The position numbers were made by a program, and so were the translations under genes. From IMG/VR virus record IMGVR_UViG_3300029258_002326, positions 93,266 to 157,265 of that record: DNA of 64,000 nucleotides, one strand, 5' to 3'. Shown here one piece after another: positions 1 through 64,000 of the stretch; the stretch's first letter is position 1, and each line of letters begins with the position of its first letter. Below the pieces are notes generated by a model that worked only from the letters and a program-made list of their open reading frames with translations, ran no database searches and was not told the origin of the DNA. Source of the DNA: a virus.

Positions 1-2
1 CC

Positions 3-3000
3 GATGGAGATTTCGGGGCGATAACTGACACGGTGACCAACGAGATCGTGTTGGCGAATGATCCGTCTGTGATCACTGCTGATTTCGCCGATGTTGTTGC
101 AGAACAGAGGATCTCGAACGCTGCGAGTGGATCGGCTGTAATCTACGTAGACAGTTCAGATTATGTACCAAAGGGTAAATCTGAGTACGACAACACATCC
201 TCTGGCCTGACTGCTACGAACTACCAGGACGCTATTGACGAGATAGACACCACGGTAACTGGGGCGACGTTAAATGCGGACACTTCCTTGGCCGGTAATG
301 GGTACTTCCTGGATGAGGACAATATGGCCTCTGACGATGCCACGAAAGTCGCATCGCAGCAGTCCATCGTAGCGTATGTTGGCTCTGTGGTTGCTAGTGC
401 CAAGGCATACAAGGGCGGGTATAACGCGGATACGAATACTCCTGACCTGGATGTCTCCCCTAGTTCATCGATTGAAATCGGAGATGTGTACGACGTAACT
501 GTTGCCGGAACCTTCTTTACGATTGATGTCGAGATTGGCGACATGCTTACCGCAAAGCAGGATGCTCCGACCACGGCAGCGCACTGGGTGATCACGCAGG
601 CTAATTTGTCTGCTGCGAGTATCAAGACGCAGTACGAGTCCAACTCTGACACGAACGCATACACGGACGCCGAGAAAACCAAGGTCGGCCACATTTCGGT
701 AACCCAGGCTGTTGACCTCGACGCTATCGAAACAGCGGTCGGTCTCAACACGGCTAAAGTCACGAATGCGACCCATACGGGGGACGTAACCGGTGATGGA
801 GCGCTGACCATTGCTGCGGGCGCAGTCGACATTGCGATGCTGAGCGCATCCGGAACTCCAGGCGCAACCACATTCCTGCGTGGTGACAACACGTGGTCCG
901 TTCCAGCCGGGGCCGGTGATGTTTCCAAGGTCGGGACTCCTGTAGATAATCAAGTTGGCGTATGGACCGGGGACGGAACCATTGAAGGGGACACTGATCT
1001 CACGTTCGATGGTAGTAACCTAAGTGTCGGTGGAAATATTGTTGTTGGCGGTACGGTAGACGGGATCGATATTGGAACCGATGTGGCTGCCAATACGTTG
1101 AAAGTCACAAACGCTACGCATACAGGTGATGTGACCGGGGACGGTGCGCTCACTATAGCTGCCGACGCTGTTACTTACGCGAAGATGCAGAACGTTGTAG
1201 CGGATGAGAGAATCCTGGGTAACGTCGCAGGGGCAGGTGAGCCGGTTGTTGAATTAACAGCGACCCAGGTCAGGGCTATGATCAATGTGGCGGATGGTGC
1301 CACAGCGGTAACGGTCAGCGACATTGCTTACAACGCTACGAGCTGGAATGCCAATACCGATGCTGCGTCCAAGAATGCGATCCGGGACAAGATCGAGATA
1401 ATGGATACGGCCATCGGGCTCAATACCGCTAAAACTACCAACGCGACTCACACGGGAGACGCGACTGGTTCTGGGGCTCTAACGCTGGCTAACGCTGCCA
1501 TTACTGGCAAGGGCACCGTCACAGCGGACGGTGCTGATTACGTGTTATTGAGCGACACAAGTGACAGTGGAAACCTAAAGAAAGCGCTCGTGAGTGACCT
1601 TGGGGGCAGTGGGGATGTAACCAAGGTCGGAACGCCAGCAAATAATCAGATTGGTGTTTGGACCGGTGACGGGACTATCGAAGGCGACGCTGACTTTGTC
1701 TGGGATGGGACAAATGAAGCCTTGGGGATCGGGACCTCTAATCCAGCAGCATCTCTTTTCATTTCGAGAGAGGACGCGAATGCGTCTGATATTATCCTCC
1801 AGAACACAAACAACACTGGAGAACACGGCAGCCTTTCCTTCTCTCGTGGAAGGGGCACAGAGGCGTCTCCCCTGGCAGTGGAAACCGGGGACAACCTTGG
1901 CGTTATAAGTTGGGCAGGCGTCGAAGCAGATGGCACGGGGAACCGGAAAGGGTCCGCTTACATCTACGGTGTTGCAGAGGGTGACTGGAGCACAAATATC
2001 CGCCCAACATACCTGTCGTTCCGCACGTCCTCTTCGACCGTTAGCGATCTCGGGGTTGAGAGACTCAGGATCACGGGAAACGGACGAGTATCGACTGGGA
2101 ACACGGCATCTCCTGATGTTGATCCTGGCGGACTGACATTGCAGCAAGGGACAGGGGATCTGAAGATTCTGACCCTTAAAAGCTCGGACGTTTCGCATCC
2201 GTTCACGGGATCCGAAGAGGCCGATACGTATGGATCGTTCAATAAGTGGAACGGGACGCTGGGTGGCGTCCAGCTTACAGGTTGTGCCTCTACAGGAAAC
2301 GAAGTAGGGGTGAACTTAAGTTCGCGAGTTCAGACCCCTTCGACAACTACAACTACCTCCTCTCGCGGTGGCGTTCATCTAATGTCTCGCAAGTCCGACG
2401 GCGGTACTGGTTCGGCGACCATGGGGAATACGGATAACGTGTTCTCTGTTGCCAAGGGAACAGCAGCTGGCTCGACTACGCTGATCATCCAAGGCTCTGG
2501 AGACATTTATCAGACAGCGGGAGGACACAAACTCTCTAGTTGGGTAAATACCAATGTTGCAGGAGCTATCGAATGGGACGGTAGTAATTTCCGTGGGTAC
2601 GACGGCGCAAGCTGGGTCAACCTGGACAATACAGGGACAGGGAGCGGAGACGTCACCAAGGTTGGAACACCCGTAAATAACCAGGTGGGCGTCTGGACCG
2701 GTGACGGAACTATCGAAGGCGACGCTAATCTGTATTGGGATGGGACCAACGAATATCTCGGAATTGGCACTAATACCCCAGATTCATCTCTCCATATGGC
2801 CAGGGAGGACACGAACTACACATTCCTCAAGATGATCAACACGAACGATACTAACGTGTTCCCCATCTTTACGATGTGCAGGGGTAGAGGAACGGCTGCA
2901 TCTCCCACGGCTATCAAAAGCGGAGACACTTTAGGGGCACTGAACTTTGCGGGGTACGAGACTGCTGGGATCCTAAAGGGTGCGGCTTACATTTACTGTG

Positions 3001-6000
3001 ACGCAGAGGGTGATTGGGCTACCAACGTAAGACCCTGCAACATGTCCTTTCGAACGTCGTCTTCTACGGTTGGGGATTACACAGTTGAGAGATTCCTGAT
3101 CACTGGAGACGGTAGGTTGTCTACTGGGGCTGAGGCTGCTCCGGATTGTTCCCCTGGCGGGATAACGCTGAATCAGGGCGCAGAGACTGGTAGGACAGTG
3201 ACCCTGAAGAATTCAGGGGTCTCACACCCATTCACAAGCGCCGATGATGCGGATACCTTTGGTGCACTTTCATGTTGGAATCCAACAGTGGGCGGGCTGG
3301 CTATAGTCGGGTTAACCGAGACAGGTGGAAACCCTGCAATCGGTCTTAGCGCTCAAGGGGCTGCTCCTCAAACCACTACCACGGCCAGCTCGTGGGGAAA
3401 CGTCCATATATATTCTCGGAAAAGTGACGGCGGCACAGGCACAGCGAACCTAGGCAACACGGATAACATGTTTGCTTTGTCCTCCGGTGGCAGCGCCACG
3501 AGATGGATCATGCAGGGCTCTGGTGACATCTATCAGATAGCCGGTGGTTACAAGCTCTCTAGTTGGGTCAACGCAGATGTAGCTGGTGCGATTGAATGGG
3601 ATGGCAGTAATTTCCGGGGCTACACAGGCTCGGCCTGGGTGAACCTAGACACTCAGGGTGCGGCGACATCTCCGGGTGGTTCAGATGCTCAAATTCAATA
3701 CAACAACGGTGGTGCTTTCGGTGGCGCTTCAAGGCTTTACTACAATGACTCGACTGATCATGTAGGGCTAGGCGTCACAGACCCGGCTTGGGATCTCGAA
3801 GTTCACAATACAGTGGATGGTGCGCACGCTCTTATGGGTTGCAGGGCCTATAGTAACTCTGGTTACTCGGCTGCTTTTGGATTGCACTCCTCTAGGGGCA
3901 CGGTAGGAACTCCGATTGCTACGGCTGATCTTGGAGCACTGGGTAACATCTATTTCGTAGGCCAAGCTGACGCGAGCACAGCAAGGACTGCGGCTTTAGT
4001 AACGGCTAGAGCTGAAGAGGCGTGGTCTCTAACGCAAAGTGGGACAGGATTTAATTTCTGGACGACCGCTCTTGGAGCAACGGCATATTCGCACAAATTC
4101 ACAATGAGTGGCGACGGAGACTTCAAGCTCCTTGCTGGAGGTCTTCTGGTTGGCGAATACCAAGCCATGGCGGCTGCTGGCGCGGTAGAGTGGGATGGGT
4201 CGAATTTCAGGGGATACACCGGGTCTGCTTGGGTGAACCTTGATGCCCAGACTTCGGCCACATCTCCCGGTGGATCCGACGGCCAAATTCAGTACAATAA
4301 TGGTGGATCGTTCGGCGGCGACACCGATATGACCTGGGACGATGTGAACCATCGTCTAACTCTCGGTGCGAATACGATTCTTACTACTGGCGGCAACACC
4401 GCAATCGATGTGAATCCTGGTGGAATCATCCTGGATCAGGGCGCTGGCGACGGGAATATCTTCACGCTGAAAAGCTCTGACATCAGTCACCCGTTTACCA
4501 CTATTGCTAATTCAGACACTTATTTCCATATCAGGAAGTTCACTGGCGCTGAGGGCGGTGCGCATATTCGCGGGTTTGCCGAGAATGACTCTTCTGGTCT
4601 AGTGCTAGATGCGTTTACTCAGGCGCCACACGCAGTGGATACTAATCCAGGCGTGATTGCTCTGAATGTCAGGGAGTCTGACGGAGGCACTGGTCTCGCG
4701 GCCCTGGCTGATACCGATGTTGGACTTACTTACGCGAACAACAGCACCGTTAAGGTTACTGTTCGCGGCTCTGGCGACATCATTACCGTTGCCGGTGTGA
4801 AGGTCGGAGCATTTGGCGGGACGGCAGCTGCGGGCGTGATGGAGTGGAACGGTAGCAACTTCCGTGGCTACACTGGATCTGGCTGGGTCAATCTGGACGG
4901 CGTGAGCGGAACAGCGGTAACTGCGGCCTCGGTGGTGGCAGATCATTCCATTGTTAGAGGCAACGGGGGTTCAAGGGATGTCCAGGGCAGCACTGTTCTC
5001 ATCACAGACACAGGCCAGATTTCCACAGGCGGAGAGACTTCTCCGGACTGTGATCCGGGTGGGCTTTGCTTGCAACAAGGGACCAATGACCTGAAGATCC
5101 TGACCATGAAGAGTTCGGATGTATCGCATCCGTTTACCGGGTCTGAAGAGGCTGACACGTACGGTACATTCAATAAGTGGAGCGGGACACTTGGTGGTGT
5201 TCAGCTCACCGGTTGCTCTTCAACGGGCAACGAGGTTGCTGTTAATCTCAATGCTAGAGTTCAAACTCCTTCGACGACTACAACCACTTCCTCTCGCGGT
5301 GGTGTTCATCTTATGGCCCGTAAGTCGGATGGCGGCACTGGCTCAGCTACGATGGCAAACACGGATAACGTATTCTCCGTTGCAAAGGGTACGGCAGCCG
5401 GTTCAACTACACTAATCATCCAGGGCTCCGGCGATATTTATCAAACGGCTGGAGGACACAAACTGTCTAGCTGGGTGAATACCGATGTGGCTGGCGCCAC
5501 TGAGTGGGATGGTAGTAATTTCCGGGGATACACGGGCTCAGCTTGGGTGAATTTCGATAGCGATGGAGACGTCACAGCGGCTGCTGCGATGACAGACAAC
5601 ACGCTGATCAAGGGCGACGGCGGATCCAAGGGTGTGCAGGACACAGGCATCACTGTTGACGACAGCGACCGCGTAGAGAATGTTAAAACCCTTGGGTACA
5701 CCTCAGCCTACGACAATGGGACAGTCACAGGAACAGCCCTCTCGGTCACGCTGAGCAACGGGCAGCTTCAAAAGGTCAAGTTGGGCAATGCGGCAATCGC
5801 ATTGACGATTGTGGACACGGGGAACATTGGCGACGGAACGTGGAGGCTCATCTGTGAGCAAAACACAGGGGGATCCTTCGGGATAACGAGCGCTTCTGTT
5901 TCTGGTGGAACGATTCTAACCCCTGACGGGTCTTCGTTGACTTTCTCTACGACAGCGGGAGCTAAAGACATCCTGATGATCGTCAAAGAGGGAACGGAAT

Positions 6001-6044
6001 ACACACTGGCATTTGGAGCAAAAAACCTGAGCGAATGGACGTAG
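3..6044 (+). CDS. Giant tail fibre / receptor-binding protein, 5' end outside window
   Basis: Very long, low-complexity structural protein rich in Gly, Thr, Asp, Asn and Ser. It is built from repeated modules: GDVTKVGTPVNNQVGVWTGD units followed by DGTNE/DGSN blocks and EWDGSNFRGY...WVNLD cassettes near residues 860, 1200, 1390, 1610 and 1830. Such module strings are typical of trimeric phage tail or appendage fibres that bind the host surface. The frame is open with no stop back to base 3, and the GTG at 33 has no ribosome-binding site, so the true start is probably upstream of the window. Residues near 710-870 and 1670-1830 are near-identical duplicates. The C-terminal ~100 residues look like a compact tip. 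It heads a co-directional fibre cluster. Function as fibre is well supported by composition; the receptor is unknown. Confidence 0.85.
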   Translation, partial: DGDFGAITDTVTNEIVLANDPSVITADFADVVAEQRISNAASGSAVIYVDSSDYVPKGKSEYDNTSSGLTATNYQDAIDEIDTTVTGATLNADTSLAGNGYFLDEDNMASDDATKVASQQSIVAYVGSVVASAKAYKGGYNADTNTPDLDVSPSSSIEIGDVYDVTVAGTFFTIDVEIGDMLTAKQDAPTTAAHWVITQANLSAASIKTQYESNSDTNAYTDAEKTKVGHISVTQAVDLDAIETAVGLNTAKVTNATHTGDVTGDGALTIAAGAVDIAMLSASGTPGATTFLRGDNTWSVPAGAGDVSKVGTPVDNQVGVWTGDGTIEGDTDLTFDGSNLSVGGNIVVGGTVDGIDIGTDVAANTLKVTNATHTGDVTGDGALTIAADAVTYAKMQNVVADERILGNVAGAGEPVVELTATQVRAMINVADGATAVTVSDIAYNATSWNANTDAASKNAIRDKIEIMDTAIGLNTAKTTNATHTGDATGSGALTLANAAITGKGTVTADGADYVLLSDTSDSGNLKKALVSDLGGSGDVTKVGTPANNQIGVWTGDGTIEGDADFVWDGTNEALGIGTSNPAASLFISREDANASDIILQNTNNTGEHGSLSFSRGRGTEASPLAVETGDNLGVISWAGVEADGTGNRKGSAYIYGVAEGDWSTNIRPTYLSFRTSSSTVSDLGVERLRITGNGRVSTGNTASPDVDPGGLTLQQGTGDLKILTLKSSDVSHPFTGSEEADTYGSFNKWNGTLGGVQLTGCASTGNEVGVNLSSRVQTPSTTTTTSSRGGVHLMSRKSDGGTGSATMGNTDNVFSVAKGTAAGSTTLIIQGSGDIYQTAGGHKLSSWVNTNVAGAIEWDGSNFRGYDGASWVNLDNTGTGSGDVTKVGTPVNNQVGVWTGDGTIEGDANLYWDGTNEYLGIGTNTPDSSLHMAREDTNYTFLKMINTNDTNVFPIFTMCRGRGTAASPTAIKSGDTLGALNFAGYETAGILKGAAYIYCDAEGDWATNVRPCNMSFRTSSSTVGDYTVERFLITGDGRLSTGAEAAPDCSPGGITLNQGAETGRTVTLKNSGVSHPFTSADDADTFGALSCWNPTVGGLAIVGLTETGGNPAIGLSAQGAAPQTTTTASSWGNVHIYSRKSDGGTGTANLGNTDNMFALSSGGSATRWIMQGSGDIYQIAGGYKLSSWVNADVAGAIEWDGSNFRGYTGSAWVNLDTQGAATSPGGSDAQIQYNNGGAFGGASRLYYNDSTDHVGLGVTDPAWDLEVHNTVDGAHALMGCRAYSNSGYSAAFGLHSSRGTVGTPIATADLGALGNIYFVGQADASTARTAALVTARAEEAWSLTQSGTGFNFWTTALGATAYSHKFTMSGDGDFKLLAGGLLVGEYQAMAAAGAVEWDGSNFRGYTGSAWVNLDAQTSATSPGGSDGQIQYNNGGSFGGDTDMTWDDVNHRLTLGANTILTTGGNTAIDVNPGGIILDQGAGDGNIFTLKSSDISHPFTTIANSDTYFHIRKFTGAEGGAHIRGFAENDSSGLVLDAFTQAPHAVDTNPGVIALNVRESDGGTGLAALADTDVGLTYANNSTVKVTVRGSGDIITVAGVKVGAFGGTAAAGVMEWNGSNFRGYTGSGWVNLDGVSGTAVTAASVVADHSIVRGNGGSRDVQGSTVLITDTGQISTGGETSPDCDPGGLCLQQGTNDLKILTMKSSDVSHPFTGSEEADTYGTFNKWSGTLGGVQLTGCSSTGNEVAVNLNARVQTPSTTTTTSSRGGVHLMARKSDGGTGSATMANTDNVFSVAKGTAAGSTTLIIQGSGDIYQTAGGHKLSSWVNTDVAGATEWDGSNFRGYTGSAWVNFDSDGDVTAAAAMTDNTLIKGDGGSKGVQDTGITVDDSDRVENVKTLGYTSAYDNGTVTGTALSVTLSNGQLQKVKLGNAAIALTIVDTGNIGDGTWRLICEQNTGGSFGITSASVSGGTILTPDGSSLTFSTTAGAKDILMIVKEGTEYTLAFGAKNLSEWT
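2312..2323. promoter_or_regulatory. Possible extra operator core inside fibre gene
   Basis: GAACTTAAGTTC, the 12-bp core of the dispersed palindrome found at eleven other places, lies in frame within the fibre gene. The outer C/G pair is incomplete (T on the left, G on the right). The duplicated copy of this fibre module near 5241 lacks it. It may be a chance match or an intragenic site. Confidence 0.3.
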
Positions 6045-6054
6045 GAGTTAATCG

Positions 6055-7380
6055 ATGGCTATTATCTTTTGTGATCCATCGGCATCGGGAGACAATGATG
6101 GAACATCCTGGGAGGATGCGTATGAGTCCTTACAGGTTGCCGGGGACGCTTCTGCGTCTACAGGGAATCAGGTATGGGTAAAGGCAAGGGTCATAGTTCT
6201 GACTGCCCCGCTTGACGTTGACAACGCCAATGATCCGGATTTCTACGGCGGATTTGCTACTGATTTGACAGGAACGAATGGCAGTGTTGCGGGTCGGGAT
6301 CTTGCGAACGATATAACTACTTTAGATGGTGGTGATACCTACAGGTGTGTTCTGACTTCTGGGTGGGAAGGGACGTTTGATGGATTCAAGCTCCTGGACG
6401 GTTATACTCAAGACACAGAGGGTGCTGGGATATATGTCACGACGACAGGGACAAGCGCGATAACAATTTCCAATTGTGAATTCAATGGCTGCGATACCCC
6501 AAGGCAATTTTCGTTTCCTGACGGCGGTGCGGGCTTGTTTTTCTCCAGCAACTCTTCGTGTGATGTTGTCGTGGATTCTTGTCTTTTCACGGGATGCACT
6601 TCTTACAATCACGGCGGGGCGCTTGCGACCTCTCTCACGGACGATGCCTTGGCAAGTGCTACGATCTCCAACTGCACATTCACAGGCAATACGACCACCG
6701 ATGGCACGGGGGGCGCAATGCTCCTTACGGCCACTACTACCACTATAGAAAATTGTAAATTCATCAACAATACTGCGACTATTAGTAGTGCGGGGCACAT
6801 CTTTACTTACTACGGTACTGACACTGATATTATCAATTCTGTGTTCTCAGGGGGCTCATCGGACGCCAAGGGCGGGGCCATATATTTGGGCTGGAACTCC
6901 ACTGTTACCATTACAAACTGTACGCTTGCTGATAATGACTGTTCTGATGCAAGCGGCGGGGGCGCTGTGTTTCTAGAGGGCTCAACTGAGACCCTGGTCG
7001 CAACCAACTGCATCTTCTGGGACAATACTGCTAATTCAGTGGCTAACCAGATTGATGGAACCGGGACCATAACCGTAACGTATTCTGACGTAGATGGCAC
7101 TGGCACCTATACAGGCACCGGCAATGTTAACGATGACCCGCTTTTCGTGGGCACCGGAGATGATCCTTACGATCTGTCGGGCTCTAGTGAAGCGGTTGAC
7201 TCAGGTAATGCTGGGGCAACAGATTATCCTACTACGGACATACTTGGGCGTGCCCGGTGTGACGATCCTGATACTACAACGACCGGAACGGGGACCCCTG
7301 CGTACAGTGACATGGGGGCCTACGAGCTTCAAGTAGACCCCCCAGCATTTTTCGGATCGTTGTTGCTGATGAATAACTAA
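6055..7380 (+). CDS. Right-handed beta-helix (pectate-lyase-like) tail protein
   Basis: 441 residues. After an N-terminal FCDPSASGDNDGTSW segment the protein consists of short repeats containing ITISNCEFNGC, ATISNCTFTGN, TTIENCKFINN and VTITNCTLADN. This N-C-x-F ladder is characteristic of parallel beta-helix proteins, and the C-terminal YDLSGSSEAVDSGN...DILGRARCDD...DMGAYE segment matches the end of such bacterial surface proteins. Phage versions usually sit in tail spikes and may bind or cleave surface polysaccharide; no catalytic residues can be assigned here. It starts 10 bp after the giant fibre, with a GGAGTTAATCG ribosome-binding region, so the two are probably co-expressed. Confidence 0.75.
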   Translation: MAIIFCDPSASGDNDGTSWEDAYESLQVAGDASASTGNQVWVKARVIVLTAPLDVDNANDPDFYGGFATDLTGTNGSVAGRDLANDITTLDGGDTYRCVLTSGWEGTFDGFKLLDGYTQDTEGAGIYVTTTGTSAITISNCEFNGCDTPRQFSFPDGGAGLFFSSNSSCDVVVDSCLFTGCTSYNHGGALATSLTDDALASATISNCTFTGNTTTDGTGGAMLLTATTTTIENCKFINNTATISSAGHIFTYYGTDTDIINSVFSGGSSDAKGGAIYLGWNSTVTITNCTLADNDCSDASGGGAVFLEGSTETLVATNCIFWDNTANSVANQIDGTGTITVTYSDVDGTGTYTGTGNVNDDPLFVGTGDDPYDLSGSSEAVDSGNAGATDYPTTDILGRARCDDPDTTTTGTGTPAYSDMGAYELQVDPPAFFGSLLLMNN

Positions 7381-7488
7381 ATGATTTCGCTAGATCCCAG
7401 ATGTCACGAACAAAACTATCTAGAGTCGGCAAAGGCGGATAGAATTAAAAAGGCTGATTCAAGCTCTGAGCGTAGGAGTTCAAGATGA
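7381..7488 (+). CDS. Possible 35-residue ORF between fibre genes
   Basis: An ATG directly abutting the upstream TAA opens a 35-codon frame (MISLDPRCHEQNYL...) whose TGA overlaps the ATG of the next fibre gene as ATGA. The position and coupling favour a real gene. The charged, unremarkable sequence and the weak ribosome-binding site argue against it. No function can be proposed; otherwise this stretch only carries the GGAG site of the next gene. Confidence 0.3.
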   Translation: MISLDPRCHEQNYLESAKADRIKKADSSSERRSSR

Positions 7489-10367
7489 CCAACGAAACAT
7501 CCAGATATAGATGGCCTGTGCCTGCGTGGAACGCTGATTGGCAGCAATGGCAGGGCGTGTTCAGAGACCTTGTAACCAATGTGGATTCCACTGTTTTCTC
7601 ATCTGTTGACGGTAACAGGCTCATGTTTGAGTCGCTTCCGAATGCTTCGATTGTGTCCAGTGGCCCAGGTTATAATCTGAGCATGAGCGGTCCATTGGTC
7701 ATTCGTTCGAGGACGCATAGTGTCTCGATCACGGTCCCGGTGGGCACGACTGCTTTAACGGCAAACTCCGTCCTTGCTCTCACTGTGACCCCAGGGGCGG
7801 TGGGTGCTCAATCCATAGAGTGGCAGACGTTCATGAGCGGGATCGATACTTCTCCAGATATTATCCCGTTTGGTTACGTGGATGACAGCTACAACATCAT
7901 ATGGTGGAACGGTGCTCAGTTGACGGCTGGCGGGAGTGCTCTCCCGTTGTTTGGATCTGCGTCTGGTGGCGGGGGCGGAGACGTAACCAAGGTAGGGACT
8001 CCTGTGAACGATCAGGTTGCGGTGTGGACGGGGAACGGGACAGTCGAGGGCGACTCGAACCTAACATTTGACGGCAGCAACCTTTCCGTAGGCGGAAATA
8101 TCATAGTAGGTGGCACGGTTGACGGGATCAATGTTGGAGCTGACGTGGCCGCCAACACGGCGAAAGTTACGAACGCTACGCACACGGGTGATGTTACGGG
8201 AAGCGGAGCCTTGTCCATTGCTAGCGGGGTTGTAGGGGTTGCTCATTTGAGCGCCACAGGGACGCCCTCTGCTTCCACGTATCTAAGGGGTGACAATACT
8301 TGGGCTGCGGCGTCGGGCGGCGGCACTCTCGACGATGCGTATGACTACGGTGGCTCTGGAGCGGGTCGAGCTATTACGGCTGACTCAGGGGCTGTAACGG
8401 TCACGAATGCTGTTGCTGACACAACAGGCGTGTTGGAGTTGTCAAGGAGTGTCGGGACAGGCAACGTTCTGAAGCTACAGAATGATTACGGCGGATACCC
8501 GGATTCTACGAACCGGAAGTCCATCTTCTTGACGGCTGCTTCACCGGCAGCGCAAACGATATGGTCTGATCAGGAACTTTACATCGGTACTAGCGAGCCG
8601 GTACTCGGGATGTATGTGCAGAACAAGGCCACAGGCGGTGCTCTGCTAAGGGTGCAGGCTGAGGCAGTCACTACCGGTGATTCTGTGATGTGGGTCACGG
8701 CCAATGGTGCAACAGCGGATAACAGCACAGGCTATCTCCTTCTTCAGGCCGCTGGAGCTGGAACTGGTGGGCAATCCAAGATAGAGATGCGAGCCACAGC
8801 TGGCAGCACCGGGCCCGGTGTTGTAGATATTTATGCAAGTGGCGGGGCGGCTTCTGTCAATATCGGTGGTGATGATTGTGACGTTCGTCTCAATGACGAC
8901 AACCGTGCTGGATCAACATGGACAGGTCAAGAATTCATCCAGTTGTCCGCTTCTAGCGCAGAATGGGATTTGCTAGAGTCCAACTGTAGTGGTGAAGTAT
9001 CCCTGATTAACGCGATCAATCTCGCTTTTGCTGGTGGTAGTGGGAACACGCTGGATGGAGCATATGATCAGGGTGGGTCCGGCGTTGGTCGGACGATTAC
9101 GGCTGATTCTGGGGCTGTAGCGATCACGAACGCAGCAAATGATTCCACGGATACACTTGAGCTGACTCGCTCTGACGGAGGTGTTTCTGCGACGGGGAGC
9201 CCTCTTAGGATAATCAACGATCTGGACACGTTCCAGACCGAGTCGGGATCTTCGATATTCTTGACCAGCACGGGCTCGGGGAAGCAGTCTGTTTGGTCGG
9301 ATAAAGAGTTGTATATCGGATCTACGGTTAATGCTTTGGGTGTGTATCTGAAGAATGTCGCCGATACGAGCAGCATTCTTAGAGTTCAGAGCGAGGCCGC
9401 TGGCACGTCAGGATCAGGCCAGCTATGGTTGACGTCTTCCGGCGCAAACAATGGAACGGCTGAATTACTGGTCCAGGCTAGCGGGTCCGGAACGGGTGGT
9501 CTGACAGAAGTCGAGATCAAAGCGTCTGCCGGTAGCACGGGGCCGGGCGTTCTATCATTGGACGCAAGCGGCGGATCTGCCTATATCCTAGCGGGCTCCT
9601 CTACGTGCAAAATCCGCCTGGACGACCAGTATCGATCGGGGTCCACTTGGACGGGTCAATCCTATATTACCTTGTCCGATTCGAGTGCCGAATGGTCGTC
9701 CTTGGAATCGAATTGCAGCGGGGAAGTATCTCTGATTGGCGCGATCAATCTCGCTTTTGCTGGCGGCGGCGGTGGTGGGATGTCCTGGTCGAGGATAACC
9801 TCGAATACTACAGCAACTTCAGGTAACGGTTATCTAATCGATGCGGCGAGCAACACTGTTACATTGTCGTTGCCAGCATCCCCGAGTGAAGGGGACATTG
9901 TAGGTGTTCAGGTTTACGACTCGACATATAATGTCGCTGTAAACAGAAACACAAACAACGTTGAGGGTTCGGCTTACGATCCGTATCTTACTAAAGGAGA
10001 CGCAGCTACTTTTGTCTATGCCGAGGCGACGGAGGGTTGGGTTCGTGTTTCGACTGCCGGAGGCAAGATACACACTTCGCTGAATGCGACCACAGCAACC
10101 CTTGATGCGTTTTCTGATTCAGTCAATGGAGCAGTCCAATACCAGTATTTCATTTCGAATGCAGGAACGAACATACGCTCTGGGACTGTAAGGGCACACT
10201 GGGATGGCGTTGGTAATACTTACGAATCAGACGATTCTGCTGTAACCTCTATTGGGGATACAGACGATTTTACGTTCACGGTTGATATTGATTCAGGTCT
10301 TGTACGCTTAAGAGCGACTGCAACTAAGAATTACAATGTAATACGGCTGGTCAAAACGATCATTTAG
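7485..10367 (+). CDS. Second tail fibre protein
   Basis: 960 residues; start preceded by TAGGAGTTCAAG. The N-terminal ~150 residues (PVPAWNADWQQWQGVFRDL) look like a fibre attachment domain. The region near residues 165-275 shares the GDVTKVGTPVNDQVAVWTG...GGNIIVGGTVDG...VTNATHTGDVTG module with the first fibre, showing module exchange. It also contains its own tandem duplication of about 230 residues, each copy opening with DAYDYGGSGAGRAITADSGA or AYDQGGSGVGRTITADSGA and closing with ECSGEVSLI-type NCSGEVSLINAINLAF. The C-terminal 130 residues differ and probably form the tip. Tail fibre or spike, specificity unknown. Confidence 0.8.
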   Translation: MTNETSRYRWPVPAWNADWQQWQGVFRDLVTNVDSTVFSSVDGNRLMFESLPNASIVSSGPGYNLSMSGPLVIRSRTHSVSITVPVGTTALTANSVLALTVTPGAVGAQSIEWQTFMSGIDTSPDIIPFGYVDDSYNIIWWNGAQLTAGGSALPLFGSASGGGGGDVTKVGTPVNDQVAVWTGNGTVEGDSNLTFDGSNLSVGGNIIVGGTVDGINVGADVAANTAKVTNATHTGDVTGSGALSIASGVVGVAHLSATGTPSASTYLRGDNTWAAASGGGTLDDAYDYGGSGAGRAITADSGAVTVTNAVADTTGVLELSRSVGTGNVLKLQNDYGGYPDSTNRKSIFLTAASPAAQTIWSDQELYIGTSEPVLGMYVQNKATGGALLRVQAEAVTTGDSVMWVTANGATADNSTGYLLLQAAGAGTGGQSKIEMRATAGSTGPGVVDIYASGGAASVNIGGDDCDVRLNDDNRAGSTWTGQEFIQLSASSAEWDLLESNCSGEVSLINAINLAFAGGSGNTLDGAYDQGGSGVGRTITADSGAVAITNAANDSTDTLELTRSDGGVSATGSPLRIINDLDTFQTESGSSIFLTSTGSGKQSVWSDKELYIGSTVNALGVYLKNVADTSSILRVQSEAAGTSGSGQLWLTSSGANNGTAELLVQASGSGTGGLTEVEIKASAGSTGPGVLSLDASGGSAYILAGSSTCKIRLDDQYRSGSTWTGQSYITLSDSSAEWSSLESNCSGEVSLIGAINLAFAGGGGGGMSWSRITSNTTATSGNGYLIDAASNTVTLSLPASPSEGDIVGVQVYDSTYNVAVNRNTNNVEGSAYDPYLTKGDAATFVYAEATEGWVRVSTAGGKIHTSLNATTATLDAFSDSVNGAVQYQYFISNAGTNIRSGTVRAHWDGVGNTYESDDSAVTSIGDTDDFTFTVDIDSGLVRLRATATKNYNVIRLVKTII

Positions 10368-10375
10368 GAGTCGCC

Positions 10376-11479
10376 ATGCCAGGGACGGTTTACAGAAACG
10401 CTGTTGAGGTAACTGAAAACGCTGAAGGCAGAAATCTATCAACTTATAACAGGTTGGCATCGTGTGTTGTTAGCGCGACAACAATCACCGTTCCGCCAAC
10501 GAGCTATAACGCAAACAGTGGAATAGTTTTGGCACAAAACGGAAAATTGTATTGCGTTCAATATTCAGTGTCGACCGACAAAAAACCGTTCGCGGTGACC
10601 ATTACTGATAATGGGCTTGAATATGAACAGCTTTCACTAGACTCAATAGGAGCCCCGTATACATGGCAGGGTGTCTATTGTGCGCTTGCGCCGAATGGTT
10701 TGATTTATTGCGTCCCATTGCAGGACACAAGGGTGATGACAATAAACCCTGACACTCATGAGGTGTTAGCCCCTATTACTGGACTTACATCGGAGCTATA
10801 CAAAGGCGGGGCGTTGCATCCGAATGGCAAGATATATTGTGCGCCATGGGTTCAAACGTCTAGTGGTCACATAGGAGTGATTGATACAAGCAACAACACC
10901 ATTGACACATCTATCACTGGGCCAACTGGTTCTTACATGTATCATGGCGGCGTCTTAGCTCCGAATGGTAAGATATATTGTGCGCCAAGTGGCGCAACTA
11001 ATGTCTTGATAATTGACCCAGAGGCAGGAACAGCAGACTGGACTACAATCACAGGAGTATCTTCAGGGTATGCACCTGGAACGCTTGCGCATAATGGGAA
11101 AATCTATTTCCCACCGACAAGTTCGACGAAAGTCTTGATAGTTGACACCTCTGACGATACAGCCGAGGAAACTTCTATCACTGGGCTGACAGGAACGGAC
11201 AAGTACGGCAATAGTGTTCTGGCCCAAGACGGAAAGATTTATTGTTGCCCAAGTGATGCAACGAATATCTTGATAATTGACCCAGAAACAGACACGGCAG
11301 ATACAACAACAATATCAGGATTGTCATCGACTAGCTTTAAGCATCATTGCATGGTTCTAGCGCCAAACGGGAAAATATATTGCCCTCCAGAGGGGACGTT
11401 TGACAAGTTTACAGTCATCAATCCAGGGATTGCCAAGTACCCAATTGCACCGCTGTTAAGCCCGTACCAAAACAGTTAA
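10376..11479 (+). CDS. Seven-bladed beta-propeller tail protein, paralogue 1
   Basis: 367 residues with seven repeats of about 45-50 residues. Each carries a core such as LAPNGKIYCAP followed by a VLIIDPE...DTTTI segment. The repeat count and the NGKIY turn suggest a seven-bladed beta-propeller of the Kelch/NHL/YVTN kind, a fold commonly used for ligand binding. It lies 8 bp after the second fibre with AGGAGTCGCC before its ATG, and is followed by two paralogues with the same spacing. I infer a receptor-binding or tail-tip role from location. No signal peptide is seen, so it is probably a virion component rather than secreted. Confidence 0.75.
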   Translation: MPGTVYRNAVEVTENAEGRNLSTYNRLASCVVSATTITVPPTSYNANSGIVLAQNGKLYCVQYSVSTDKKPFAVTITDNGLEYEQLSLDSIGAPYTWQGVYCALAPNGLIYCVPLQDTRVMTINPDTHEVLAPITGLTSELYKGGALHPNGKIYCAPWVQTSSGHIGVIDTSNNTIDTSITGPTGSYMYHGGVLAPNGKIYCAPSGATNVLIIDPEAGTADWTTITGVSSGYAPGTLAHNGKIYFPPTSSTKVLIVDTSDDTAEETSITGLTGTDKYGNSVLAQDGKIYCCPSDATNILIIDPETDTADTTTISGLSSTSFKHHCMVLAPNGKIYCPPEGTFDKFTVINPGIAKYPIAPLLSPYQNS

Positions 11480-11488
11480 GGAGTCAGC

Positions 11489-12571
11489 ATGTCTACCAAG
11501 ATTCGAAATGATGCGGCAATCAGGGGGAGTCTGAGCGCTGGTAACATGCCTGGGTATATGCGACAAGCATCGCATGTTATAGGGTCTGAAACGTTCACTA
11601 CGCCATCAGTATACACGAGACAGTCACAGCAGGGCGCATTGGGCCAAAATGGAAAGATTTATTTCATGCCGGTCAGTGCTGCGGATTATAGAATCTTAGA
11701 GTTAACTCCGGGTGTAAATGGTCCAACGATGGTTGAGATTCCTTTTGGCGCTGCGTACGATGGTCAGTCGAGCATTTCAGCGCCGAATGGTTTGATCTAT
11801 TCTTTCCCGTTCAGTTACGAAAACATAACATCTCTAAATCCATATACGCATGAGGTACGGTTAGATGTTGTTACTGGGATAACAGGGTCCCTAAAATATA
11901 CGGCAGCGGTTCTGCACCCGAATGGCAAGATATATTTGATTCCTTACGCAGCAACTCATGTTGGTATTTTCGACCCATCGAATGAGACATTGGACACGAC
12001 ATCGATAACGGCTCCTGCTGGGAGTAAGTTCTCAGGTGCGGCGCTGGCATCTAATGGGAAAATCTATTGCACACCGTACAGCGTTAATTACGTAGGGATC
12101 ATAGATGTTGTGGCTGAGACTATGGACACGACAACGATCAGTGTCAATTCGGGTTCAGCAAAATACTACGGAGGAACACTGGCGCATAATGGGAAGATTT
12201 ACTGTGCCCCAAGGAATGCAACGACGGTGTTGATAATTGACCCTAGTGCGGACACAGCAGAAGAAACCTCTATTACTGGCCTGACAGGTAACGACAAATA
12301 TGGGGACAGTTGCCTAGCACCAGACGGCAAGATCTATTGCAGCTCCCTGTCGACGAACCATGTTGGGATAATTGACCCGGAGAACGACACTATTGACCAA
12401 ACCAGCATTCCTGTTTCTACCTACGATTACAAAAATTACTTTCTGATACTCGGGCCGGACGGGAAGATTTATTGTGCGCCGTTTTATGGGTATTCAGAGG
12501 TCATTGTTATCACCCCTGGGTTTTCAAAATACCCGATTGAGCCAATTTTAACATCGTACGTAAATAGCTGA
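11489..12571 (+). CDS. Seven-bladed beta-propeller tail protein, paralogue 2
   Basis: 360 residues, again seven NGKIY/PDGKIY repeats (for example HPNGKIYLIPYA, SNGKIYCTPYS, APDGKIYCSS). It shares the terminal block ITPGFSKYPIEPILTSYVNS with the end of paralogue 1. The N-terminal 40 residues (MSTKIRNDAAIRGSLSAGN) also match in type, probably the attachment segment. AGGAGTCAGC precedes the ATG 9 bp downstream of paralogue 1. Divergence is spread over the blade faces while repeat cores stay fixed, as expected of duplicated binding proteins. Confidence 0.75.
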   Translation: MSTKIRNDAAIRGSLSAGNMPGYMRQASHVIGSETFTTPSVYTRQSQQGALGQNGKIYFMPVSAADYRILELTPGVNGPTMVEIPFGAAYDGQSSISAPNGLIYSFPFSYENITSLNPYTHEVRLDVVTGITGSLKYTAAVLHPNGKIYLIPYAATHVGIFDPSNETLDTTSITAPAGSKFSGAALASNGKIYCTPYSVNYVGIIDVVAETMDTTTISVNSGSAKYYGGTLAHNGKIYCAPRNATTVLIIDPSADTAEETSITGLTGNDKYGDSCLAPDGKIYCSSLSTNHVGIIDPENDTIDQTSIPVSTYDYKNYFLILGPDGKIYCAPFYGYSEVIVITPGFSKYPIEPILTSYVNS

Positions 12572-12580
12572 GGAGCCAAG

Positions 12581-13684
12581 ATGTCTACAGTGGTAAGAAA
12601 TAAATTTGACGTGCTTGGCAGACTCACGTCTGGTAATGTGTGTGACTTTTTTGATTATGCGTCGCCTGTTGCGGAATATACAAATTCAAGTATATCAGAT
12701 GCTTCTCTTTCGGCAGGTTGTTTAGCACCAAACGGAAAGATTTACTTTATACCTGGAAGTAATTCGGGGAGTACCAAGGTGCTCGTTATTGATCCGATTG
12801 CTGGAACAACGGAGCGTCTCGATTGTGGCTCGTGGTCTGGCTATGGGGCGGTCGCTGCGCATGATGGGTTTATCTATTGTTTTCCTTACGGTTCAGTGTC
12901 AACAATAATGTCTATAAATCCTGAAACGCACGAAGTTAACACGAGTCACAAAACAGGAGTTGGCGGAAGTTCTGATTACCTCGGCGCGACCTTGCATCCA
13001 AATGGAAATATCTATTTGATTCCGTCTGGCGCTCAGAACGTCGGTGTATACACGCCGTCAACTAATACGTTTAGCAGTACGACAACTGGACTCACTGGGC
13101 TACCATCAGGGGCTGCGAAGTGGTACGGCGGCTGCCTTGCGCAAAATGGAAAGATTTATTGTGCTCCGTACAATCACAACAGTGTGTTGATTATCGATGT
13201 GGATACGCCTAGTACTGACATCACAACGATCGCTTCGATGTCTACATATGCTGCGTCTTCGTGGCGACAAGGCTGCCTGGCTCCAAATGGCAAGATTTAC
13301 TTTTCCCCAAGAAATGGAACGTCGGTTTTGATAGTTGACCCGAGTGACGATAGCAAGGATGAATCGACGATCGCTAGCCTTACTGGTAGCAACAAATATT
13401 GCCAAGGAATCCTAGCTCCAAACGGCAAGATTTATTGCCTTCCAATGCTGTTTACGAATGCCCTTGTGATCGACCCTGGCGACGATTCGACTGACACGAC
13501 CACGTACACTGGGTATCAGGCGTCTCAGTACAAGTTTTATGGGCGAGTCCTCGGACCTAACGGTAAAATTTACGCGCCCGCGTTTGACATTACTTATTCG
13601 TTGTTTTTGACAGAGCTAGTGCCAGGCGGGATTGATACGCTGGCACTTGAGGGTTTGCTGTCGCCGTATGTTAATAATTGTTAG
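12581..13684 (+). CDS. Seven-bladed beta-propeller tail protein, paralogue 3
   Basis: 367 residues; seven repeats such as APNGKIYFIPGS, HPNGNIYLIPSG, AQNGKIYCAPYN and GPNGKIYAPAFD. It opens MSTVVRNKFDVLGRLTSGNV, similar to paralogue 2, and starts 9 bp after it behind GAGGAGCCAAG. It is the most divergent of the three and ends the fibre cluster; about 100 bp without a gene follow. Likely a third copy of the same virion adhesin family. Confidence 0.75.
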   Translation: MSTVVRNKFDVLGRLTSGNVCDFFDYASPVAEYTNSSISDASLSAGCLAPNGKIYFIPGSNSGSTKVLVIDPIAGTTERLDCGSWSGYGAVAAHDGFIYCFPYGSVSTIMSINPETHEVNTSHKTGVGGSSDYLGATLHPNGNIYLIPSGAQNVGVYTPSTNTFSSTTTGLTGLPSGAAKWYGGCLAQNGKIYCAPYNHNSVLIIDVDTPSTDITTIASMSTYAASSWRQGCLAPNGKIYFSPRNGTSVLIVDPSDDSKDESTIASLTGSNKYCQGILAPNGKIYCLPMLFTNALVIDPGDDSTDTTTYTGYQASQYKFYGRVLGPNGKIYAPAFDITYSLFLTELVPGGIDTLALEGLLSPYVNNC

Positions 13685-13787
13685 TGACCGTCAAGACAGC
13701 CTTGCCTGGAAGATTAAACATTAGTATTTCATTTTGAGTCATAGCTGTGACATGGTTATTGAGAATTGAGCAAATCAGGAGGAAAAG

Positions 13788-14357
13788 ATGAAGATGACAC
13801 ATGGGCAGGTTGAGATGCTGAGTAAGATTGTTGGGTCGCTAGGGAACGACAAGTCTCCGTTGCTGGCGTACAGAGTTGTTGTGCTAGGACAAGCGATCGA
13901 TCCCATTATGGAGGCTCTGACCACGGCGAGGACCCCGGATCCGGACTATCAAGAGTATTCGCGTAAATATACGGCACTTTGCGAGAGGCATGCGGTGAAG
14001 GATGAGCAGGGTATGCCCATCAAGAGGCGGGTAGAGGTTCCTGCTCATGCTGGTTGGGTTGATCATTATTCTCTTAAGGATCAGGAGCTTTTTGACAAAG
14101 AGGTGCTGGATCTGAACAAGGATCATTCAGATCTTCTTGAAAACGAGACTAAGCGCCAGCAAGAGGTCATTATGCTGCTGGCAGAGGAGGTTGACGTTCC
14201 TTGTAATGTCAAGCTTAAGCCGTCCATGTGTGAGGGGCTCCTCTCTGGGAATGAGATGCTTTTCCTTATCAGGCTGGGTATAATGGAGATGGATGACAAC
14301 GTTGTGAGTTCAGAGAGTTCCGACTCAGACGCATCTGAAGAACACCCTCAAGCCTAG
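13788..14357 (+). CDS. Hypothetical phage protein, helical
   Basis: 189 residues behind a strong CAGGAGGAAAAG ribosome-binding site. The sequence is mostly helical and charged, with a middle segment IMEALTTARTPDPDYQEYSRKY and an acidic serine-rich tail (SSESSDSDASEEHPQA). The overall pattern (MKMTHGQVEML...LL...EYSRKYTALCERH) is loosely like small uncharacterised siphophage proteins, but I do not recognise a family with certainty. It sits between the fibre cluster and two very large structural genes, which suggests a virion assembly role only by position. Confidence 0.6.
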   Translation: MKMTHGQVEMLSKIVGSLGNDKSPLLAYRVVVLGQAIDPIMEALTTARTPDPDYQEYSRKYTALCERHAVKDEQGMPIKRRVEVPAHAGWVDHYSLKDQELFDKEVLDLNKDHSDLLENETKRQQEVIMLLAEEVDVPCNVKLKPSMCEGLLSGNEMLFLIRLGIMEMDDNVVSSESSDSDASEEHPQA

Positions 14358-14481
14358 TCCTCGCGAGCGCCAAATGCCTTTGCATCGAGTCTTAGTCTGA
14401 TAGAATCAAATACTGGCTTGCAGCGCAGTAGTTCATATTGTTTGTTAATCATGCTTTTGTTGAGTAGGATATGAGGAAAGA

Positions 14482-14501
14482 AAACGATCCAGGTCGTTTT
14501 T
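14482..14501 (+). terminator. Weak hairpin terminator candidate
   Basis: AAAACGA and TCGTTTT form a 7-bp stem with a 6-base loop, and the T run extends two bases past the stem. It lies in the 203-bp gap after the 13788 gene, upstream of an operator palindrome and the next large gene. The stem is A/T rich, so termination may be partial. Confidence 0.4.
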
Positions 14502-14532
14502 CTGGTGTCGGCGCCAAGGCAGATTAAATCTC

Positions 14533-14548
14533 GCGAACTTGAGTTCGC
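14533..14548. promoter_or_regulatory. Dispersed operator palindrome (site 1)
   Basis: GCGAACTTGAGTTCGC, perfect 6-bp arms around TTGA, 12 bp before the start codon of the 936-residue structural gene and just upstream of its GGAG site. Same family as ten other sites. Confidence 0.75.
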
Positions 14549-14560
14549 AATGGAGCGAAA

Positions 14561-17371
14561 ATGTCATCTAGCGATCCAGGTGGTTACGGCTTCTTTGGGA
14601 AAGGCTACTGGGGGCGACGGATATTCTGGGGGAATGTCCCTACGCAGCAAAAAGCCCTGGATGTAGATGGGTGGATGGAAAGGTTCCTCAAGGTTCTCGG
14701 TGACGAAGGGGAAAGTTTCCTGAATCAAATCGCTGCCTTGCCGTCTCAGAGAGATCCTTATCAGGTGATAGCGGAAGAAGGCGTGGAGGAATGGTTCTAT
14801 TTCACGAGCGCTCTTTCGTATGAGGATGACTACTGGGGTAAAGTTGTTCGTCTGGTTGGCGAGCCTGATTATACCCAGATGCCAGAGACAGACGAAGAGG
14901 ATCCCCCGTCGGCGACCCAGTCGGTCCTTGATGAGTGGTATCCGTGGTTTCCTTATGCTCCTATTTCCTCGATTGCGCGGTGGTGGTGGTGTCGATGGCA
15001 CGGTGTTACCGACGATGGGGTAGCCGGGGAAGATGCAAGGTACGAAGTAGTCAAGGTCAGGACGAGGAACTTCGATTGGCCGGGGCAGTACATCTCTGGT
15101 TCTTCCCTTGGGAATGAGGTCTGGATAAAGAGCGACGATCTCTATATTCCGTTTGAATGGGAAGACGTGGTGATCGGAGAGGGTGACAACTCTCAAGAGC
15201 CTAGCGTGGTTTTGCCGTTCAAGCCTCTGCGCCTTGCGTACAATGACACCGATTCTCCAACTCCTTGGCTCGTTGCCAACGCGAAGGTGAACATAAACGT
15301 GTCGATTTCCTCGTCTATCGTGCCTCTTTATGATGTCCCGAATGTTCCGTGGGACGGCTCCGGGAACATGTATCCGGCTTCCGGGACGGACATCGTTACG
15401 GCCACCTCATACGGAACTGTCAACTACGAGACTGGAGAGATTGTGATGGCTCTCCCGACGAACGCTGATGCGGACGTCGATATTACGAGTAAATTCACGG
15501 TGCGCGGGTATTACCTATCCATGCAGCGCCCTCGGATAATTGACCATCTTGCTCGTGACTTCGGGTTCGAGAACGACCGGAACGACCCAGAGGATGTTCA
15601 GAGATCTACGATTGCCAATATTTCGAAGTATTTTGGGTTAAAAGCGTCTCAGGATTCGTACAGGATCAGAGGTGAGATAAGCCTGTTCGACGTGTTTGTG
15701 CGGTCGCTGTGGAGGATTTGCGATTCTTCTTTTTGGGCGTCTATACCCGTTCAGAATGCGTTCATGTATCACGGGACCATGTACACGGACATCGAGCCTA
15801 AGTATCTGCGTTTTGACGACATCGCCGCCGATGAAGAACTTTACGATCCGGACACGTCGTCATGGGTCACGTTAGTGGACAACGCGATTGTGCACTTGGA
15901 CGATTCCACGGACGGGTATTCGGTCGGGCTGGCGTACGCTCTCGACGTAGCGCAGGGGTATTATGCCAACGTGGCCGATACTCCTCATCCGCTGTCTGCT
16001 ATTCCGAGAGATCCGGCAGGTGCTGTATCCGTGACCGCCCTCACTAATGAACAGCTCCTGTCTTACGGTTTGCAGGCCGGGTATTTCGTAGAGATTCGTA
16101 TGATGCGTTGCCAGGCAGAGAACTGGAGTTGGGTGAAGGGCAAGTTTGGTATCACAGAATACCAGAAGGCCGCCAGCGTTCCACCAGCTTACGGGGACGA
16201 TATATTCTGGATTGATAGTGTGCTGAGTGCATGGTCCGACCCGACTTCTCCTGCGACGCCATCGGACGACGACGTTGGGTCGATGACTGTTGTCATTGGA
16301 GTTGGAACGGATTCCTCTGGGGTAGCCGTCGATGGTCCCGTCGTAGGTCACGCGGACATCGTGTCTGTTGTTGCGGCATCGGCTACGGTTAAGATTTCGG
16401 GGGATCATACGGCTACTGTCTCCGCTGGCGATTCCATTGGTATCATTCGGTCGACGGCCAATGACACCGATTACACGGTCATCTCTGCGACTCTCAACGG
16501 GGTGAACACAGACCTCGTTGTATCTCCTGGGCCTGCGGCTGACTCTGGAGCCGACGGAGAGGTTCATTGGACGGATATTGCTATCCGGTATGTGCCTGAA
16601 TTGGATCTTGAGAATTGTTGTTTCTGCTTGTCTTACAAGCGGCGCGTGGAGATCACCCCGACTGCTGAGGCTTACGAGCATTACGGATCTGGGGTCAGCA
16701 TGGACGCGGCGGTGGGTCGCCTTCGGCGCAAGATTGTAGCGACCCTGGCTCCCATTCATACTCGTGTAGTGGACTGGGCTGTCTCGAAAGAATGGACGCT
16801 TGAGAACGTGGATACCGGAGCGACGATAGAAGAGACTCTGGCGTCTGAATTCCTTTCGGACGATCTTTCTGGGGTTACCGCTGCCAGCACAGTCACGAAT
16901 ACGTTTACGATCACTGGCGACAGGACGAAGGATCTGGCGGCTGGCGAGACGATTACCATCGTTGACTCGACGGCCAACGACGGTGACTACGTGATAGACA
17001 CCGTGGTCCTAAATGCCAACGAGGAAGACACCGATGTGGGTGTAACGACGGCTGTTCCCAGTGCCGTTGGAGACGGGTCTTTGCGGCCCATGCCTACCAA
17101 GATACTGATGAAGGTTGAGCAGCGCGGAGACATGAGTTTGTCTCAGACTCAGACGTTCAATCTTTACGATGAATCAGCATCGGTGGTTTGGACTTCTACG
17201 GACACGACAGGGGTTAGCGATGCAACCACTTGGTACACTGTGACTGAAAATGAAGATGTAACTTCGGACATTGGTAACAATGCCAATGTAAAAATAGAGG
17301 CAATTGCAGCAGCAGGCATCACTTACGGTGATGTCCGTTTCACTTTTACTGTATCCCGCTATCAGAGGTAA
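14561..17371 (+). CDS. Large virion structural protein (tail or baseplate)
   Basis: 936 residues; ATG behind AATGGAGCGAAA. The N-terminus is rich in Gly and aromatic residues (YGFFGKGYWGRRIFWG). The C-terminal third contains two copies of a motif like TVTNTFTITGDRTKDLAAGETITIVDSTANDGDYVI (also ATVKISGDHTATVSAGDSIGIIRSTANDTDYTVI), a beta-sandwich repeat seen in phage virion proteins. No membrane segment is visible. The next gene starts 3 bp later. Baseplate or tail-fibre connector is the most likely role, inferred from size, composition and neighbours; no specific family is recognised. Confidence 0.65.
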   Translation: MSSSDPGGYGFFGKGYWGRRIFWGNVPTQQKALDVDGWMERFLKVLGDEGESFLNQIAALPSQRDPYQVIAEEGVEEWFYFTSALSYEDDYWGKVVRLVGEPDYTQMPETDEEDPPSATQSVLDEWYPWFPYAPISSIARWWWCRWHGVTDDGVAGEDARYEVVKVRTRNFDWPGQYISGSSLGNEVWIKSDDLYIPFEWEDVVIGEGDNSQEPSVVLPFKPLRLAYNDTDSPTPWLVANAKVNINVSISSSIVPLYDVPNVPWDGSGNMYPASGTDIVTATSYGTVNYETGEIVMALPTNADADVDITSKFTVRGYYLSMQRPRIIDHLARDFGFENDRNDPEDVQRSTIANISKYFGLKASQDSYRIRGEISLFDVFVRSLWRICDSSFWASIPVQNAFMYHGTMYTDIEPKYLRFDDIAADEELYDPDTSSWVTLVDNAIVHLDDSTDGYSVGLAYALDVAQGYYANVADTPHPLSAIPRDPAGAVSVTALTNEQLLSYGLQAGYFVEIRMMRCQAENWSWVKGKFGITEYQKAASVPPAYGDDIFWIDSVLSAWSDPTSPATPSDDDVGSMTVVIGVGTDSSGVAVDGPVVGHADIVSVVAASATVKISGDHTATVSAGDSIGIIRSTANDTDYTVISATLNGVNTDLVVSPGPAADSGADGEVHWTDIAIRYVPELDLENCCFCLSYKRRVEITPTAEAYEHYGSGVSMDAAVGRLRRKIVATLAPIHTRVVDWAVSKEWTLENVDTGATIEETLASEFLSDDLSGVTAASTVTNTFTITGDRTKDLAAGETITIVDSTANDGDYVIDTVVLNANEEDTDVGVTTAVPSAVGDGSLRPMPTKILMKVEQRGDMSLSQTQTFNLYDESASVVWTSTDTTGVSDATTWYTVTENEDVTSDIGNNANVKIEAIAAAGITYGDVRFTFTVSRYQR

Positions 17372-17373
17372 AA

Positions 17374-20031
17374 ATGACTGTATATGGAACCACTGTCAGT
17401 CCCGACAAAGTAAAACTTAAATATCGAGAGCGGTATGTGACAGAGGGTGAGAACGAGCGATCCTTGGCTTATCCGTCTGGGTGTTATCGTGGGTTCATTC
17501 CGGAGGACTCAACCGTTCCGGATATGAAGATCCATCTAAACATCGACCCTTTGAGCTTCGAGTATGACACGGATTCGTTTGCTGTCTTTAACCGGTATAA
17601 TGAGTCCGGAGAGGGCTGGTCCCTTTCCATCAGGGAGTCCACGGACATTTATATTGAGCTGTCCGGGACGGCGTTTGATCCGATTCCTGCGGGCGTAACC
17701 TATCTGTACGTGTACATGTATGCGGATTACGCGGTGGGTCAGACGACCGATGTTGAGTACAGGGTCTCCGACGAGGATCCTCACAATGCAGTCAGTTCCA
17801 ATTACGATGTCGATACTATTGTGATTGGCCGGATACCGGTTACTCCTGCGGCTACTTCAATCAGTTTTGACATTTCTAATGCTTCAACCTGGGTGGACGT
17901 CCTTACTCCTCGGACCTATCCCGCTCCAACTGCGGCGGAATTATTGACGGATCTCGGGGCAGGCGACAAGCTCTGGGGTTACTACGACTCCCTGAGCGCA
18001 TGGCGGACCCCTACTGTGGACGAGAAGAAGGCCATGGTGAATGCGAATTCTCCGGATGCTGCTAATCCGTTTGCGACAATGGACGACACGAACAGGATGT
18101 ACACAGCGGAGTGGACAGCCTATGACGTGACTATTGATCCGACAGCCAGCGTTGACGGCAAACAGAAGATTGCCCTGTCTGGAGACTGGTACATCGGAGA
18201 TGGCGCACGAGCTAGTGATGCAGCTCGGTATTTTAAGGTGTACTCCAAGGATTCAACGGTCATGGGATACGATGCTTCGTTTGCATTGGACTACGGCGGC
18301 GTTAGGCCGATCAGGGTATGGGATACCGCTGGCACGACGGCATTGACTCCGTCGTCTGCTAGCGATACGGAGGGTTTTTATACGGATCCTCAACTCCAGC
18401 TCTATATGGATACCGAGCAGGTTCTCACGCAGGAATTCACGATTGCTGGGTACAAGAAAAAACAGCAGGGGACAATGGAACAGGCACCAGTGAGTCCTGC
18501 TGAGTACCCGTCTGCTAATGCTCAGAATGTCAGTGTTAAGCGCTTGTCTTCTCCTCCTCTCTGGGGAGAGACTTCAACGGCTTTGGATGATGAGCGGAAT
18601 GGTCTTCAGGATGTAGTGCATGATCTCCACAGGCGTCTAAGAGGCCCGGTTGCCAGATCTTTGTCTGCAACCAATTTGAACATGGCGCTGCATAAGATCT
18701 CCTCTACTGTATTTCATGAGCAGGGTGCGGCTGATGCTCATCCGTTTGCTATAGAGAACACGTTTCCGTATTTTGGGATTCCATTTGCCGATATTGGGGC
18801 CAATAAGTATGCTGTTCGCAAAATTGCACCGTGGCGTCTTGGAGGCATAGGGGCGAAGGTTATTGTTGTGGGTCTAGATAATGCTTATCCGGCCACAGGG
18901 GGGCCTGCTGTAGGGTTCGTTGATCCTTCCACTGGGGAAACAACTGTGACCAGGCTTGAGTCATTTCTCCCGGCCAGTGACGGAACAAAATGGGTGTTCC
19001 AGGATCTGTGCGTAGATGACAATGCCATATACATTAGAGTCGCAGACGACTCAGTGACCGGCAACAACAGGCTTCTGAAGCTACTGTACGGTTTAACAGT
19101 AGATTCTGCCTGGCCTACGAATGGCGTATTGCTGGGCGCTTTCGACGCCGGGACCGTGGCGGGATTTGGTTCGTTAATTCCTAAGCGTGCCAATGTTATA
19201 AACGCCAATCTTAATTACTTGGCTGCCAACGATCAAACGACAGAGGTTAACGGGGCGGCCTCAAACGTTGGCGGTGTTTATGTGATCCGCAAGTCGGACG
19301 GAGTGATAATAGGCAACGGCACAGGGGATCTTGTGACCTCTGGGACAAGCCCGATTCCCGCACTCAACTCGTCCTACTGTTCGGGGCCTATTGCCTCTGA
19401 TGGCTCCAATATATATTTTAGCTGCGTAAAAGAGACTGGTGGCGGTGGCATTGCTGGAATCAACATTGGTGTCTGTCAGATTGCCAATCCTCATCTTCCT
19501 CCCTCTCTCATTACTGGGTGGTATTCCTGGTATTACGCAGATGGTCAACCTCCAGTTAATGCAATAGATTTGGTGTTTGACGGATATTATATTTGGGGGT
19601 TTGCCGGTAGCACTGTCACTGGCTCGCTTGATGGCGGTGTCACTCAATCAGGGTTTACAACTAATGGTGAAGTCGACGTGGTCGATATGACTGGCTTTGA
19701 TGAGCAGTTTGGCCCGGCTTGTTTTGATGGCAAGGACATCTGGCATATCACGACCGATCCGGCAAAGGGCACTGTAGCCTGTAATCGCCTTTCTGTTCGG
19801 GGCGGTGTCCAGGATATAGCGAATTTTACTTCTACGTATGCGGACCTCCTGAAAGAGACCATAGGGATATGCGATCCTTTGCAGGAGCCGAATGTCGCAG
19901 CGGATGATCTCGCAGTTGGGGCAATAGCTTTTGACGGCGAGGATGTCTGGTACACGCTGGATGGATATGCAGCCGGAACCGGCACTATGGCTGGGTGGAT
20001 ATTCCGTATTCCAAATGTGAAAAACATTTAG
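17374..20031 (+). CDS. Large virion structural protein
   Basis: 885 residues, beginning 3 bp after the previous gene (TAAAAATG), so translation is probably coupled. The N-terminal 150 residues (DPLSFEYDTDSFAVFNRYNE, TYLYVYMYADYAV) look like a beta-rich domain. The C-terminal half (residues ~480-885) has recurrent GPIASDGSNIYFSC, DLVFDGYYIWGFAG, ACFDGKDIWHIT and IAFDGEDVWYTL units, which resemble propeller blades with a conserved F/S-D-G-x-x-I/V-W/Y turn. I therefore expect a C-terminal beta-propeller, the same fold class as the three small paralogues. Tail or baseplate role inferred from location. Confidence 0.65.
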   Translation: MTVYGTTVSPDKVKLKYRERYVTEGENERSLAYPSGCYRGFIPEDSTVPDMKIHLNIDPLSFEYDTDSFAVFNRYNESGEGWSLSIRESTDIYIELSGTAFDPIPAGVTYLYVYMYADYAVGQTTDVEYRVSDEDPHNAVSSNYDVDTIVIGRIPVTPAATSISFDISNASTWVDVLTPRTYPAPTAAELLTDLGAGDKLWGYYDSLSAWRTPTVDEKKAMVNANSPDAANPFATMDDTNRMYTAEWTAYDVTIDPTASVDGKQKIALSGDWYIGDGARASDAARYFKVYSKDSTVMGYDASFALDYGGVRPIRVWDTAGTTALTPSSASDTEGFYTDPQLQLYMDTEQVLTQEFTIAGYKKKQQGTMEQAPVSPAEYPSANAQNVSVKRLSSPPLWGETSTALDDERNGLQDVVHDLHRRLRGPVARSLSATNLNMALHKISSTVFHEQGAADAHPFAIENTFPYFGIPFADIGANKYAVRKIAPWRLGGIGAKVIVVGLDNAYPATGGPAVGFVDPSTGETTVTRLESFLPASDGTKWVFQDLCVDDNAIYIRVADDSVTGNNRLLKLLYGLTVDSAWPTNGVLLGAFDAGTVAGFGSLIPKRANVINANLNYLAANDQTTEVNGAASNVGGVYVIRKSDGVIIGNGTGDLVTSGTSPIPALNSSYCSGPIASDGSNIYFSCVKETGGGGIAGINIGVCQIANPHLPPSLITGWYSWYYADGQPPVNAIDLVFDGYYIWGFAGSTVTGSLDGGVTQSGFTTNGEVDVVDMTGFDEQFGPACFDGKDIWHITTDPAKGTVACNRLSVRGGVQDIANFTSTYADLLKETIGICDPLQEPNVAADDLAVGAIAFDGEDVWYTLDGYAAGTGTMAGWIFRIPNVKNI

Positions 20032-20040
20032 GAGGCTTCC

Positions 20041-20571
20041 ATGGGCATTGTTGTGAAAAAAAGAAAAAAGAAAACGATCAATCCTGTTGATCATCGGGGT
20101 AACGCTAAAAAAATGATGGAGAGAGTGGGGAAGGTGTTGTTAGCAGTGTCTCGGAATAATGAATCTGACAGGAATGTCGCGTCCAGCCTGGCTAATCGTG
20201 CGAGATCTACATCAGAGGCTCTTCAGGCTGTCCTGGATAACGATCCTGCGCTGAAATCGGAGAGCCCTGAGTTCTTTGCAGAGATAGAGGGTGCTATCTC
20301 TGCCTTGGACAGTGTGCATTCTGATCTGACAGCAGAGATCGATAGTTTTCCGGCTTCTCCCACGTACAAGAGAGAAGCCTTTGACGAGGTTATCTCGGAT
20401 GGATCTACCTGTCTGGGCAATACAGATTTTGTGTTACCAGAGGGTGCGACCATGATGGTGCCTAATCGCAATCTAGGCATCAATGATGTTCGGGTTGTTA
20501 CGGATGAGCATCGGAGCGCTGGTGCCAAGGTTAGGGCGATCATAGGCAAGTACATCTCAGAAGAGGAGTAG
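20041..20571 (+). CDS. Hypothetical protein, probable virion-associated
   Basis: 176 residues; ATG preceded by AGGAGGCTTCC. It begins with a basic segment (KKRKKKTINPVDHRGNAKKM), followed by a helical middle (SASEALQAVLDNDPALK-type) and an unremarkable C-terminus. No recognised domain. It lies between a large structural gene and a tube-like protein gene 3 bp downstream, so it may be a tail assembly factor. Confidence 0.55.
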   Translation: MGIVVKKRKKKTINPVDHRGNAKKMMERVGKVLLAVSRNNESDRNVASSLANRARSTSEALQAVLDNDPALKSESPEFFAEIEGAISALDSVHSDLTAEIDSFPASPTYKREAFDEVISDGSTCLGNTDFVLPEGATMMVPNRNLGINDVRVVTDEHRSAGAKVRAIIGKYISEEE

Positions 20572-20573
20572 TC

Positions 20574-21359
20574 ATGGCCCTTGGAGTCATCGGATCAATA
20601 GTTGAGTCGATCATGTATGGTCCGGAAGGATCCGATTACAAGGCTGCGTCTATGCTTGGGATCAACCCTAAGACAGGCAAGCCTCTTGGAGATCTCGGAG
20701 AGCACACCTTTCAGTATTGGCCGGAGACGGTCACGGACACGATTGATGTGGGCTGGAACTGGAAGGATATACCAGGTGCATCTTCGGCCCTGGCCCAGTG
20801 GTCTGGGAACTCGGGCCGAACGATTGCTTTCGAGGTTCATCTTCACAGGCTAATGAAGCCCGTTAAGACTCGTAACTTCTTTGAGACTGTGCTCGATCCG
20901 TTCAAGTTAAACCGGCCTGAGAACGACATTATAAAGACCAACCGTCCACACAATGTGGATGTGGTTCAAGAGATCAAGTGGCTCCGTGCGTTTTGCTATC
21001 CATGTTATGCGGACGTCGACTCTTACAGGACTGCATATCCTCCGCCTGTCGCTATTTTGTCTATGCCCAAAATGGGATTAGGGGACGCCACAGGCGGGAA
21101 CGCAATTTACTGCATTATGACAGGTTGCGACGTCAATTATCAATTGTGCTTTCCGGATGGAACACCCCGCAAGGCGTCCGTATCGCTGACATTTAGGCAG
21201 ATTCATCAGGATCCAATTGACAAGGTTGTGTATGCTGTTGGCCATGCCTTGGACGACAACACAAAGGTTCGATACGCATTTCAAAACCCCAATAGCGACA
21301 ATGTGAACAAGGGCGGCAAGCGCCCCCTTAACAAGATCAAGGGCGGGGGGGCGTTGTAA
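20574..21359 (+). CDS. CIS tube / LysM-type baseplate protein (gp53-like)
   Basis: 261 residues; start behind AGAGGAGTAGTC. The C-terminal ends with YQLCFPDGTPRKASVSLTFRQI, which matches the signature end of contractile-injection-system tube and T4 gp53-like proteins (usual form Y..FdpDGtPvRA.v.vtF). Upstream, the segments TFQYWPETVTDTIDVGWNWK, TIAFEVHLHRLMKPV and PPPVAILSMPKM correspond to the usual strands with an RTI-x-FE motif and a P-P-V-x-x-x-x-G strand. Such proteins connect the tail tube to the baseplate wedge. The LysM domain some members carry is not evident. Moderate confidence on family, from pattern only. Confidence 0.6.
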   Translation: MALGVIGSIVESIMYGPEGSDYKAASMLGINPKTGKPLGDLGEHTFQYWPETVTDTIDVGWNWKDIPGASSALAQWSGNSGRTIAFEVHLHRLMKPVKTRNFFETVLDPFKLNRPENDIIKTNRPHNVDVVQEIKWLRAFCYPCYADVDSYRTAYPPPVAILSMPKMGLGDATGGNAIYCIMTGCDVNYQLCFPDGTPRKASVSLTFRQIHQDPIDKVVYAVGHALDDNTKVRYAFQNPNSDNVNKGGKRPLNKIKGGGAL

Positions 21360-21634
21360 TGGCGATGAAGGCTGTAGAATGCACTGCTGATAGCAGAGAA
21401 GAGCCCGTTGCTCGACCGGTCCAGAAGCCTGCTCCGGCGAGCAGAGAGCCGTCTACCGCTGGCAGTGTCCAGGCAGAGAACATGGACGAGCTTGTGATGA
21501 TGCTCGTTCCGAGGGTAACGTTCAATGCGATGGAAGATCTTGCAAAGAAGCATGGCGGGTCCGTTGCTCAAGTCATGAGCGTCGCTTTGAAATTGTTGCA
21601 ATTGAAGTCCGAGGAGGCAGAAAATGGCGCTTGA
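21359..21634 (+). CDS. Hypothetical small protein with C-terminal helices
   Basis: 91 residues; its ATG overlaps the upstream stop as TAATG. The first 40 residues are Pro/Ala/Glu rich and probably disordered. The rest (MMLVPRVTFNAMEDLAKKHG...VMSVALKLLQLKS) forms a strand plus two helices that could be a ribbon-helix-helix-like unit. A tail-assembly role is equally possible. Function unknown. Confidence 0.55.
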   Translation: MAMKAVECTADSREEPVARPVQKPAPASREPSTAGSVQAENMDELVMMLVPRVTFNAMEDLAKKHGGSVAQVMSVALKLLQLKSEEAENGA

Positions 21635-21854
21635 GGCAGGGGACGCTTTATTGGGGACTGGTCTTGCTGGCGCCATAGCTGCTGCTCGCAAAGAGGCGTG
21701 GGGGAAGAGTTACAGGGTGGAGAAGGATGCTCCGGCTCTGAACAAAGAGGCGGCGGCGATCATAGACTACATAGTGGCTAACGCAGAGGTATCCGTGACG
21801 GAAGCTCCGGGTGGTTCTGCTCTGGTTCCGCCTGGAATAGGAGTGATCACGTGA
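21624..21854 (+). CDS. Hypothetical small protein
   Basis: 76 residues; overlaps the previous gene by 11 bp and has GAGGCAGAAA before its ATG. An N-terminal hydrophobic stretch (ALLGTGLAGAIAAARKEAW) precedes a proline/valine-rich tail. No family recognised. Its TGA overlaps the GTG of the next small gene. Confidence 0.5.
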   Translation: MALEAGDALLGTGLAGAIAAARKEAWGKSYRVEKDAPALNKEAAAIIDYIVANAEVSVTEAPGGSALVPPGIGVIT

Positions 21855-22015
21855 CGAACTCAAGTTCGCGGGCGGCTTTTATGCGATTCCTGGGAGGTAT
21901 CAATGAAGAACGTCCGACGGAGAATCCATCAGTCATTCCGAACTCGGCAACGCTCTGCTCGGAGGATGATGGGGGCGCTAGAAGCACAGGAAACATGGAT
22001 GGAGGCACCCAGTGA
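21851..22015 (+). CDS. Small coupled gene (54 residues), operator in its first codons
   Basis: GTG at 21851 overlaps the previous stop (GTGA) and is preceded at ordinary distance by AGGAG (TAGGAGTGATCAC). The frame runs 54 codons (VTNSSSRAAFMRFLGGINEE...) and stops at a TGA that overlaps the GTG start of the following gene at 22012. Coupling at both ends supports it over the arginine-rich competing frame starting at 21903. The operator palindrome at 21855-21868 encodes residues 2-6. No function recognised. Confidence 0.5.
   Translation: MTNSSSRAAFMRFLGGINEERPTENPSVIPNSATLCSEDDGGARSTGNMDGGTQ
21855..21868. promoter_or_regulatory. Dispersed operator palindrome (site 2)
   Basis: CGAACTCAAGTTCG, the inverse-centre (TCAA) form of the motif, immediately after the stop of the 21624 gene and inside the first codons of the next small gene. 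Confidence 0.7.
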
Positions 22016-22383
22016 CGATGCACGACATTCTATTGGCGACCCATCAGAAGTTAGGGGTGAAGGATACGGAGGCAGCGAACGGAGCGATTGCCTACCTTCG
22101 GGAGGTGGCCAAGAGCCCGTGGCAATTGGCGATCATTAACGTCATCATGGACTCTGTCTCCAGGAATGGATGGAGCGGCGTCGAGCTGGCTCGCGAAGCA
22201 TTCATGGAGGTGGCCGACGGTGGCAACCCCGATCTTTCGTTTTTGAGCCCATGGTCCATGAATGACATTCTGTGTATCCGTCAGATGCTTGAGGCTGATC
22301 GGAAGGATCGGATTAGCAAATTCTTCACGGATGTTGGCCACGTTGTTGGTAAAGTTATGAAAGCTGTTATTTCTTCCATCTAG
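22012..22383 (+). CDS. Hypothetical helical protein
   Basis: 123 residues; GTG start with GGAGGCACCCA upstream (an ATG two codons on is an alternative). The sequence is helical (THQKLGVKDTEAANGAIAYL, DILCIRQMLEADRKDRISKF) with a hydrophobic C-terminal segment VGHVVGKVMKAVISSI. No family recognised. It closes a run of four overlapping small genes after the tube-like gene. Confidence 0.55.
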   Translation: MTMHDILLATHQKLGVKDTEAANGAIAYLREVAKSPWQLAIINVIMDSVSRNGWSGVELAREAFMEVADGGNPDLSFLSPWSMNDILCIRQMLEADRKDRISKFFTDVGHVVGKVMKAVISSI

Positions 22384-22471
22384 CTGCCTGTTCCGCGTTT
22401 AATGACAATGGTATTGTTCGTGTGGTATTTATTTAAGGGCGTTGTTTTTTTGCCATTTGAGAGAGGTTATC

Positions 22472-23194
22472 ATGCGTGAGTTGATCGAGAGATATATACA
22501 GCTTCATGAATCTGTCATTCCTTCTTGGGTCAAAAAAGCTGCCAAGTCCAAGGTTGTCGAGGGGCCGAACGGCAACAAAGCCATCGCGTACGAGTGGAAG
22601 TGGATGTGGGATGAGGTTTGGAGCAAGAAAGAGGATGGTCTTGTTTCTAAGAAAGTGAGTGATTGGGACAATGCGATGAATTGTGCGTCGTGCCGTCGCA
22701 GGATTGTGCATGTATATTGGGTTGAGACGAAAGAGGGAGATATTCTTCCTTACGGCGGGGATCACCTGCATATGATTCTTGGGTATCCTCGTGAGCTTAA
22801 GAAGTCACAGCTTGACAAGATCAAGGCCAAGATTACTACCGAGCGGGCATTGAAGAAGAAAAAAGAAGATGATGAGTACAGGAAGTCGAACTATGAGGCT
22901 TGGGTCAAAGCCCTTAGTGTATCCTGCGCTCACGGTGGTGCCTCTGCTATACGTGATGCGATTATGAAGTTTAACGATTTCTATGCAAACAGGCCCAAGC
23001 CTCGCTGGATGAGCGATCTGAACGATTCATCCAGAAATGTTGTGTGGCTTTTTAACAAGAGAAAGAAGCTACTAATGCGCGGAGACACTTTGGATGTTGA
23101 TGGCTTTTTGTCTTTTTCTCCAGGTTGGAAGGTGGAGAACCCAAACAAAATCAGGGCTTTCCTGGACAAGGACATTGTTGATGGTGGGCAATAA
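22472..23194 (+). CDS. Hypothetical protein with amphipathic N-terminal tag
   Basis: 240 residues from the ATG at 22472, chosen because GAGAGG lies 5 bp upstream and because MRELIERYIQLHES then aligns with the N-termini of the following genes. A CASCRR pair followed by a conserved HLHM suggests one small metal-binding site, then a lysine-rich helix (ERALKKKKEDDEYRK). Function unknown. I infer an internal virion protein from the shared N-terminal segment and its position in the late region. Confidence 0.6.
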   Translation: MRELIERYIQLHESVIPSWVKKAAKSKVVEGPNGNKAIAYEWKWMWDEVWSKKEDGLVSKKVSDWDNAMNCASCRRRIVHVYWVETKEGDILPYGGDHLHMILGYPRELKKSQLDKIKAKITTERALKKKKEDDEYRKSNYEAWVKALSVSCAHGGASAIRDAIMKFNDFYANRPKPRWMSDLNDSSRNVVWLFNKRKKLLMRGDTLDVDGFLSFSPGWKVENPNKIRAFLDKDIVDGGQ

Positions 23195-23195
23195 G

Positions 23196-23993
23196 ATGCC
23201 AAAATGGATAGCCGGTAAAGATGGCGAAGTCACATGGGAGAAGGCCAAGAAGATCGTTAAGGACGAGTACGGTGATTCTCTGGAGAAATCCGACCCGGAC
23301 AAGTTTTACGCGGTCGTCACGTCAATTTATAAGAAAATCTGTAGCAGCGAAAAGCACACATGCGGAATCGCAGGGAAGACAGAGAGCACTCATATGAAGA
23401 ACTTGATCGAGCAAATTGAAGGGATTGTCTCTGGGATTGAGGCGTCTGAGTTGTCCGAGTCTAAAGAGGGCAATAACGGTGTTTCGTTTTTCGCCAAAGG
23501 CATCCTTCCCGACGGTTCCAAATGGGCCGGTGGCAAACCTAAGATTCGTCTCGGTTATGAGGGGGAAGTCCTCGTTACCAAGAAGCGATTCAAGGGCGGC
23601 AAGGCGACCTTCGTGATTACTCTTCGTCCGGGTCGTGGAGGCGGCGGAGGGGCCACTGTAGAGGCTGCTGCATCCAACCATTACTTCAACCTTGCAGGTA
23701 CGGACAAGCCCGCCATAGACGGCCTGCGGAAGGCTTTCTCTTCGGCTGCGAAGAAGGCCATGCGTAGCATTGGATCCCAGGCCGACAAGTGGCTATCCAA
23801 GAAAGACAATTGGGTGTGGCGAGTAGTCGGTTGGGATGAGAGAAACGATTGGACCGTGAAGGATGTCAACATCTCCGGGATTAAGCTCGGGGATGCTATC
23901 GTAGACCCAACCCGGCGCAAATGGCCATCGGGACGGACAGAGATCTGGATACCCGTGGAGATTTCCGTCACTGCTGATATGGAGAAAAAGTAA
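23196..23993 (+). CDS. Hypothetical virion-associated protein, internal tag repeat
   Basis: 265 residues from the ATG at 23196 (GGTGGG 6 bp upstream; overlaps nothing). The first ~50 residues (PKWIAGKDGEVTWEKAKKIV...VTSIYKKIC) form a helical unit common in phage structural proteins. At residue ~67 an internal MKNLIEQIEGIVSG repeats the tag seen at the N-termini of neighbouring genes, so an internal start or a cleavage site near there is possible. The rest is beta-rich with a Gly run (RGGGGGAT). No family named. Confidence 0.55.
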   Translation: MPKWIAGKDGEVTWEKAKKIVKDEYGDSLEKSDPDKFYAVVTSIYKKICSSEKHTCGIAGKTESTHMKNLIEQIEGIVSGIEASELSESKEGNNGVSFFAKGILPDGSKWAGGKPKIRLGYEGEVLVTKKRFKGGKATFVITLRPGRGGGGGATVEAAASNHYFNLAGTDKPAIDGLRKAFSSAAKKAMRSIGSQADKWLSKKDNWVWRVVGWDERNDWTVKDVNISGIKLGDAIVDPTRRKWPSGRTEIWIPVEISVTADMEKK

Positions 23994-24266
23994 ATGACCA
24001 CCATTCAAGAAATGATCGAGAAGCGAAACCTCGAAGAGTTCTCTTCGGCGGAAGAGGTCGGCAAGAAGCAGGCTAAAGCATTTCTCAAGGCTATCGAGAA
24101 GCAGACGGGCTGGGTTGAGACCCAGGTAGGGATTTTCAAGAAAAAAGAACGTTTTGGTCTAACTTCCGAAGAGAACAAGCGCATTATCATGGCGCTCTCT
24201 AGGATAGAGGATGAGTTCGAGCATATTATCGATGAGATCGAGGGTGTTTTGATAGGGGATGTTTAG
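23994..24266 (+). CDS. Small tagged helical protein, paralogue a
   Basis: 90 residues, starting one base after the previous stop with GGAGAAAAAG upstream. It begins MTTIQEMIEKRNLEEFSS; the same MTTIQEMI leader opens the gene 330 bp downstream. The remainder is helical and highly charged (RIEDEFEHIIDEIEGVLIG). This resembles in general form the short N-terminal capsid-targeting tags of T4 internal head proteins (MKTYQEFI), which is an analogy, not a homology claim. Confidence 0.6.
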   Translation: MTTIQEMIEKRNLEEFSSAEEVGKKQAKAFLKAIEKQTGWVETQVGIFKKKERFGLTSEENKRIIMALSRIEDEFEHIIDEIEGVLIGDV

Positions 24267-24326
24267 TCGTAGCCAGGCCCAGGTTGTTGTCAGGGTAATA
24301 GTTGCTATCAATCGGAGAACAAAAAA

Positions 24327-24632
24327 ATGACCACAATTCAAGAAATGATCGACCGAATGAAAATCGAAAAGTCCGCCGAGGAGCAAAAACCCGAGGCTGA
24401 CAAAGGGGAACTCGAAGAGGTAACCTCTAACAAGGCAGCTGGTTTTGCTGCAAACAACTGGACTGCGTCCATCAAGTTGGCACGCCAGCTTGCGGCGACC
24501 TACAAAGGCATTAAGGGTAGCTTTGGCAAATCCGAGATGTCCGACAAGCACAAGAAGGAAATCGAGCAATGCTACGCGGACGCACAAAAGTGCCTCAAGC
24601 GAGCAGCTGTCATCTTTAACGACTACTCATAG
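24327..24632 (+). CDS. Small tagged helical protein, paralogue b
   Basis: 101 residues; ATG after TCGGAGAACAAAAAA. It begins MTTIQEMIDRMKIEKSAEEQ, sharing MTTIQEMI with the upstream gene, then an acidic linker and a helical Ala/Lys-rich body (NWTASIKLARQLAATYKGIK, EQCYADAQKCLKRAAVIF). Probable internal head or assembly protein by analogy with tagged phage proteins; no family recognised. Confidence 0.6.
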   Translation: MTTIQEMIDRMKIEKSAEEQKPEADKGELEEVTSNKAAGFAANNWTASIKLARQLAATYKGIKGSFGKSEMSDKHKKEIEQCYADAQKCLKRAAVIFNDYS

Positions 24633-24651
24633 ACGCCGGGTGGTGACTGCG

Positions 24652-24918
24652 ATGAGGAAGCTGATCGAAAAAATCGAGATGCTTATAGAAGGCACGCAGA
24701 CTTGGACTGTGACACCCAAGAAGGTCAGGAAAATTGACAACTACGGGAGGGTGAAACGTGCGTTTGCTGATAGTGTTGGAGGAGACAGGATTTATGACCA
24801 CCCTACTAAAAGGGGGAAGTTTATCGTGTCTGGTGATGAGGCGGGTCTTGAGTATGCGCGGGCGCGTTGCAATGCCAGTGGTTATCGCTTCGACTATGAC
24901 GTAACTGGGATAATGTAA
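24652..24918 (+). CDS. Small tagged protein
   Basis: 88 residues from the ATG at 24652 (GGGTGG upstream; an in-frame GTG three codons earlier is an alternative). It opens MRKLIEKIEMLIEG, again matching the tag of neighbouring genes, then has a basic beta-strand segment and a helix with LEYARARCNASGYRF. Function unknown. Confidence 0.55.
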   Translation: MRKLIEKIEMLIEGTQTWTVTPKKVRKIDNYGRVKRAFADSVGGDRIYDHPTKRGKFIVSGDEAGLEYARARCNASGYRFDYDVTGIM

Positions 24919-24936
24919 GAAGCAAGGAGCTATTAA

Positions 24937-25299
24937 ATGACACTGAGTGTAAGCACCCAAGTTTCTCCAGTTGGATCCAATCTAATCAAGGAGACCAGCG
25001 CAGGCGCAACGGCCAACAATGATGTCACCGGGACATCTGGGACCATCTACATGATCGAGGTGGATAATGCTGCAAACTCGTCTTCTTCGTTCATGAAGAT
25101 ATACGACGACGCGGCGCCCACAATAGGGACCACGGTTCCCGATCACGTCTTCCGTGTGCCTGCTAACCAAGTTCGCCAGATCGTTTGTCCGGGCGGCATG
25201 GACTTCAGTAATCTTTCGTTTGCTGTGGTCACGGCTGGCGGGACAATGGGGACCACGAGCCCAGCGAGCGCCGTTGTCGTAGCGATTGTTACTTCTTAA
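24937..25299 (+). CDS. Small beta-rich virion protein (fibre or decoration type)
   Basis: 120 residues; strong AAGGAGCTATTAA before the ATG. Beta-rich, Ser/Thr/Gly/Ala-rich sequence (IYMIEVDNAANSSSSFMKIY, VFRVPANQVRQIVCPGGM, LSFAVVTAGG), typical of small phage head-fibre or decoration proteins whose C-terminus reads SFAVVTxGG. It ends at 25299, directly abutting the end of the convergent minus-strand gene, and is the last gene of the rightward structural block. Confidence 0.55.
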   Translation: MTLSVSTQVSPVGSNLIKETSAGATANNDVTGTSGTIYMIEVDNAANSSSSFMKIYDDAAPTIGTTVPDHVFRVPANQVRQIVCPGGMDFSNLSFAVVTAGGTMGTTSPASAVVVAIVTS

Positions 25300-25608
25300 T
25301 TAGAGGTTAAGAGCTAGACAGGTATCTTGCCGGAAGATCTCTTGGAGTTGATCGGCGTAGATGCCGTTGTACTCCTTGATGATCCTGTATTTCATCCCGT
25401 GTACTCGACCGAATTCCAGGTCATAAGTGTCCATTGAGTTGAGCGTTATCTTGAAAAGGTTAGCCTTGTTGGCCGCTCTCATTTTGAAGCGAATGCGGAG
25501 CGTGTTGCCGTCGGCAATGGGAGTACCACCGATCATTGCCATTGATCGGTTTCCGCCGAACTGTCGGAAGATTTCCTGAGCGACTTCTTGCTTGTTTGCT
25601 TCTTCCAG
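25300..25608 (-). CDS. Conserved small phage protein on minus strand, probable CTG start
   Basis: About 102 residues. The reading frame LEEANKQEVAQEIFRQFGGN...MAMIGG, then IRFKMRAANKANLFKITLNS, DTYDLEFGRVHG and EYNGIYADQLQEIF, matches a small uncharacterised phage protein type (usual core: LNxxDxYDxEFxxxRG...NxVYADQLxxIF) that I recognise but cannot name. Coding clearly continues upstream of the first ATG (25542) to 25608, where CTG follows GGGAGAGGCAAA, so a CTG start is likely. It is transcribed leftwards from a promoter at 25643-25670 and converges end-to-end with the rightward block. Role unknown; its place beside the paired operators suggests tight control. Confidence 0.65.
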   Translation of the reverse strand: MEEANKQEVAQEIFRQFGGNRSMAMIGGTPIADGNTLRIRFKMRAANKANLFKITLNSMDTYDLEFGRVHGMKYRIIKEYNGIYADQLQEIFRQDTCLALNL

Positions 25609-25642
25609 TTTGCCTCTCCCTGGGTGGCTTGGTTTCTATTAA

Positions 25643-25670
25643 AAAATAACGCATAGCATGGGTTTGTCAA
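25643..25670 (-). promoter_or_regulatory. Leftward sigma70-type promoter
   Basis: On the minus strand TTGACA (25665-25670) is followed after 16 bp by TATTTT (25643-25648). It would transcribe the minus-strand gene ending at 25300. Confidence 0.5.
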
Positions 25671-25717
25671 CTGTCCAACAGGGAGGATCGCGGCCCTGTT
25701 TTGAAAAAATGTAAGCC

Positions 25718-25733
25718 GCGAACTTAAGTTCGC
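25718..25733. promoter_or_regulatory. Dispersed operator palindrome (site 3, paired)
   Basis: GCGAACTTAAGTTCGC, fully symmetric TTAA centre. It is followed by AGGT and lies 40 bp centre-to-centre from site 4. Confidence 0.8.
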
Positions 25734-25757
25734 AGGTTTTAGCCCCTTTTTGGGCAA

Positions 25758-25773
25758 ACGAACTTAAGTTCGC
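25758..25773. promoter_or_regulatory. Dispersed operator palindrome (site 4, paired)
   Basis: Core CGAACTTAAGTTCG at 25759-25772, with the same AGGT following it as site 3. The 40-bp centre spacing places both sites on about the same DNA face, which favours cooperative binding. Confidence 0.8.
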
Positions 25774-25790
25774 AGGTCAAAAAGTGACCT
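25774..25790. repeat. AGGTCA-N5-TGACCT inverted repeat
   Basis: Perfect 6-bp arms separated by AAAAG, directly adjoining operator site 4. It could be a second protein's operator or an RNA hairpin; no partner protein is identified. Confidence 0.4.
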
Positions 25791-25835
25791 ATGTATGTGG
25801 AATCACGGGTGAAATACGAATTTGAATTTAGGGTA

Positions 25836-25864
25836 TTGACACGCAAAAAATGATCGCGCATATT
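25836..25864 (+). promoter_or_regulatory. Rightward sigma70-type promoter
   Basis: TTGACA (25836) , 17-bp spacer, CATATT (25859). It lies 63 bp right of operator site 4 and points into the accessory operon. Confidence 0.5.
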
Positions 25865-25936
25865 GTTCTCCACCTAAAAATTCTTTCCTTTCCAAAGCCA
25901 AGAAGAAGCGAATACCCCAGGGTAACAATATATGGG

Positions 25937-25965
25937 TTGACAAAGCAGTAAGCAGGCTCTAACGT
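25937..25965 (+). promoter_or_regulatory. Second rightward sigma70-type promoter
   Basis: GTTGACAAA with TTGACA at 25937, 17-bp spacer, TAACGT at 25960. It uses the GTTGACAAA context shared by many promoters further right in the window. Confidence 0.5.
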
Positions 25966-26063
25966 CCGCTTGGCTGATTTGAAAACCCAAAAGCTAGCGT
26001 GTAAGAGGGGCTCAAAGATTGGGCCATGTTGGTAGCTGAGGCAAGTTGATGGAAGGTTTCTGA

Positions 26064-26516
26064 ATGAGTTTTGATAAAAAGGCTTTGCTCGCGGACCTGG
26101 AGCGCTTGATAGATCACCCAGACACCCCGGCTGCTGAGAAAGAAAATGCCCTTGAGAGGGTTCGAGAGATAGAGCTTCGTCTTTCTAAGGCCATGGTCAA
26201 GAACAAGAAGAAGCCGGGGATAGCATCTCTGGCAGGTCGCTCTCCCAAGGTAACGGGGATAATCAAGGTTCGGTGGCCTTTCGGCTGGGACGGCCCATGC
26301 GTTCGTGTCGATTATCAGTTTGTGCCGATTGGCGAAGGGGGCGAGCTTTCCTGGGGCTGTCCTGGTTGCGGCAACAGGGTTGCTGAGGATATACGAGGGA
26401 GGCTGCTCAGGAGGCTCTTGGGCAGACCAGGCGGGGTTTCAAGATGGATCGGCGACAGGGCAAGGGGAGCCATTAATCAGTTGTGTAATGCGTGTTGGGA
26501 CAAGCATGAGGGTTGA
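26064..26516 (+). CDS. Hypothetical protein with zinc-binding cysteine pairs
   Basis: 150 residues; ATG behind GGAAGGTTTCTGA. The N-terminal 45 residues form a helical hairpin (LERLIDHPDTPAAEKENALERVREIELRLS-type, charged). The C-terminal half has CPGCG and, near the end, CNAC, likely one four-cysteine zinc site split by a basic linker (RGRLLRRLLGRP). First gene after the control region. No enzyme motif is visible; a nucleic-acid-binding role is a guess. Confidence 0.6.
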   Translation: MSFDKKALLADLERLIDHPDTPAAEKENALERVREIELRLSKAMVKNKKKPGIASLAGRSPKVTGIIKVRWPFGWDGPCVRVDYQFVPIGEGGELSWGCPGCGNRVAEDIRGRLLRRLLGRPGGVSRWIGDRARGAINQLCNACWDKHEG

Positions 26517-26529
26517 AAGGTTTGAAGTT

Positions 26530-26769
26530 ATGAATTTTCTGAAGAGAGACAAATACATTTTTACTTTTGGTATGGGCACCGAGAATCGTGGCAGGTACGT
26601 CGAGATAGAGGGGACCGGGGACGAGACAAGGGATCGAATGTTCGCGGTATTCGGGAAAGAATGGGCGTTTCAGTATGATTCCAAAAAAGGGGCGGAGCTG
26701 ATTAAAGAGTACGGCTACACGAAGATGGAGCTTCCGGAGACTCCGCAGCAGCCAAAGGGCTCAAGCTAG
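26530..26769 (+). CDS. Hypothetical small protein
   Basis: 79 residues from the ATG at 26530, chosen for the GAAAGG 9 bp upstream; an in-frame ATG at 26506 would add eight residues and overlap the previous gene. The sequence reads YIFTFGMGTENRGRYVEIEG...RDRMFAVFGKEWAFQY, a compact alpha/beta protein. The pattern of F-G-x-G...G-R-Y-V plus M-F-x-x-F-G-x-x-W-A-F recurs in small phage proteins of unknown role. Confidence 0.55.
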   Translation: MNFLKRDKYIFTFGMGTENRGRYVEIEGTGDETRDRMFAVFGKEWAFQYDSKKGAELIKEYGYTKMELPETPQQPKGSS

Positions 26770-26827
26770 CAATCAAGAGGTGTCTCTGGTAGAGTGTTTC
26801 CAAGTTGAATATTGAAAGCAGGGTTGA

Positions 26828-27433
26828 GTGTCTAAATATAATGTTATTCTCGCGGACTTCCCGTGGTCATATTCGGACAAGGCGAGCGCAGGCAAGCGCG
26901 GCGTTGATTATAAATACAGCACTATGAGCATGAGAGATCTTTCGCAGATGAGAATAAGGGATCTCGCTGCGGAGAATTGTGCGCTCTTCTTATGGGCCAC
27001 GAGTCCTCTGATGCCGGAAGCTATCGATTTGATGCGGTCATATGGCTTCAAGTACAAGAACATAGCCTTCACGTGGGTGAAGACCAACAAGAAAGCCAAG
27101 ACGCTTTTTTGGGGGATGGGAAATACAACAAGAGCCTGCGCTGAGTTTGTGCTGCTTGGGCTGCGCGGCAAGGTGCCTCGCGTTTCGGCGGGTGTTCATT
27201 CAGTTGTCATGGATCCTGTCGGCAAGCATTCTGAGAAGCCGGAGTCCGTCAGAGATCGGATTGTCCAGCTCTATGGTGATGTTCCGAGGCTTGAGCTTTT
27301 CGCTCGCAGCAAATGCGAGGGATGGGATCAGACAGGCTTGGAACTCGACGGCAAGGATGTATTCGATTTCATCGAGGAGAAATCCCCGCTTGATATACGG
27401 TCTGGTTTGCGAGCTTTATCACAGCGAACTTGA
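26828..27433 (+). CDS. MT-A70-type adenine methyltransferase
   Basis: 201 residues, GTG start. The catalytic motif appears as DFPW (ILADFPWSYSD) in place of the usual DPPW. It is followed by YSTMSMRDL, LFLWATSPLMPEAIDLMRSYGFKYKNIAFTWVK, and a C-terminal SEKPESVRDRIVQLYGD...ELFARSK block, all hallmarks of MT-A70 enzymes that methylate N6 of adenine in DNA or RNA using SAM. No restriction partner is adjacent, so it is an orphan methylase, perhaps protecting phage DNA. Its stop codon lies within operator site 5. Whether F in place of P affects activity is unknown. Confidence 0.85.
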   Translation: MSKYNVILADFPWSYSDKASAGKRGVDYKYSTMSMRDLSQMRIRDLAAENCALFLWATSPLMPEAIDLMRSYGFKYKNIAFTWVKTNKKAKTLFWGMGNTTRACAEFVLLGLRGKVPRVSAGVHSVVMDPVGKHSEKPESVRDRIVQLYGDVPRLELFARSKCEGWDQTGLELDGKDVFDFIEEKSPLDIRSGLRALSQRT

Positions 27434-27439
27434 GTTCGC
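27424..27439. promoter_or_regulatory. Dispersed operator palindrome (site 5)
   Basis: GCGAACTTGAGTTCGC. It contains the TGA stop of the methylase gene and runs directly into GAGGAGGG, the ribosome-binding site of the next gene. Confidence 0.75.
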
Positions 27440-27451
27440 GAGGAGGGCTAG

Positions 27452-27706
27452 GTGACCGAAGACAGGATACGAATTGTTAACGTTCGTCGAGGCCCGCGCC
27501 CATCTCAGTTTAAGCTCGTCTGTCCATGCGGATCCGAGGATATTCAAGCTAGGAGATCCGAGTCGGGCGCTTTCTCGACAGAGAGAGATGTCTATCATGT
27601 TGATATTCGCTGCTCTGAATGTGAGCGCACAGAGGTGGCCAGGAAGCTGGGCGGGAGAAGCGCCTATGTGAACCTTGGAGTATGGGAGGATGAAGATGAG
27701 AATTGA
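27452..27706 (+). CDS. Zinc-ribbon protein
   Basis: 84 residues, GTG start 12 bp after operator site 5 behind GAGGAGGGCTAG. Two Cys pairs, CPCG and CSEC, about 35 residues apart with beta-type sequence between them, indicate a zinc ribbon. Small proteins of this type bind nucleic acid or protein partners. The last 11 bp overlap the next gene. Confidence 0.6.
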   Translation: MTEDRIRIVNVRRGPRPSQFKLVCPCGSEDIQARRSESGAFSTERDVYHVDIRCSECERTEVARKLGGRSAYVNLGVWEDEDEN

Positions 27707-27968
27707 TAACGGTGTGTTGTCCTTTTTTGCGCTAATGGCCATCGCCACGTGCTTTGGGTTCCTTGTGCTTGTCCTTACCTCTTGCGGCGAGGGGTGCGAG
27801 GCAGAAGTGACTAGGTGCGCTGGGAACTCGGTGGAGATATGCAACGCCGATGGCGACTGGGACGAGGTCATGGATTGCAGTGATGTCTGGAGCGCCGACG
27901 GGGCGGACTGGAAATGCTGTGTGGATACAGACGGGGAGTCTACGTGTCTCCCAGGGGGGTGTGACTGA
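27696..27968 (+). CDS. Small Cys-rich lipoprotein
   Basis: 90 residues from the ATG at 27696, preceded by GGGAGG with 6-bp spacing. The first 30 residues form a signal peptide with hydrophobic core (VLSFFALMAIATCFGFLVLV) and lipobox LTSC, so the protein should be lipidated at that Cys and exported. The mature part carries about nine further cysteines in the arrangement C-x6-C...C...C-C...C...C, with TRCAGNSVEICNADGDW. That pattern is common in secreted proteins of Myxococcota. Phage lipoproteins often block superinfection or act in lysis (spanins); either role is inference. The next gene overlaps as TGATG. Confidence 0.65.
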   Translation: MRIDNGVLSFFALMAIATCFGFLVLVLTSCGEGCEAEVTRCAGNSVEICNADGDWDEVMDCSDVWSADGADWKCCVDTDGESTCLPGGCD

Positions 27969-28600
27969 TGGCAAAGGTATTAACGGGCGATCTGGTTGTA
28001 AAGCTATGGGCCGACATGCAGTCGGAGTTCAATTTCAAGGTACTGAGAAAGAACAAGTCATCCACGATGCGCATGGTTGGGAGTTTTCTCCAAATGATCG
28101 GTGTTCAGGATCGCGGAGATTTTATGAACAAGTACGCCGTGACATTTTGGGATAAGATTTACATACCCTATGAGATAGGGAAGGCGGCGGGGCGCTGGGG
28201 CTTGGTTAGCCAGGTTACGAATCTAGCTCATGAGGCTCATCACGTTGTTCAGTTTCGCAAGAATCCGGTGAAGTTCCCGTTCAAGTACATCACTAGCACA
28301 TCGGCGCGGGCTCACTATGAGATGGAATCGATGCGGGCCAGCATGGAGGTGTACAAGTACCTCACGGGAGAGATGCTAGAACCGGCTCTTGTGGCCAGTC
28401 GGCTCAAGGCATATGGATGCAAGCAGAAAGACATTGACGTGACTCAGAAGAGCCTGGAGGCGGCGTATAAGGTAATAGAAAAGGGAGGTGTTGTTACAGA
28501 GACATCTCAATACTTGATAATGCTCATGGAGCGATCGGACATGAGAGTGGAGGTGCTGCCCCCTATGCACGTTTTCTTCGATAAGACACTCTTTTTGTAG
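27968..28600 (+). CDS. Putative zinc metallopeptidase-like protein
   Basis: 210 residues. The segment LAHEAHHVVQFRKNP at about residues 89-103 contains HEAHH, an HExxH zincin-type motif in a predicted helix, and a downstream E in HYEMESMRASME could be the third ligand. No signal peptide, so it should act in the cytoplasm or virion. It overlaps the lipoprotein gene as TGATG. Related proteins with H-E-x-x-H-x-x-Q-F are common in phages and mobile elements, with unknown substrates. Active peptidase status is inferred from the motif only. Confidence 0.55.
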   Translation: MAKVLTGDLVVKLWADMQSEFNFKVLRKNKSSTMRMVGSFLQMIGVQDRGDFMNKYAVTFWDKIYIPYEIGKAAGRWGLVSQVTNLAHEAHHVVQFRKNPVKFPFKYITSTSARAHYEMESMRASMEVYKYLTGEMLEPALVASRLKAYGCKQKDIDVTQKSLEAAYKVIEKGGVVTETSQYLIMLMERSDMRVEVLPPMHVFFDKTLFL

Positions 28601-28626
28601 AAATGCTTTTTTCTTTCCTCAGCTTG

Positions 28627-28655
28627 TTGACAAACCCCTTTGCAGGACGTAAATT
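28627..28655 (+). promoter_or_regulatory. Sigma70-type promoter with structured leader (copy 1)
   Basis: TTGACA, 17-bp spacer, TAAATT. The leader that follows contains CGGGG-AAAA-CCCCCG, a stable hairpin, just before the GAGGAG site of the next gene. The promoter spacer and leader recur almost unchanged at 60745. Confidence 0.75.
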
Positions 28656-28706
28656 GTATAGTGAGAGGACGGGGAAAACCCCCGGCCCGAAACTGAGGAG
28701 TTGAAA

Positions 28707-29204
28707 ATGTTGACATCTGTTGAAACCGTTGCTGTTGCAAAAGCCGTCGAAACCAAAGTCGCCAAGGCAGCTCGCAAAGATCTCGTCGCTGGCGAGAAAT
28801 ACGATGTCGATGTTGTTGTCCGTGTCCAGGGTGAAGTCTCGGTTGGCGAGGACTACACTCGCGCTTCCACTTCCTCGCTTATTAGTGAGGAGTTCATGAT
28901 TCTCGTTCTTCAGCGCTGCGGGGTGACTCGCGACGGCGCGGCCAAGGTTATCGAGGAAGTGGCCAGCGAGTACCTCAAGGGATGGACAGGGGGCGCTGCG
29001 GCGAAAAAAGAGGCCAAGGCTGCTCGCAAGGCAGCGGTCAAAGAGGCGGACCCGGAGGGTAAAATCTCCGCGATTTTCGAGGGTGTGAAAGCCAAGGTTC
29101 CGCGCACAACGTGCTCGGGCAAGGTTGAGTTTGAGGGAGAGGTCACCCAGGTTAGCGCTCCGACTATCAAAATCAAAGAGGAGGCAAAGAAAGAGGCTGT
29201 CTAG
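28707..29204 (+). CDS. Hypothetical Ala/Lys-rich protein, probably abundant
   Basis: 166 residues; ATG at 28707, 6 bp after GAGGAG. Composition is Ala, Lys, Val and Glu rich with an N-terminal SVETVAVAKAVETKVAKAAR, a beta-rich middle (YDVDVVVRVQGEVSVGEDYT) and a lysine/alanine linker (GGAAAKKEAKAARKAAVKE). It has its own near-consensus promoter with a leader hairpin, so strong expression is expected. The middle resembles small phage proteins of unknown role; DNA binding by the basic parts is possible. Confidence 0.6.
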   Translation: MLTSVETVAVAKAVETKVAKAARKDLVAGEKYDVDVVVRVQGEVSVGEDYTRASTSSLISEEFMILVLQRCGVTRDGAAKVIEEVASEYLKGWTGGAAAKKEAKAARKAAVKEADPEGKISAIFEGVKAKVPRTTCSGKVEFEGEVTQVSAPTIKIKEEAKKEAV

Positions 29205-29294
29205 CCTTTGAAAAATCCTGCCTTAACCGAGGGGAGCGGCTATCTAGTCGACTCCCCTTTGGTCGTAGAGAGACCCAAAAAAGAGGAGGGTGCA

Positions 29295-29489
29295 ATGAGT
29301 CAAGGTTGTCCGAAGTGTAAATCCAGCAAGACCAAGGGGGTTCACAGCCCCAATTCCCCAGGGGATCTTTTCATTGAGTGCGAGGCGTGCGGATGCGTGA
29401 CGCCGGTTCCAAGTCGGAAACAACGCATTGCCAATGAGTCCGCTGAGGCGGCTGAGGCGGCTGCTGCGCCGGGCGTAATCTGCGGGTAA
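29295..29489 (+). CDS. Small zinc-ribbon protein
   Basis: 64 residues from the ATG at 29295, chosen because AAGAGGAGGG lies just upstream; a longer frame from 29208 lacks such a site. CPKCKSSKTKG and CEACGC supply four cysteines for a zinc ribbon of the kind found in Lar-like restriction-alleviation proteins and many small phage proteins (C-P-x-C...C-x-x-C). The C-terminus is an Ala/Glu-rich tail. Function not assigned. Confidence 0.6.
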   Translation: MSQGCPKCKSSKTKGVHSPNSPGDLFIECEACGCVTPVPSRKQRIANESAEAAEAAAAPGVICG

Positions 29490-29542
29490 TCCATCCTTCT
29501 GCCTCGCCTTTTATTTTTGCTTGCAAGCCCGTGTGATGTAAT

Positions 29543-29902
29543 ATGGGATTCATGAGGGCACTGATAGAGGCAAAAATGATTGAAGCTGAATCAATACCTG
29601 CAATGCAGGAAGTTGAGAGTTCCAACGTCCATTCGGTGGGGTACGACTATCTAAAAGGGATCCTGTACATCCGATATTGGAAGGATTCCACAACTCGCCG
29701 ATCTCAGGTCTCGGGGAATATCTACAAGTACTTCGATGTCCCGTTTTTGGTCTACCACCACATGATCAACGCCAGAAGCAAGGGTAAGTTCATGTGGGCT
29801 CAGATACGCGATCAGTATCGGTACAAAATGATCGGTCGCACTGGTTGGCGAAAAAGGCAGCCTAAGAGGGCAAAAAAGAAGCCAGCAAAGAGGAAACGGT
29901 AG
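29543..29902 (+). CDS. KTSC-domain protein
   Basis: 119 residues. Residues ~25-95 follow the KTSC pattern: SSNVHSVGYDYLKGILYIRY, then NIYKYFDVPFLVYHHMINARSKGKFM and an IRDQYRYKMIG end. KTSC domains are small, found in phage and bacterial proteins, and often linked to nucleic-acid functions, but their activity is not settled. A strongly basic tail (KRQPKRAKKKPAKRKR) could bind nucleic acid. No clear ribosome-binding site is seen, so an ATG nine bases downstream is an alternative start. An operator palindrome immediately follows the stop. Confidence 0.7.
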   Translation: MGFMRALIEAKMIEAESIPAMQEVESSNVHSVGYDYLKGILYIRYWKDSTTRRSQVSGNIYKYFDVPFLVYHHMINARSKGKFMWAQIRDQYRYKMIGRTGWRKRQPKRAKKKPAKRKR

Positions 29903-29917
29903 CGAACTCAAGTTCGC
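29902..29917. promoter_or_regulatory. Dispersed operator palindrome (site 6)
   Basis: GCGAACTCAAGTTCGC, TCAA-centred form, overlapping the last base of the KTSC gene stop and directly preceding CGGGAGA, the ribosome-binding site of the next gene. Confidence 0.75.
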
Positions 29918-29929
29918 CGGGAGATCAGT

Positions 29930-30145
29930 ATGACATTGTATGTTGTTTCCAAGACGTCGGAAGAGAAAAGCTCCACGGGAACCATTCAGCGGGTCGACGT
30001 GGTTGTATACGGGGTGTTCACCACCGAGGAGAGGGCGAGCACTATCGCAACAAGGTGGGGCGCGTCTGTCTCTGAGTACGTGGCAGACCAGGGCGGTCGA
30101 ACGGTTGCTAATCAGTGGCTAAATCCGGGATATGCAGCAAGTTGA
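29930..30145 (+). CDS. Hypothetical small protein
   Basis: 71 residues; ATG 12 bp after operator site 6, behind CGGGAGATCAGT. The sequence (LYVVSKTSEEKSSTGTIQRV, VVVYGVFTTEERASTIATRWG) looks like a small alpha/beta protein in which a strand is followed by a helix starting TTEERA. No family named. Confidence 0.5.
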   Translation: MTLYVVSKTSEEKSSTGTIQRVDVVVYGVFTTEERASTIATRWGASVSEYVADQGGRTVANQWLNPGYAAS

Positions 30146-30176
30146 CGTTTTAGAATTGACGTGGTAATCGATCTTT

Positions 30177-30413
30177 ATGAGGCTGCAACACATGACCGGA
30201 TCTATTATTGAAGTGGACACCGTGAAGTGCGGAAAAGAGTTGCTGCTTCAGGTTGGAGATGGTGATGCGTTTGGGCCAGTTTTGGCGTATATGATGTTCA
30301 CGTCTTTCCCAGCATGTATTATGTCAGCGTCGGAAGAAGAGATGGATTATCTTCGCTCTGGGGGGTACATAATTGCTCCTGATGGAGTCTTCAGAGAGGA
30401 TATGAAGAGGTAA
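30177..30413 (+). CDS. Hypothetical small protein
   Basis: 78 residues; weak start context. The sequence is a mixture of strands (SIIEVDTVKCGKELLLQVGD) and a C-terminal SASEEEMDYLRSGGYIIAPDG helix-strand unit. It lies immediately left of the orphan tnpB, which begins 7 bp after its stop. Not recognised. Confidence 0.45.
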   Translation: MRLQHMTGSIIEVDTVKCGKELLLQVGDGDAFGPVLAYMMFTSFPACIMSASEEEMDYLRSGGYIIAPDGVFREDMKR

Positions 30414-30419
30414 GGGCAG

Positions 30420-31601
30420 TTGAATCGTAGCCATAAAATAGCACTCGATTCGACCCCTCGTCAGGAGAGGTATTTTCGGCGAGCGTGCGGAGTGTCGCGG
30501 TTCACATACAACTGGGCGTTGGCTGAGTGGAAGAGGCAGTATGATCTGGGCGGGGATCCAAGTGGGTTTGCATTGAGGAAGCAGTTTAATGCCATTCGCC
30601 ATGTCGATTTTTCATGGACTGGGGAAGTGTTACGTGATGCGACGGCACGGCCGTTCATGAATGTTGAAAAAGCCTATCAGAGTTTTTTTAAAAAAAGAGG
30701 GAAGTATCCTCGGTTCAAGAAGAAAGGTGTCCGTGATAGCTTCTATGTGTCGAGCGATAGACTTGCAGTAGATGGCCAGAGAATCCGGATTCCGCGTATT
30801 GGGTGGATAAGGATGAGGGAAGAGCTTCGTTTCACGGGAAAGATAACTTCAGCGGTGGTGTCAAGAACAGCTCACAAGTGGTTTGTGTCAATAGCGGTGG
30901 ATATTCCTAAAACTCTGACAACGAGCGAGAACCAAGCCGTGGTTGGGGTGGACCTGGGAATCAAGTCGCTGGCGACATTATCCACTGGGGAGAAGTTCGA
31001 GGCACCGAAGCCGTTAAAGAAGTCATTGGCGAAGTTGCAGAGGTTGAGTCGGCAGTTGTCCCGCAAGCAGAAGGGGTCGAATCGTCGGTGGAAGGCCAAG
31101 CAAAAGTTGGCGCGGTTTCATTATCGAGTGTCGTGTGTCCGCAACGACGCGCTGCACAAGCTGACAACGGGGTTAGTACAGCGATTTGGTACAGTGGTCA
31201 TTGAAGACCTGAACTTGAAGGGCATGGTCCGCAACCGGTATCTGTCGCGGGCTATTTCCGACGTGGGGTTTGGGGAGTTTCGACGGCAGATTGAGTACAA
31301 GGTTGCGGATCACGGTGGTCGTTTAGTAGTGGCTGATCGCTGGTATCCGTCGTCGAAGACGTGTTCGGATTGTGGGTTCAAACTGGATATTTTGTCATTA
31401 GGCACCCGAAAATGGGATTGTCCGGAGTGCGGATCTTCACACGACCGAGACATCAATGCCGCTGTAAATTTGAAAAAACTAGGGCAGGCTTTGCCCGAAG
31501 TGACGCCCGTGGAGAAGAAGGCCCTGGCGAGCAGTGATCTGTTCGTGAAACCAGCTTCGGTGAATCGGGAACTAAGCTGTGTCAGGCGCGAAAGTGTTTG
31601 A
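30420..31601 (+). CDS. tnpB: TnpB RNA-guided nuclease, orphan transposon gene
   Basis: 393 residues, TTG start. Full RuvC-like catalytic set: D in VGVDLGIKSLA (~178), E in VIEDLNLKGM (~261) and D in SHDRDINAAVNL (~341), with a zinc ribbon CSDCG...CPECG between the last two. N-terminal HTH_OrfB-type domain with RFTYNWALAEWK. TnpB uses an omega RNA from the element's right end to cut DNA and is the ancestor of Cas12. No tnpA or serine recombinase lies beside it, so the copy is either a non-autonomous element or a retained nuclease. The stop falls in the loop of a 3' hairpin. Confidence 0.9.
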   Translation: MNRSHKIALDSTPRQERYFRRACGVSRFTYNWALAEWKRQYDLGGDPSGFALRKQFNAIRHVDFSWTGEVLRDATARPFMNVEKAYQSFFKKRGKYPRFKKKGVRDSFYVSSDRLAVDGQRIRIPRIGWIRMREELRFTGKITSAVVSRTAHKWFVSIAVDIPKTLTTSENQAVVGVDLGIKSLATLSTGEKFEAPKPLKKSLAKLQRLSRQLSRKQKGSNRRWKAKQKLARFHYRVSCVRNDALHKLTTGLVQRFGTVVIEDLNLKGMVRNRYLSRAISDVGFGEFRRQIEYKVADHGGRLVVADRWYPSSKTCSDCGFKLDILSLGTRKWDCPECGSSHDRDINAAVNLKKLGQALPEVTPVEKKALASSDLFVKPASVNRELSCVRRESV

Positions 31602-31610
31602 ATGCACTTT
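31591..31610 (+). repeat. 3'-end hairpin of orphan tnpB
   Basis: AAAGTG and CACTTT, 6-bp stem with 8-base loop containing the tnpB stop codon. Same relative position as the right-end hairpin of the complete element at 35040-35070, so it probably marks the right end and the omega RNA 3' region. Confidence 0.55.
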
Positions 31611-31635
31611 AGAAAGCAGGGTATATCATTGAGGT

Positions 31636-31875
31636 GTGAAAATACAGCAGAACCAGGCCCAGAGGCTCTTAGGGCATGGGCAGAACGGGCGGTGGCTCCA
31701 TTTCATGGAGTCCAGCAGGCGGAGGCGTCTGGTCCGATTAAGACGAGCTTTAGCATCTGGGGACCTGTATACGAATCTCTCTTTGGTCCGGTCGGACGAC
31801 TGGCTTGCCGATGGGATGGCCAAGGCCGTATATCGGTTCTGTTGCCAGATGAGGGAATCGAAGAAACAGATTTAA
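31636..31875 (+). CDS. Hypothetical small protein, frame uncertain
   Basis: 79 residues, GTG start near GAGGT. Basic and helical (FMESSRRRRLVRLRRALASG), then SLVRSDDWLADGMAKAVYRF. Codon third positions favour G/C here more than in the competing frame from 31602 to 31895, whose ATG lies in the tnpB hairpin without a ribosome-binding site. That frame ends sensibly (RISVLLPDEGIEETDLILEN), so I cannot exclude it. Confidence 0.4.
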   Translation: MKIQQNQAQRLLGHGQNGRWLHFMESSRRRRLVRLRRALASGDLYTNLSLVRSDDWLADGMAKAVYRFCCQMRESKKQI

Positions 31876-31891
31876 TTCTGGAGAACACTCG

Positions 31892-32101
31892 GTGAGAGTG
31901 GTAGGAATCTTGGAGTCGTTTGGCCTTGCAGAGGCCGTGGGTGAGATGGTCCTCTCAGATGAGGAGATTGCCTTTATGGCGGCGGCGAAAAAAAGACGAG
32001 GTTGTAATTGCGTCACGTCCCAGAGTGTCACTCGCGAGGACAGGCGGCGCATTATGGAAATAGGTCAGAAATGTCTAAAGTGGAGGGCAGAGAACCAATG
32101 A
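31892..32101 (+). CDS. Hypothetical small protein
   Basis: 69 residues, GTG start shortly after the previous frame. Helical, with LAEAVGEMVLSDEEIAFMAAAKKRRGCNC and a charged C-terminus. It overlaps the groES-like gene by 4 bp (ATGA), so the two are probably coupled. Not recognised. Confidence 0.45.
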   Translation: MRVVGILESFGLAEAVGEMVLSDEEIAFMAAAKKRRGCNCVTSQSVTREDRRRIMEIGQKCLKWRAENQ

Positions 32102-32409
32102 GCGATTGTAGTTGTGATTCAAAATGCGGAGAAGCGGTTGCTGAAGAGATGAAAGTGTTAGGCGGGTATGTTGTCGTCGAGCGCGACAAGGCCGAAGGCA
32201 GCGAGCAAATGAGCCCTGGCGGGATTGTTCTCCCGGCTAGTGCCGAGAAGCCTCCCCAAACGGCGTGTGTCGTAGGTGTAGGGCCGGACGTTGATGGTAT
32301 CAACGTTGGAGACAAGGTTGTTATTGGCAGATTCGTCGGTACTGACTTCGAGGTCGGCGACAAGGATTTGTGTGCTGTCGTGGCGGGAGACATTATCGCC
32401 ATAGTTTAA
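32098..32409 (+). CDS. groES: GroES-like co-chaperonin
   Basis: 103 residues, slightly longer than bacterial GroES (about 95). After a 17-residue N-terminal extension containing CSCDSKC, the Cpn10 fold is clear: VLGGYVVVERDKAE, the mobile-loop region GSEQMSPGGIVLPASAEKPP, ACVVGVGP, INVGDKVVIGRF and DLCAVVAGDIIAIV. Phage co-chaperonins such as T4 gp31 replace host GroES to fold the capsid protein in the GroEL cage. No groEL is seen here, so it should work with host GroEL. The ATG overlaps the preceding stop as ATGA. Confidence 0.85.
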   Translation: MSDCSCDSKCGEAVAEEMKVLGGYVVVERDKAEGSEQMSPGGIVLPASAEKPPQTACVVGVGPDVDGINVGDKVVIGRFVGTDFEVGDKDLCAVVAGDIIAIV

Positions 32410-32455
32410 AAATCTGCTATAAGTTGAATGTTGCATGAGTTGAAGGGGCGAACAG

Positions 32456-32674
32456 ATGAAGAGAGCAGAATTGGTCCTCCCGTGGGAGGAGGATGAACGT
32501 GTCCGAGGCGAGAGGTCTCGGTGGGTTGTTTTTTTTGTGTTTTTAGTTGTGATCCTGGGTATCGAGTTGTTCTACCAGGGGATCAAGGGAGGGCACAAAG
32601 AGGACACCGATAGAGGTGCAGAGTATGAATTATGCAGCGTGCAAGAGATGCGGGGTGGTGGTTCCGAGAGATGA
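32456..32674 (+). CDS. Small single-pass membrane protein
   Basis: 72 residues; ATG behind GAAGGGGCGAACAG. A charged N-terminal segment (ELVLPWEEDERVRGERSR) is followed by one membrane helix (WVVFFVFLVVILGIELFY) and a hydrophilic tail. The topology fits a holin-like, spanin-like or superinfection-exclusion protein; none can be chosen on sequence alone. It overlaps the next gene by 50 bp. Confidence 0.55.
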   Translation: MKRAELVLPWEEDERVRGERSRWVVFFVFLVVILGIELFYQGIKGGHKEDTDRGAEYELCSVQEMRGGGSER

Positions 32675-32930
32675 GATGCGGTCCGTGAACGTCCATTTTT
32701 TCACAGAGTCAGAAAGCCGAGATATTGTTCGCGTAAGGCTGTGCCGAGAATGCAATATGAGCATGAGACAATCGATACGCGCAATAGAGTGGCATAATGA
32801 GCTGCTCCCTGGTCCTGACGGTGGGAGCGGCAGGCTACATCAGCCGAGGCAATGGGCTAGACCCGCCCAGTTGGACGACTCGGAGGCAGCGATGAGACAA
32901 AGGGGTAAGAACTTGGATGTCACGTATTGA
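32625..32930 (+). CDS. Zinc-binding hypothetical protein
   Basis: 101 residues from the ATG at 32625, 6 bp after AGAGGTG. CKRCGVVVPRDEM and LCRECNMSMRQSI form a four-cysteine zinc knuckle with strands between, a pattern of small phage zinc proteins. The C-terminal 40 residues are polar and probably unstructured. Overlaps its neighbours by 50 and 14 bp. Confidence 0.5.
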   Translation: MNYAACKRCGVVVPRDEMRSVNVHFFTESESRDIVRVRLCRECNMSMRQSIRAIEWHNELLPGPDGGSGRLHQPRQWARPAQLDDSEAAMRQRGKNLDVTY

Positions 32931-33351
32931 CCATCTTCCTAATGGTTTGAATCCCAAAGCAGCAGGAGAGCGTATACCGAGACGAGAGTTTGTTCAAAGG
33001 CCAGGTTTGGCCCCAGAGCAGGACTTCGACTGTCCCATGTGTGACGGGAAGCTGAAGCGTCGGTTCTCTAAGAGGTATCGAAGGCATTTTTACGGTTGCG
33101 TTAATTTCTTCGAAACTGGGTGCAACGGGTCTATTGGGTGCCATCCGGACGGGAGGCCGCTGGGTATCCCGACAAATCAGGAGGGCAAGGACTGGCGTAA
33201 GAAGGCACACGAGGTTTTTGATCTATTGTGGAAAGAGGGGGGGGTAACCCGAAAAGAGGCGTATTATTGGATGGAGCATGCCTCCGGTGTTGGCATTGCC
33301 CACATTGGTGAGATGAAGCTGGATCCGGGCGGCGCATTCTCCATCCTCTAA
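32917..33351 (+). CDS. Topoisomerase-like zinc-finger protein (DUF3268-like), C-terminus in IS
   Basis: 144 residues. CPMCDGKLKRRFSKRYRRHFYGC and CNGSIGCHPDGRPLGIPTNQEGK match the zinc-finger-containing family I remember as DUF3268: a topoisomerase-type zinc ribbon, then GCHPxxxPLG and W-R-K-K-A-H-x-x-F-D-x-L-W, followed by V-T-R-K-E-A-Y-x-W-M and a late H-I-G. The usual C-terminal tail after HIGEM seems to be present but ends FSIL-stop, and these last codons lie in the left hairpin of the inserted IS. The protein is therefore nearly complete but probably has a foreign C-terminus. Confidence 0.7.
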   Translation: MSRIDHLPNGLNPKAAGERIPRREFVQRPGLAPEQDFDCPMCDGKLKRRFSKRYRRHFYGCVNFFETGCNGSIGCHPDGRPLGIPTNQEGKDWRKKAHEVFDLLWKEGGVTRKEAYYWMEHASGVGIAHIGEMKLDPGGAFSIL

Positions 33352-33369
33352 GCGCAGCGTAGGATGGAG
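33339..33369 (+). repeat. Left-end hairpin of IS200/IS605 element
   Basis: CTCCATCCT and AGGATGGAG pair over 9 bp around a 13-base loop. It abuts the tnpA stop codon (33370) and overlaps the end of the zinc-finger gene. IS200/IS605 TnpA recognises such subterminal hairpins in single-stranded DNA. Confidence 0.7.
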
Positions 33370-33780
33370 TTAGCCGCCATTTTGATTTTGGATATATCGT
33401 TTTATTACTTCAAGAGGGGCTCCGCCAGCCGAGAGCACGCAGTATGCCCGATTCCACAGTACGGGTTTCCAGTAGTATTTTTTGAGTTCACCTTCGAACT
33501 CACGTCGGATTTCGCGAGAGCTAATTGTTTTGAGTGTGTTTACGAGTTTGCTCGGCTGGATGTTTGGATGAGCATCAATGAGCAAGTGTACATGGTCACG
33601 TTCGCCATTGTATTCGGTGAGTTTGCAGCCTGCATTTTCGCAAACTCTTCGAAAGTGGTCGCCCAGACGTTCCAGGATTGGATCAGAAAGAGCTTTGTGT
33701 CGGTACTTAGTGACAAAGACTATGTGGTAGAATATGCGAAATACGCAGTGTGCATGGCATCTTAGGTCTTGTTGCAGCAT
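33370..33780 (-). CDS. tnpA: IS200/IS605 TnpA Y1 transposase
   Basis: 136 residues from the ATG at 33780; an upstream ATG (33816) would add 12 residues but would overlap tnpB. The HUH motif is DHVHLLID and the catalytic tyrosine is in EVIKRYIQNQ; FYHIVFVTKYRHKAL is the standard N-terminal strand. The enzyme excises and inserts single-stranded DNA through a 5'-phosphotyrosine, recognising the end hairpins. Length fits the family (130-150). The ILERLGDHFRRVCENAGCKL helix and KPVLWNRAYCVLSAGGAP region are intact. Confidence 0.92.
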   Translation of the reverse strand: MLQQDLRCHAHCVFRIFYHIVFVTKYRHKALSDPILERLGDHFRRVCENAGCKLTEYNGERDHVHLLIDAHPNIQPSKLVNTLKTISSREIRREFEGELKKYYWKPVLWNRAYCVLSAGGAPLEVIKRYIQNQNGG

Positions 33781-33803
33781 TGAAACTATGATAGGGAAGC
33801 AAA

Positions 33804-35057
33804 GTGGAAACCACAACTAGAAATTACGAATTTCGACTTTATCCAACCAGTAAACAGGAATCAGTTTTAATTGGTTGGCTCGGTCTTCACTGTGAGATGT
33901 ACAACGCTGCGCTTCAAGAGCGACGTGATGCGTGGCGAAAGAATGGTATTCGCGTCACGTACAACGATCAGCAGAATCAGCTTCCCGCCATCAAGCTCGA
34001 CAGGCCAGAGTTTAATCCGCTTGGGAGTCATGCTCTCCAAGAGACTGTTCGGCGGGTTGACCGAGCATTTTCTGCTTTCTTCCGTCGAGTCAAAATGAAA
34101 GCTGGGAAGGCTGGTTTCCCGCGTTTCAGGAACCGCAAGCGCTATGATTCGTTTTGCTATCCTGATCCAGCAGGGTGGAATGTCGAGAAGTGGACGGAGA
34201 AAGGTGGCAAACTTCGGATTTCTAATCTCGGTTTTTTCTCGATGCGAGGAAGGGCTCGTGTGCCTCTTGAGGACGGAGAGCGTAGAACGCTCACTGTACA
34301 AAGGCGACAAGGTAGATGGTTTGCGACGTTTGGTTATCGACACGCGATTACCACAGTATTTCGCCCTGAGATAAATCCACGCACTTCAGTAGGTATTGAT
34401 GGCGGAGTTAAAGTTCTTGCGTATTTGTCTAACGGGATAGAGATAAAGAATCCGAAGTATCTTGCCCAATCCTCGAAGCTAATCAAGTCGGCTCAGCGAG
34501 ATTCGTCTCGTAAAAAGCGCGGTTCGAAGAATAAGAGCAAGGCTCAGGATAGGGTTTCTCGTCTTCATAGGCGAGTCGCCAATCAACGGAAGAATTTTCT
34601 TCATCAGATTTCTGCGATGCTAGTCGGAGCATATTGCTTTATAGCTGTGGAGGATCTCAAGATCAAAAACATGATCCGGTCGGCGAAGGGGACGCTAGAG
34701 AAACCGGGTCGTAAAATCAGACAGAAATCCGGCCTCAATCGGTCGATGTTGGATGCAAGCCTGGGAATGTTCTATCAAAAGCTTGAGTACAAAGCGGTGG
34801 AAGCTGGCACTCAGTTTGAGCGAGTAGACCCGAGTGGAACGACGCAGCAATGCGCCCGTTGTGGGGAGCATGTCGAGAAGTCGCTGGGGGACAGGTGGCA
34901 TTCTTGTCCTGTTTGTGGTTTCGAGGCTAATCGCGATCACAATGCCGCAATCAATATTCTATCGAGAGGTTTCAAGCAATCCGGGCGGGAACCGTCCGAA
35001 GTGTGGAGGTGCCAGATTACTGGTCCGTTGAGGCACGGAACCACCTCCATGCGTTAG
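33804..35057 (+). CDS. tnpB: TnpB RNA-guided nuclease of the IS605-type element
   Basis: 417 residues, GTG start, divergent from tnpA. RuvC residues: D in VGIDGGVKVLA (~199), E in AVEDLKIKNM (~282) and D in NRDHNAAINIL (~377); zinc ribbon CARCG...CPVCG. It differs widely from the orphan tnpB at 30420, so the two came separately. The stop codon lies in the right-end hairpin, as expected where the omega RNA overlaps the 3' end of the gene. Expected role: guide-directed cutting of the empty donor site, helping the element persist. Confidence 0.92.
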   Translation: METTTRNYEFRLYPTSKQESVLIGWLGLHCEMYNAALQERRDAWRKNGIRVTYNDQQNQLPAIKLDRPEFNPLGSHALQETVRRVDRAFSAFFRRVKMKAGKAGFPRFRNRKRYDSFCYPDPAGWNVEKWTEKGGKLRISNLGFFSMRGRARVPLEDGERRTLTVQRRQGRWFATFGYRHAITTVFRPEINPRTSVGIDGGVKVLAYLSNGIEIKNPKYLAQSSKLIKSAQRDSSRKKRGSKNKSKAQDRVSRLHRRVANQRKNFLHQISAMLVGAYCFIAVEDLKIKNMIRSAKGTLEKPGRKIRQKSGLNRSMLDASLGMFYQKLEYKAVEAGTQFERVDPSGTTQQCARCGEHVEKSLGDRWHSCPVCGFEANRDHNAAINILSRGFKQSGREPSEVWRCQITGPLRHGTTSMR

Positions 35058-35070
35058 CATGGTGCGTGGT
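35040..35070 (+). repeat. Right-end hairpin of IS200/IS605 element
   Basis: CCATGC-GTTA-GCATGG inner stem with an outer ACCAC/GTGGT pairing across small internal loops. It overlaps the tnpB stop codon and ends about 20 bp before the BRO gene start. Confidence 0.7.
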
Positions 35071-35091
35071 AGTTCATCTAGGGAGATTAGC

Positions 35092-36084
35092 ATGACTGAC
35101 ATTGTGAAGGTTTTCAACAGAGAGTTCGAGGGGTCCCCCTTCGCTACGATAACGTACAAAGGCAGACCTTGCTGGATTGCAAAGGACGTCGGGAGGGCTC
35201 TTGGGTACTCCGACAATGGTGGTCGTCTGGGTACAAATATCACGCACGAATGGAAGGATGATTTTATTGAAGGCAAGGACTATGCTGTCTTGAAGGGTCG
35301 CGAACTTGCCGAGTTCAAAAGGCTTTTTGAGGCAACTACGGAAAACGTAGTTGGCTACGCTTCCCATCTTACTCTTCTTTTTGAGACGGGGATGCACATG
35401 GCATTGGTTAAGGTGAACAAGCCAACAGGTCGAAAGTTGCGGAGGCTTATCGTTGACGACGTTCTTCCTCAGATTGCTCGCGATGGCGCGTATCTTCCTG
35501 AGAGGGAAGTTGTAAGCGGAAAGATTGTCGAGAAGGAGATTGTTGAGAAGGAAATTGATGAGCCAGAGGAAGACAATGCCCCATCTCTTTCTGAGAGAAG
35601 ACTAGCTCTATCAGAGGCGCGTGAGCGCAGGCTACAAAGGCAAGCCGAAGGCAATGCAATAAAAGAGATAGCTGACTTGTTAGAACAGCACGGACGGCCT
35701 AGTAGTGTTGTTATGTCTTGCAAGATTATTGCGGCGGAGCGAACAACAGGTATTGACTTTGGAATGCTCAAGCCAGCTATCCAAAAAGATCCGGGCTGGA
35801 TGACGGCGGGCGACATCGGACGACATCTGGGTAGGTCGGCTCAGTTCATCGCGGCGCGAATTCGAAAGCTGGGATACGGAGATGGGTCAAAGTATTGCAA
35901 GCCGGTCATGGGTCTTAGGGGCATCTCGATCCTTGGGAGCAAAGTCATTGATATAAAATACTACGATCCACAGATCGTCCCGGCTATTAGCGAAGCGTGT
36001 ATAGAGTACGACCGGTTTCGCGGCATAGACGAAGATCAAAAAGTTATCAATTTCTTCCCCAAGGGTAACAGGCTAGAAGAGTAG
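35092..36084 (+). CDS. BRO-N / antirepressor-like protein
   Basis: 330 residues from the ATG at 35092 (TAGGGAGATTAGC). The N-terminal ~110 residues are a BRO-N domain: VKVFNREFEGSPFATITYKGRPCWIAKDVGRALGYSD...ILSH-type segment HLTLLFETGMHMALVKVNKPTGRKLRRLIVDDVLPQI. A charged coiled stretch (GKIVEKEIVEKEIDEPEE) follows, then a C-terminal helix-turn-helix-like region (WMTAGDIGRHLGRSAQFIAARIRKLG) ending with ISILGSKVIDIKYY. Phage proteins with BRO-N plus a second DNA-binding domain often act as antirepressors. Its own upstream sequence now includes the IS right end. Confidence 0.8.
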   Translation: MTDIVKVFNREFEGSPFATITYKGRPCWIAKDVGRALGYSDNGGRLGTNITHEWKDDFIEGKDYAVLKGRELAEFKRLFEATTENVVGYASHLTLLFETGMHMALVKVNKPTGRKLRRLIVDDVLPQIARDGAYLPEREVVSGKIVEKEIVEKEIDEPEEDNAPSLSERRLALSEARERRLQRQAEGNAIKEIADLLEQHGRPSSVVMSCKIIAAERTTGIDFGMLKPAIQKDPGWMTAGDIGRHLGRSAQFIAARIRKLGYGDGSKYCKPVMGLRGISILGSKVIDIKYYDPQIVPAISEACIEYDRFRGIDEDQKVINFFPKGNRLEE

Positions 36085-36103
36085 TATTCCAACCATCAAT
36101 TAG

Positions 36104-36132
36104 TTGACAAAGCACGTCCATCGGGCTATTGC
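36104..36132 (+). promoter_or_regulatory. Sigma70-type promoter
   Basis: GTTGACAAA context with TTGACA at 36104, 17-bp spacer, TATTGC at 36127, shortly before the methyltransferase gene. Confidence 0.55.
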
Positions 36133-36160
36133 TCCTTTGCGGATAGGCAAGGAGTGATTG

Positions 36161-36784
36161 ATGAATATCGTTGAATCTATGAGGTGCGAGATCCCTCAAG
36201 GCAAGTCGGGCGACTGGGAGGTTAAGAAGTTCTCAGTCGGCGAAGAGCAGTCCGAGTGGACCAGGATCAAAGAGGGATCCAGGTACGTGACTGCTGGGCG
36301 TTACACTGGCCTCTATCGCAGGGGTCAAGTGATCATGAGCGACACCCCCGCCGAGATAAGGGATCACCTATCGCCAGTTCGGGAGGCCAAGAGGCTGTGC
36401 CTGGTCAACGGGTTAGGGCTTGGTTGTGTTGTGAAGGGGATGCTGGAGAGACTTTCGGCTGTAGACAAATTGGCGGTAGACAAGGTTACCGTCATTGAGA
36501 AGTCGGTCGATGTCATTGACTTGGTAGCTCCTTATTTCCGCGATCGGTACGGGCACAGGTTTGAGTGCATTAACGCCGATGCGTATGAATATAGGCCGCC
36601 CAAGGGGGAACGGTACGCTGTCGTGTGGCACGACATCTGGGATTACTTGTGCGGAGACAACCTCCCTGAGATGGCTAGACTGCATCGCAAGTATGGGCGT
36701 CGGGCTGACTGGCAGGGGTCCTGGGGCAAAGAGGCGATCCAGAGGCATGAGCGCAGGCGCATGTCTTATGGTCGTGCGGTCTAG
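36161..36784 (+). CDS. Class I SAM-dependent methyltransferase-like protein
   Basis: 207 residues from the ATG at 36161 (GGAGTGATTG). The Rossmann motif I appears as CLVNGLGLGCVVKGML, followed by VDKVTVIEKSVDVIDLVAPYFRDRY, HRFECINADAYEYRPP and YAVVWHDIWDYL. This is the layout of spermidine-synthase-like methyltransferases, where the acidic residue after strand 2 (VIEKS) binds the ribose. The substrate is unknown. It starts an operon with its own promoter. Confidence 0.7.
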   Translation: MNIVESMRCEIPQGKSGDWEVKKFSVGEEQSEWTRIKEGSRYVTAGRYTGLYRRGQVIMSDTPAEIRDHLSPVREAKRLCLVNGLGLGCVVKGMLERLSAVDKLAVDKVTVIEKSVDVIDLVAPYFRDRYGHRFECINADAYEYRPPKGERYAVVWHDIWDYLCGDNLPEMARLHRKYGRRADWQGSWGKEAIQRHERRRMSYGRAV

Positions 36785-36792
36785 AGGGCCAC

Positions 36793-37092
36793 ATGAGAAT
36801 TTTCCAGGCATGTCAATCAGAGGTTGCGAGTTTCGCTGTCGAGGTTCCGTCCTCGAAGGGGGATAAGACCTACGAGGTGCAGGGCACTATAATGAATGGG
36901 TTCGTTAGGTGCTCCTGCCCTGGGTTTACTTTCAAGGGGACGTGTAGGCATGTTAAGACGGTTGTGGAGACATGCGGGTGGCGTTCTAATTTATCGAGTA
37001 CGCCCCAGACTTTGAGTCAGAAAGAGAACAGGATTTGTCCAGTGTGTGGCCGAAGAACGGTCGACACTGCATATATGGAGGAAGCGAAATGA
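36793..37092 (+). CDS. SWIM zinc-finger protein
   Basis: 99 residues. FVRCSCPGFTFKGTCRHVKTV fits the SWIM pattern CxC-x(n)-CxH, a zinc finger that binds DNA or proteins. A second pair, CPVCGRR, lies near the C-terminus without an obvious partner pair. ATG is 9 bp after the previous stop. The stop overlaps the next start (ATGA), so expression is coupled with the putative lysin. Confidence 0.7.
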   Translation: MRIFQACQSEVASFAVEVPSSKGDKTYEVQGTIMNGFVRCSCPGFTFKGTCRHVKTVVETCGWRSNLSSTPQTLSQKENRICPVCGRRTVDTAYMEEAK

Positions 37093-37928
37093 AGATTCCG
37101 ATGATTCTGTTGGTATCGAGTATTCTGGTTGGGGCGGTCGCGTTTGCGGTCAACAGTCCCACAAATAGCGGTCGCATTGAGGTGGCTGACTATTACGAGT
37201 GTGAGACAGCTGACGATCAATGGGAGTACGCAGAGGTTGCTGAGCCGGTGGTTGAGACGGAGGTCGAGTCGAACAAGTTCCCCAACAAGGAGCAGACGAT
37301 CACCATTGGTCGTATCGCTGATGGCATCTTCAAGATAAAGAAGCATGAGGGCGGCTGGTGGGAGTGCGGAAAACTTATTGACAAGGATGAGGATATACGA
37401 GATCTGGCGATCAAATATGCGCACGCTATTGTGAAGTATTCTCACGAGGCTTCGCAGTTGATGATCCGATCCAGGAGTGGCAAGTACGCGGTGCTGAATC
37501 CATGGGGGTTAGCAGGTACAGTGTTCAATGAGAGCAACTTTGACCGATGTGCGCTAGGGCTGCATCCGAGGCGCAAGGCGTATGACCTCGGTCTGATTCA
37601 ACCACGGCGCAAGACCATATCGCATACGGAGAAAGAGGTCCTAAGGGCCGTTCGCAGTGCCAAGTTGCAAAGGTTCTTTCCGAAGTCTGGATACGATCTC
37701 GGGACAGCACAGTTGCTATCCCGGTTCTATCCTCGACGGAATGATTTTGCTTTAATGATTTCGCTGAACGGCAGTACAGAGGCGGCGGCGAAGAATATGA
37801 TTTCGAGAGCTGTCTATAATAATACAGAACGCCCGTGGGCATATTGGCCTGGGCACAGGAGTAGGAGATACGATAGGCGGGTTACGTCACGTGCTCGGGC
37901 GCTGGGTGCCACGAGCAAGGATATTTAG
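37089..37928 (+). CDS. Exported SLT/lysozyme-like muralytic protein
   Basis: 279 residues from the ATG at 37089. N-terminal signal or anchor segment KIPMILLVSSILVGAVAFAV, then an acidic linker. The C-terminal half has FNESNFDRCALGLHPRRKAYDLGLIQPRR, resembling the E-S-x-F...GLxQ core of soluble lytic transglycosylases, and YDLGTAQLLSRFYP, RPWAYWPGH. The glutamate in NESNF is the probable catalytic acid. It may act as a signal-arrest endolysin cutting peptidoglycan; a virion entry enzyme is the alternative. Coupled to the SWIM gene by ATGA. Confidence 0.6.
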   Translation: MKIPMILLVSSILVGAVAFAVNSPTNSGRIEVADYYECETADDQWEYAEVAEPVVETEVESNKFPNKEQTITIGRIADGIFKIKKHEGGWWECGKLIDKDEDIRDLAIKYAHAIVKYSHEASQLMIRSRSGKYAVLNPWGLAGTVFNESNFDRCALGLHPRRKAYDLGLIQPRRKTISHTEKEVLRAVRSAKLQRFFPKSGYDLGTAQLLSRFYPRRNDFALMISLNGSTEAAAKNMISRAVYNNTERPWAYWPGHRSRRYDRRVTSRARALGATSKDI

Positions 37929-37937
37929 ACTTCTTAT

Positions 37938-38012
37938 GATGACTCGACGACCGGTGGAGATTCGTATGTTCACTCCTACAGATCTATCCGCACCTACCGG
38001 TCGTCGATCATC
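37938..38012. repeat. Long inverted repeat, stem-loop between genes
   Basis: Arms at 37938-37955 and 37996-38012 match over 17 of 18 positions (one bulged base), both containing CGACGACCGGT or its complement, with a 40-base loop. It lies in the 104-bp gap after the lysin-like gene, just before the next ribosome-binding site, and is followed by TTTAATT. It could end transcription, stabilise mRNA or form a small RNA. Confidence 0.6.
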
Positions 38013-38032
38013 GCCTTTAATTGGAGATTGTA

Positions 38033-38542
38033 ATGTCGGATTTGTTAGGGCCAGGGCTGCATGCCGGTGATCGGTGGCTGGGTATAGAGAAGGCTCTCCA
38101 CGAAGAATCCCTACCGGGGATTACTGCGAAGTTGGAAATAGGAGACCATGACGTCTATCTAAAGACAGCGTGGAGGAACGGGTCGATAGTTAGGATAGAC
38201 TTGACTCTTTCTGGGTGTTCCAACGAGAACGGGGCATCGACACCCCTTGAGGTTTCCCTAGAAACGGCCAAGATGGACTTGGCTCGTTCGTCGTGTGAGA
38301 CAATTTGTAAGCAGGCGTCTGAGATGCTTCAGTCTGGAGTAGTAGGGATAGGACATGTTATCGACGACTGGGCCGGGAGACAGACGTACCCGGACGGTTA
38401 TTGTCCTCAGATTCCCGGTATTGGCCCCGATGGGAAGCCATCCGATAGGACTTACCAAAGAGGCCCCCTTGATGCGGCTGCTAAGTATATGCGGTTAAGG
38501 ATAGACGAGTGGTCTAAGTTGATGGCACCGGAGGAGAGATGA
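38033..38542 (+). CDS. TSCPD-domain-like protein
   Basis: 169 residues from the ATG at 38033 (TTGGAGATTGTA). The middle reads VRIDLTLSGCSNENG...LEVSLETAKMDLARSSCETICKQASEMLQSGVVGIGHVIDDWAG, resembling TSCPD domains found at the C-terminus of B12-dependent ribonucleotide reductases and as small phage proteins. RQTYPDGYCPQIPGIG then GPLDAAAKYMR follows, as in stand-alone versions. It could tie to nucleotide metabolism, but no reductase is in the window. Family call is moderate. Confidence 0.45.
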   Translation: MSDLLGPGLHAGDRWLGIEKALHEESLPGITAKLEIGDHDVYLKTAWRNGSIVRIDLTLSGCSNENGASTPLEVSLETAKMDLARSSCETICKQASEMLQSGVVGIGHVIDDWAGRQTYPDGYCPQIPGIGPDGKPSDRTYQRGPLDAAAKYMRLRIDEWSKLMAPEER

Positions 38543-38724
38543 CGGCTGAATGGATGATAGTTACAGGTCTTTTGTTGTCCGGGTTTGCACCAGGCGCATT
38601 GATCGCGGCTTTAGCAATTGCGAAGGTGCGGATGTATTCTCAACTCTGGGAAAATGAGAGAGCTGGGAATTACGTGATGACGAAGCGTTTAACGGAGCTG
38701 GAAAACGGCACCAAAGGAGATTGA
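38539..38724 (+). CDS. Small membrane protein
   Basis: 61 residues; ATG overlaps the previous stop (ATGA). One strong membrane segment near the N-terminus (MIVTGLLLSGFAPGALIAALAIA) and a charged helical tail (SQLWENERAGNYVMTKRLTELENG). Topology like small phage i-spanins or holins, but unproven. Confidence 0.5.
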   Translation: MTAEWMIVTGLLLSGFAPGALIAALAIAKVRMYSQLWENERAGNYVMTKRLTELENGTKGD

Positions 38725-38726
38725 AG

Positions 38727-39671
38727 ATGAGTGGACGTATTGTTGGTTTAGACGGTCGGCCTATCGATAGAAATCGGAATTCTGGGCCAATGACCCCTTT
38801 TGCGAGGACTCCGGTTAGCGAAGAGATGAAGGGTTCGGGGGTTCTGGGTGCTTTTCAGAACAACAAATACATGGTGTTCATTCGGACCACGGTGTCCAAC
38901 GGATTCCAGGTAGCTGGAGAGGATGGGAAGCCGCGTCCCATGGACATCGCTCATCTAACGATAATGAGGGTTGATAAGTCCACCAAAGAGATCTCGTGGA
39001 TAGACAAGCAGAAGATCAAGAATGAGATTCTTGGTCCTGAGTTCGAGGCTGTCGAGATCTTCCCAGCAGAGCGTCGAAGGCTGAAAGAGATCAAGAGCTA
39101 TCACTGTTACATGTGGGCGTTCGAGGGTGGCAGTACTATCCCGGTAGGGTTGGAACCTCGTCGCCCAGGGCTTGACGATCCAGCGCTTCAGATCTCCCCA
39201 GACGAAACCGTGGCTTACGTGGTGGAGACTATTCGTGACGAGCCGGGCACTCCTCCGATTACTGAGGTTTTTCTCTCGGAAGAGGAAGCATGTGAGATGT
39301 ATGAGAAGGCCGGGAACGAGCCTCCGAAGGGAGCAGTTAGATCGTTCGAGCACATTCCTATAGGTGGAGATGGAGTGGCGTGGACAGACGCCGCCAGGGC
39401 GAAGTTTGACGCCCTAATGGCGAAGGCCCAGCGTATTCAGGCTGCGATGAATGGAGAGGCTCAGGGGCCGAGCGAGGAGGCTCAGGAGGGCGGCATAGAA
39501 CCCAGTGAGGTGAGGCGTATCAACGTCAATGGTCCGGTCAACGATCAAGATGATCTTGAGGACTCCATAGGCGTGAGCGATGAGTCTCCCAAGGGGGATG
39601 AAGAGAATGTCATGATGCCCGAATTCATGAAGCTCGGCATTGAGCAAATCCAGAAGTCTCGCGAGGAATAA
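38727..39671 (+). CDS. DUF7694-like phage protein with acidic C-terminal extension
   Basis: 314 residues from the ATG at 38727 (AAAGGAGATTGAAG). Residues ~70-135 read DIAHLTIMRVDKSTKEISW, QKIKNEILGPEFEAVEIFPAERR and YHCYMWAFEGG, the signature of a small phage domain I remember as DUF7694 (core KNELxGPexEAVELyPAEsRlvd...yHlw). Usual members are ~100 residues; this one has an N-terminal extension and ~170 extra residues ending in an acidic, disordered tail. Function unknown. Confidence 0.65.
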   Translation: MSGRIVGLDGRPIDRNRNSGPMTPFARTPVSEEMKGSGVLGAFQNNKYMVFIRTTVSNGFQVAGEDGKPRPMDIAHLTIMRVDKSTKEISWIDKQKIKNEILGPEFEAVEIFPAERRRLKEIKSYHCYMWAFEGGSTIPVGLEPRRPGLDDPALQISPDETVAYVVETIRDEPGTPPITEVFLSEEEACEMYEKAGNEPPKGAVRSFEHIPIGGDGVAWTDAARAKFDALMAKAQRIQAAMNGEAQGPSEEAQEGGIEPSEVRRINVNGPVNDQDDLEDSIGVSDESPKGDEENVMMPEFMKLGIEQIQKSREE

Positions 39672-40015
39672 TGGCTCTTACTAAGGTTGAACTTTCGGTG
39701 ATCGACCTTTGGACATCTAGGGATTTGCTCTTTGTCGTGAAGGGGAAGGGCATCACGACGATCCACAAGTATACTAAATGTAGAAAACCTCGGTACGACA
39801 CCAAGATAAGGCGTTACCTGGACCGGATGGAGGACAGCAGGGATGATCTCCCATCTGCGAAGGCTGTGTGCGTAGATCTCGCCGGTCAGCTTAGGTACGT
39901 ATGGAGGACGGACGTTCTTACGGAGTCGGAATATGATGTCGAGAGGAAAAAAGGAGTCTCGGGACTCTCAAGAGCTTTTGCGGCGAAGCGCAAAGGGGCT
40001 GTGGACGAAGGGTGA
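39671..40015 (+). CDS. Hypothetical protein
   Basis: 114 residues; ATG overlaps the previous stop by one base (TAATG). Alpha/beta N-terminus (ELSVIDLWTSRDLLFVVKGK), then a basic helical part (TKCRKPRYDTKIRRYLDRME). Its end overlaps the next gene by ~80 bp. No family recognised. Confidence 0.5.
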   Translation: MALTKVELSVIDLWTSRDLLFVVKGKGITTIHKYTKCRKPRYDTKIRRYLDRMEDSRDDLPSAKAVCVDLAGQLRYVWRTDVLTESEYDVERKKGVSGLSRAFAAKRKGAVDEG

Positions 40016-40532
40016 GATAAAGGGCAATGCGCTCGTTATTTCATATCATCGGCGGCACGAAGTGAGGGGCAGCACCGTTTTCGAGGTGGACCCGGACGGG
40101 GACATTGAAAGATCGGGCCATGTTCATGGCTTCGAGTGGGGCGATCCGTGGAAGATAATCGGAGAGATTTGGTTGACCGACGAGATTGCCAAGATGTGTA
40201 GTCCGGTGAAGTTCGGAGTTTTCTCTGTTGCCATGATGCGCCACGCCGTGAATATGATTTCAGAGGGGTACGGTGATTGCCCCGAAGACGTAATCCGCTG
40301 GTTCAGAGAGCCCGGTATGGGTTACATGGAGGGCGCTGATTTCTTGTTTGAGCGCGACAGCGGTCAGTTTGAGGGGCTCATTGGGCAGAGAGCGCATGTG
40401 GAGAGGCGCAGCGAGAAAGATGGAACAGAGAGCATGGTGGCTGCCATAGAGGTAGGGCGTTCCAGGTTTGAGATCGACCTGTCTTTGGACGAGGACATCG
40501 TTGATTTCATAATTGCTACGTCCCCGGTGTGA
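39933..40532 (+). CDS. Hypothetical protein
   Basis: 199 residues; ACGGAGTCGGAAT precedes ATGATG. The overlap with the upstream gene is unusually long, so the true start could lie further in, but no better in-frame start is visible. The body is well formed: VISYHRRHEVRGSTVFEVDPDGD, IWLTDEIAKMCSPVKFGVFSVAMM, YGDCPEDVIRWFRE and a C-terminal FEIDLSLDEDIVDFI. Function unknown. Followed by operator site 7 and a promoter. Confidence 0.55.
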   Translation: MMSRGKKESRDSQELLRRSAKGLWTKGEIKGNALVISYHRRHEVRGSTVFEVDPDGDIERSGHVHGFEWGDPWKIIGEIWLTDEIAKMCSPVKFGVFSVAMMRHAVNMISEGYGDCPEDVIRWFREPGMGYMEGADFLFERDSGQFEGLIGQRAHVERRSEKDGTESMVAAIEVGRSRFEIDLSLDEDIVDFIIATSPV

Positions 40533-40577
40533 TCTGACGAACAGGCAACAGAAAACGCTGTATCCAGGCGCACCTCT

Positions 40578-40593
40578 GCGAACTCAAGTTCGC
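40578..40593. promoter_or_regulatory. Dispersed operator palindrome (site 7)
   Basis: GCGAACTCAAGTTCGC in a 111-bp intergenic gap, ending 10 bp before a TTGACA element. Here the site is clearly promoter-associated. Confidence 0.8.
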
Positions 40594-40603
40594 GGTGAGT
40601 TGA

Positions 40604-40632
40604 TTGACAAAACGTTATTGGAATTATAAAAC
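40604..40632 (+). promoter_or_regulatory. Sigma70-type promoter next to operator site 7
   Basis: TTGACA at 40604; TATAAA follows after 15 bp and TAAAAC after 17 bp, so the -10 assignment is open. Drives the 40644 gene and probably the KH gene. Confidence 0.55.
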
Positions 40633-40643
40633 GGTGGAAGCTG

Positions 40644-40961
40644 ATGTTTGAAGAATTGACGATTGGACAATTACTGAAAGATTTACGTTCCGTTAAGCTC
40701 CGGAAGGAGTTACGCGGGTACGTTGATCGAATGCGGGCAGTTTTTGAGGCCAAGGGGGATCTCCCGGCCCTTGAAAAGGTTAAGATCCGGCGAATGTGCA
40801 CTCAGTATTCCAGACAGTTATTAGAGCTTCATGAGTCGAGGCAGCGTGCCAAGAGGACCAATGGTCTCAGGGCTATGGGGCTCACTGTGCAGGAAGCGGA
40901 TCGCAGAGTTGAAAAGAGGCGTGCGGACGAGATTCGCAGCAGGATGGATGTAGGTTTTTGA
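40644..40961 (+). CDS. Hypothetical basic helical protein
   Basis: 105 residues; weak GGTGGAAGCTG upstream of ATG. Long basic helices (LLKDLRSVKLRKELRGYVDRM, MCTQYSRQLLELHESRQRAKR) suggest a coiled or nucleic-acid-binding protein. First gene after operator site 7; the KH gene follows 1 bp after its stop. Not recognised. Confidence 0.5.
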   Translation: MFEELTIGQLLKDLRSVKLRKELRGYVDRMRAVFEAKGDLPALEKVKIRRMCTQYSRQLLELHESRQRAKRTNGLRAMGLTVQEADRRVEKRRADEIRSRMDVGF

Positions 40962-40962
40962 C

Positions 40963-41286
40963 ATGAGCGATAGCAGAATCAGTTCTGAAATATTGGATGC
41001 CGCACGTGAAATCGTGGGGTCTGTCCGGCACTTTGTTGATCACCCTGATGATATAATTGTGGAGGTTCGCGAAGGGCCATACCGCTTGACTGTTGAACTG
41101 TACACTCATCCTGGCGACGTTGGCCAGGTGGTGGGGCGCAATGGTTATTTGACCACTTCGCTGAGGGCTCTCCTGGCTGCGGTTGCGGGGAAGCACAAGA
41201 TTAAAATCGATCTTGATTATGTGACAGAAGAGGATAATGCGCGGGGGAATGCTCGCGGGAATATGCGGGCTGGTGCCCGAAATTAG
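40963..41286 (+). CDS. KH-domain RNA-binding protein, KhpA-like
   Basis: 107 residues. Residues ~15-90 follow bacterial KhpA: VRHFVDHPDDIIVEVREGPYRLTVELYTHPGDVGQVVGRNGYLTTSLRALLAAVAGKHKIKIDLDYV, with the KH signature GQVVGRNG in the place of GxxGKxG. KhpA binds RNA and helps control cell division and sRNA activity in Gram-positive bacteria. A phage copy could bind phage or host transcripts. The Arg/Gly/Asn-rich tail (NARGNARGNMRAGARN) adds a basic region. Terse operon with the upstream helical protein. Confidence 0.75.
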   Translation: MSDSRISSEILDAAREIVGSVRHFVDHPDDIIVEVREGPYRLTVELYTHPGDVGQVVGRNGYLTTSLRALLAAVAGKHKIKIDLDYVTEEDNARGNARGNMRAGARN

Positions 41287-41337
41287 AGCTTGATTTAGAC
41301 ACTGTATAAGTGTATTTCTCCGGTCGCACTGAAAAAC

Positions 41338-41811
41338 ATGATGCCAGGAAGGACCTGGATGTGTGCGGAGGAAATGTTGTCTCTGGCCCAACTTGAGACG
41401 GTTGAATCTGTTGACCTAGAGGAATCTATTATTCTGGGGATTGCCGAGTCGGTTGCTCTGATGTCGGTAATGATGGGCGGGGATGATAGCAGGGGGAAAT
41501 CGGTATTTGTTTTTGGTGACCTAGAGGTTGAAGTTGTAGAGAGGGATCCGCGCCAAAGCCCCTCTGGAAGAATGGACGATGTCTTCATGGCATCGAAGGG
41601 CCTATCAGAGATGGATGGTGAGATTTCTCTGGTTAATGCTTTTGCTGGTTTACTTGTCGCTGATGGATGGTCGATGCTCATAGGTAAGGTTAGATCTCCG
41701 TTGTGGATGTTTGATCACGATGAGCGAGGTATCGACGAAGTTGCAGAGGAGTACGGGGTATGCAGAGAGAAATTTACATCGGAGATGTTGTCCGCACTGA
41801 ACACGGCGTAG
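41338..41811 (+). CDS. Hypothetical acidic protein
   Basis: 157 residues; the start is uncertain, with ATGATG at 41338 but no clear ribosome-binding site. Sequence is acidic with Met-rich N-terminus, VFVFGDLEVEVVERDP and ISLVNAFAGLLVADGWSMLIG. No family recognised. It overlaps the next gene by 52 bp. Confidence 0.45.
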   Translation: MMPGRTWMCAEEMLSLAQLETVESVDLEESIILGIAESVALMSVMMGGDDSRGKSVFVFGDLEVEVVERDPRQSPSGRMDDVFMASKGLSEMDGEISLVNAFAGLLVADGWSMLIGKVRSPLWMFDHDERGIDEVAEEYGVCREKFTSEMLSALNTA

Positions 41812-42074
41812 GTGTAGTCCGAGACGTTAGGACATGGAGAGATAAGATAGAAGAGATGGAGGATGACTGGCAGGCCCAGGAGTTCTCAGCAAAGTGTCTG
41901 ACGGAGGTAGGTAAAGAGTACAGAGAGAAGTGGGTTGAGATACTTGTTGTTGTTGATGGGAAACCTATCCGGTTTCAATGGTCAGATGTTGAAGTAATGG
42001 AGGGAAGAGATGCCAAGACCAAGCCTTTCGGCGTTGTCAAAAGTCGTAAAAAGATCTCAGAAAAAGACAGCTGA
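41760..42074 (+). CDS. Hypothetical small protein, SH3-like N-terminus
   Basis: 104 residues; GAGGAGTACGGGGT before ATG. The N-terminus IYIGDVVRTEHGVGVVRDVRTW resembles the small barrel of CarD/KOW-type domains (GDxVxTxxGxGxV). The C-terminus is basic. It overlaps the next replication gene by 65 bp. Role unknown. Confidence 0.5.
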   Translation: MQREIYIGDVVRTEHGVGVVRDVRTWRDKIEEMEDDWQAQEFSAKCLTEVGKEYREKWVEILVVVDGKPIRFQWSDVEVMEGRDAKTKPFGVVKSRKKISEKDS

Positions 42075-42588
42075 TGCCCATAAAAAGAGGGCAGAAAAAA
42101 AAGCAAAAAAGAAGAAAGAGGCTCCGGCTAAAAAAGTTCTTGAGCCTATAGAATTCTCTTTAGACATGTGCGAGGGTGGACAAACCAACAAAAAGAGGTT
42201 AACCTCTACAAGAGTGCAACATTTAATGCGCGAGTGCCTAGAGGAGGCATACGGAGACACGGTTACGATACCGGGAAACAGGGAGTGGTGGGGTGCCAAG
42301 GAGCGGACCTTGGCGAAGAAGCTCCTTGAAATGTACGGATGGGAAGAAGTGGAAAGGGCGGTGCGGTACATGTGCGCGAATTGGGAGAAAATGGTCGAGG
42401 CGTCCGGTGGGACGCTTAGGGGTATCCCGACGATCAATATCCTGTTTGCATCTCGGAATATTATATTTGCAGATGCGTCGCTTCAACGTGGTTTTGTGAA
42501 GCGCAAGCGTCCGGCGAAAAAGGACATGCCAGACAAGGATTTCGATGAGTATGTCGATCCGGGGGAAGATGTTGGGCATGGTTGGTGA
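42010..42588 (+). CDS. Putative replication-associated protein
   Basis: 192 residues; ATG after GGAGGGAAGAG. A long lysine/alanine-rich start (KKTADAHKKRAEKKAKKKKEA) precedes a domain with WWGAKERTLAKKLLEMYGWEEVERAVRYMCANWEKM and GTLRGIPTINILFASRNIIF. That helical arrangement resembles phage proteins encoded directly before helicase-loader genes, where they take the place of replication initiators. The adjacency to loader and helicase supports such a role, but the call is inference. Confidence 0.5.
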   Translation: MPRPSLSALSKVVKRSQKKTADAHKKRAEKKAKKKKEAPAKKVLEPIEFSLDMCEGGQTNKKRLTSTRVQHLMRECLEEAYGDTVTIPGNREWWGAKERTLAKKLLEMYGWEEVERAVRYMCANWEKMVEASGGTLRGIPTINILFASRNIIFADASLQRGFVKRKRPAKKDMPDKDFDEYVDPGEDVGHGW

Positions 42589-42593
42589 GAAAA

Positions 42594-43238
42594 ATGGAGG
42601 AGTCTCGACATAGGAGAGCGCTGACTGGATCAGACATGCGACGGATGAGAATCCCGAAGCGGTATTGGTCCGTGACGTTCGATGACATCTCAGAATCAGT
42701 TATTGACGGAAAAAGTGCCAAGGATCTCGCGAGGGATTATATCCTATCAGCTAGCGAGAACGTGGCTAATGGGGTTGGCCTTATGCTATGGGGTCCAAAC
42801 GGCACAGGTAAGACGTCTATGGCTGTTGTTATTGCTAAGGAGTTGAGGCGACAGTTCCATGCAGTTCTGTTTGTGCAAGCATCTGCATTAAGGGGCTCTG
42901 TGATCTCGAACGAAATGTTCGATGATCAAGAGACTTTGTGGCAGCGTGCGTGCAGTGTTGCTGTTTTGGTTATAGATGACCTGGGCAAGGGGACTCAGGA
43001 TAAGACGGGGTTTGGGGAGCGTATGATTGACGACTTGATTCGTGCGCGTAACTCGAACCAGCTCGTGACCATAATTACGACCAATATGAGCGTTAAGGGT
43101 GAGAATAATGCTCTCTCGACATCGCTCAAGGCGTCGACGATGCACTCTTTGAAAGAGCATGTGGTCCCGGTGCGTGTTGCGGGTGGGAATAAGCGAGTTA
43201 AAGCAAGGATACAAGTTGAGAGCGAAAACAGGGTTTAA
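42594..43238 (+). CDS. DnaC-like helicase loader (AAA+ ATPase)
   Basis: 214 residues from the ATG at 42594 (GGTGAGAA upstream). Walker A is GPNGTGKTS at about residues 69-77, Walker B is VLVIDDLGKG, and sensor-1 region TIITTNMS follows, all standard for DnaC/IstB-type loaders. It would place the replicative helicase at the origin using ATP. The helicase gene begins 11 bp after its stop. Length is near the family's usual 220-260. Confidence 0.85.
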   Translation: MEESRHRRALTGSDMRRMRIPKRYWSVTFDDISESVIDGKSAKDLARDYILSASENVANGVGLMLWGPNGTGKTSMAVVIAKELRRQFHAVLFVQASALRGSVISNEMFDDQETLWQRACSVAVLVIDDLGKGTQDKTGFGERMIDDLIRARNSNQLVTIITTNMSVKGENNALSTSLKASTMHSLKEHVVPVRVAGGNKRVKARIQVESENRV

Positions 43239-43249
43239 AGGGGCAAAAT

Positions 43250-45859
43250 ATGATGAATGCTGCCGATGTCGGCAACGGAAGGGTTCCGCCTTCTAACCGA
43301 GAAGCTGAACGCAAAATCCTGGGTAGCGTACTGTTGGATAATTCGGTTTTGGAAACCGTGGCAACGATAATCGAGCCGTCCGACTTTTTCTTCGAAACCC
43401 ATAAGATTATATACAAGGCAATGGAGCGTGTATCCAAGGGCGGCATGCCAGTGGATCACGTTACCCTTGGCCACGAGATGATGAAGACCGGAGAGCTTTC
43501 CAAGGCGGGGGGTGCTGTCGAGCTGATGGATCTGGCCGATAATATTTCGGCGGCGGCGAATGCAGAGCATTACTCCAAGATTGTGAGAGAGCTGTCAGGG
43601 GTCAGGAACGTCATCCATGCTGCTCGCATTGTCGTAGAGGCAGGGTTCTCAAGCGGAGACGCCCTGCATGTGACAGAGGCGTTAGAGGGCCTAGCGCTGG
43701 CTACCAGGGATCTTGAGAAATCTAACATGCCGATGAGTCTGTTGGGCATGGGTGATCAGGTTCTTGAGTCGTACGGCAAGGTGGCAAGTGGGTTCAGGGG
43801 GATCCCTCTGCCTTGGAAATCGCTGGATGATATGACAGCGGGGTTGTGGCCTAAAACATTGACGATGTTCGTGGCCCGCCCCGGCACAGGGAAATGCCTA
43901 CATGCCCGCACATTAACCTACATCAAGAAGACTGGACAATACAAGACCATAGAGCAGGTTGTCAAGGATAGAGACGACGTTCTCACCCGAAAGTCTAATG
44001 GTTCTATTGTGGGTGTTACTCCTGATGCTTGGCTGGATATGGGGACAAAGGAGTGTATGAAGGTCCGCTTTTATAGCGGGCGGGAGATGTCTCAGACCCC
44101 AGAGCATCCAGTGATGACGGTAGACGGGTGGAAGCGGACGGACGAACTTAAGATCGGCGATTACGCTGAGGCGGTGGGTATTGTTCCTGAGCCTGAGATG
44201 GCGTTTAAGGTAGGTGACAATGAGTCGATGCTCATTGCTGCAATGTTGGCTGATGGAGGTGTGACCCAGGATGTACCTACGTTTACAAAAAGAGATCAGG
44301 CGATTGTGAGTTTTGTGCGTGAGGCAGTGTCATATCATGGTTGTGAGCTTGTTCCGATGATAAAGGGCAAAGACGACGGTCGTTACAGGGTGAAAGGTGG
44401 TCGTAATTTTTGGAAGAAATGGGACGAGTGGGGATGCTGTAGATCGCTATCAAAGAACAAGGTGATTCCTGATAGAGTGTTCCAGTATGACAACGAATCC
44501 TTGGCCAAGTTCCTTGGTATGCTCTGGAGCTGCGATGGTTCGTTTCCTGTTGGTAAAAATGGCTATTGCACTATCGAGATAGGTCTTGCCTCCAAGGAGA
44601 TGGTTGAGCAGATACAGAGGTTGTTTTTAAGGTTCGGAATACACGGCGGAATCAGGTACAAGAGATCGAAGTGTCAGACGGGCGTATTCGATAGTTGGAT
44701 ATACAAGGTCTATGCGACTTCGTATGAGCGTTTCAAGGAGCAGATACCGATAGTTGGCGAGAAGGCGGAGAAGGCTCGTTTGCTGAAAAATGCTAAGAAT
44801 CCGAACGTTGATAACATTCCGATTACTCCGAAGTTGAAAGCGGAGATACTTCACATTGTTGAAGGGTTTCATGAGAGCGGGCGAGTACGTCGCTATGAGC
44901 AGATGTCGCGTGAGCTTGGGATGACGGTGCGGATCAGCGCGAACAAGCTCTACAGGAGGAACACAGTAAGCAGGCGCATATTCCGTGCGTTTGTCGATGC
45001 TTTTGACGCCAAGCATCTTGAGCATCTGCTGGTTAATCACTGGGATCGCATTGAATCCATAGAGGACGACGGCGTTCACAGGGTGTTCGATTTAACAGTA
45101 ATGGACGGGCATGCCTATGTTGCAAACGACATGGTTGTTCACAACACGTTTGTGGCTATCATTGCTGCTCGCCATGCTTGGTTATGTGGCAAGCGGGTTC
45201 TTCTTGTCTCTCCTGAGATGTCCAAGGAGGAGATTGCAGAGCGGTTTTTTGTCATCCATTCCTGTGTTTCGTACAAACGTTTAATCTCTGGCGAATTGTC
45301 TGATTTCGAGCTACCCCAACTGGAGAGGACGGTAGAGAGTCTTAGTGCTGTTGCGTCCCATCCATCGGAGAATCTCTGGATAATGGACGAAGAGGATGAC
45401 ATATCCCCGGCTGGGATAGACTCTGCGATCAGGGCCACGGACGCGGAGTGCGTAGTCGTGGATTCAGTCTACGATTTGCATATTAAGGGCGACAGGCGAG
45501 AGAGGACGATAGCGGGCGTAGAGTGGCTCAAGAGGTCATGTAAGAGGGGCAACTATGCAGCGGTTGGTTATTCACAACAAAACAGGTCGGCGGAACTTTC
45601 GGAGAAAAAGGGCGGCGGGGCCAGGCTTGGAACGATAGCGAATGCGGATGAAGTTGGCCAGGATGCCCATACAGTGATTGCCCTTGAGCAGACCAAGGAT
45701 GACAAGGACGACGGCATTCTCAAAATGAAGCCGATAAAGATCCGGCGTGGTCAGTTTAAGAGGGATTCGATTTCCATCCGGTGGGATTTTGACAAGATGG
45801 TGTACGACGAGATGCCAGAAGAAGAGGATGACTACAAGGACGAGGCTACGTCGTTTTAG
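43250..45859 (+). CDS. dnaB: Replicative DNA helicase DnaB with intein
   Basis: 869 residues; after removing a 417-residue intein the protein is 452 residues, normal for DnaB. N-terminal domain: PPSNREAERKILGSVLLDNSVLE. The P-loop ARPGTGK (209-215) is split from its Thr (633) by the intein. Downstream: VLLVSPEMSKEEIAERFF, Walker B VVVDSVYDL (~737-745), GYSQQNRSAE and the arginine-rich VIALEQTKDD...KPIKIRRGQF end. It unwinds DNA at the phage fork as a hexamer, loaded by the upstream AAA+ protein. Without splicing, ATP binding would be abolished. Confidence 0.93.
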   Translation: MMNAADVGNGRVPPSNREAERKILGSVLLDNSVLETVATIIEPSDFFFETHKIIYKAMERVSKGGMPVDHVTLGHEMMKTGELSKAGGAVELMDLADNISAAANAEHYSKIVRELSGVRNVIHAARIVVEAGFSSGDALHVTEALEGLALATRDLEKSNMPMSLLGMGDQVLESYGKVASGFRGIPLPWKSLDDMTAGLWPKTLTMFVARPGTGKCLHARTLTYIKKTGQYKTIEQVVKDRDDVLTRKSNGSIVGVTPDAWLDMGTKECMKVRFYSGREMSQTPEHPVMTVDGWKRTDELKIGDYAEAVGIVPEPEMAFKVGDNESMLIAAMLADGGVTQDVPTFTKRDQAIVSFVREAVSYHGCELVPMIKGKDDGRYRVKGGRNFWKKWDEWGCCRSLSKNKVIPDRVFQYDNESLAKFLGMLWSCDGSFPVGKNGYCTIEIGLASKEMVEQIQRLFLRFGIHGGIRYKRSKCQTGVFDSWIYKVYATSYERFKEQIPIVGEKAEKARLLKNAKNPNVDNIPITPKLKAEILHIVEGFHESGRVRRYEQMSRELGMTVRISANKLYRRNTVSRRIFRAFVDAFDAKHLEHLLVNHWDRIESIEDDGVHRVFDLTVMDGHAYVANDMVVHNTFVAIIAARHAWLCGKRVLLVSPEMSKEEIAERFFVIHSCVSYKRLISGELSDFELPQLERTVESLSAVASHPSENLWIMDEEDDISPAGIDSAIRATDAECVVVDSVYDLHIKGDRRERTIAGVEWLKRSCKRGNYAAVGYSQQNRSAELSEKKGGGARLGTIANADEVGQDAHTVIALEQTKDDKDDGILKMKPIKIRRGQFKRDSISIRWDFDKMVYDEMPEEEDDYKDEATSF
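43895..45145 (+). other. Intein in DnaB P-loop with LAGLIDADG homing endonuclease
   Basis: 417 codons. First residue Cys (CLHARTLTYIKK), block B TPEHPVMTVDGWKRTDELKIGDY with the conserved His, and C-terminal block VHRVFDLTVMDGHAYVANDMVVHN ending in His-Asn, followed by extein Thr. Two LAGLIDADG-type helices are seen: LIAAMLADGG (~residue 330 of the precursor) and FLGMLWSCDGS (~421), so it is a full-size, potentially mobile intein. Both splice-junction residues are present, so splicing should work. Confidence 0.92.
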
Positions 45860-45871
45860 AAAGACGAACTG

Positions 45872-46005
45872 TTGACAAAACAACAGTGGATGTGTACTCC
45901 ATAGGTGCCAGACGACGTCTGGTTACAAGCAAAACATAGAACAAAACAGAAAAACAGAAAAACAGAGAAACAGAGAACCTAGTAGAAAGGCAAGGGTAAC
46001 AAAAG
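45872..46005 (+). promoter_or_regulatory. ssb promoter and A-rich leader
   Basis: TTGACA (45872), 17-bp spacer, weak TACTCC (45895). The leader then has a CCAGAC-GAC-GTCTGG hairpin (45908-45922) followed by ~75 bases that are nearly free of T and carry repeated ACAGAAAA units. The layout resembles the T4 gene 32 leader, where the SSB binds its own mRNA to stop translation. Confidence 0.55.
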
Positions 46006-46887
46006 ATGTTAGGAAACTTTGGTTCAGTTGGCTGGGACAATATGCCGGAGGATGACTACGGCGGTGGCGAAGGAGGATTAAGCGATGATTGGGAAAAGGA
46101 GCGGCTTTATAAATTCCGTTTCCGGATGAATTACACGGCGAATAATCCGATTAACCCTGGGCGACCAGTGACGCATAGAGTTCTTATTCTTGATGCGGCG
46201 CCGTTCTGCTTCTTCGAGCACGGGCTGTACAACTATCGTCAGTATACGAAGGCGTACAATACAATCTGTCTCAAGAAGAACAATCTTGGCGATGTTTGCC
46301 CTATTTGTGAGGATGGCAGTTGGCCGCGTTTCATGGGGATGCTTTCGATAATTGATCTCGGCCAGGTCGAGTACAAAGACAAAGAAATGATCCTGCATCA
46401 CCGAACTTGGAAGAACAAACAAGGCGAGACGAAAGAGTCGAGCTTTGAGAGAAAAATGTTAGCGGCGGCAAAAGGGAATAACGAGACTCCTGGTCCGCTT
46501 ATGAAATTACAATGGGAGTCTGAGAAGCGCGGAGGCACCCTGGAGGGAACCGTCTGGGACGCCACAAGGACTGGCAAGAAGGAAGATGGTGTCGGAGCCA
46601 AGTGGGACTATATCGACAGGGTTGCTCCTGAAGAATACGTTAGCTACCTCCAGAGATTCGGTGCTCCTGAAGATGTCAATGTTAAGACGATTGGCGATGA
46701 GTTTGCAGAAGGGGACAAGTCTGGCTGGCTTGAGGTCTGTAAGGTCCAGGATGTGAATGTTCTTAGGAGCATGGTAGGCGGACACAGCGGCGGAAATGAC
46801 GGTGGTCAAAAAGGCGGCCAGGGAAGTACAGAGGGTGCAGGGTATGATGACGGCACTCCTCCGGACGATCCAGATATTCCTTTTTGA
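46006..46887 (+). CDS. ssb: Single-stranded DNA-binding protein (gp32-like)
   Basis: 293 residues. The C-terminus is a Gly-rich linker leading to an acidic tip, DDPDIPF, the classic SSB interaction peptide. The core has aromatic-rich strands (HRVLILDAAPFCFFEHGLYNYRQYTKAY) and a CLKKNNLGDVCPICEDG cysteine cluster, as in gp32-type SSBs that hold zinc. It lies between helicase genes, has its own promoter, and overlaps the next gene by one base (TGATG). It would coat single strands in replication and recombination. Confidence 0.8.
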   Translation: MLGNFGSVGWDNMPEDDYGGGEGGLSDDWEKERLYKFRFRMNYTANNPINPGRPVTHRVLILDAAPFCFFEHGLYNYRQYTKAYNTICLKKNNLGDVCPICEDGSWPRFMGMLSIIDLGQVEYKDKEMILHHRTWKNKQGETKESSFERKMLAAAKGNNETPGPLMKLQWESEKRGGTLEGTVWDATRTGKKEDGVGAKWDYIDRVAPEEYVSYLQRFGAPEDVNVKTIGDEFAEGDKSGWLEVCKVQDVNVLRSMVGGHSGGNDGGQKGGQGSTEGAGYDDGTPPDDPDIPF

Positions 46888-47369
46888 TGGGCGACGATGC
46901 AACCAGAGCCAAGGCGTGCTTCAAGTGCGGCGAGGTCAAATTGTTGGCTGAGTTCTATAGGCATAGGGCGATGCTTGATGGGTATTTGAACAAGTGCAAA
47001 GTTTGTACGAAAAAAGATGTCGCTAAGCACCGTGAAGAGAACCTCGAAAAGATTCGCGATTATGATGTCCAGAGGGCAAAGTTGCCTCACCGCAAGGAGA
47101 AGGCTAAGCGGGTTTTAAAGGAATGGCGCGAGAATAACCCTGATAAGGTTAAGGAGCAGCGAGAGCGTTATCCAGAGAGGGTCCGTGCTAGGAACATTGT
47201 ATACAATGCTATTCGATCTGGCAAGTTGACCAAGCAGCCTTGTGAGAAGTGTGGTGAGGCAGTTGCCGAAGCGCATCATGAAGATTACTCACGTCCGTTG
47301 GATGTAAATTGGCTGTGTAAGAAACACCATGTAGAGCGACAGGCTGAGATAGACAAGCTAGAAAGCTGA
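46887..47369 (+). CDS. HNH-type zinc protein, possible homing endonuclease
   Basis: 160 residues; start ATG overlaps the ssb stop (TGATG). N-terminal CFKCGEVKLLAEFYRHRAMLDGYLNKCKVC zinc pair, then a long basic helix, and a C-terminal CEKCGEAVAEAHHEDYSRPLDVNWLCKKHHVE, a typical phage HNH-like treble-clef with A-H-H-E-D and C-x-x-H-H. Such proteins are free-standing homing endonucleases or nicking enzymes; the helical centre could bind DNA. Cutting activity is not certain since the canonical N is not clear. Confidence 0.75.
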   Translation: MGDDATRAKACFKCGEVKLLAEFYRHRAMLDGYLNKCKVCTKKDVAKHREENLEKIRDYDVQRAKLPHRKEKAKRVLKEWRENNPDKVKEQRERYPERVRARNIVYNAIRSGKLTKQPCEKCGEAVAEAHHEDYSRPLDVNWLCKKHHVERQAEIDKLES

Positions 47370-47392
47370 TTGCTGAATGACTGGAGTGCGAG

Positions 47393-48928
47393 ATGGAAGT
47401 AGTTGTTGACGGATTAGTGTGGATGAAAACGGGAGACTTGACGTCTCGCAATCTAGAGAACATTCGGCGAGAGCTTACTATTGTACCAAGAAAAACCACC
47501 GATATTGACGGGGCTGAAGATCCCGATCCCATATTCATGTTCAGGGACGATGATGATCGAGGGATGATCGGCGTTCCGAGGGGGTATTACCTTGCTCGGA
47601 AAAGCTCCGAGCATGACGAGATTGTGAATGTGTCCTACGGCAAGAAGATGCGGGATCTCAAGACCCGATTCAGTGCTACAGGGCCATACGTGGAGCAGGA
47701 GACGGCCATCTCGGCGTTGATGTCCGAACTGGAGGGCAAGCGCTGGGGTGGTGTCCTGCTGCGCGGAGCACCCGGCTTCGGCAAGACGATCTTGGCCATT
47801 GAATTCGCCAGGCGAGTAGGTAGAAAAACACTGATTTTGGTTCACAAAGAGTTCCTTTTGCGACAGTGGAGGGAGCGCCTAGAGTGGCAGCTTCCCGGCG
47901 TTAGGATCGGGCTGATACGCCAGAACAAGTGTGAATATGATCAGATAGAGGCGACCGGTCAGGAGCCGGATTTTGTAATTGGAATGCTTCAATCACTGTC
48001 GAGGGGCATGGACGGGAAGAAGTATCCTGATGCAATGTGGAGGTCGTTTGGACTCGTCATCTCTGACGAAACACACAGGGTTGGAGCGGGGTCGTGGGCG
48101 TCCATTATCCCTAGTTTCACCTCTGCGTACAGACTTGGCTTAACGGCGACTCCGAGGCGCAAGGACGGCGCTGAGGATGTCTTCTTTATGAACATCTCCA
48201 AGGTTACATATTCTGCCAAGTCGAAAATGATGATGCCAAAGCTCCGGAGGGTGATTACCCCGACGAAGTTGAAGCCAATTGTTAGAGGCAATTATCGCGT
48301 GAGTACAGACAACCTGAACAGTGCTCAGGTTATCAATCAGATTGCTGCGGACGAATTCCGGAGTCGACAGATTGTTGACGATATTGTGAAGGGCGTAGCT
48401 GCTGGCAGGAAGATCCTGGTAGTGAGTGAGCGCTTAGAGCATCTGAGGAAGATGTCGAGGGATCTGATAAGCGCGTTGTTCGATATGAAGCTCCCGTTTG
48501 ATCCAAGGGTCGATTATTACACTGGCCAGTGGTTCACGAGCGAGCGATGGGAAAAGAGTGGCAAAGGGCACAAAAGGGGTGATTTCAAAATGAAGACCAG
48601 GACGGAGGCTGAGCTTAAGGTGGCCGAGCGTGCAAACGTGATCTTCTGCACATCTCAAATGATGAGCGAAGGTCTCGATGTTACCGCGTCGGATGTGCTG
48701 GTTATGGCAACTCCGATTAGTGACATCGTCCAGCTCGTCGGGAGGGTCCAGCGATGGTGCTTTCCTGAAGAGGGGAAATGCGAGCGGTTGTGTGCCTGGA
48801 GAGCGGGGAAGTGCAAGGGTAAGCCAGACCCGATAGTCGTCGATGTTATCGATGAGAACATTCCCCAGCTGAAGCGCAAGTGGATAAGGCGTCAGAGTTT
48901 TTACAAGAAGAACGGCGCTATGAAATAA
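47393..48928 (+). CDS. UvsW/XPB-like SF2 helicase
   Basis: 511 residues; ATG after GGAGTGCGAG. Motifs: I GAPGFGKTILA (~126), Ia LVHKEFLLRQW, II ISDETHR (~224, DETH form), III LGLTATPRRKDG (~250), IV ILVVSERLEHLRKM, V VIFCTSQMMSEGLDV, VI DIVQLVGRVQR. Order and spacing fit phage UvsW-type helicases that remodel forks and recombination intermediates. A Cys-containing insertion near the C-terminus (CERLCAWRAGKC) is unusual. It works with the SSB and RecA genes nearby. Confidence 0.88.
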   Translation: MEVVVDGLVWMKTGDLTSRNLENIRRELTIVPRKTTDIDGAEDPDPIFMFRDDDDRGMIGVPRGYYLARKSSEHDEIVNVSYGKKMRDLKTRFSATGPYVEQETAISALMSELEGKRWGGVLLRGAPGFGKTILAIEFARRVGRKTLILVHKEFLLRQWRERLEWQLPGVRIGLIRQNKCEYDQIEATGQEPDFVIGMLQSLSRGMDGKKYPDAMWRSFGLVISDETHRVGAGSWASIIPSFTSAYRLGLTATPRRKDGAEDVFFMNISKVTYSAKSKMMMPKLRRVITPTKLKPIVRGNYRVSTDNLNSAQVINQIAADEFRSRQIVDDIVKGVAAGRKILVVSERLEHLRKMSRDLISALFDMKLPFDPRVDYYTGQWFTSERWEKSGKGHKRGDFKMKTRTEAELKVAERANVIFCTSQMMSEGLDVTASDVLVMATPISDIVQLVGRVQRWCFPEEGKCERLCAWRAGKCKGKPDPIVVDVIDENIPQLKRKWIRRQSFYKKNGAMK

Positions 48929-48938
48929 CGGAGGACGC

Positions 48939-49496
48939 ATGGCGAGCGGATCAAAAGGAGAGGAACCTGAAAAACGAGATAGAAGCGAGTATTTGCAAGC
49001 CTATTACAAAGAGCGCAGAGACGAGCTTTCTGCGGCAAAGAAGCGCCGCTATGAGGAAGATCCGGAATATCGTCAGAGGGCCAAGGAAGCTGCCCAGCGT
49101 GCCCGAATCCGACGCAAAGAGGAGCGCAGGAGAAAGATTGAGTCAGGCGAGATAGTCCCAGCTAATAGATCCGCTCCTAGAAAGCCTGAGACGGTGATCG
49201 TGGGCGGCGAGAAGCTGACAGCCTACACCGTTACGATAGCGGCTCGAATGATACTGAGATCTGTGGATACGATTAATTATTGGACGCGTATCGGAGTTTT
49301 TCCCGAGACGCCTATCCGGTCTTCTCGCGGGGATCGGTTATACACCGATGGCATGATACTAGCGGTGAAGGTTGCAGTTGCAAGAAGGGGTAAAGTCGCG
49401 AGTTCCGATAGCACGTTCAAATCCGAAATAGAGGAGGCGTGGAGAGAGCTTGGGGTTTACGAGGCGGAGTTGAAAAATGAAGACGAGAATAGTTGA
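48939..49496 (+). CDS. MerR-like winged-helix DNA-binding protein
   Basis: 185 residues; start behind GGAGGACGC. The N-terminal 80 residues are a highly charged helix (EYLQAYYKERRDELSAAKKRRYEE). Residues ~95-140, TAYTVTIAARMILRSVDTINYWTRIGVFPETPIRSSRGDRLYT, resemble MerR-type helix-turn-helix (usual form YT..eaA..lG.s..Ti..W...G.iP....rs.rGyRlYt). It is probably a sequence-specific DNA-binding protein, regulator or excisionase-like. Overlaps the next gene by 20 bp. Confidence 0.6.
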   Translation: MASGSKGEEPEKRDRSEYLQAYYKERRDELSAAKKRRYEEDPEYRQRAKEAAQRARIRRKEERRRKIESGEIVPANRSAPRKPETVIVGGEKLTAYTVTIAARMILRSVDTINYWTRIGVFPETPIRSSRGDRLYTDGMILAVKVAVARRGKVASSDSTFKSEIEEAWRELGVYEAELKNEDENS

Positions 49497-50037
49497 CGGC
49501 AAGGATTCGACACTGGTCACAGTGACGAACCGAGGAGGCAATCAGAAGTTGGTGAAAGAATACGTGTACGATGCCGGTAAACCGGTTGAGCAGACTGCTG
49601 AGGACACGGACGATCTCGTCGTGTCGATGGGTCGGACTATTTCACTTGGTAATTTTGAGTTTTCGAGAGTCAACATGGGCATAAGGATCGGGTTGCACAA
49701 CCCGAACTCGGACGAGCGACATCTTGCCCATGCCATGATGATCGAGGGGGTCAAGCATGTCCTCGACAGAGAGGAGGCGTCGGTCAGAGGGCAAGACGTC
49801 ATTAAGAAGCCGTTTCCGAAGCTGGACGGGTTTGGCGTGAAGCGGTCTGTGTGGCTTGAGTACGGCCTTACCATCAAGGGTGAGGGGATGGATAGCTTCA
49901 AGGTCGACGTGGCGCTGTCGAGGCACGTGGGCGACAAAGATTCAATCGAGCAAACTATACATGAACTCTCTGAGGAGATTGGTGTTAGGATAGGCGAAGA
50001 AGCGGACATTATCCGCAATCCTGAAAAACGAACTTAA
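49477..50037 (+). CDS. Hypothetical protein, stop within operator
   Basis: 186 residues. Beta-rich middle (VSMGRTISLGNFEFSRVNMGIRIGLHNPNSDERHLAHAMM, SVWLEYGLTIKGEGMDSFKVDVALSRHVGD) with a helical C-terminus (SIEQTIHELSEEIGVRIGEEA). The pattern S-x-x-x-I-x-L-G-N-F-E-x-x-x-V recurs in phage proteins of unknown role. Its TAA lies within operator site 8. Confidence 0.5.
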   Translation: MKTRIVDGKDSTLVTVTNRGGNQKLVKEYVYDAGKPVEQTAEDTDDLVVSMGRTISLGNFEFSRVNMGIRIGLHNPNSDERHLAHAMMIEGVKHVLDREEASVRGQDVIKKPFPKLDGFGVKRSVWLEYGLTIKGEGMDSFKVDVALSRHVGDKDSIEQTIHELSEEIGVRIGEEADIIRNPEKRT

Positions 50038-50042
50038 GTTCG
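50029..50042. promoter_or_regulatory. Dispersed operator palindrome (site 8)
   Basis: CGAACTTAAGTTCG, symmetric TTAA centre that contains the stop codon of the preceding gene. It begins the 235-bp gap before the Hsp20-like gene. Confidence 0.75.
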
Positions 50043-50150
50043 CGTCGAATCCTGTTAATCGACGTGAATCATGTGGGAGGTTACCCTAGAACCTCTCTAC
50101 CGGCGCTTGTGGCTGCGTCGGATCTGGCGAGGAGGCACCGGGCCTGCCAG
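50043..50150 (+). ncRNA. Possible structured leader or small RNA
   Basis: Three successive hairpins: CGTCGA/TCGACG (50043-50064), GAGGTT/AACCTC (50077-50095), and CTGGC/GCCAG enclosing AGGC/GCCT (50124-50150, 4-base bulge). No gene or tRNA fits here. It sits upstream of a separate promoter, so it belongs either to the 3' end of the preceding transcript or to an independent RNA. Confidence 0.35.
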
Positions 50151-50188
50151 GCATGAAAGTGGGACGGTGTTTTTCTAGTTATTTCCAG

Positions 50189-50217
50189 TTGACAAAATCC
50201 AAGGCAATCAGTAACAG
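50189..50217 (+). promoter_or_regulatory. Sigma70-type promoter
   Basis: GTTGACAAAA with TTGACA at 50189, 17-bp spacer, TAACAG at 50212; reads into the Hsp20-like and GHKL genes. Confidence 0.6.
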
Positions 50218-50272
50218 ATAGTGCGTATTTGCGGCGAGGTGTCGCAGTCGTCTATTCAAAAGGAACAATCTA

Positions 50273-50587
50273 ATGGGAAACATCATCAAAAAAGAGTCCG
50301 TGGGATCCGTCGAAATGCTTATTCTTGCTCCCGGCGTTCATGAGAAAATATTGAAAGTCAGCGCGGACAAAGAGTCTTCCAATCTGTACGTGGACGCGAA
50401 GCCCGAGCTGGTGGGAACGGCATGTGCTGATGAGGTTGAACTAGGCATTAGTCATGCGATTGAAGTCGATGCCAAGTACGACGTCTCGACGGCCAAGGTT
50501 TCGGTGTCTGATGGGATCATCAGGATCGTTGTATCGGCCAACTCAGAGAGAATCATTGATATTCACCCTTCTCCAGCCAGTAAGTAG
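50273..50587 (+). CDS. Hsp20 / alpha-crystallin-like small protein
   Basis: 104 residues; ATG after AAAAGGAACAATCTA. The strand order resembles an alpha-crystallin domain: MLILAPGVHEKILKVSADKESSNLYVDAKPEL (the usual DLPGv.k.dikV...nnxLxV), then HAIEVDAKYDVSTAKVSVSDGIIRIVVSAN in place of F.LP..vd.dki.A...nGvLtI.v. Small heat-shock proteins occur in several myoviruses and hold unfolding proteins. The match is from pattern only. It is followed 10 bp later by a GHKL ATPase gene, so a joint chaperone function is possible. Confidence 0.55.
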   Translation: MGNIIKKESVGSVEMLILAPGVHEKILKVSADKESSNLYVDAKPELVGTACADEVELGISHAIEVDAKYDVSTAKVSVSDGIIRIVVSANSERIIDIHPSPASK

Positions 50588-50596
50588 GAGGGGAGA

Positions 50597-51646
50597 ATGA
50601 GCGGCAATCTAGGGATGATCAAGTATGGGATAGGCAGGGCATATCTTCCAGACTGGGGCGCCAAGGAGGCGCTCCGGGAGATCTATCAGAACTTCGTCGA
50701 CTACGGGGAACACAGTGAAGATGTCAGTCACACGCTGACTGATCCCTCAGCGGTGGACTTTGTCACGGTTACTCTGAGTAACGATTACGTGCCTGAATCT
50801 GAGGGGGACTTTCTCAAGATCGGGACGTCAGGGAAGCGGGGCGATGACAGCACTATTGGATCCCATGGAGAGGGCCTGAAGATGGCTGCCATGGTTCTCG
50901 GCAGAGAGGGCCATGATTTCAAAGTCAGGAGCGGCGATCGAGAGTATACCGCAACCACGTACCAGGATGATTTCCTTGGAGAGTGCTTTGGTCTTGCTGT
51001 CAACAGTTGCCCTAGTCTAACTACTCCTTTTCAGGTTAAGTTTTCAGTGGACAAGGTCGATTACGACATGTGGAAGGGATCAGTCATCAAGGATGAGGAC
51101 GTTGTGTTTTCCAATTATAACGGGAGCATCATCAAGGGGAAGCCTGGCGATGTCTTTGTTGGAGGATTCTACGTCGCGAACATTAGCGGGTTAACCAGAG
51201 CATATAATTTCCCGCCTAGTCAGATCCCTCTTGATAGGGACAGGAGGGTCCCTGCTGAGTTTGATGTCGTCTGGGCTGCGGGCAGGATTCTAAGTGCCTG
51301 GGAGGGCACGTCCACGGAGGATCTGAATACAAAGGATGCTCGCTATATCGACAGGGTCAGCGATAAGGTTGCACGTAAGTACGAGCCTTCTATGGACTCA
51401 AAGGGTCGCGTTGACTTCAAGCTCAAGGACGGCACGCGGGCGCCTAGTCACGTTGGTGACATTCTCATGAGGAAGCCGTTCGTTCAGAAGAAGCTATCGA
51501 AGATGCGTTACGAGATGAGTCGCAAGCGTAAGCCTGAGTCCATTCTAAAGGAATTCAGGGATAGGCATTTGATGAAGTATGACATGGGTGCTGCTAGGTA
51601 TGATTTTGACCAAATTGTGTCCAAGTCGAAAGGGTGGAAGTTCTAA
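50597..51646 (+). CDS. GHKL-fold (Hsp90/histidine-kinase-like) ATPase
   Basis: 349 residues; strong GGAGGGGAGA site. The N-box reads EALREIYQNFVDYG, giving E28-x3-N32-x2-D35, exactly the GHKL spacing, and the G-box reads GTSGKRGDDSTIGSHGEGLKMA (G88-S-H-G91-E-G93). These bind Mg-ATP in Hsp90, MutL, gyrase B and histidine kinases. No kinase dimerisation domain or membrane segment is present; the C-terminal ~150 residues are charged and unrecognised. It could act as a chaperone, a MORC-like DNA factor, or a defence or counter-defence ATPase. Confidence 0.7.
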   Translation: MSGNLGMIKYGIGRAYLPDWGAKEALREIYQNFVDYGEHSEDVSHTLTDPSAVDFVTVTLSNDYVPESEGDFLKIGTSGKRGDDSTIGSHGEGLKMAAMVLGREGHDFKVRSGDREYTATTYQDDFLGECFGLAVNSCPSLTTPFQVKFSVDKVDYDMWKGSVIKDEDVVFSNYNGSIIKGKPGDVFVGGFYVANISGLTRAYNFPPSQIPLDRDRRVPAEFDVVWAAGRILSAWEGTSTEDLNTKDARYIDRVSDKVARKYEPSMDSKGRVDFKLKDGTRAPSHVGDILMRKPFVQKKLSKMRYEMSRKRKPESILKEFRDRHLMKYDMGAARYDFDQIVSKSKGWKF

Positions 51647-51647
51647 G

Positions 51648-51932
51648 ATGAGAAATCGAGTGCATCGTGAATATGAGCCAGGGTTGGAACTTCCAAGTCG
51701 ATTACCGGGGCGTGACTATGTCCAGCGGTGCAACAATGGTTGTGGCTGTGGATACGGTTGGGGTGAATGCAACGGGTTTGGGTCTGGCAGGGGCTACCAG
51801 ATGCGAAACGGGTACGGATCGATAAGTGGGCACGGCTACGGGAGTGGGGTTTTCTGTGGGGGTGGAGCCCCTGATGGTCATGGGAGCGGAGAGGCCATTA
51901 CGGGTCGTCGCTGGACTGAATTATTGTATTAG
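51648..51932 (+). CDS. Gly/Tyr/Cys-rich small protein
   Basis: 94 residues from the ATG at 51648, one base after the GHKL stop; a longer frame from 51579 would overlap that gene. The centre is very glycine rich (CGCGYGWGECNGFGSGRGYQ, GYGSISGHGYGSGVFCGGG). Such composition suggests a flexible or phase-separating protein; no family recognised. The ribosome-binding site is poor, so translation may depend on coupling. Confidence 0.45.
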   Translation: MRNRVHREYEPGLELPSRLPGRDYVQRCNNGCGCGYGWGECNGFGSGRGYQMRNGYGSISGHGYGSGVFCGGGAPDGHGSGEAITGRRWTELLY

Positions 51933-52014
51933 CGAATACGCCAGATGAACATTGACAAATGCTGTTGCAGGGTTGAACATGTTGGCTCCAAAGAAGAAAA
52001 GGAAGGGGCACTGA

Positions 52015-53301
52015 ATGGCAGAAGAGGTCGCTAAGCGCAGGAATGTTCTGAGGGAGGGTCTACGGGCTCTGAAGGGCAAGATCAACGAGGAGCATGGTCG
52101 AACGATTGGCAATGCTATACATCTCAGGCCAGAGGATATACCGAGAATATCGACGGGTAGTCTTAGTTTAGATTTTGCGACAGGCGGTGGTATCTGCATC
52201 GGGCGAACCTCTATTTTTCAGGGAGGGGAGAGTTCTGGCAAAACTACTACTGCTATCCGAGTTGCGGGCAATGCTCAGAATCTGTGTGCTAACTGTTTCA
52301 GGCATGTTGATGACATAGAGGTTGAGTACGTCGAGGATGGAGAGACTGGTGAGGTTGAGTATTACGCGGTGGGGCGCTGTGACTGTTTCAATGAGGGTCT
52401 CCTGGATCCGGTTATGTTCCCTGGTGAGAACAAGCTGGATTTCAATGCTCGTCTGAAGGCGTACAAGGAGAATTCCTACGAGGAGTTCCGTGTTGCGTTC
52501 TTTGACATCGAGGGGACATTCGATTCGGGCTGGGCGAGAGGGCTCGGATTGGATCCTCGGAGGGTTCTTGTTGTGAGTCCGGCGTCAGCAGAGGAGGCGG
52601 CGGATATTTACGACGACATGCTCAGGACGGGCGCGGTCAACATGTATATTCTGGACTCGATTGCCGCCATGACCCCGTCTAAGGAAATCGAGGCTTCCAC
52701 TGTTGATTGGCAGCAGGGGCTTCATGCGAGGATCATGAATAAGTTTATCCGGAAGGTCAATGCGGCGAACCTGGATGTGCTTAGGGCTTACGGCCATGCA
52801 CCTACACACATATGGATTAACCAAGAGAGAGAGAAGATTGGGGTGATGTTTGGCAGTAACAAAACTGCACCTGGAGGGAATGGTCAGAAGTTTGCTCCTG
52901 TTCTTACGCTCGAAATGTGGAGTTCGAAGTGGGGTAAAGACAAGTTCGACTCAGATCTCAAGGCCGAGTGGCAGATGGATATGAGCCGGGAAGTTCGTTT
53001 GAATTTCAGGACAAAGAAGAACAAAACATTCACAGCGAAGATCTCAGGCGGGTATGTCATGTGCATTGCTGGGCCAAGGGCCGGGCAGATAGAGGATACC
53101 AAGTACGTTCTCGCTCAGGCTGAGAAGTATGGCCTTCTGAAAGAGGGCGTGAACGAGAAGAAGAAGAAAACCTGGATCCTTGGCGGCAAGGTTTTCGATA
53201 AGAAAGCATCCATGCTGGCGACGTTCGAGATGCCAGAAACACAGCGCAGTCTTCGTGCTGTTCTACTCAAGAAAATGTTTGAATCGGTGGGTGAGAAGTA
53301 A
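52015..53301 (+). CDS. recA: RecA/UvsX-like recombinase with Cys-rich insertion
   Basis: 428 residues; ATG after AAGGAAGGGGCACTGA. STGSLSLDFATGGG and Walker A GGESSGKTT (~70-78) identify RecA. Between the P-loop and the next strand lies an insertion with four cysteines (LCANCFRH...GRCDCFNE, ~91-126), likely a zinc ribbon. Walker B is MYILDSIAAM (~209), and HIWINQEREKIGVMFGSNKTAPGGNGQKF is the L2/loop region with conserved N-Q. It forms filaments on ssDNA for recombination and repair. A TTGACAAA element 60 bp upstream may be its promoter. Overlaps the next gene by one base. Confidence 0.9.
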   Translation: MAEEVAKRRNVLREGLRALKGKINEEHGRTIGNAIHLRPEDIPRISTGSLSLDFATGGGICIGRTSIFQGGESSGKTTTAIRVAGNAQNLCANCFRHVDDIEVEYVEDGETGEVEYYAVGRCDCFNEGLLDPVMFPGENKLDFNARLKAYKENSYEEFRVAFFDIEGTFDSGWARGLGLDPRRVLVVSPASAEEAADIYDDMLRTGAVNMYILDSIAAMTPSKEIEASTVDWQQGLHARIMNKFIRKVNAANLDVLRAYGHAPTHIWINQEREKIGVMFGSNKTAPGGNGQKFAPVLTLEMWSSKWGKDKFDSDLKAEWQMDMSREVRLNFRTKKNKTFTAKISGGYVMCIAGPRAGQIEDTKYVLAQAEKYGLLKEGVNEKKKKTWILGGKVFDKKASMLATFEMPETQRSLRAVLLKKMFESVGEK

Positions 53302-53693
53302 TGCCGTTCCGTGGTCCCAAGGGGATGGGGTACGGCAAGAGCACTCCTACTATGCAAGAGGATCGCGTTGCTGATCGACTTGGGGGCAAGAGGGTCCGGG
53401 GTTCCGGTTCGAGCATGTACTCGAAGGCAGATGTCAGGGATGTTTTGCTTGAGGGCAAGGAGTGCGATGTCGAGTTCCTTGTGGAGTGCAAGCAAACGAT
53501 GCACGCGAGCCTTTCTGTGAAATGGGAGTGGCTGCTGAAGATCACGGCGGAGGCCGATGCTGTGCAAAAAGAGCCAGTGTTAGCCATTGAAATCAAGGGC
53601 GGGAAAAGAGATCCCCGGTGTGACAGGGATTGGGCGATGATCCCGGTTAGAGTGCTAGAGCAGTTGGTGGGTAAGAAGATAACCGAGGGCTAG
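53301..53693 (+). CDS. PD-(D/E)XK nuclease, putative Holliday-junction resolvase
   Basis: 130 residues; start overlaps the recA stop (TAATG). TMQEDRVADRLGGKRVRGSGSS, KADVRDVLLEGKECDVEFLVECKQTMHASLSVKWEWLLKI and VLAIEIKG fit a phage PD-(D/E)XK family: a helix with conserved E, a G-S-G-S turn, an acidic residue before the strand, then E-C-K as the E-x-K catalytic pair. Members are annotated as endonucleases or Holliday-junction resolvases in many phages. Coupling to recA supports a recombination role. Confidence 0.7.
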   Translation: MPFRGPKGMGYGKSTPTMQEDRVADRLGGKRVRGSGSSMYSKADVRDVLLEGKECDVEFLVECKQTMHASLSVKWEWLLKITAEADAVQKEPVLAIEIKGGKRDPRCDRDWAMIPVRVLEQLVGKKITEG

Positions 53694-53781
53694 TTCGACA
53701 GCTTGACACTGAACACAGTTTAGGTATCGTCGGATTTACAGTGACTCATTGGTGAGCATGTTGGGCATATGTGATGCCGTG

Positions 53782-53814
53782 TTGACAGGTGTCAGTTTGC
53801 GAACTTGAGTTCGC
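53782..53814 (+). promoter_or_regulatory. Promoter overlapped by operator palindrome (site 9)
   Basis: TTGACA at 53782; 17 bp downstream the -10 position (53805, TTGAGT) falls inside GCGAACTTGAGTTCGC (53799-53814). A protein bound at the palindrome would block RNA polymerase. The palindrome runs into GAGGAGG, the ribosome-binding site of the next gene. Confidence 0.7.
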
Positions 53815-53826
53815 GAGGAGGTTTCA

Positions 53827-54177
53827 ATGTTTGCTTGTACAAGGGTGGAAACGCAGAGGATAATGGATGGGACGGCAACGGGAGTAACGAGACGTTATGC
53901 TGCTGGTGAGTGCCCGCATAAGCCGGGTAGTCAGCTGGTGTTTACTACGGAGTTCATGGCGAGGAACGGGCACCCTGTTGCGTTTGCGACGGCGACGATC
54001 GTGTCGGTTCGTCCGTCGACGATAGGGGAACTCTCTCGTGACAAGATGACGGTCATGAAGGATGGGTTTTCCACTGGCCCGGAATGGAAGGGCCACTTGA
54101 ATCAATTCTACAGGGGTGTTAAGGACGACGATTCCGTTTGTCATATTTCGTTTCGAATCGATGAGATGTCTAAGTAG
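53827..54177 (+). CDS. ASCH/PUA-like domain protein
   Basis: 116 residues; ATG behind CGAGGAGGTTTCA. The order of elements YAAGECPHKPGSQLVFTTEFMARNGHPVAFATATIVSVRPSTIGEL...DGF...EWKGHLNQFYRG...VCHISFRID matches ASCH domains (G-x-x-W...L...FY...V-x-x-I-x-F), which fold like PUA and are thought to bind RNA or modified bases. Directly controlled by operator site 9. Function in the phage is unknown; a role in base recognition or translation is possible. Confidence 0.6.
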   Translation: MFACTRVETQRIMDGTATGVTRRYAAGECPHKPGSQLVFTTEFMARNGHPVAFATATIVSVRPSTIGELSRDKMTVMKDGFSTGPEWKGHLNQFYRGVKDDDSVCHISFRIDEMSK

Positions 54178-54211
54178 TTGAGTAGGCTGACAGAGCTGGA
54201 AAGGTTGACAG

Positions 54212-55264
54212 ATGCTAGGGCAGTTTGCGCGAGTGAAGGCGGGGGAGGCCGTTAAACCGGTCTCCACGCGGCTGGTTGATGAAATACTAAAGACGAGCAG
54301 GGCAGGCTATCCTAAGCCGTGCGTGTCGCTCAAATCAGGCAAGACTAGATATGAGGAGTGGTGGATGGGAGCATCCTCTACGGCTCATGACTGTCCGAGG
54401 ATGTACGCGTTGCAAGCAGCGACAATGACTCCTCCAGAAGATATTGTAAAGCCGGAACTCAGCTGGATCTTCGCGGTTGGTCACGCTTATCATGACGCAT
54501 TTCAAAAGGAGACTCTTCAGGGGCTCAAGGGATGTCGTTTGCTGGGCATGTGGACCAGGACCAAGAAAGAGAAGAACGGATACTTTTCAAAGGAGAGCAC
54601 AGGTGCGCTGTGCGACACGGTGATCCCGCCTAATTCGGATGTAGAGCGCGGGTGGACCAGCAAGCCCGAAGGGGACGACTGGATGTTCAACGAATCCAAG
54701 GTCCGGCTCCCAGGGATTAGAACGGTCGTTAAAATGGACGGCATTCTGGACTGGGGTGATGGGGATCTGGAAGTGTTGGAAGTGAAGACAGAGGATCAGA
54801 GTGCGCGTGACAGTCTGAATCCGTTTCTTGGTGGTGCGCCTCGTAAGAAGCACATTGAGCAGGTTCATATCGGCATGATGGCCACTGGGCTACGTCGGGC
54901 CAGGATCGTTTACGTGTTCAAGGGTGTTCGAGGGATCAAGACCAGCATTGTAGAGCATGTGGTCGAGTTCGATCATTCTGTTAACGAAGATCTCTTGAGT
55001 CGCAGAAAAGCGATTGTTGACAAGGTTGGAACGGTTGATGTTGCCTTTGATGGGTGGATTGAGGGGATTCCTCTTCCAGTGTCGAGTGGTGACTCAGAGG
55101 AATTGAACGAGCATTTTGATATGATCAAGTCTAAGCTCAAAGAGTTTGCAGAGGAAACCGAGCGGCTTCCAGAGTGTGTGATGAAGTCCAAGGGACGCCC
55201 AAAGACATGTCCTGGCAGGGATCTGTGCTTCGGAGTTCGCAAGAAAAAGGCGGCAACGAAGTAG
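54212..55264 (+). CDS. RecB/Cas4-like PD-(D/E)XK exonuclease
   Basis: 350 residues; ATG after GAAAGGTTGACAG. Nuclease motifs: H in FAVGHAYHDAF (~90), D in KMDGILDWGD, E-x-K in LEVLEVKTEDQ (~190), then IEQVHIGMMATGLRRARIVYV, the Q-x-x-x-Y-type motif. C-terminal CPGRDLCF has two cysteines, but not the full set of an iron-sulfur Cas4. The enzyme would degrade or process DNA ends for recombination, consistent with recA, resolvase and ruvC nearby. The next gene's ATG directly follows its stop. Confidence 0.8.
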   Translation: MLGQFARVKAGEAVKPVSTRLVDEILKTSRAGYPKPCVSLKSGKTRYEEWWMGASSTAHDCPRMYALQAATMTPPEDIVKPELSWIFAVGHAYHDAFQKETLQGLKGCRLLGMWTRTKKEKNGYFSKESTGALCDTVIPPNSDVERGWTSKPEGDDWMFNESKVRLPGIRTVVKMDGILDWGDGDLEVLEVKTEDQSARDSLNPFLGGAPRKKHIEQVHIGMMATGLRRARIVYVFKGVRGIKTSIVEHVVEFDHSVNEDLLSRRKAIVDKVGTVDVAFDGWIEGIPLPVSSGDSEELNEHFDMIKSKLKEFAEETERLPECVMKSKGRPKTCPGRDLCFGVRKKKAATK

Positions 55265-55555
55265 ATGCAGAGATATGGATCAGTGGGTAAAGAGCCTACG
55301 AAGCGCCAGATGGATGTTGTTAATGCTATCGAGCACCTATGGGGTGAGTTGGGCGTGGCTCCCACTTTGCGAGAGCTTTGCGAGTACCTGGGCATAGGAT
55401 CCACGAATGCAGTTGCTGATTTGGTCAAGTCGCTTGAGAGGCGCAACATGGTAGCTCGTGGGCCAGCTGGGACGGCTCGGTCGTTGATGACGACCAGGAT
55501 GTCTGTCAATATAAAGGTAGGGGAATGGCCATGGGACAAAGGATCCAATGAATAG
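55265..55555 (+). CDS. LexA DNA-binding domain protein lacking the peptidase
   Basis: 96 residues. Residues ~12-75 follow the LexA winged helix: KRQMDVVNAIEHLWGELGVAPTLRELCEYLG, then IGSTNAVADLVKSLERRNMVARG and a wing with TARSL, aligning with LexA forms such as R-Q-x-x-x-L-x-x-I...G-x-P-P-S-x-R-E-I...L-x-R-K-G. LexA proper is ~200-230 residues; here the C-terminal S24 peptidase and Ala-Gly cleavage site are missing, so RecA could not trigger self-cleavage. Eleven CGAAC-N4-GTTCG palindromes in the window are candidate targets. It starts one base after the nuclease gene and overlaps the next by 8 bp. Confidence 0.8.
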   Translation: MQRYGSVGKEPTKRQMDVVNAIEHLWGELGVAPTLRELCEYLGIGSTNAVADLVKSLERRNMVARGPAGTARSLMTTRMSVNIKVGEWPWDKGSNE

Positions 55556-55874
55556 CAACGGCAAAAAGTGCAGCGTTGGATATTATAGCGAAAGCGATGA
55601 GCATCGTGTAGGATCGGACTCGCATCTTGATTGCGACTCTGGTGTTTCCATGGCAAAAAAAGAGGAAAAGAAGGACAAGGTCAGCATCGATACCCCTGGA
55701 GGGGGGTCGTGGGTGATAGATGTCCCTGAGAGAGATCGAAAAGTTGTAACGGTGAGGCTCTATGATCACAAGGGCAGGGAGCGTATGATTTCGTACATTC
55801 CTGCTCCGAAGATACCGCTTATGGCTCGAATTTGGAGGGCCATAGCAAAATGGATGAACGCGGCGTTTAAGTAG
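55548..55874 (+). CDS. Hypothetical protein
   Basis: 108 residues; AAAGGATCCA before ATG supports this start, although MAKKEEKKDK at 55650 is a possible internal start. A polar N-terminal half with several Ser/Asp is followed by strands (SWVIDVPERDRKVVTVRLYD, ERMISYIPAP) and an amphipathic, hydrophobic C-terminal helix (IPLMARIWRAIAKWMNAAFK) that may touch membranes. Not recognised. Confidence 0.5.
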   Translation: MNSNGKKCSVGYYSESDEHRVGSDSHLDCDSGVSMAKKEEKKDKVSIDTPGGGSWVIDVPERDRKVVTVRLYDHKGRERMISYIPAPKIPLMARIWRAIAKWMNAAFK

Positions 55875-55889
55875 CCGGGGAGATGCCAG

Positions 55890-56384
55890 TTGAAGATTTT
55901 CATCGGGTTGGACCTGTCGCTGGTCGGGACAGGTTGTGCTGTTATTGGTGAGTCAGGAGAGAGCATCTTGGGTGAGTGCTTCGGGTTGAGCCTGAAGAAG
56001 GATGCGCCTGATAGAGACAAGATAGAACGGTTGACGCATATCGCTGGCAGGATCGTGAGATCGATCAAGGGGGTGGTTGCCGACGGCCATGAGATAGGCG
56101 GGATAGGGATCGAGAATTACGCTTTCAGCGCGAGGGGTGCACAGAATGATCTGGGAGAAATCCACGGAGTTGTCAAAACTCAGATGTGGCTAGTCTTCGG
56201 GGTTGCGCCTGTGGTAATTCCTGCGGCGAAGGCTCGGAAGAAAGTGTTGGGCAGGGGACGTTTTTCAAAGGGCAAAGCGGGCAAGAATGAGATAGTCTCA
56301 GCCGTAAATGCCATGGGGTTTAAAACACAGGATGACAACATTGCTGATGCTTATGTCATCGCTGAATATTTAAGGAGGAGTTAA
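55890..56384 (+). CDS. ruvC: RuvC-like Holliday-junction resolvase
   Basis: 164 residues, TTG start. RNase H-fold motifs: GLDLSLVGTG with catalytic D8, IGIEN with E (~74), and DDNIADAYVIAEYL with D149 and D153. Length matches bacterial RuvC (~165). Basic loop RKKVLGRGRFSKGKAGK suits DNA contact. Would resolve four-way junctions made by the phage RecA or debranch DNA before packaging. The next gene begins one base after its stop, behind AGGAGGAG inside this gene's end. Confidence 0.85.
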   Translation: MKIFIGLDLSLVGTGCAVIGESGESILGECFGLSLKKDAPDRDKIERLTHIAGRIVRSIKGVVADGHEIGGIGIENYAFSARGAQNDLGEIHGVVKTQMWLVFGVAPVVIPAAKARKKVLGRGRFSKGKAGKNEIVSAVNAMGFKTQDDNIADAYVIAEYLRRS

Positions 56385-56385
56385 G

Positions 56386-57321
56386 ATGGGCAAAGTTGCA
56401 GCCGAAGAAGAAACAAAAGAGGCAGTGGCCGTTTATCAGGGCGAAGACGCGTCGACAGAGGAATCCGGAGCAGACGAGCAGTCTAAGGACGAGACGGCCC
56501 TTGCTGTGGTCGGTGAGGAGTCAGAGGGTGCGTCTAGTGACTCGGAGTACGAGTTCAAGGATCTGCGTCGCAAGGTTCTCTCCTTGAGGGCCAAGACAGA
56601 CGAGTCGTACTGGGATCTCGCGGTCGCTTTAGAGGATGTTTACGAGCGGGGCTGCTATCGGGCGTGGGGATTCGAATCCTGGAAGGACTACGTCGAGAAC
56701 GAGATCGACATCCAGGTGCGCAAGGCTCAATACCTGGTTCAGATTCAAAAATGGACCAACGAGCTGTCGCCAAATATCCAGGCGTGGATCCGGTCAATCG
56801 GATGGACCAAGGCTAGAATGCTGGTCGGCAAAGTCACAGAAGAGAACGCTCGCGAGTGGAGAGCTAGGATTGACGGCAAGTCAGTTGCAGAGATCGAGAA
56901 GATGCTGAAGGAGATGACATCAGCGGAAGATGATGGCACAGGCCCTTCGAGTTCGGACGACTCTGATGAAAAACCGAAGGGTCTCAACTTTAAGCTATTC
57001 CCGCTTCAAATGGACAACTGGAAAAGGGCAGCGGAGATCGCCATGGGTCCAGCAGAGAGCGACAAGCCAGGGAATCTCCTGGATCTCATCTGCACCGACT
57101 ACATTGCGAGCAACATGACGATCCGCTCGGTGGGCGATCTCATGAGTAAATATGAGAAAGTTTTGGGCCTGCGTCTAATCGCATACAACGAGTCAGAGGA
57201 CCGGGTTGTCTATGGGGAGGACTTGATTCGCCAGCTTGACGACGAGGATGAAGCCGACGAGCCAGAGGCAAAAGACGAGGTTCTAGAGGAAGACTCTAAG
57301 AAGGCAGACGTTGTTCATTAG
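56386..57321 (+). CDS. Hypothetical protein with central helical DNA-binding-like domain
   Basis: 311 residues; very strong AGGAGGAGTTAAG. N-terminal 60 residues and C-terminal 45 residues are acidic and disordered. The centre, YWDLAVALEDVYERGCYRAWGFESWKDYVENEIDIQVRKAQYLVQI and GWTKARMLVGKVTEENAREW, resembles helical domains of phage and plasmid partition-type proteins in which a short helix-turn-helix reads Y-x-x-L-G-x-x-x-x-x-R/K. A second domain (NFKLFPLQMDNWKRAAEIAM) follows. Function unknown; position suggests a DNA transaction role. Confidence 0.5.
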   Translation: MGKVAAEEETKEAVAVYQGEDASTEESGADEQSKDETALAVVGEESEGASSDSEYEFKDLRRKVLSLRAKTDESYWDLAVALEDVYERGCYRAWGFESWKDYVENEIDIQVRKAQYLVQIQKWTNELSPNIQAWIRSIGWTKARMLVGKVTEENAREWRARIDGKSVAEIEKMLKEMTSAEDDGTGPSSSDDSDEKPKGLNFKLFPLQMDNWKRAAEIAMGPAESDKPGNLLDLICTDYIASNMTIRSVGDLMSKYEKVLGLRLIAYNESEDRVVYGEDLIRQLDDEDEADEPEAKDEVLEEDSKKADVVH

Positions 57322-57454
57322 CAGGTTACTCCGCGCCCTGGATTAAGACGCTTCGTTATTATTCAACAATTTGTTTCTGTATTGAGATAGAATCACTCAG
57401 GTGTTATTTTATTACTGTGGCACGTGTTGCTTTGCGTGCAGTTTAGGAGAGGGC

Positions 57455-57889
57455 ATGAGAGAGAATACAAAACCTGTCCCTATTCCAAAACCCGATCAGG
57501 AAACCCCAGACAGCTCAGGAGCAAAAATGCGAAATCGACATTATAGTTATGCGCCTGGGACTCAGCAGCAAGGGTCAATGTCCAAGGACATATGGATCAA
57601 GATCATAACCTGGGCTACTCCCATTGTCTTTGCAGCAGGTGCATTGTACTACAGCATCGGCAGCATGGCTGACAGGGTGAAGGGCGTAGAGGGTGCACTG
57701 TCGAAGGTCAAGGATGCTCAGGGCGAAGTGAGAACCGAGCAGAAGGTTCTAAATGTCCAAATGAATGCGATGCGCGAGGAGCAATCTCGCGCCAAGATCA
57801 AGATCGATCAGGTGGATGAGAAGTTGGATGGGCAGAAGGATGATCTGACGGCTATTAAGGCCAAGCTGGGTATTCGTCGCAGGCGCTAG
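57455..57889 (+). CDS. Membrane-anchored coiled-coil protein
   Basis: 144 residues from the ATG at 57455, after TTAGGAGAGGGC. A polar start, one membrane helix (IITWATPIVFAAGALYYSIG) and a long coiled coil (DRVKGVEGALSKVKDAQGEV...EKLDGQKDDLTAIKAKL) ending in RRRR. This architecture occurs in phage spanins, holin-associated proteins and haemolysin XhlA-like proteins; XhlA-type is the closest by layout. Operator site 10 follows its stop. Confidence 0.6.
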   Translation: MRENTKPVPIPKPDQETPDSSGAKMRNRHYSYAPGTQQQGSMSKDIWIKIITWATPIVFAAGALYYSIGSMADRVKGVEGALSKVKDAQGEVRTEQKVLNVQMNAMREEQSRAKIKIDQVDEKLDGQKDDLTAIKAKLGIRRRR

Positions 57890-57896
57890 TGCCATG

Positions 57897-57910
57897 CGAA
57901 CTTGAGTTCG
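57897..57910. promoter_or_regulatory. Dispersed operator palindrome (site 10)
   Basis: CGAACTTGAGTTCG, 7 bp after the coiled-coil gene's stop and ~64 bp before the ParB-methylase start; the outermost G/C pair is missing. Confidence 0.7.
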
Positions 57911-57973
57911 TTGTTTTATTTATTTTATGATACGGTCCTTCTAGTGATTGCAGATGACAAATGGAGGTGAAGA

Positions 57974-59257
57974 GTGCTGTACGAGAAGGACGGTGATCGT
58001 TGTTTTGTTAAGGCTAGCAGCGGGCGTGTTGAGGTGCTTGGCGACCTGGTTGGTTTCCTGACTTCTGTTGATGACATTAAACCTGATCCATCGAATCCTA
58101 GAAAAACGAAGATGCTAGACAGGCTAGTTGCGGGCATTCGCAGGTATGGGGTTCGGTGGCCGATTATTGTGAATAAGAGGAACAATGTCATAGAGGCGGG
58201 GCATCAACGCCTGTACGCTCTCCAGGAGCTTGGCATTAAGCATGTGCCTGTTATATGGGCCGATGATGATGGCGCGACGGCTGCTGGCTTCAACATCTCA
58301 GACAACAGGCTAGGGGAAATTGTCTCGGTCTGGGACAAGGACGCACTTGGTAAGATGCTAGAGGGTCTTTTGAAAGAGGACTCCGATGTGATGGACGGCA
58401 TAGGGTTTTCAGAAAAAGAGGTTAACGAGGTTATCACTCGGATGCTTGATAAGCAGGACGGAGGGACGTCTGACGGGAACGATGACATTAACGAGAATGT
58501 CAAAGGGGTGTCTAGCCTGGGGGACATTTGGAAACTCGGCCCGCATAGGTTGATATGTGGTGACTCGACGGACCCTGGTGTGATGTCGCAGTTAATGGAC
58601 GGCGAGAAGGCAAGGATGGTTTTTACCGATCCTCCTTATAACGTTGACTATAGCGATGACCGAAAAATTGAAAATGACAACCTTGGTAATGAGTTCAAGC
58701 CGTTCCTTCTGGCCGCGATCAGAAATATGACCAGCCACTGCGAAGGGGCTATGTATATTTGCATGTCCAGTTCAGAGCTGGATGTGCTCCAGTCTTCGTT
58801 CAGGGAGGCCGGAGGACATTGGTCCACGTTCATAATATGGGCGAAGGATCGCTTCACCATCGGTCGATCGGACTACCAGCGCCAGTACGAGCCGATACTG
58901 TATGGGTGGCCGGACGGGGCCGCTGACAGGCACTGGTGCGGGGCCAGGGATCAAGGGGATGTTTGGTTCTTTGACAAGCCAGGAAGGAACCCTGTGCATC
59001 CAACTATGAAGCCCGTAGAGCTTGTGGAGAAGGCTATAAAAAACAGCTCTGTTAGGGGCGACCTGGTTATCGATTCCTTCCTTGGTAGCGGAACCACGAT
59101 GATGGCAGCAGAGAAGACGGGTAGGCGTTGCAACGGGATTGAGCTTGACCCTCATTACTGCGATGTGATTTGTGATCGGTACTTTAATATGTCCGGGGTG
59201 TCCCCTGTTCGCGTTTCTGATGGAGCTGAGTGGTCTGAACTCGCAAGTGACGAGTGA
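57974..59257 (+). CDS. ParB-domain DNA methyltransferase (N6-adenine, beta class)
   Basis: 427 residues, GTG start 3 bp after GGAGGTGA. N-terminal ParB/Srx domain: IKPDPSNPRK, GIRRYGVRWPIIVNKRNNVIEAGHQRLYALQELGI. The C-terminal half is an adenine methylase with DPPYNVDYSDDR (~220), then P-M-K-P-V-E-L and the SAM site DSFLGSGTTMMAAEKTGRRCNGIELD (~365). The order catalytic motif then SAM motif marks the beta class. Such fusions are common phage orphan methylases that protect DNA or alter host expression. No endonuclease lies beside it. Confidence 0.92.
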   Translation: MLYEKDGDRCFVKASSGRVEVLGDLVGFLTSVDDIKPDPSNPRKTKMLDRLVAGIRRYGVRWPIIVNKRNNVIEAGHQRLYALQELGIKHVPVIWADDDGATAAGFNISDNRLGEIVSVWDKDALGKMLEGLLKEDSDVMDGIGFSEKEVNEVITRMLDKQDGGTSDGNDDINENVKGVSSLGDIWKLGPHRLICGDSTDPGVMSQLMDGEKARMVFTDPPYNVDYSDDRKIENDNLGNEFKPFLLAAIRNMTSHCEGAMYICMSSSELDVLQSSFREAGGHWSTFIIWAKDRFTIGRSDYQRQYEPILYGWPDGAADRHWCGARDQGDVWFFDKPGRNPVHPTMKPVELVEKAIKNSSVRGDLVIDSFLGSGTTMMAAEKTGRRCNGIELDPHYCDVICDRYFNMSGVSPVRVSDGAEWSELASDE

Positions 59258-59270
59258 TTATATCCTTTCG

Positions 59271-59299
59271 TTGACAAATTATCCCTTCCTGTGTTGTAT
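59271..59299 (+). promoter_or_regulatory. Sigma70-type promoter
   Basis: GTTGACAAA with TTGACA at 59271, 17-bp spacer, TTGTAT at 59294; precedes three small genes. Confidence 0.6.
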
Positions 59300-59365
59300 T
59301 CCAAGTTCAGGGTAATATTACACTGGTTTTGGTGCCGGATTGATGGTTGATAGCAGAAAGGCAAG

Positions 59366-59560
59366 ATGATGAGAGATCGCTTTGTTGTAGCGTTGGATGG
59401 TGACGTCAGAGAAATGGTGAATGACTGTAAGGCAAAGTGCCGGGCTAAGACAATGGCGGCGGTTGTCCGCATGGCAGTGTCGCTTTTGCACAAGTCCGTG
59501 AATGAGGACCTGTACAGCAAGGGAAAGGACGGGGAGCTTCAACGGATTGTTGTGATTTAG
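59366..59560 (+). CDS. Small ribbon-helix-helix-like protein
   Basis: 64 residues. One N-terminal strand (RDRFVVALDGDVREMVND) and helices (CKAKCRAKTMAAVVRMAVSLLHKSV) have the general layout of ribbon-helix-helix regulators such as Arc or CopG (strand, helix, K-T-x-A-x-V-V-R-x-A helix). Could be a phage transcription regulator. Start is ATGATG at 59366 after AAAGGCAAG. Confidence 0.55.
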   Translation: MMRDRFVVALDGDVREMVNDCKAKCRAKTMAAVVRMAVSLLHKSVNEDLYSKGKDGELQRIVVI

Positions 59561-59570
59561 GAGGTATAGC

Positions 59571-59954
59571 ATGTTGGATAGTAGTAGTGTCATTCCGTCG
59601 CGCATAAGTGAGTTTGAGGACATTCTAATCTCGTACAAAGAGCGCCACGATGAAAATGTGTCAATGGTAAATGCTATCTCTCCAGAGATGGCTCGCGCCA
59701 TTGCGGTCTGGCCTAATGTCCCCGTTTCAATGTATGAGATTGATAAAGAGGGTGGCCCAGGGAGCAGTGACCCGTGGGAATGGGTTCGATTCTCGTATTC
59801 GTCGTGGCAGACCCTTGCTGGGGTGCGCGGGGATCATTGGCTCGGGGTAGCCAGATCCGTTATTGGCAATCATATGGTTTTTCCAGACGGGACGTTGCCT
59901 CAGTACATCAGGGCATTTCTCGTGAGCAGGGCTCGTGAAATAATGGGCGTATAA
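59571..59954 (+). CDS. Hypothetical protein
   Basis: 127 residues; GGAGGTATAGC before ATG. Readable as a globular protein with WEWVRFSYSSWQTLAGVRGDHWLGVARSVIGN and a helical C-terminus. No family recognised; probably transcribed from the promoter at 59271. Confidence 0.5.
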   Translation: MLDSSSVIPSRISEFEDILISYKERHDENVSMVNAISPEMARAIAVWPNVPVSMYEIDKEGGPGSSDPWEWVRFSYSSWQTLAGVRGDHWLGVARSVIGNHMVFPDGTLPQYIRAFLVSRAREIMGV

Positions 59955-60215
59955 GTGGGCGATCCTATTGCATGGGTGTTGGCCTATCTGCTTGTAGGTA
60001 TGCTGTTCGCTATTGTGCTGGTTGTTGTTGAAGCGGTTCATGGCTCGGGCCTTAAGGGGGAGGGCGCGTTGATTACTGTCCTTCTCTGGCCGGTGATTCC
60101 TTTGTGTCTTATTATGGCGACAGTCGACAGATGGACAAGGAGAGAGGTCGCGAACTTGAGTTCGCAAACGATTCGAAATCGATCTAAGAGACAGAGAAAA
60201 CGGAGGGCTCGATGA
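59955..60215 (+). CDS. Small two-helix membrane protein
   Basis: 86 residues, GTG start directly after the previous stop. Two membrane segments (IAWVLAYLLVGMLFAIVLVVV and ALITVLLWPVIPLCLIMAT) followed by a basic tail ending RKRRAR, the layout of a class II holin. An operator palindrome lies inside its coding sequence near the C-terminus. Holin identity is inference. Confidence 0.5.
   Translation: MGDPIAWVLAYLLVGMLFAIVLVVVEAVHGSGLKGEGALITVLLWPVIPLCLIMATVDRWTRREVANLSSQTIRNRSKRQRKRRAR
60150..60165. promoter_or_regulatory. Dispersed operator palindrome (site 11)
   Basis: GCGAACTTGAGTTCGC inside the end of the two-helix membrane protein gene (coding A-N-L-S-S), about 47 bp upstream of the next start codon. 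Confidence 0.7.
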
Positions 60216-60664
60216 GTAAGGTTGATTTTAGCAAGGTTCGGCCTGGCAATCCAGGGTTCTTTCTGACGAGGGAGAGTGGCAAAGGAGAGAAATACCCCGG
60301 AGATGAGCTGTCAATAACAAAGGTCGTGAGCGATGGCTCAGGGGGGCTCTGGGTCTGTAGTAGCGAGGGTGGTGTGAGGCTCGCTGATGCTGAGACTAGT
60401 ATGTCTTTTCTATCCGAGGTGAGCGTACAAGAGGCGGAAGAACCTGTCATTAACACGGGCAAGAGAATGGTTGTGGATCTTCTAGAATCGACACTGGGAG
60501 AAGGGTGGCCGGTGTTCTCGCGCCAGGGATGGGCAAAGAGTCGGGGGTACATCGAAGACGGAGTGTTGACAAAAGAAGGTCGACTGCTGTATCAGGAAAT
60601 TGCCGATGTAATCAAGGGGCTTGATGCGTCCGCGAAGATGCCATCGATAGATGATTTGGCGTAA
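60212..60664 (+). CDS. Hypothetical protein
   Basis: 150 residues; start overlaps the previous stop (ATGA), with CGGAGGGCTC upstream. N-terminal beta-rich part (GNPGFFLTRESGKGEKYPGDELSITKVVSDGSGGLWVCSS) and a helical C-terminus (RMVVDLLESTLGEGWPVFSR). Not recognised. Confidence 0.5.
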   Translation: MSKVDFSKVRPGNPGFFLTRESGKGEKYPGDELSITKVVSDGSGGLWVCSSEGGVRLADAETSMSFLSEVSVQEAEEPVINTGKRMVVDLLESTLGEGWPVFSRQGWAKSRGYIEDGVLTKEGRLLYQEIADVIKGLDASAKMPSIDDLA

Positions 60665-60744
60665 TTAGTAAGGTTGATATTAGACGTATCTAAGGTAGCT
60701 GATCAGGGTGATCAGAGATATTTGGTTTCTTTCCCCAGAGGGTG

Positions 60745-60773
60745 TTGACAAACTACTTTGCAGGATGTAAGTT
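60745..60773 (+). promoter_or_regulatory. Sigma70-type promoter with structured leader (copy 2)
   Basis: TTGACA, 17-bp spacer, TAAGTT. Spacer ending CTTTGCAGGATG and the leader GT-CAGTGAGAGG mirror the copy at 28627. The leader hairpin is weaker here (GGG-AAAGA-CCC). Confidence 0.75.
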
Positions 60774-60820
60774 GTACAGTGAGAGGGCGAGGGAAAGACC
60801 CGGCCTGGAAAGAGGACAGG

Positions 60821-61045
60821 ATGTATTACGTAAAGAATTCACATGGTCAATGTTGGACAGGCGACTGCTGGGGCGTGGAAGCGAATCGGGCCTTGTACAT
60901 GTATAGAACCAATATTGTCGAGTCCATGAAGACGGCGACTTTGGACGAGAACTGCAATCCGTCCACGGTGTTTGATAATGCGCCCGATGACATCGGGTGG
61001 GGCTCAGAGGACGGCGAGGTATTTGCCCGAGTGCTGAAGCTGTAG
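60821..61045 (+). CDS. Hypothetical small protein
   Basis: 74 residues from the ATG at 60821 (AGAGGACAGG just upstream), chosen because an earlier in-frame ATG lies within the promoter. Sequence: YYVKNSHGQCWTGDCWGVEANRALYMYRT..., a compact acidic protein. The Q-x-W-T-G-x-x-W pattern recurs in small phage proteins of unknown role. It is driven by the duplicated promoter-leader module. Confidence 0.55.
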   Translation: MYYVKNSHGQCWTGDCWGVEANRALYMYRTNIVESMKTATLDENCNPSTVFDNAPDDIGWGSEDGEVFARVLKL

Positions 61046-61068
61046 GGCACAAATCATAAGGAGTTGTG

Positions 61069-61251
61069 ATGCACGACTTAATCGAGAGGTATTTAGGCAC
61101 TTTCGGTGTTGAAGAGTTCAAGTCGATCAGAGAGATCGACGAGTATTTCTCAATATCGAACCTAGAGTCCATGTTTGGCCCTGGAGAGTACCCGGATGCG
61201 GATCGCGCCAAGGCGGCTGTCATCAGCGAGTGGGAGCCAAAGCAGCCATAG
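61069..61251 (+). CDS. Hypothetical small protein
   Basis: 60 residues from the ATG at 61069, 5 bp after AAGGAG. Acidic, with RYLGTFGVEEFKSIREIDEYFSI; no family recognised. Confidence 0.45.
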   Translation: MHDLIERYLGTFGVEEFKSIREIDEYFSISNLESMFGPGEYPDADRAKAAVISEWEPKQP

Positions 61252-61269
61252 AGAAGAAAGGCAGCAGTC

Positions 61270-61503
61270 ATGAAAGTTGGAGAATACAGGAGTCTGGTTA
61301 CCCATCTAGAACGCGTTGTTAACGTCGACTACTGCGCATGTGTAGATGGCAAAGAGAAGGCCGAATGGGCGGAGCGGGCTGCTAGAGTGGGCAGCGAGTT
61401 GCTCAACGCAACATGCTCTAGGGCGTCGGAAGATCTGGCAAACAGGGCTCAGCGGATTGTTAACAAGCTGGCTGACAGGATTATCGAGGCAACTCATGTC
61501 TAA
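61270..61503 (+). CDS. Hypothetical helical protein
   Basis: 77 residues; AAAGGCAGCAGTC before ATG. Helical throughout (EKAEWAERAARVGSELLNATC, DLANRAQRIVNKLADRIIEA). It overlaps the next gene by 8 bp. Not recognised. Confidence 0.45.
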   Translation: MKVGEYRSLVTHLERVVNVDYCACVDGKEKAEWAERAARVGSELLNATCSRASEDLANRAQRIVNKLADRIIEATHV

Positions 61504-61837
61504 GCCTATTCATGAGCACGATTGTGACGGATGCACTTTTCTGGGCACCGATCAGCGGGGTAAGGACTGGTACGTCTGCGGAAAACCCAAGATGCGGAGC
61601 TTAATCCGGCGATACGGCAGCAAGGGAAGCGATTACGAGTCGGGCCTAATAGCTGGGTGCGTAACGATGACGTATCTGGAGAGGCTGGCTGCGCGAATGG
61701 GGTTCGAGTTCAACGAGCACGAGATGAAACGATTCGCTCAGATCTACATAAAAGATCAGGTGGAGTATAAATCGATCGCGGATAGCAGGGACAATGGTCC
61801 TGCGCCCGAAGACGAGGAGCTTTTGAAGGGGGTGTAG
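61496..61837 (+). CDS. Hypothetical protein with HDCDGC motif
   Basis: 113 residues from the ATG at 61496 (CGAGGCAACTC). The start HEHDCDGCTFLGTD...WYVCG is a small metal-binding pattern common to phage proteins of unknown role. The rest is helical with LERLAARMGFEFNEHEMKRF. Function unknown. Confidence 0.5.
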   Translation: MSKPIHEHDCDGCTFLGTDQRGKDWYVCGKPKMRSLIRRYGSKGSDYESGLIAGCVTMTYLERLAARMGFEFNEHEMKRFAQIYIKDQVEYKSIADSRDNGPAPEDEELLKGV

Positions 61838-61863
61838 AGACACATTCTCAAAGGAGAAGGCAA

Positions 61864-62190
61864 ATGACGTGTTATTGCAAGGGTGTCAATATATTCAAGA
61901 AGATCGCGCTGGAGAGAGTGCGCGAGCAGAAGGTTAGTGTGGACAATGCGGCCAATGCGCACAAGGCAAAGGCAGAACGAGCGCATGACATTGCATACGA
62001 AGCCTCGGTTCCTGAAGAGTCGACGCTTGATGTTTATGAGCAGGGTTTGCACGCCGGGGGGGGGATGGTCCTGGAATGGATGATTGAAATGCTGGAAGAG
62101 TTGGGTGGCATTCTAAATAGCGAGGAGATGTTAGATAATGTGAGGAAGGCTGCGGAATCATGCAACGAGGTGGACAGTGAAGAAGTTTAG
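61864..62190 (+). CDS. Hypothetical helical protein
   Basis: 108 residues; AAAGGAGAAGGCAA before ATG. Coiled helical sequence (ALERVREQKVSVDNAANAHKAKAERAHD) and an acidic C-terminus. It overlaps the next gene by 14 bp. Not recognised. Confidence 0.45.
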   Translation: MTCYCKGVNIFKKIALERVREQKVSVDNAANAHKAKAERAHDIAYEASVPEESTLDVYEQGLHAGGGMVLEWMIEMLEELGGILNSEEMLDNVRKAAESCNEVDSEEV

Positions 62191-62710
62191 CGTTGTAGAT
62201 CTCTTGAATGCCAACATTTGCGGGGAGTACACTCGCAATAGGATCATCGAAATATGGGGAGAGCATCCGGAGCGGTCGGTGAGGGAGATCTCCGAGATAG
62301 GCGTCCATGTGGATGATAGGTTGTGGATGGTGTCTCGGTTGCTGCCAACCGACGTAGTTCTGCGCTGGGCGCGGGAGTTCGCTACAAGCCCCGAAGAAGG
62401 CTCTCATCGTATCGAGAGGGCGTATCACTATTGGAGCACAGCCAAGAAGGAAGCGGCGGCGGCTATAGCTTTTGCTGTTGCTACTACAGCCGTCGACACC
62501 CTGGACCACATTGCCATTCGGCGTGCTGCTGAGTCGACTGGCCGGATGAGCGCGGCGACTGACCATGGCGCCCGGAAAGACATAGCAGCCGATAAAGACG
62601 CGACTACTTGTTACAGAGCGACATGGGCCAAGACGAAGAGGGATATTCTCTCGGTCATGCTGGACAGACTGGTTGAATTGGGCGAGGACCATGAGGCCAA
62701 GAATGGGTAA
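62177..62710 (+). CDS. Hypothetical Ala-rich helical protein
   Basis: 177 residues, GTG start. The pattern LLPTDVVLRWAREFATSPEEGSHRIERAYHYW...AAAAIAFAVATTAVDTLDHIAIRRAAE resembles helical proteins sometimes labelled putative immunity proteins in phages and integrative elements (L-R-W-A-x-x-x-A...A-x-x-A-A). The name reflects family habit only; no function is established. Confidence 0.45.
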   Translation: MKKFSVVDLLNANICGEYTRNRIIEIWGEHPERSVREISEIGVHVDDRLWMVSRLLPTDVVLRWAREFATSPEEGSHRIERAYHYWSTAKKEAAAAIAFAVATTAVDTLDHIAIRRAAESTGRMSAATDHGARKDIAADKDATTCYRATWAKTKRDILSVMLDRLVELGEDHEAKNG

Positions 62711-63656
62711 GGGCGGGGGTGCTCGAAAATTTCAGATTAAGCCAAAGTGGTGGGCGGGCATGCCAACCAAGGAGGTCTCGAAGGAGGTCTACGCGGCGGC
62801 GCGTATGAGATACCCGGCTCCTGAGTGGGTAGTCCTAGAAGAGATAGAGAACCCAGAGCGTGGCAATTGTCGCCGGTTCGATATTGTGGCTATCTCGGTG
62901 CGCGGGGCGCCAAGAGTTGTAGTGCTTGAGATAAAAGCCAGTCGTTCTGACTTTCTGAACGAAATCAGAGATCCATCCAAGCGAGAGCCGGGCATGAGAC
63001 TGGGGACAGAGTTCCTGTATGTTGTGCCCACGGGACTGATCGATAAGTCGGAAGTTCCGGACGGGTGCGGGCTCCTGGAGGTCCAGAGCGGGCGAACAGC
63101 AAAGCAGTCCAAGGTCGGAACACAGAAGAGTTCCGTGGAGTGGAGTCCGCACGTTGTCCATTCCATGATCGGCAAGCTAATGCGGCGCGAGGATCCTGAG
63201 CACAAGATGATGACGGAGATAGGGAGCGAGGCTCCGAAGGTGTTTAGGAAGATCTTCAAACTCGCGGGGGAGAACATGGAGTTCTCAGATCTGATGTTCG
63301 TGGTCCGGGCGATGAGGCGCGGGCACGATTTCCGGATAAAAGAGACACAGCTAGCTACAGAGGATTATGAAGACAGAAAAGATAAGGACAGCGAGGTCGC
63401 AGGTCTGCGGGCGCTAAGAGATGCGGTCAGAGAAAAATGTGGATATAAAGCTTTGTCAGCGAAGGGGTTCCTGGAGTGGTTCGGAGAAGGCGGCGGAGAA
63501 ACATCGAACCCAGACTTCGTGCGTAATGCCACCTTCCTGCTTAACCAAGTCAAAAGAACGGCGGACAAACTACTAAGTGAGATAGAGGGAGAACAATCAC
63601 AGGAAGAAAACTTAATACCTTGTATTTGTAGCAAAAATACAAAACAAGAACCATAA
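62703..63656 (+). CDS. MmcB-like PD-(D/E)XK-fold protein
   Basis: 317 residues from the ATG at 62703, 6 bp after GAGG; in-frame starts at 62673 and 62691 lie inside the previous gene. RRFDIVAISVRGAPRVVVLEIKASRSDFLNEIRDPSKRE...GTEFLYVVPTGLIDKSEVPDGCGLLEV follows the MmcB DNA-repair family, with D then E-x-K as nuclease-fold residues and S-x-x-D-F after them. MmcB proteins are ~150 residues; the C-terminal half here (RAMRRGHDFRIKE, LDFLEWFG-type helix) is extra. It may process damaged or foreign DNA. The 3' end turns A/T rich. Confidence 0.7.
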   Translation: MGKGGGARKFQIKPKWWAGMPTKEVSKEVYAAARMRYPAPEWVVLEEIENPERGNCRRFDIVAISVRGAPRVVVLEIKASRSDFLNEIRDPSKREPGMRLGTEFLYVVPTGLIDKSEVPDGCGLLEVQSGRTAKQSKVGTQKSSVEWSPHVVHSMIGKLMRREDPEHKMMTEIGSEAPKVFRKIFKLAGENMEFSDLMFVVRAMRRGHDFRIKETQLATEDYEDRKDKDSEVAGLRALRDAVREKCGYKALSAKGFLEWFGEGGGETSNPDFVRNATFLLNQVKRTADKLLSEIEGEQSQEENLIPCICSKNTKQEP

Positions 63657-63705
63657 TGCGATAGTTAACAATAATGGAACACGGAATATATTCTAAGGGG
63701 ACAAG

Positions 63706-64000
63706 ATGCAAGTCGCTAAAGTGATAACAAGACAAGGGAAAAAGCTAAACGTGAGGTTTGAATGCGAACACTGTGGATACATGTTTGTAGGCACCGGAGT
63801 CGATGACGAATACTTTCACAGTATTGTGGTTCCGGGTTTATCGTGCGAGTCTTGTGGGAGGACAGGCGGCGACGGGGACAACGGTGAGTCCTTGATGTAT
63901 CAGATGGATGCGTTCTTCGAGTCGATGGATATACACGGGACTCCAATGGACAAGCTCCAGCAGCTAACCGTGGCCCTTGGGTTCAAGATTACTGATAAAG
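63706..64000 (+). CDS. Zinc-binding hypothetical protein, cut by window edge
   Basis: ATG after AAGGGGACAAG opens a frame of at least 98 codons that runs off the window. It reads VRFECEHCGYMFVGTGVDD and LSCESCGRTGGDGDNGE, giving two C-x-x-C pairs that probably form a zinc ribbon, then an acidic helical section. No family recognised. About 50 bp of A/T-rich DNA separate it from the MmcB-like gene. Confidence 0.55.
   Translation, partial: MQVAKVITRQGKKLNVRFECEHCGYMFVGTGVDDEYFHSIVVPGLSCESCGRTGGDGDNGESLMYQMDAFFESMDIHGTPMDKLQQLTVALGFKITDK

Follow-up and report, generated by a model that had tools for sequence, protein, structure and literature searches.

An Hsp20-domain protein gene paired with a GHKL-fold ATPase gene in one lineage of a widespread phage ATPase family

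Two neighbouring genes in a viral genome, one for a small protein resembling Hsp20 and one for a GHKL ATPase, raise the question of what such a pair does and whether its products work together. The genes lie in a stretch of 64,000 nucleotides, hereafter the window, which corresponds to positions 93266-157265 of a 157,265-bp virus record (IMG/VR IMGVR_UViG_3300029258_002326). Both open reading frames are found on the + strand where the initial annotation had placed them (Table 1). That annotation also described the genes as 10 bp apart under one promoter. The close spacing stands, the intergenic spacer being 9 nt (50588-50596), but the single promoter is not supported by a consensus scan of the + strand around the pair, which returned neither a sigma-70-like promoter nor a terminator, phage-type promoters being possible. 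A non-coding gap of 235 bp (50038-50272) precedes the pair. A glycine-rich, low-complexity open reading frame that is putatively coding (51579-51932) overlaps the end of the ATPase gene.

Table 1. Window positions of the paired genes, their ribosome-binding sites and the ATPase motifs discussed in the text.
Feature	Position	Strand	Basis or description
Ribosome-binding site AAGGA of the Hsp20 gene	50260..50264	+	sequence
Hsp20/alpha-crystallin-domain protein gene	50273..50587	+	104 aa; family-profile, Pfam and independent-profile matches
Ribosome-binding site AGGAGG of the ATPase gene	50586..50591	+	sequence; overlaps the Hsp20 stop codon
GHKL-fold ATPase gene	50597..51646	+	349 aa; PHROG 6077 family; AlphaFold2 and Foldseek
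N-box E28-I-Y-Q-N32-F-V-D35	50678..50701	+	E, N and D invariant in 50/50 rows
G1-box position, S61-N-D-Y-V-P66 instead of the canonical DxGxG	50777..50794	+	conserved Asp absent
ATP lid / G2 motif G88-S-H-G-E-G93	50858..50875	+	G88, G91, E92, G93 and K95 invariant in 50/50 rows
R214-D215-R216, second ATPase domain	51236..51244	+	R214 in 49/50 rows; D215 and R216 in 50/50 rows

As a single sequence, the product of the first gene has no match in Pfam, in PHROG, among named phages or in scans for close relatives. Small open reading frames located directly upstream of relatives of the ATPase align with it at 20-33% identity, and a nine-row profile of this family, searched against the PDB, recovered S. 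pombe Hsp16 (E 6.3e-7) and four further small heat-shock protein chains below 1e-3. One family member (locus L024) scores 22.5 bits against Pfam HSP20 (PF00011), for which the cut-off is 20.8, and the Pfam model matched by the family is HSP20 and not CS. When the window protein is left out of the profile, a single one of the 590 open reading frames of the window is still matched, that of the first gene (E 5e-22; next E 3.2). Because this leave-out profile picks only the open reading frame in question, the match is not due to chance; a profile drawn from four unrelated phages alone still finds it (E 7.5e-10). The protein comprises a very short N-arm, an alpha-crystallin domain and a C-terminus, RIIDIHP, that is I-x-I-like. 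Its single-sequence AlphaFold2 model is mostly beta and, with a pLDDT of 47, too poor for use. Judged by its family-level profile, the product of the first gene is an alpha-crystallin/Hsp20-domain protein. The initial description of it as Hsp20-like is thus borne out at the level of the family and not by the single sequence.

The second gene product likewise required profiles, a close-relative scan with its single sequence having given no match. It is a member of PHROG 6077 (E 2.5e-38 over residues 7-257), which together with 8203 accounts for all of its PHROG matches. PHROG 6077 is a widespread phage family without an assigned role: the ATPase family is present in 107 named phage records, those listed being ~23-32% identical, and a profile search with the family reached 231 IMG/VR loci. 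Some relatives match Pfam HATPase_c and HATPase_c_3 (best E 6e-4 and 8e-4, respectively), and Pfam detects no kinase, MutL or gyrase partner domain in the ATPase, in agreement with the initial annotation. An AlphaFold2 model built from a 50-row alignment reached a pLDDT of 92.2 and a pTM of 0.84. When the model was compared with the PDB by Foldseek, the B subunit of topoisomerase VI led the matches (E 3.4e-5, probability 1.00), followed by ParE and MORC3. On this model the ATPase has, with high confidence, a Bergerat (GHKL) fold, which agrees with its first assignment. The matches to ParE and MORC3 span more than 300 columns and hint at a transducer-like second domain, a tentative assignment given the high rmsd in that domain (5.8-20 A), within which R214-D215-R216 would supply the candidate catalytic basic residue. 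Topoisomerase VI-B and the MORC ATPases are the closest solved structures by fold and also give weak profile matches, but the likeness is largely confined to the ATPase domain, with identities of 7-18%, and the canonical DxGxG motif of these proteins is lacking in the window ATPase.

This last difference touches the nucleotide site itself. The exact N-box (E-x3-N-x2-D) and the GSHGEG lid that had been pointed out before are both present, and their key residues are invariant across 50 diverse relatives. What had been overlooked is that the Asp of the G1 box is missing. It is replaced in all 50 rows of the alignment, with N, S, T or K at position 62 and mostly S or T at position 61, and an Asp at position 63 is found in only 9 of the 50. 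Where MORC2 has DDGAG and topoisomerase VI-B has DNGIG, profile alignments place other residues in the ATPase. In GHKL ATPases the G1-box Asp contacts adenine. Since this adenine-contacting residue is missing, the nucleotide choice of the protein may be altered; as far as the motif tells, the change could mean a non-ATP ligand or a dead ATPase site. The protein combines a GHKL fold with an atypical site, its nucleotide use may be unusual, and hydrolysis is not to be assumed.

Conservation of the arrangement bears directly on whether the two products belong together. Whether the genes are neighbours in other genomes had been asked at the outset, and they are: in nine genomes, namely the window and loci L015, L016, L018, L020, L023, L024, L106 and L107, the ATPase gene is directly preceded by an Hsp20 gene. 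At L016 the Hsp20 domain forms the C-terminal part of a 362-aa protein. Spacings across the nine pairs are -1 (four cases), 2, 4, 4, 9 and 118 nt. The Hsp20 profile, run against all open reading frames of 129 loci, found no match elsewhere than directly upstream of the ATPase. When 22 whole records were searched, exactly one family copy was present in each of the 8 paired records and none in any of the 14 related unpaired ones; the window's own record has one copy. A smaller Hsp20 profile, searched against 2.9 million viral contigs, returned five loci, all on contigs with a known pair. In a 50-row maximum-likelihood tree the nine paired ATPases group as a single clade (support 92/65), and none of 500 label shuffles was as clustered. 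The clade adjoins an unpaired group including two loci from Sphingobacteriaceae genomes. The other paired ATPases are only 30-52% identical to that of the window. Of the 8 paired records, just 2, those of the L106 and L107 phages, contain a match to the window UvsX (~50% identity). The pair is thus shared by phages without a close relationship, with the reservation that several paired records, including some of those lacking a UvsX match, are fragments.

These data weigh on an alternative in which the two are independent early genes, one for a holdase of the small heat-shock type and one for an ATPase unrelated to it, that share one message by chance. Stand-alone small heat-shock proteins do exist in cyanophages (PMC3827213), and the ATPase is found alone in many phages. 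On the other hand, the searches found the Hsp20 family only beside the ATPase, the two genes have stayed adjacent despite deep divergence and in phages of no close relationship, and the reading frames often touch or overlap; we regard a chance association as very improbable. Most of the ATPase relatives examined lack the Hsp20 gene, which is absent from the named phages examined. As the ATPase occurs far more widely than the pair, it probably does the core job, with the Hsp20 protein as the dedicated accessory of one lineage. Phage-encoded alpha-crystallin domains are otherwise represented by the Hsp20 proteins of cyanophages and jumbo phages (PHROG 432; PMC3827213, PMC5028025, PMC7824862). 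In comparison, the window family is shorter, has hardly any N-arm and is tied to a GHKL gene, and only one of its members matches PHROG 432, weakly (E 0.043). A search of the open-access literature found no paper on the pairing. Phage Hsp20 genes have already been described, as have phage GHKL genes of the RIIA type; the new part is apparently the conserved pairing, which would make the two genes a conserved and apparently undescribed two-gene module.

The surrounding genes give an indication of the setting in which this module may act. Upstream of the pair, the window encodes a DnaB-type helicase, an SF2 helicase and small genes; downstream are a UvsX-like recombinase, a Holliday-junction resolvase, a Cas4-type exonuclease and a ParB/methyltransferase protein. 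At 35 unpaired ATPase loci, the 121 neighbouring genes include those for Dda helicase (4), ligase (3), endonuclease V (3) and endonuclease VII (3), and SSB and thymidylate synthase are also among them. The nameable neighbours of the ATPase family are often DNA-metabolism genes, which fits an early role in DNA transactions, replication or host take-over, and fold and gene context together lean toward DNA metabolism or host take-over. On the reading we favour, the two genes constitute one unit, in which a GHKL ATPase of the early DNA-metabolism or host take-over programme is served by a dedicated Hsp20 partner. The folds, the tight gene coupling, the inheritance within a single clade and the replication-gene context are all shown and speak for such a unit; against it stand the many ATPase relatives without an Hsp20 gene and the fact that neighbours in a phage operon can be functionally unrelated. 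We give the one-unit reading an even chance of being correct. If it is, the nucleotide-gated ATPase would open and close as a dimer, presumably in a cycle coupled to hydrolysis, and would work within the early DNA-metabolism or host take-over programme of the phage. The Hsp20 protein would bind physically to the ATPase, or to a putative client of it, and might stabilise the ATPase or tune its cycle much as p23 does on Hsp90.

The analogy is instructive in that p23-Hsp90 is a precedent for control of a GHKL cycle by an alpha-crystallin fold: p23 stabilises Hsp90 in the closed form and inhibits its ATPase, and the Hsp90 N-domain and p23/CS act together (PMC7864943). The initial annotation had gone further and proposed a phage chaperone pair made of a holdase and an Hsp90-fold ATPase. 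Of this proposal the two folds hold, but the chaperone reading is not supported as stated, because no Hsp90 is found among the best 50 PDB fold matches, the ATPase is mostly unpaired and it is surrounded by genes of DNA replication and repair. Identity of the ATPase with Hsp90 can be rejected: besides the missing fold match, its 349 aa are too few to accommodate the Hsp90 middle and C-terminal dimerisation domains, for which Pfam gives no match. A less literal version would be a minimal Hsp90/p23-like machine of the phage, in which the ATPase would remodel client proteins, be they replication or virion proteins of the phage or defence proteins of the host, with the alpha-crystallin protein as holdase or co-chaperone. 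It has in its favour the conserved gene coupling and a combination of folds, a GHKL ATPase with an alpha-crystallin-fold partner, that recalls Hsp90 and its CS-domain co-chaperones p23 and Sgt1. The rarity of the partner among ATPase relatives, the absent Hsp90 domains and fold matches, and a partner that matches HSP20 and not CS all count against it. We consider such a machine unlikely, even if an Hsp90-like chaperone role is possible by analogy.

A different comparison arises from viral structures. Outside its own family, the nearest viral fold neighbours of the ATPase are RIIA proteins, which dominate the matches in the BFVD fold search once that family is passed (E 1e-7 to 1e-5). RIIA, itself a GHKL protein whose tail varies, is considered a counter-defence protein (PMC7824862), and RIIA/RIIB counter RexAB (PMC11879866). 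By the same token, the ATPase might block host abortive infection, with the Hsp20 partner stabilising it or its target complex. The resemblance to the RIIA/RIIB system of T4 and its relatives is, however, that of one phage GHKL protein to another. The window ATPase has 349 aa against ~620-1050 aa for the RIIA fold matches, it lacks the G1 Asp that T4 rIIA keeps (DFGPG), and its similarity to T4 rIIA is at the GHKL level only. No RIIA PHROG matches it, whereas T4 rIIA itself matches 612, 2979 and other RIIA families. Separate rIIA and rIIB genes, forming a true rIIA-rIIB locus, accompany the ATPase family gene in three phages (Cronobacter phage GAP31, Vibrio phage PWH3a-P1 and Shewanella phage 1/40). 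With no RIIA PHROG match and with three phages carrying both genes, the ATPase is rejected as RIIA. The partner is likewise rejected as RIIB at the sequence level: comparison of the Hsp20 profile with T4 rIIB gave no match, and RIIB PHROGs (609, 3803) are found neither in the window's record nor in the six paired records searched. Taking both sides together, we find an RIIA-like counter-defence role doubtful.

Among more elaborate possibilities, the pair could be a stand-alone machine of two proteins, found to date in viruses alone. Its GHKL switch, with a nucleotide pocket that is altered and might take a base other than adenine, would be under the control of an alpha-crystallin co-chaperone; the machine would have evolved in phages in parallel to Hsp90-p23 and would act on replication or host defence proteins. 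We attach a low probability to this scheme. With an Hsp20-ATPase complex, the Hsp90-p23 principle would have its counterpart in viruses. More generally, the ATPase family often sits among early DNA-metabolism genes and is without a known role, and the lineage locked to an Hsp20 partner offers a small, testable complex and a route to understanding the family as a whole. The family-wide loss of the G1 Asp also raises the question of which nucleotide the ATPase uses.

Several additional features were recorded in the window and at the related loci. The DnaB-type helicase of the window (43250-45859) is 869 aa long and is matched in separate N- and C-terminal stretches, which suggests an intein or other insert. 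Similarly, in the phage of L107 (G008 C1, 88319-90487) UvsX matches fall into three pieces of a 741-aa frame, which looks like the result of inserted inteins. Two TnpB-like open reading frames and one IS200-type transposase, recognised from their translations only, lie at 33370-35057 and 30420-31601, and IS200/IS605-like elements appear to be present in this phage genome. Three tandem open reading frames of ~360 aa (10376-13684), situated beside long tail-region open reading frames, are paralogue-like. Among the paired loci, a CxxC...CEGxxC motif is fused N-terminal to the Hsp20 domain in L016 (3797-4885) and L023 (4525-5001), and in L024 (5993-6205) it is found immediately after the ATPase gene; going by the motif, the cysteine-motif protein is possibly a third, metal-binding component. 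In L106 (6242-8916) and L107 (6364-8945) the pair is followed by a protein of 505/534 aa, the L106 one having no Pfam or PHROG match, and then by an ARPP-1 protein (PF20208). Finally, Streptococcus phage vB_SagM-GXN1 carries an unannotated member of the ATPase family (L006 4019-5254, in PQ819873.1).
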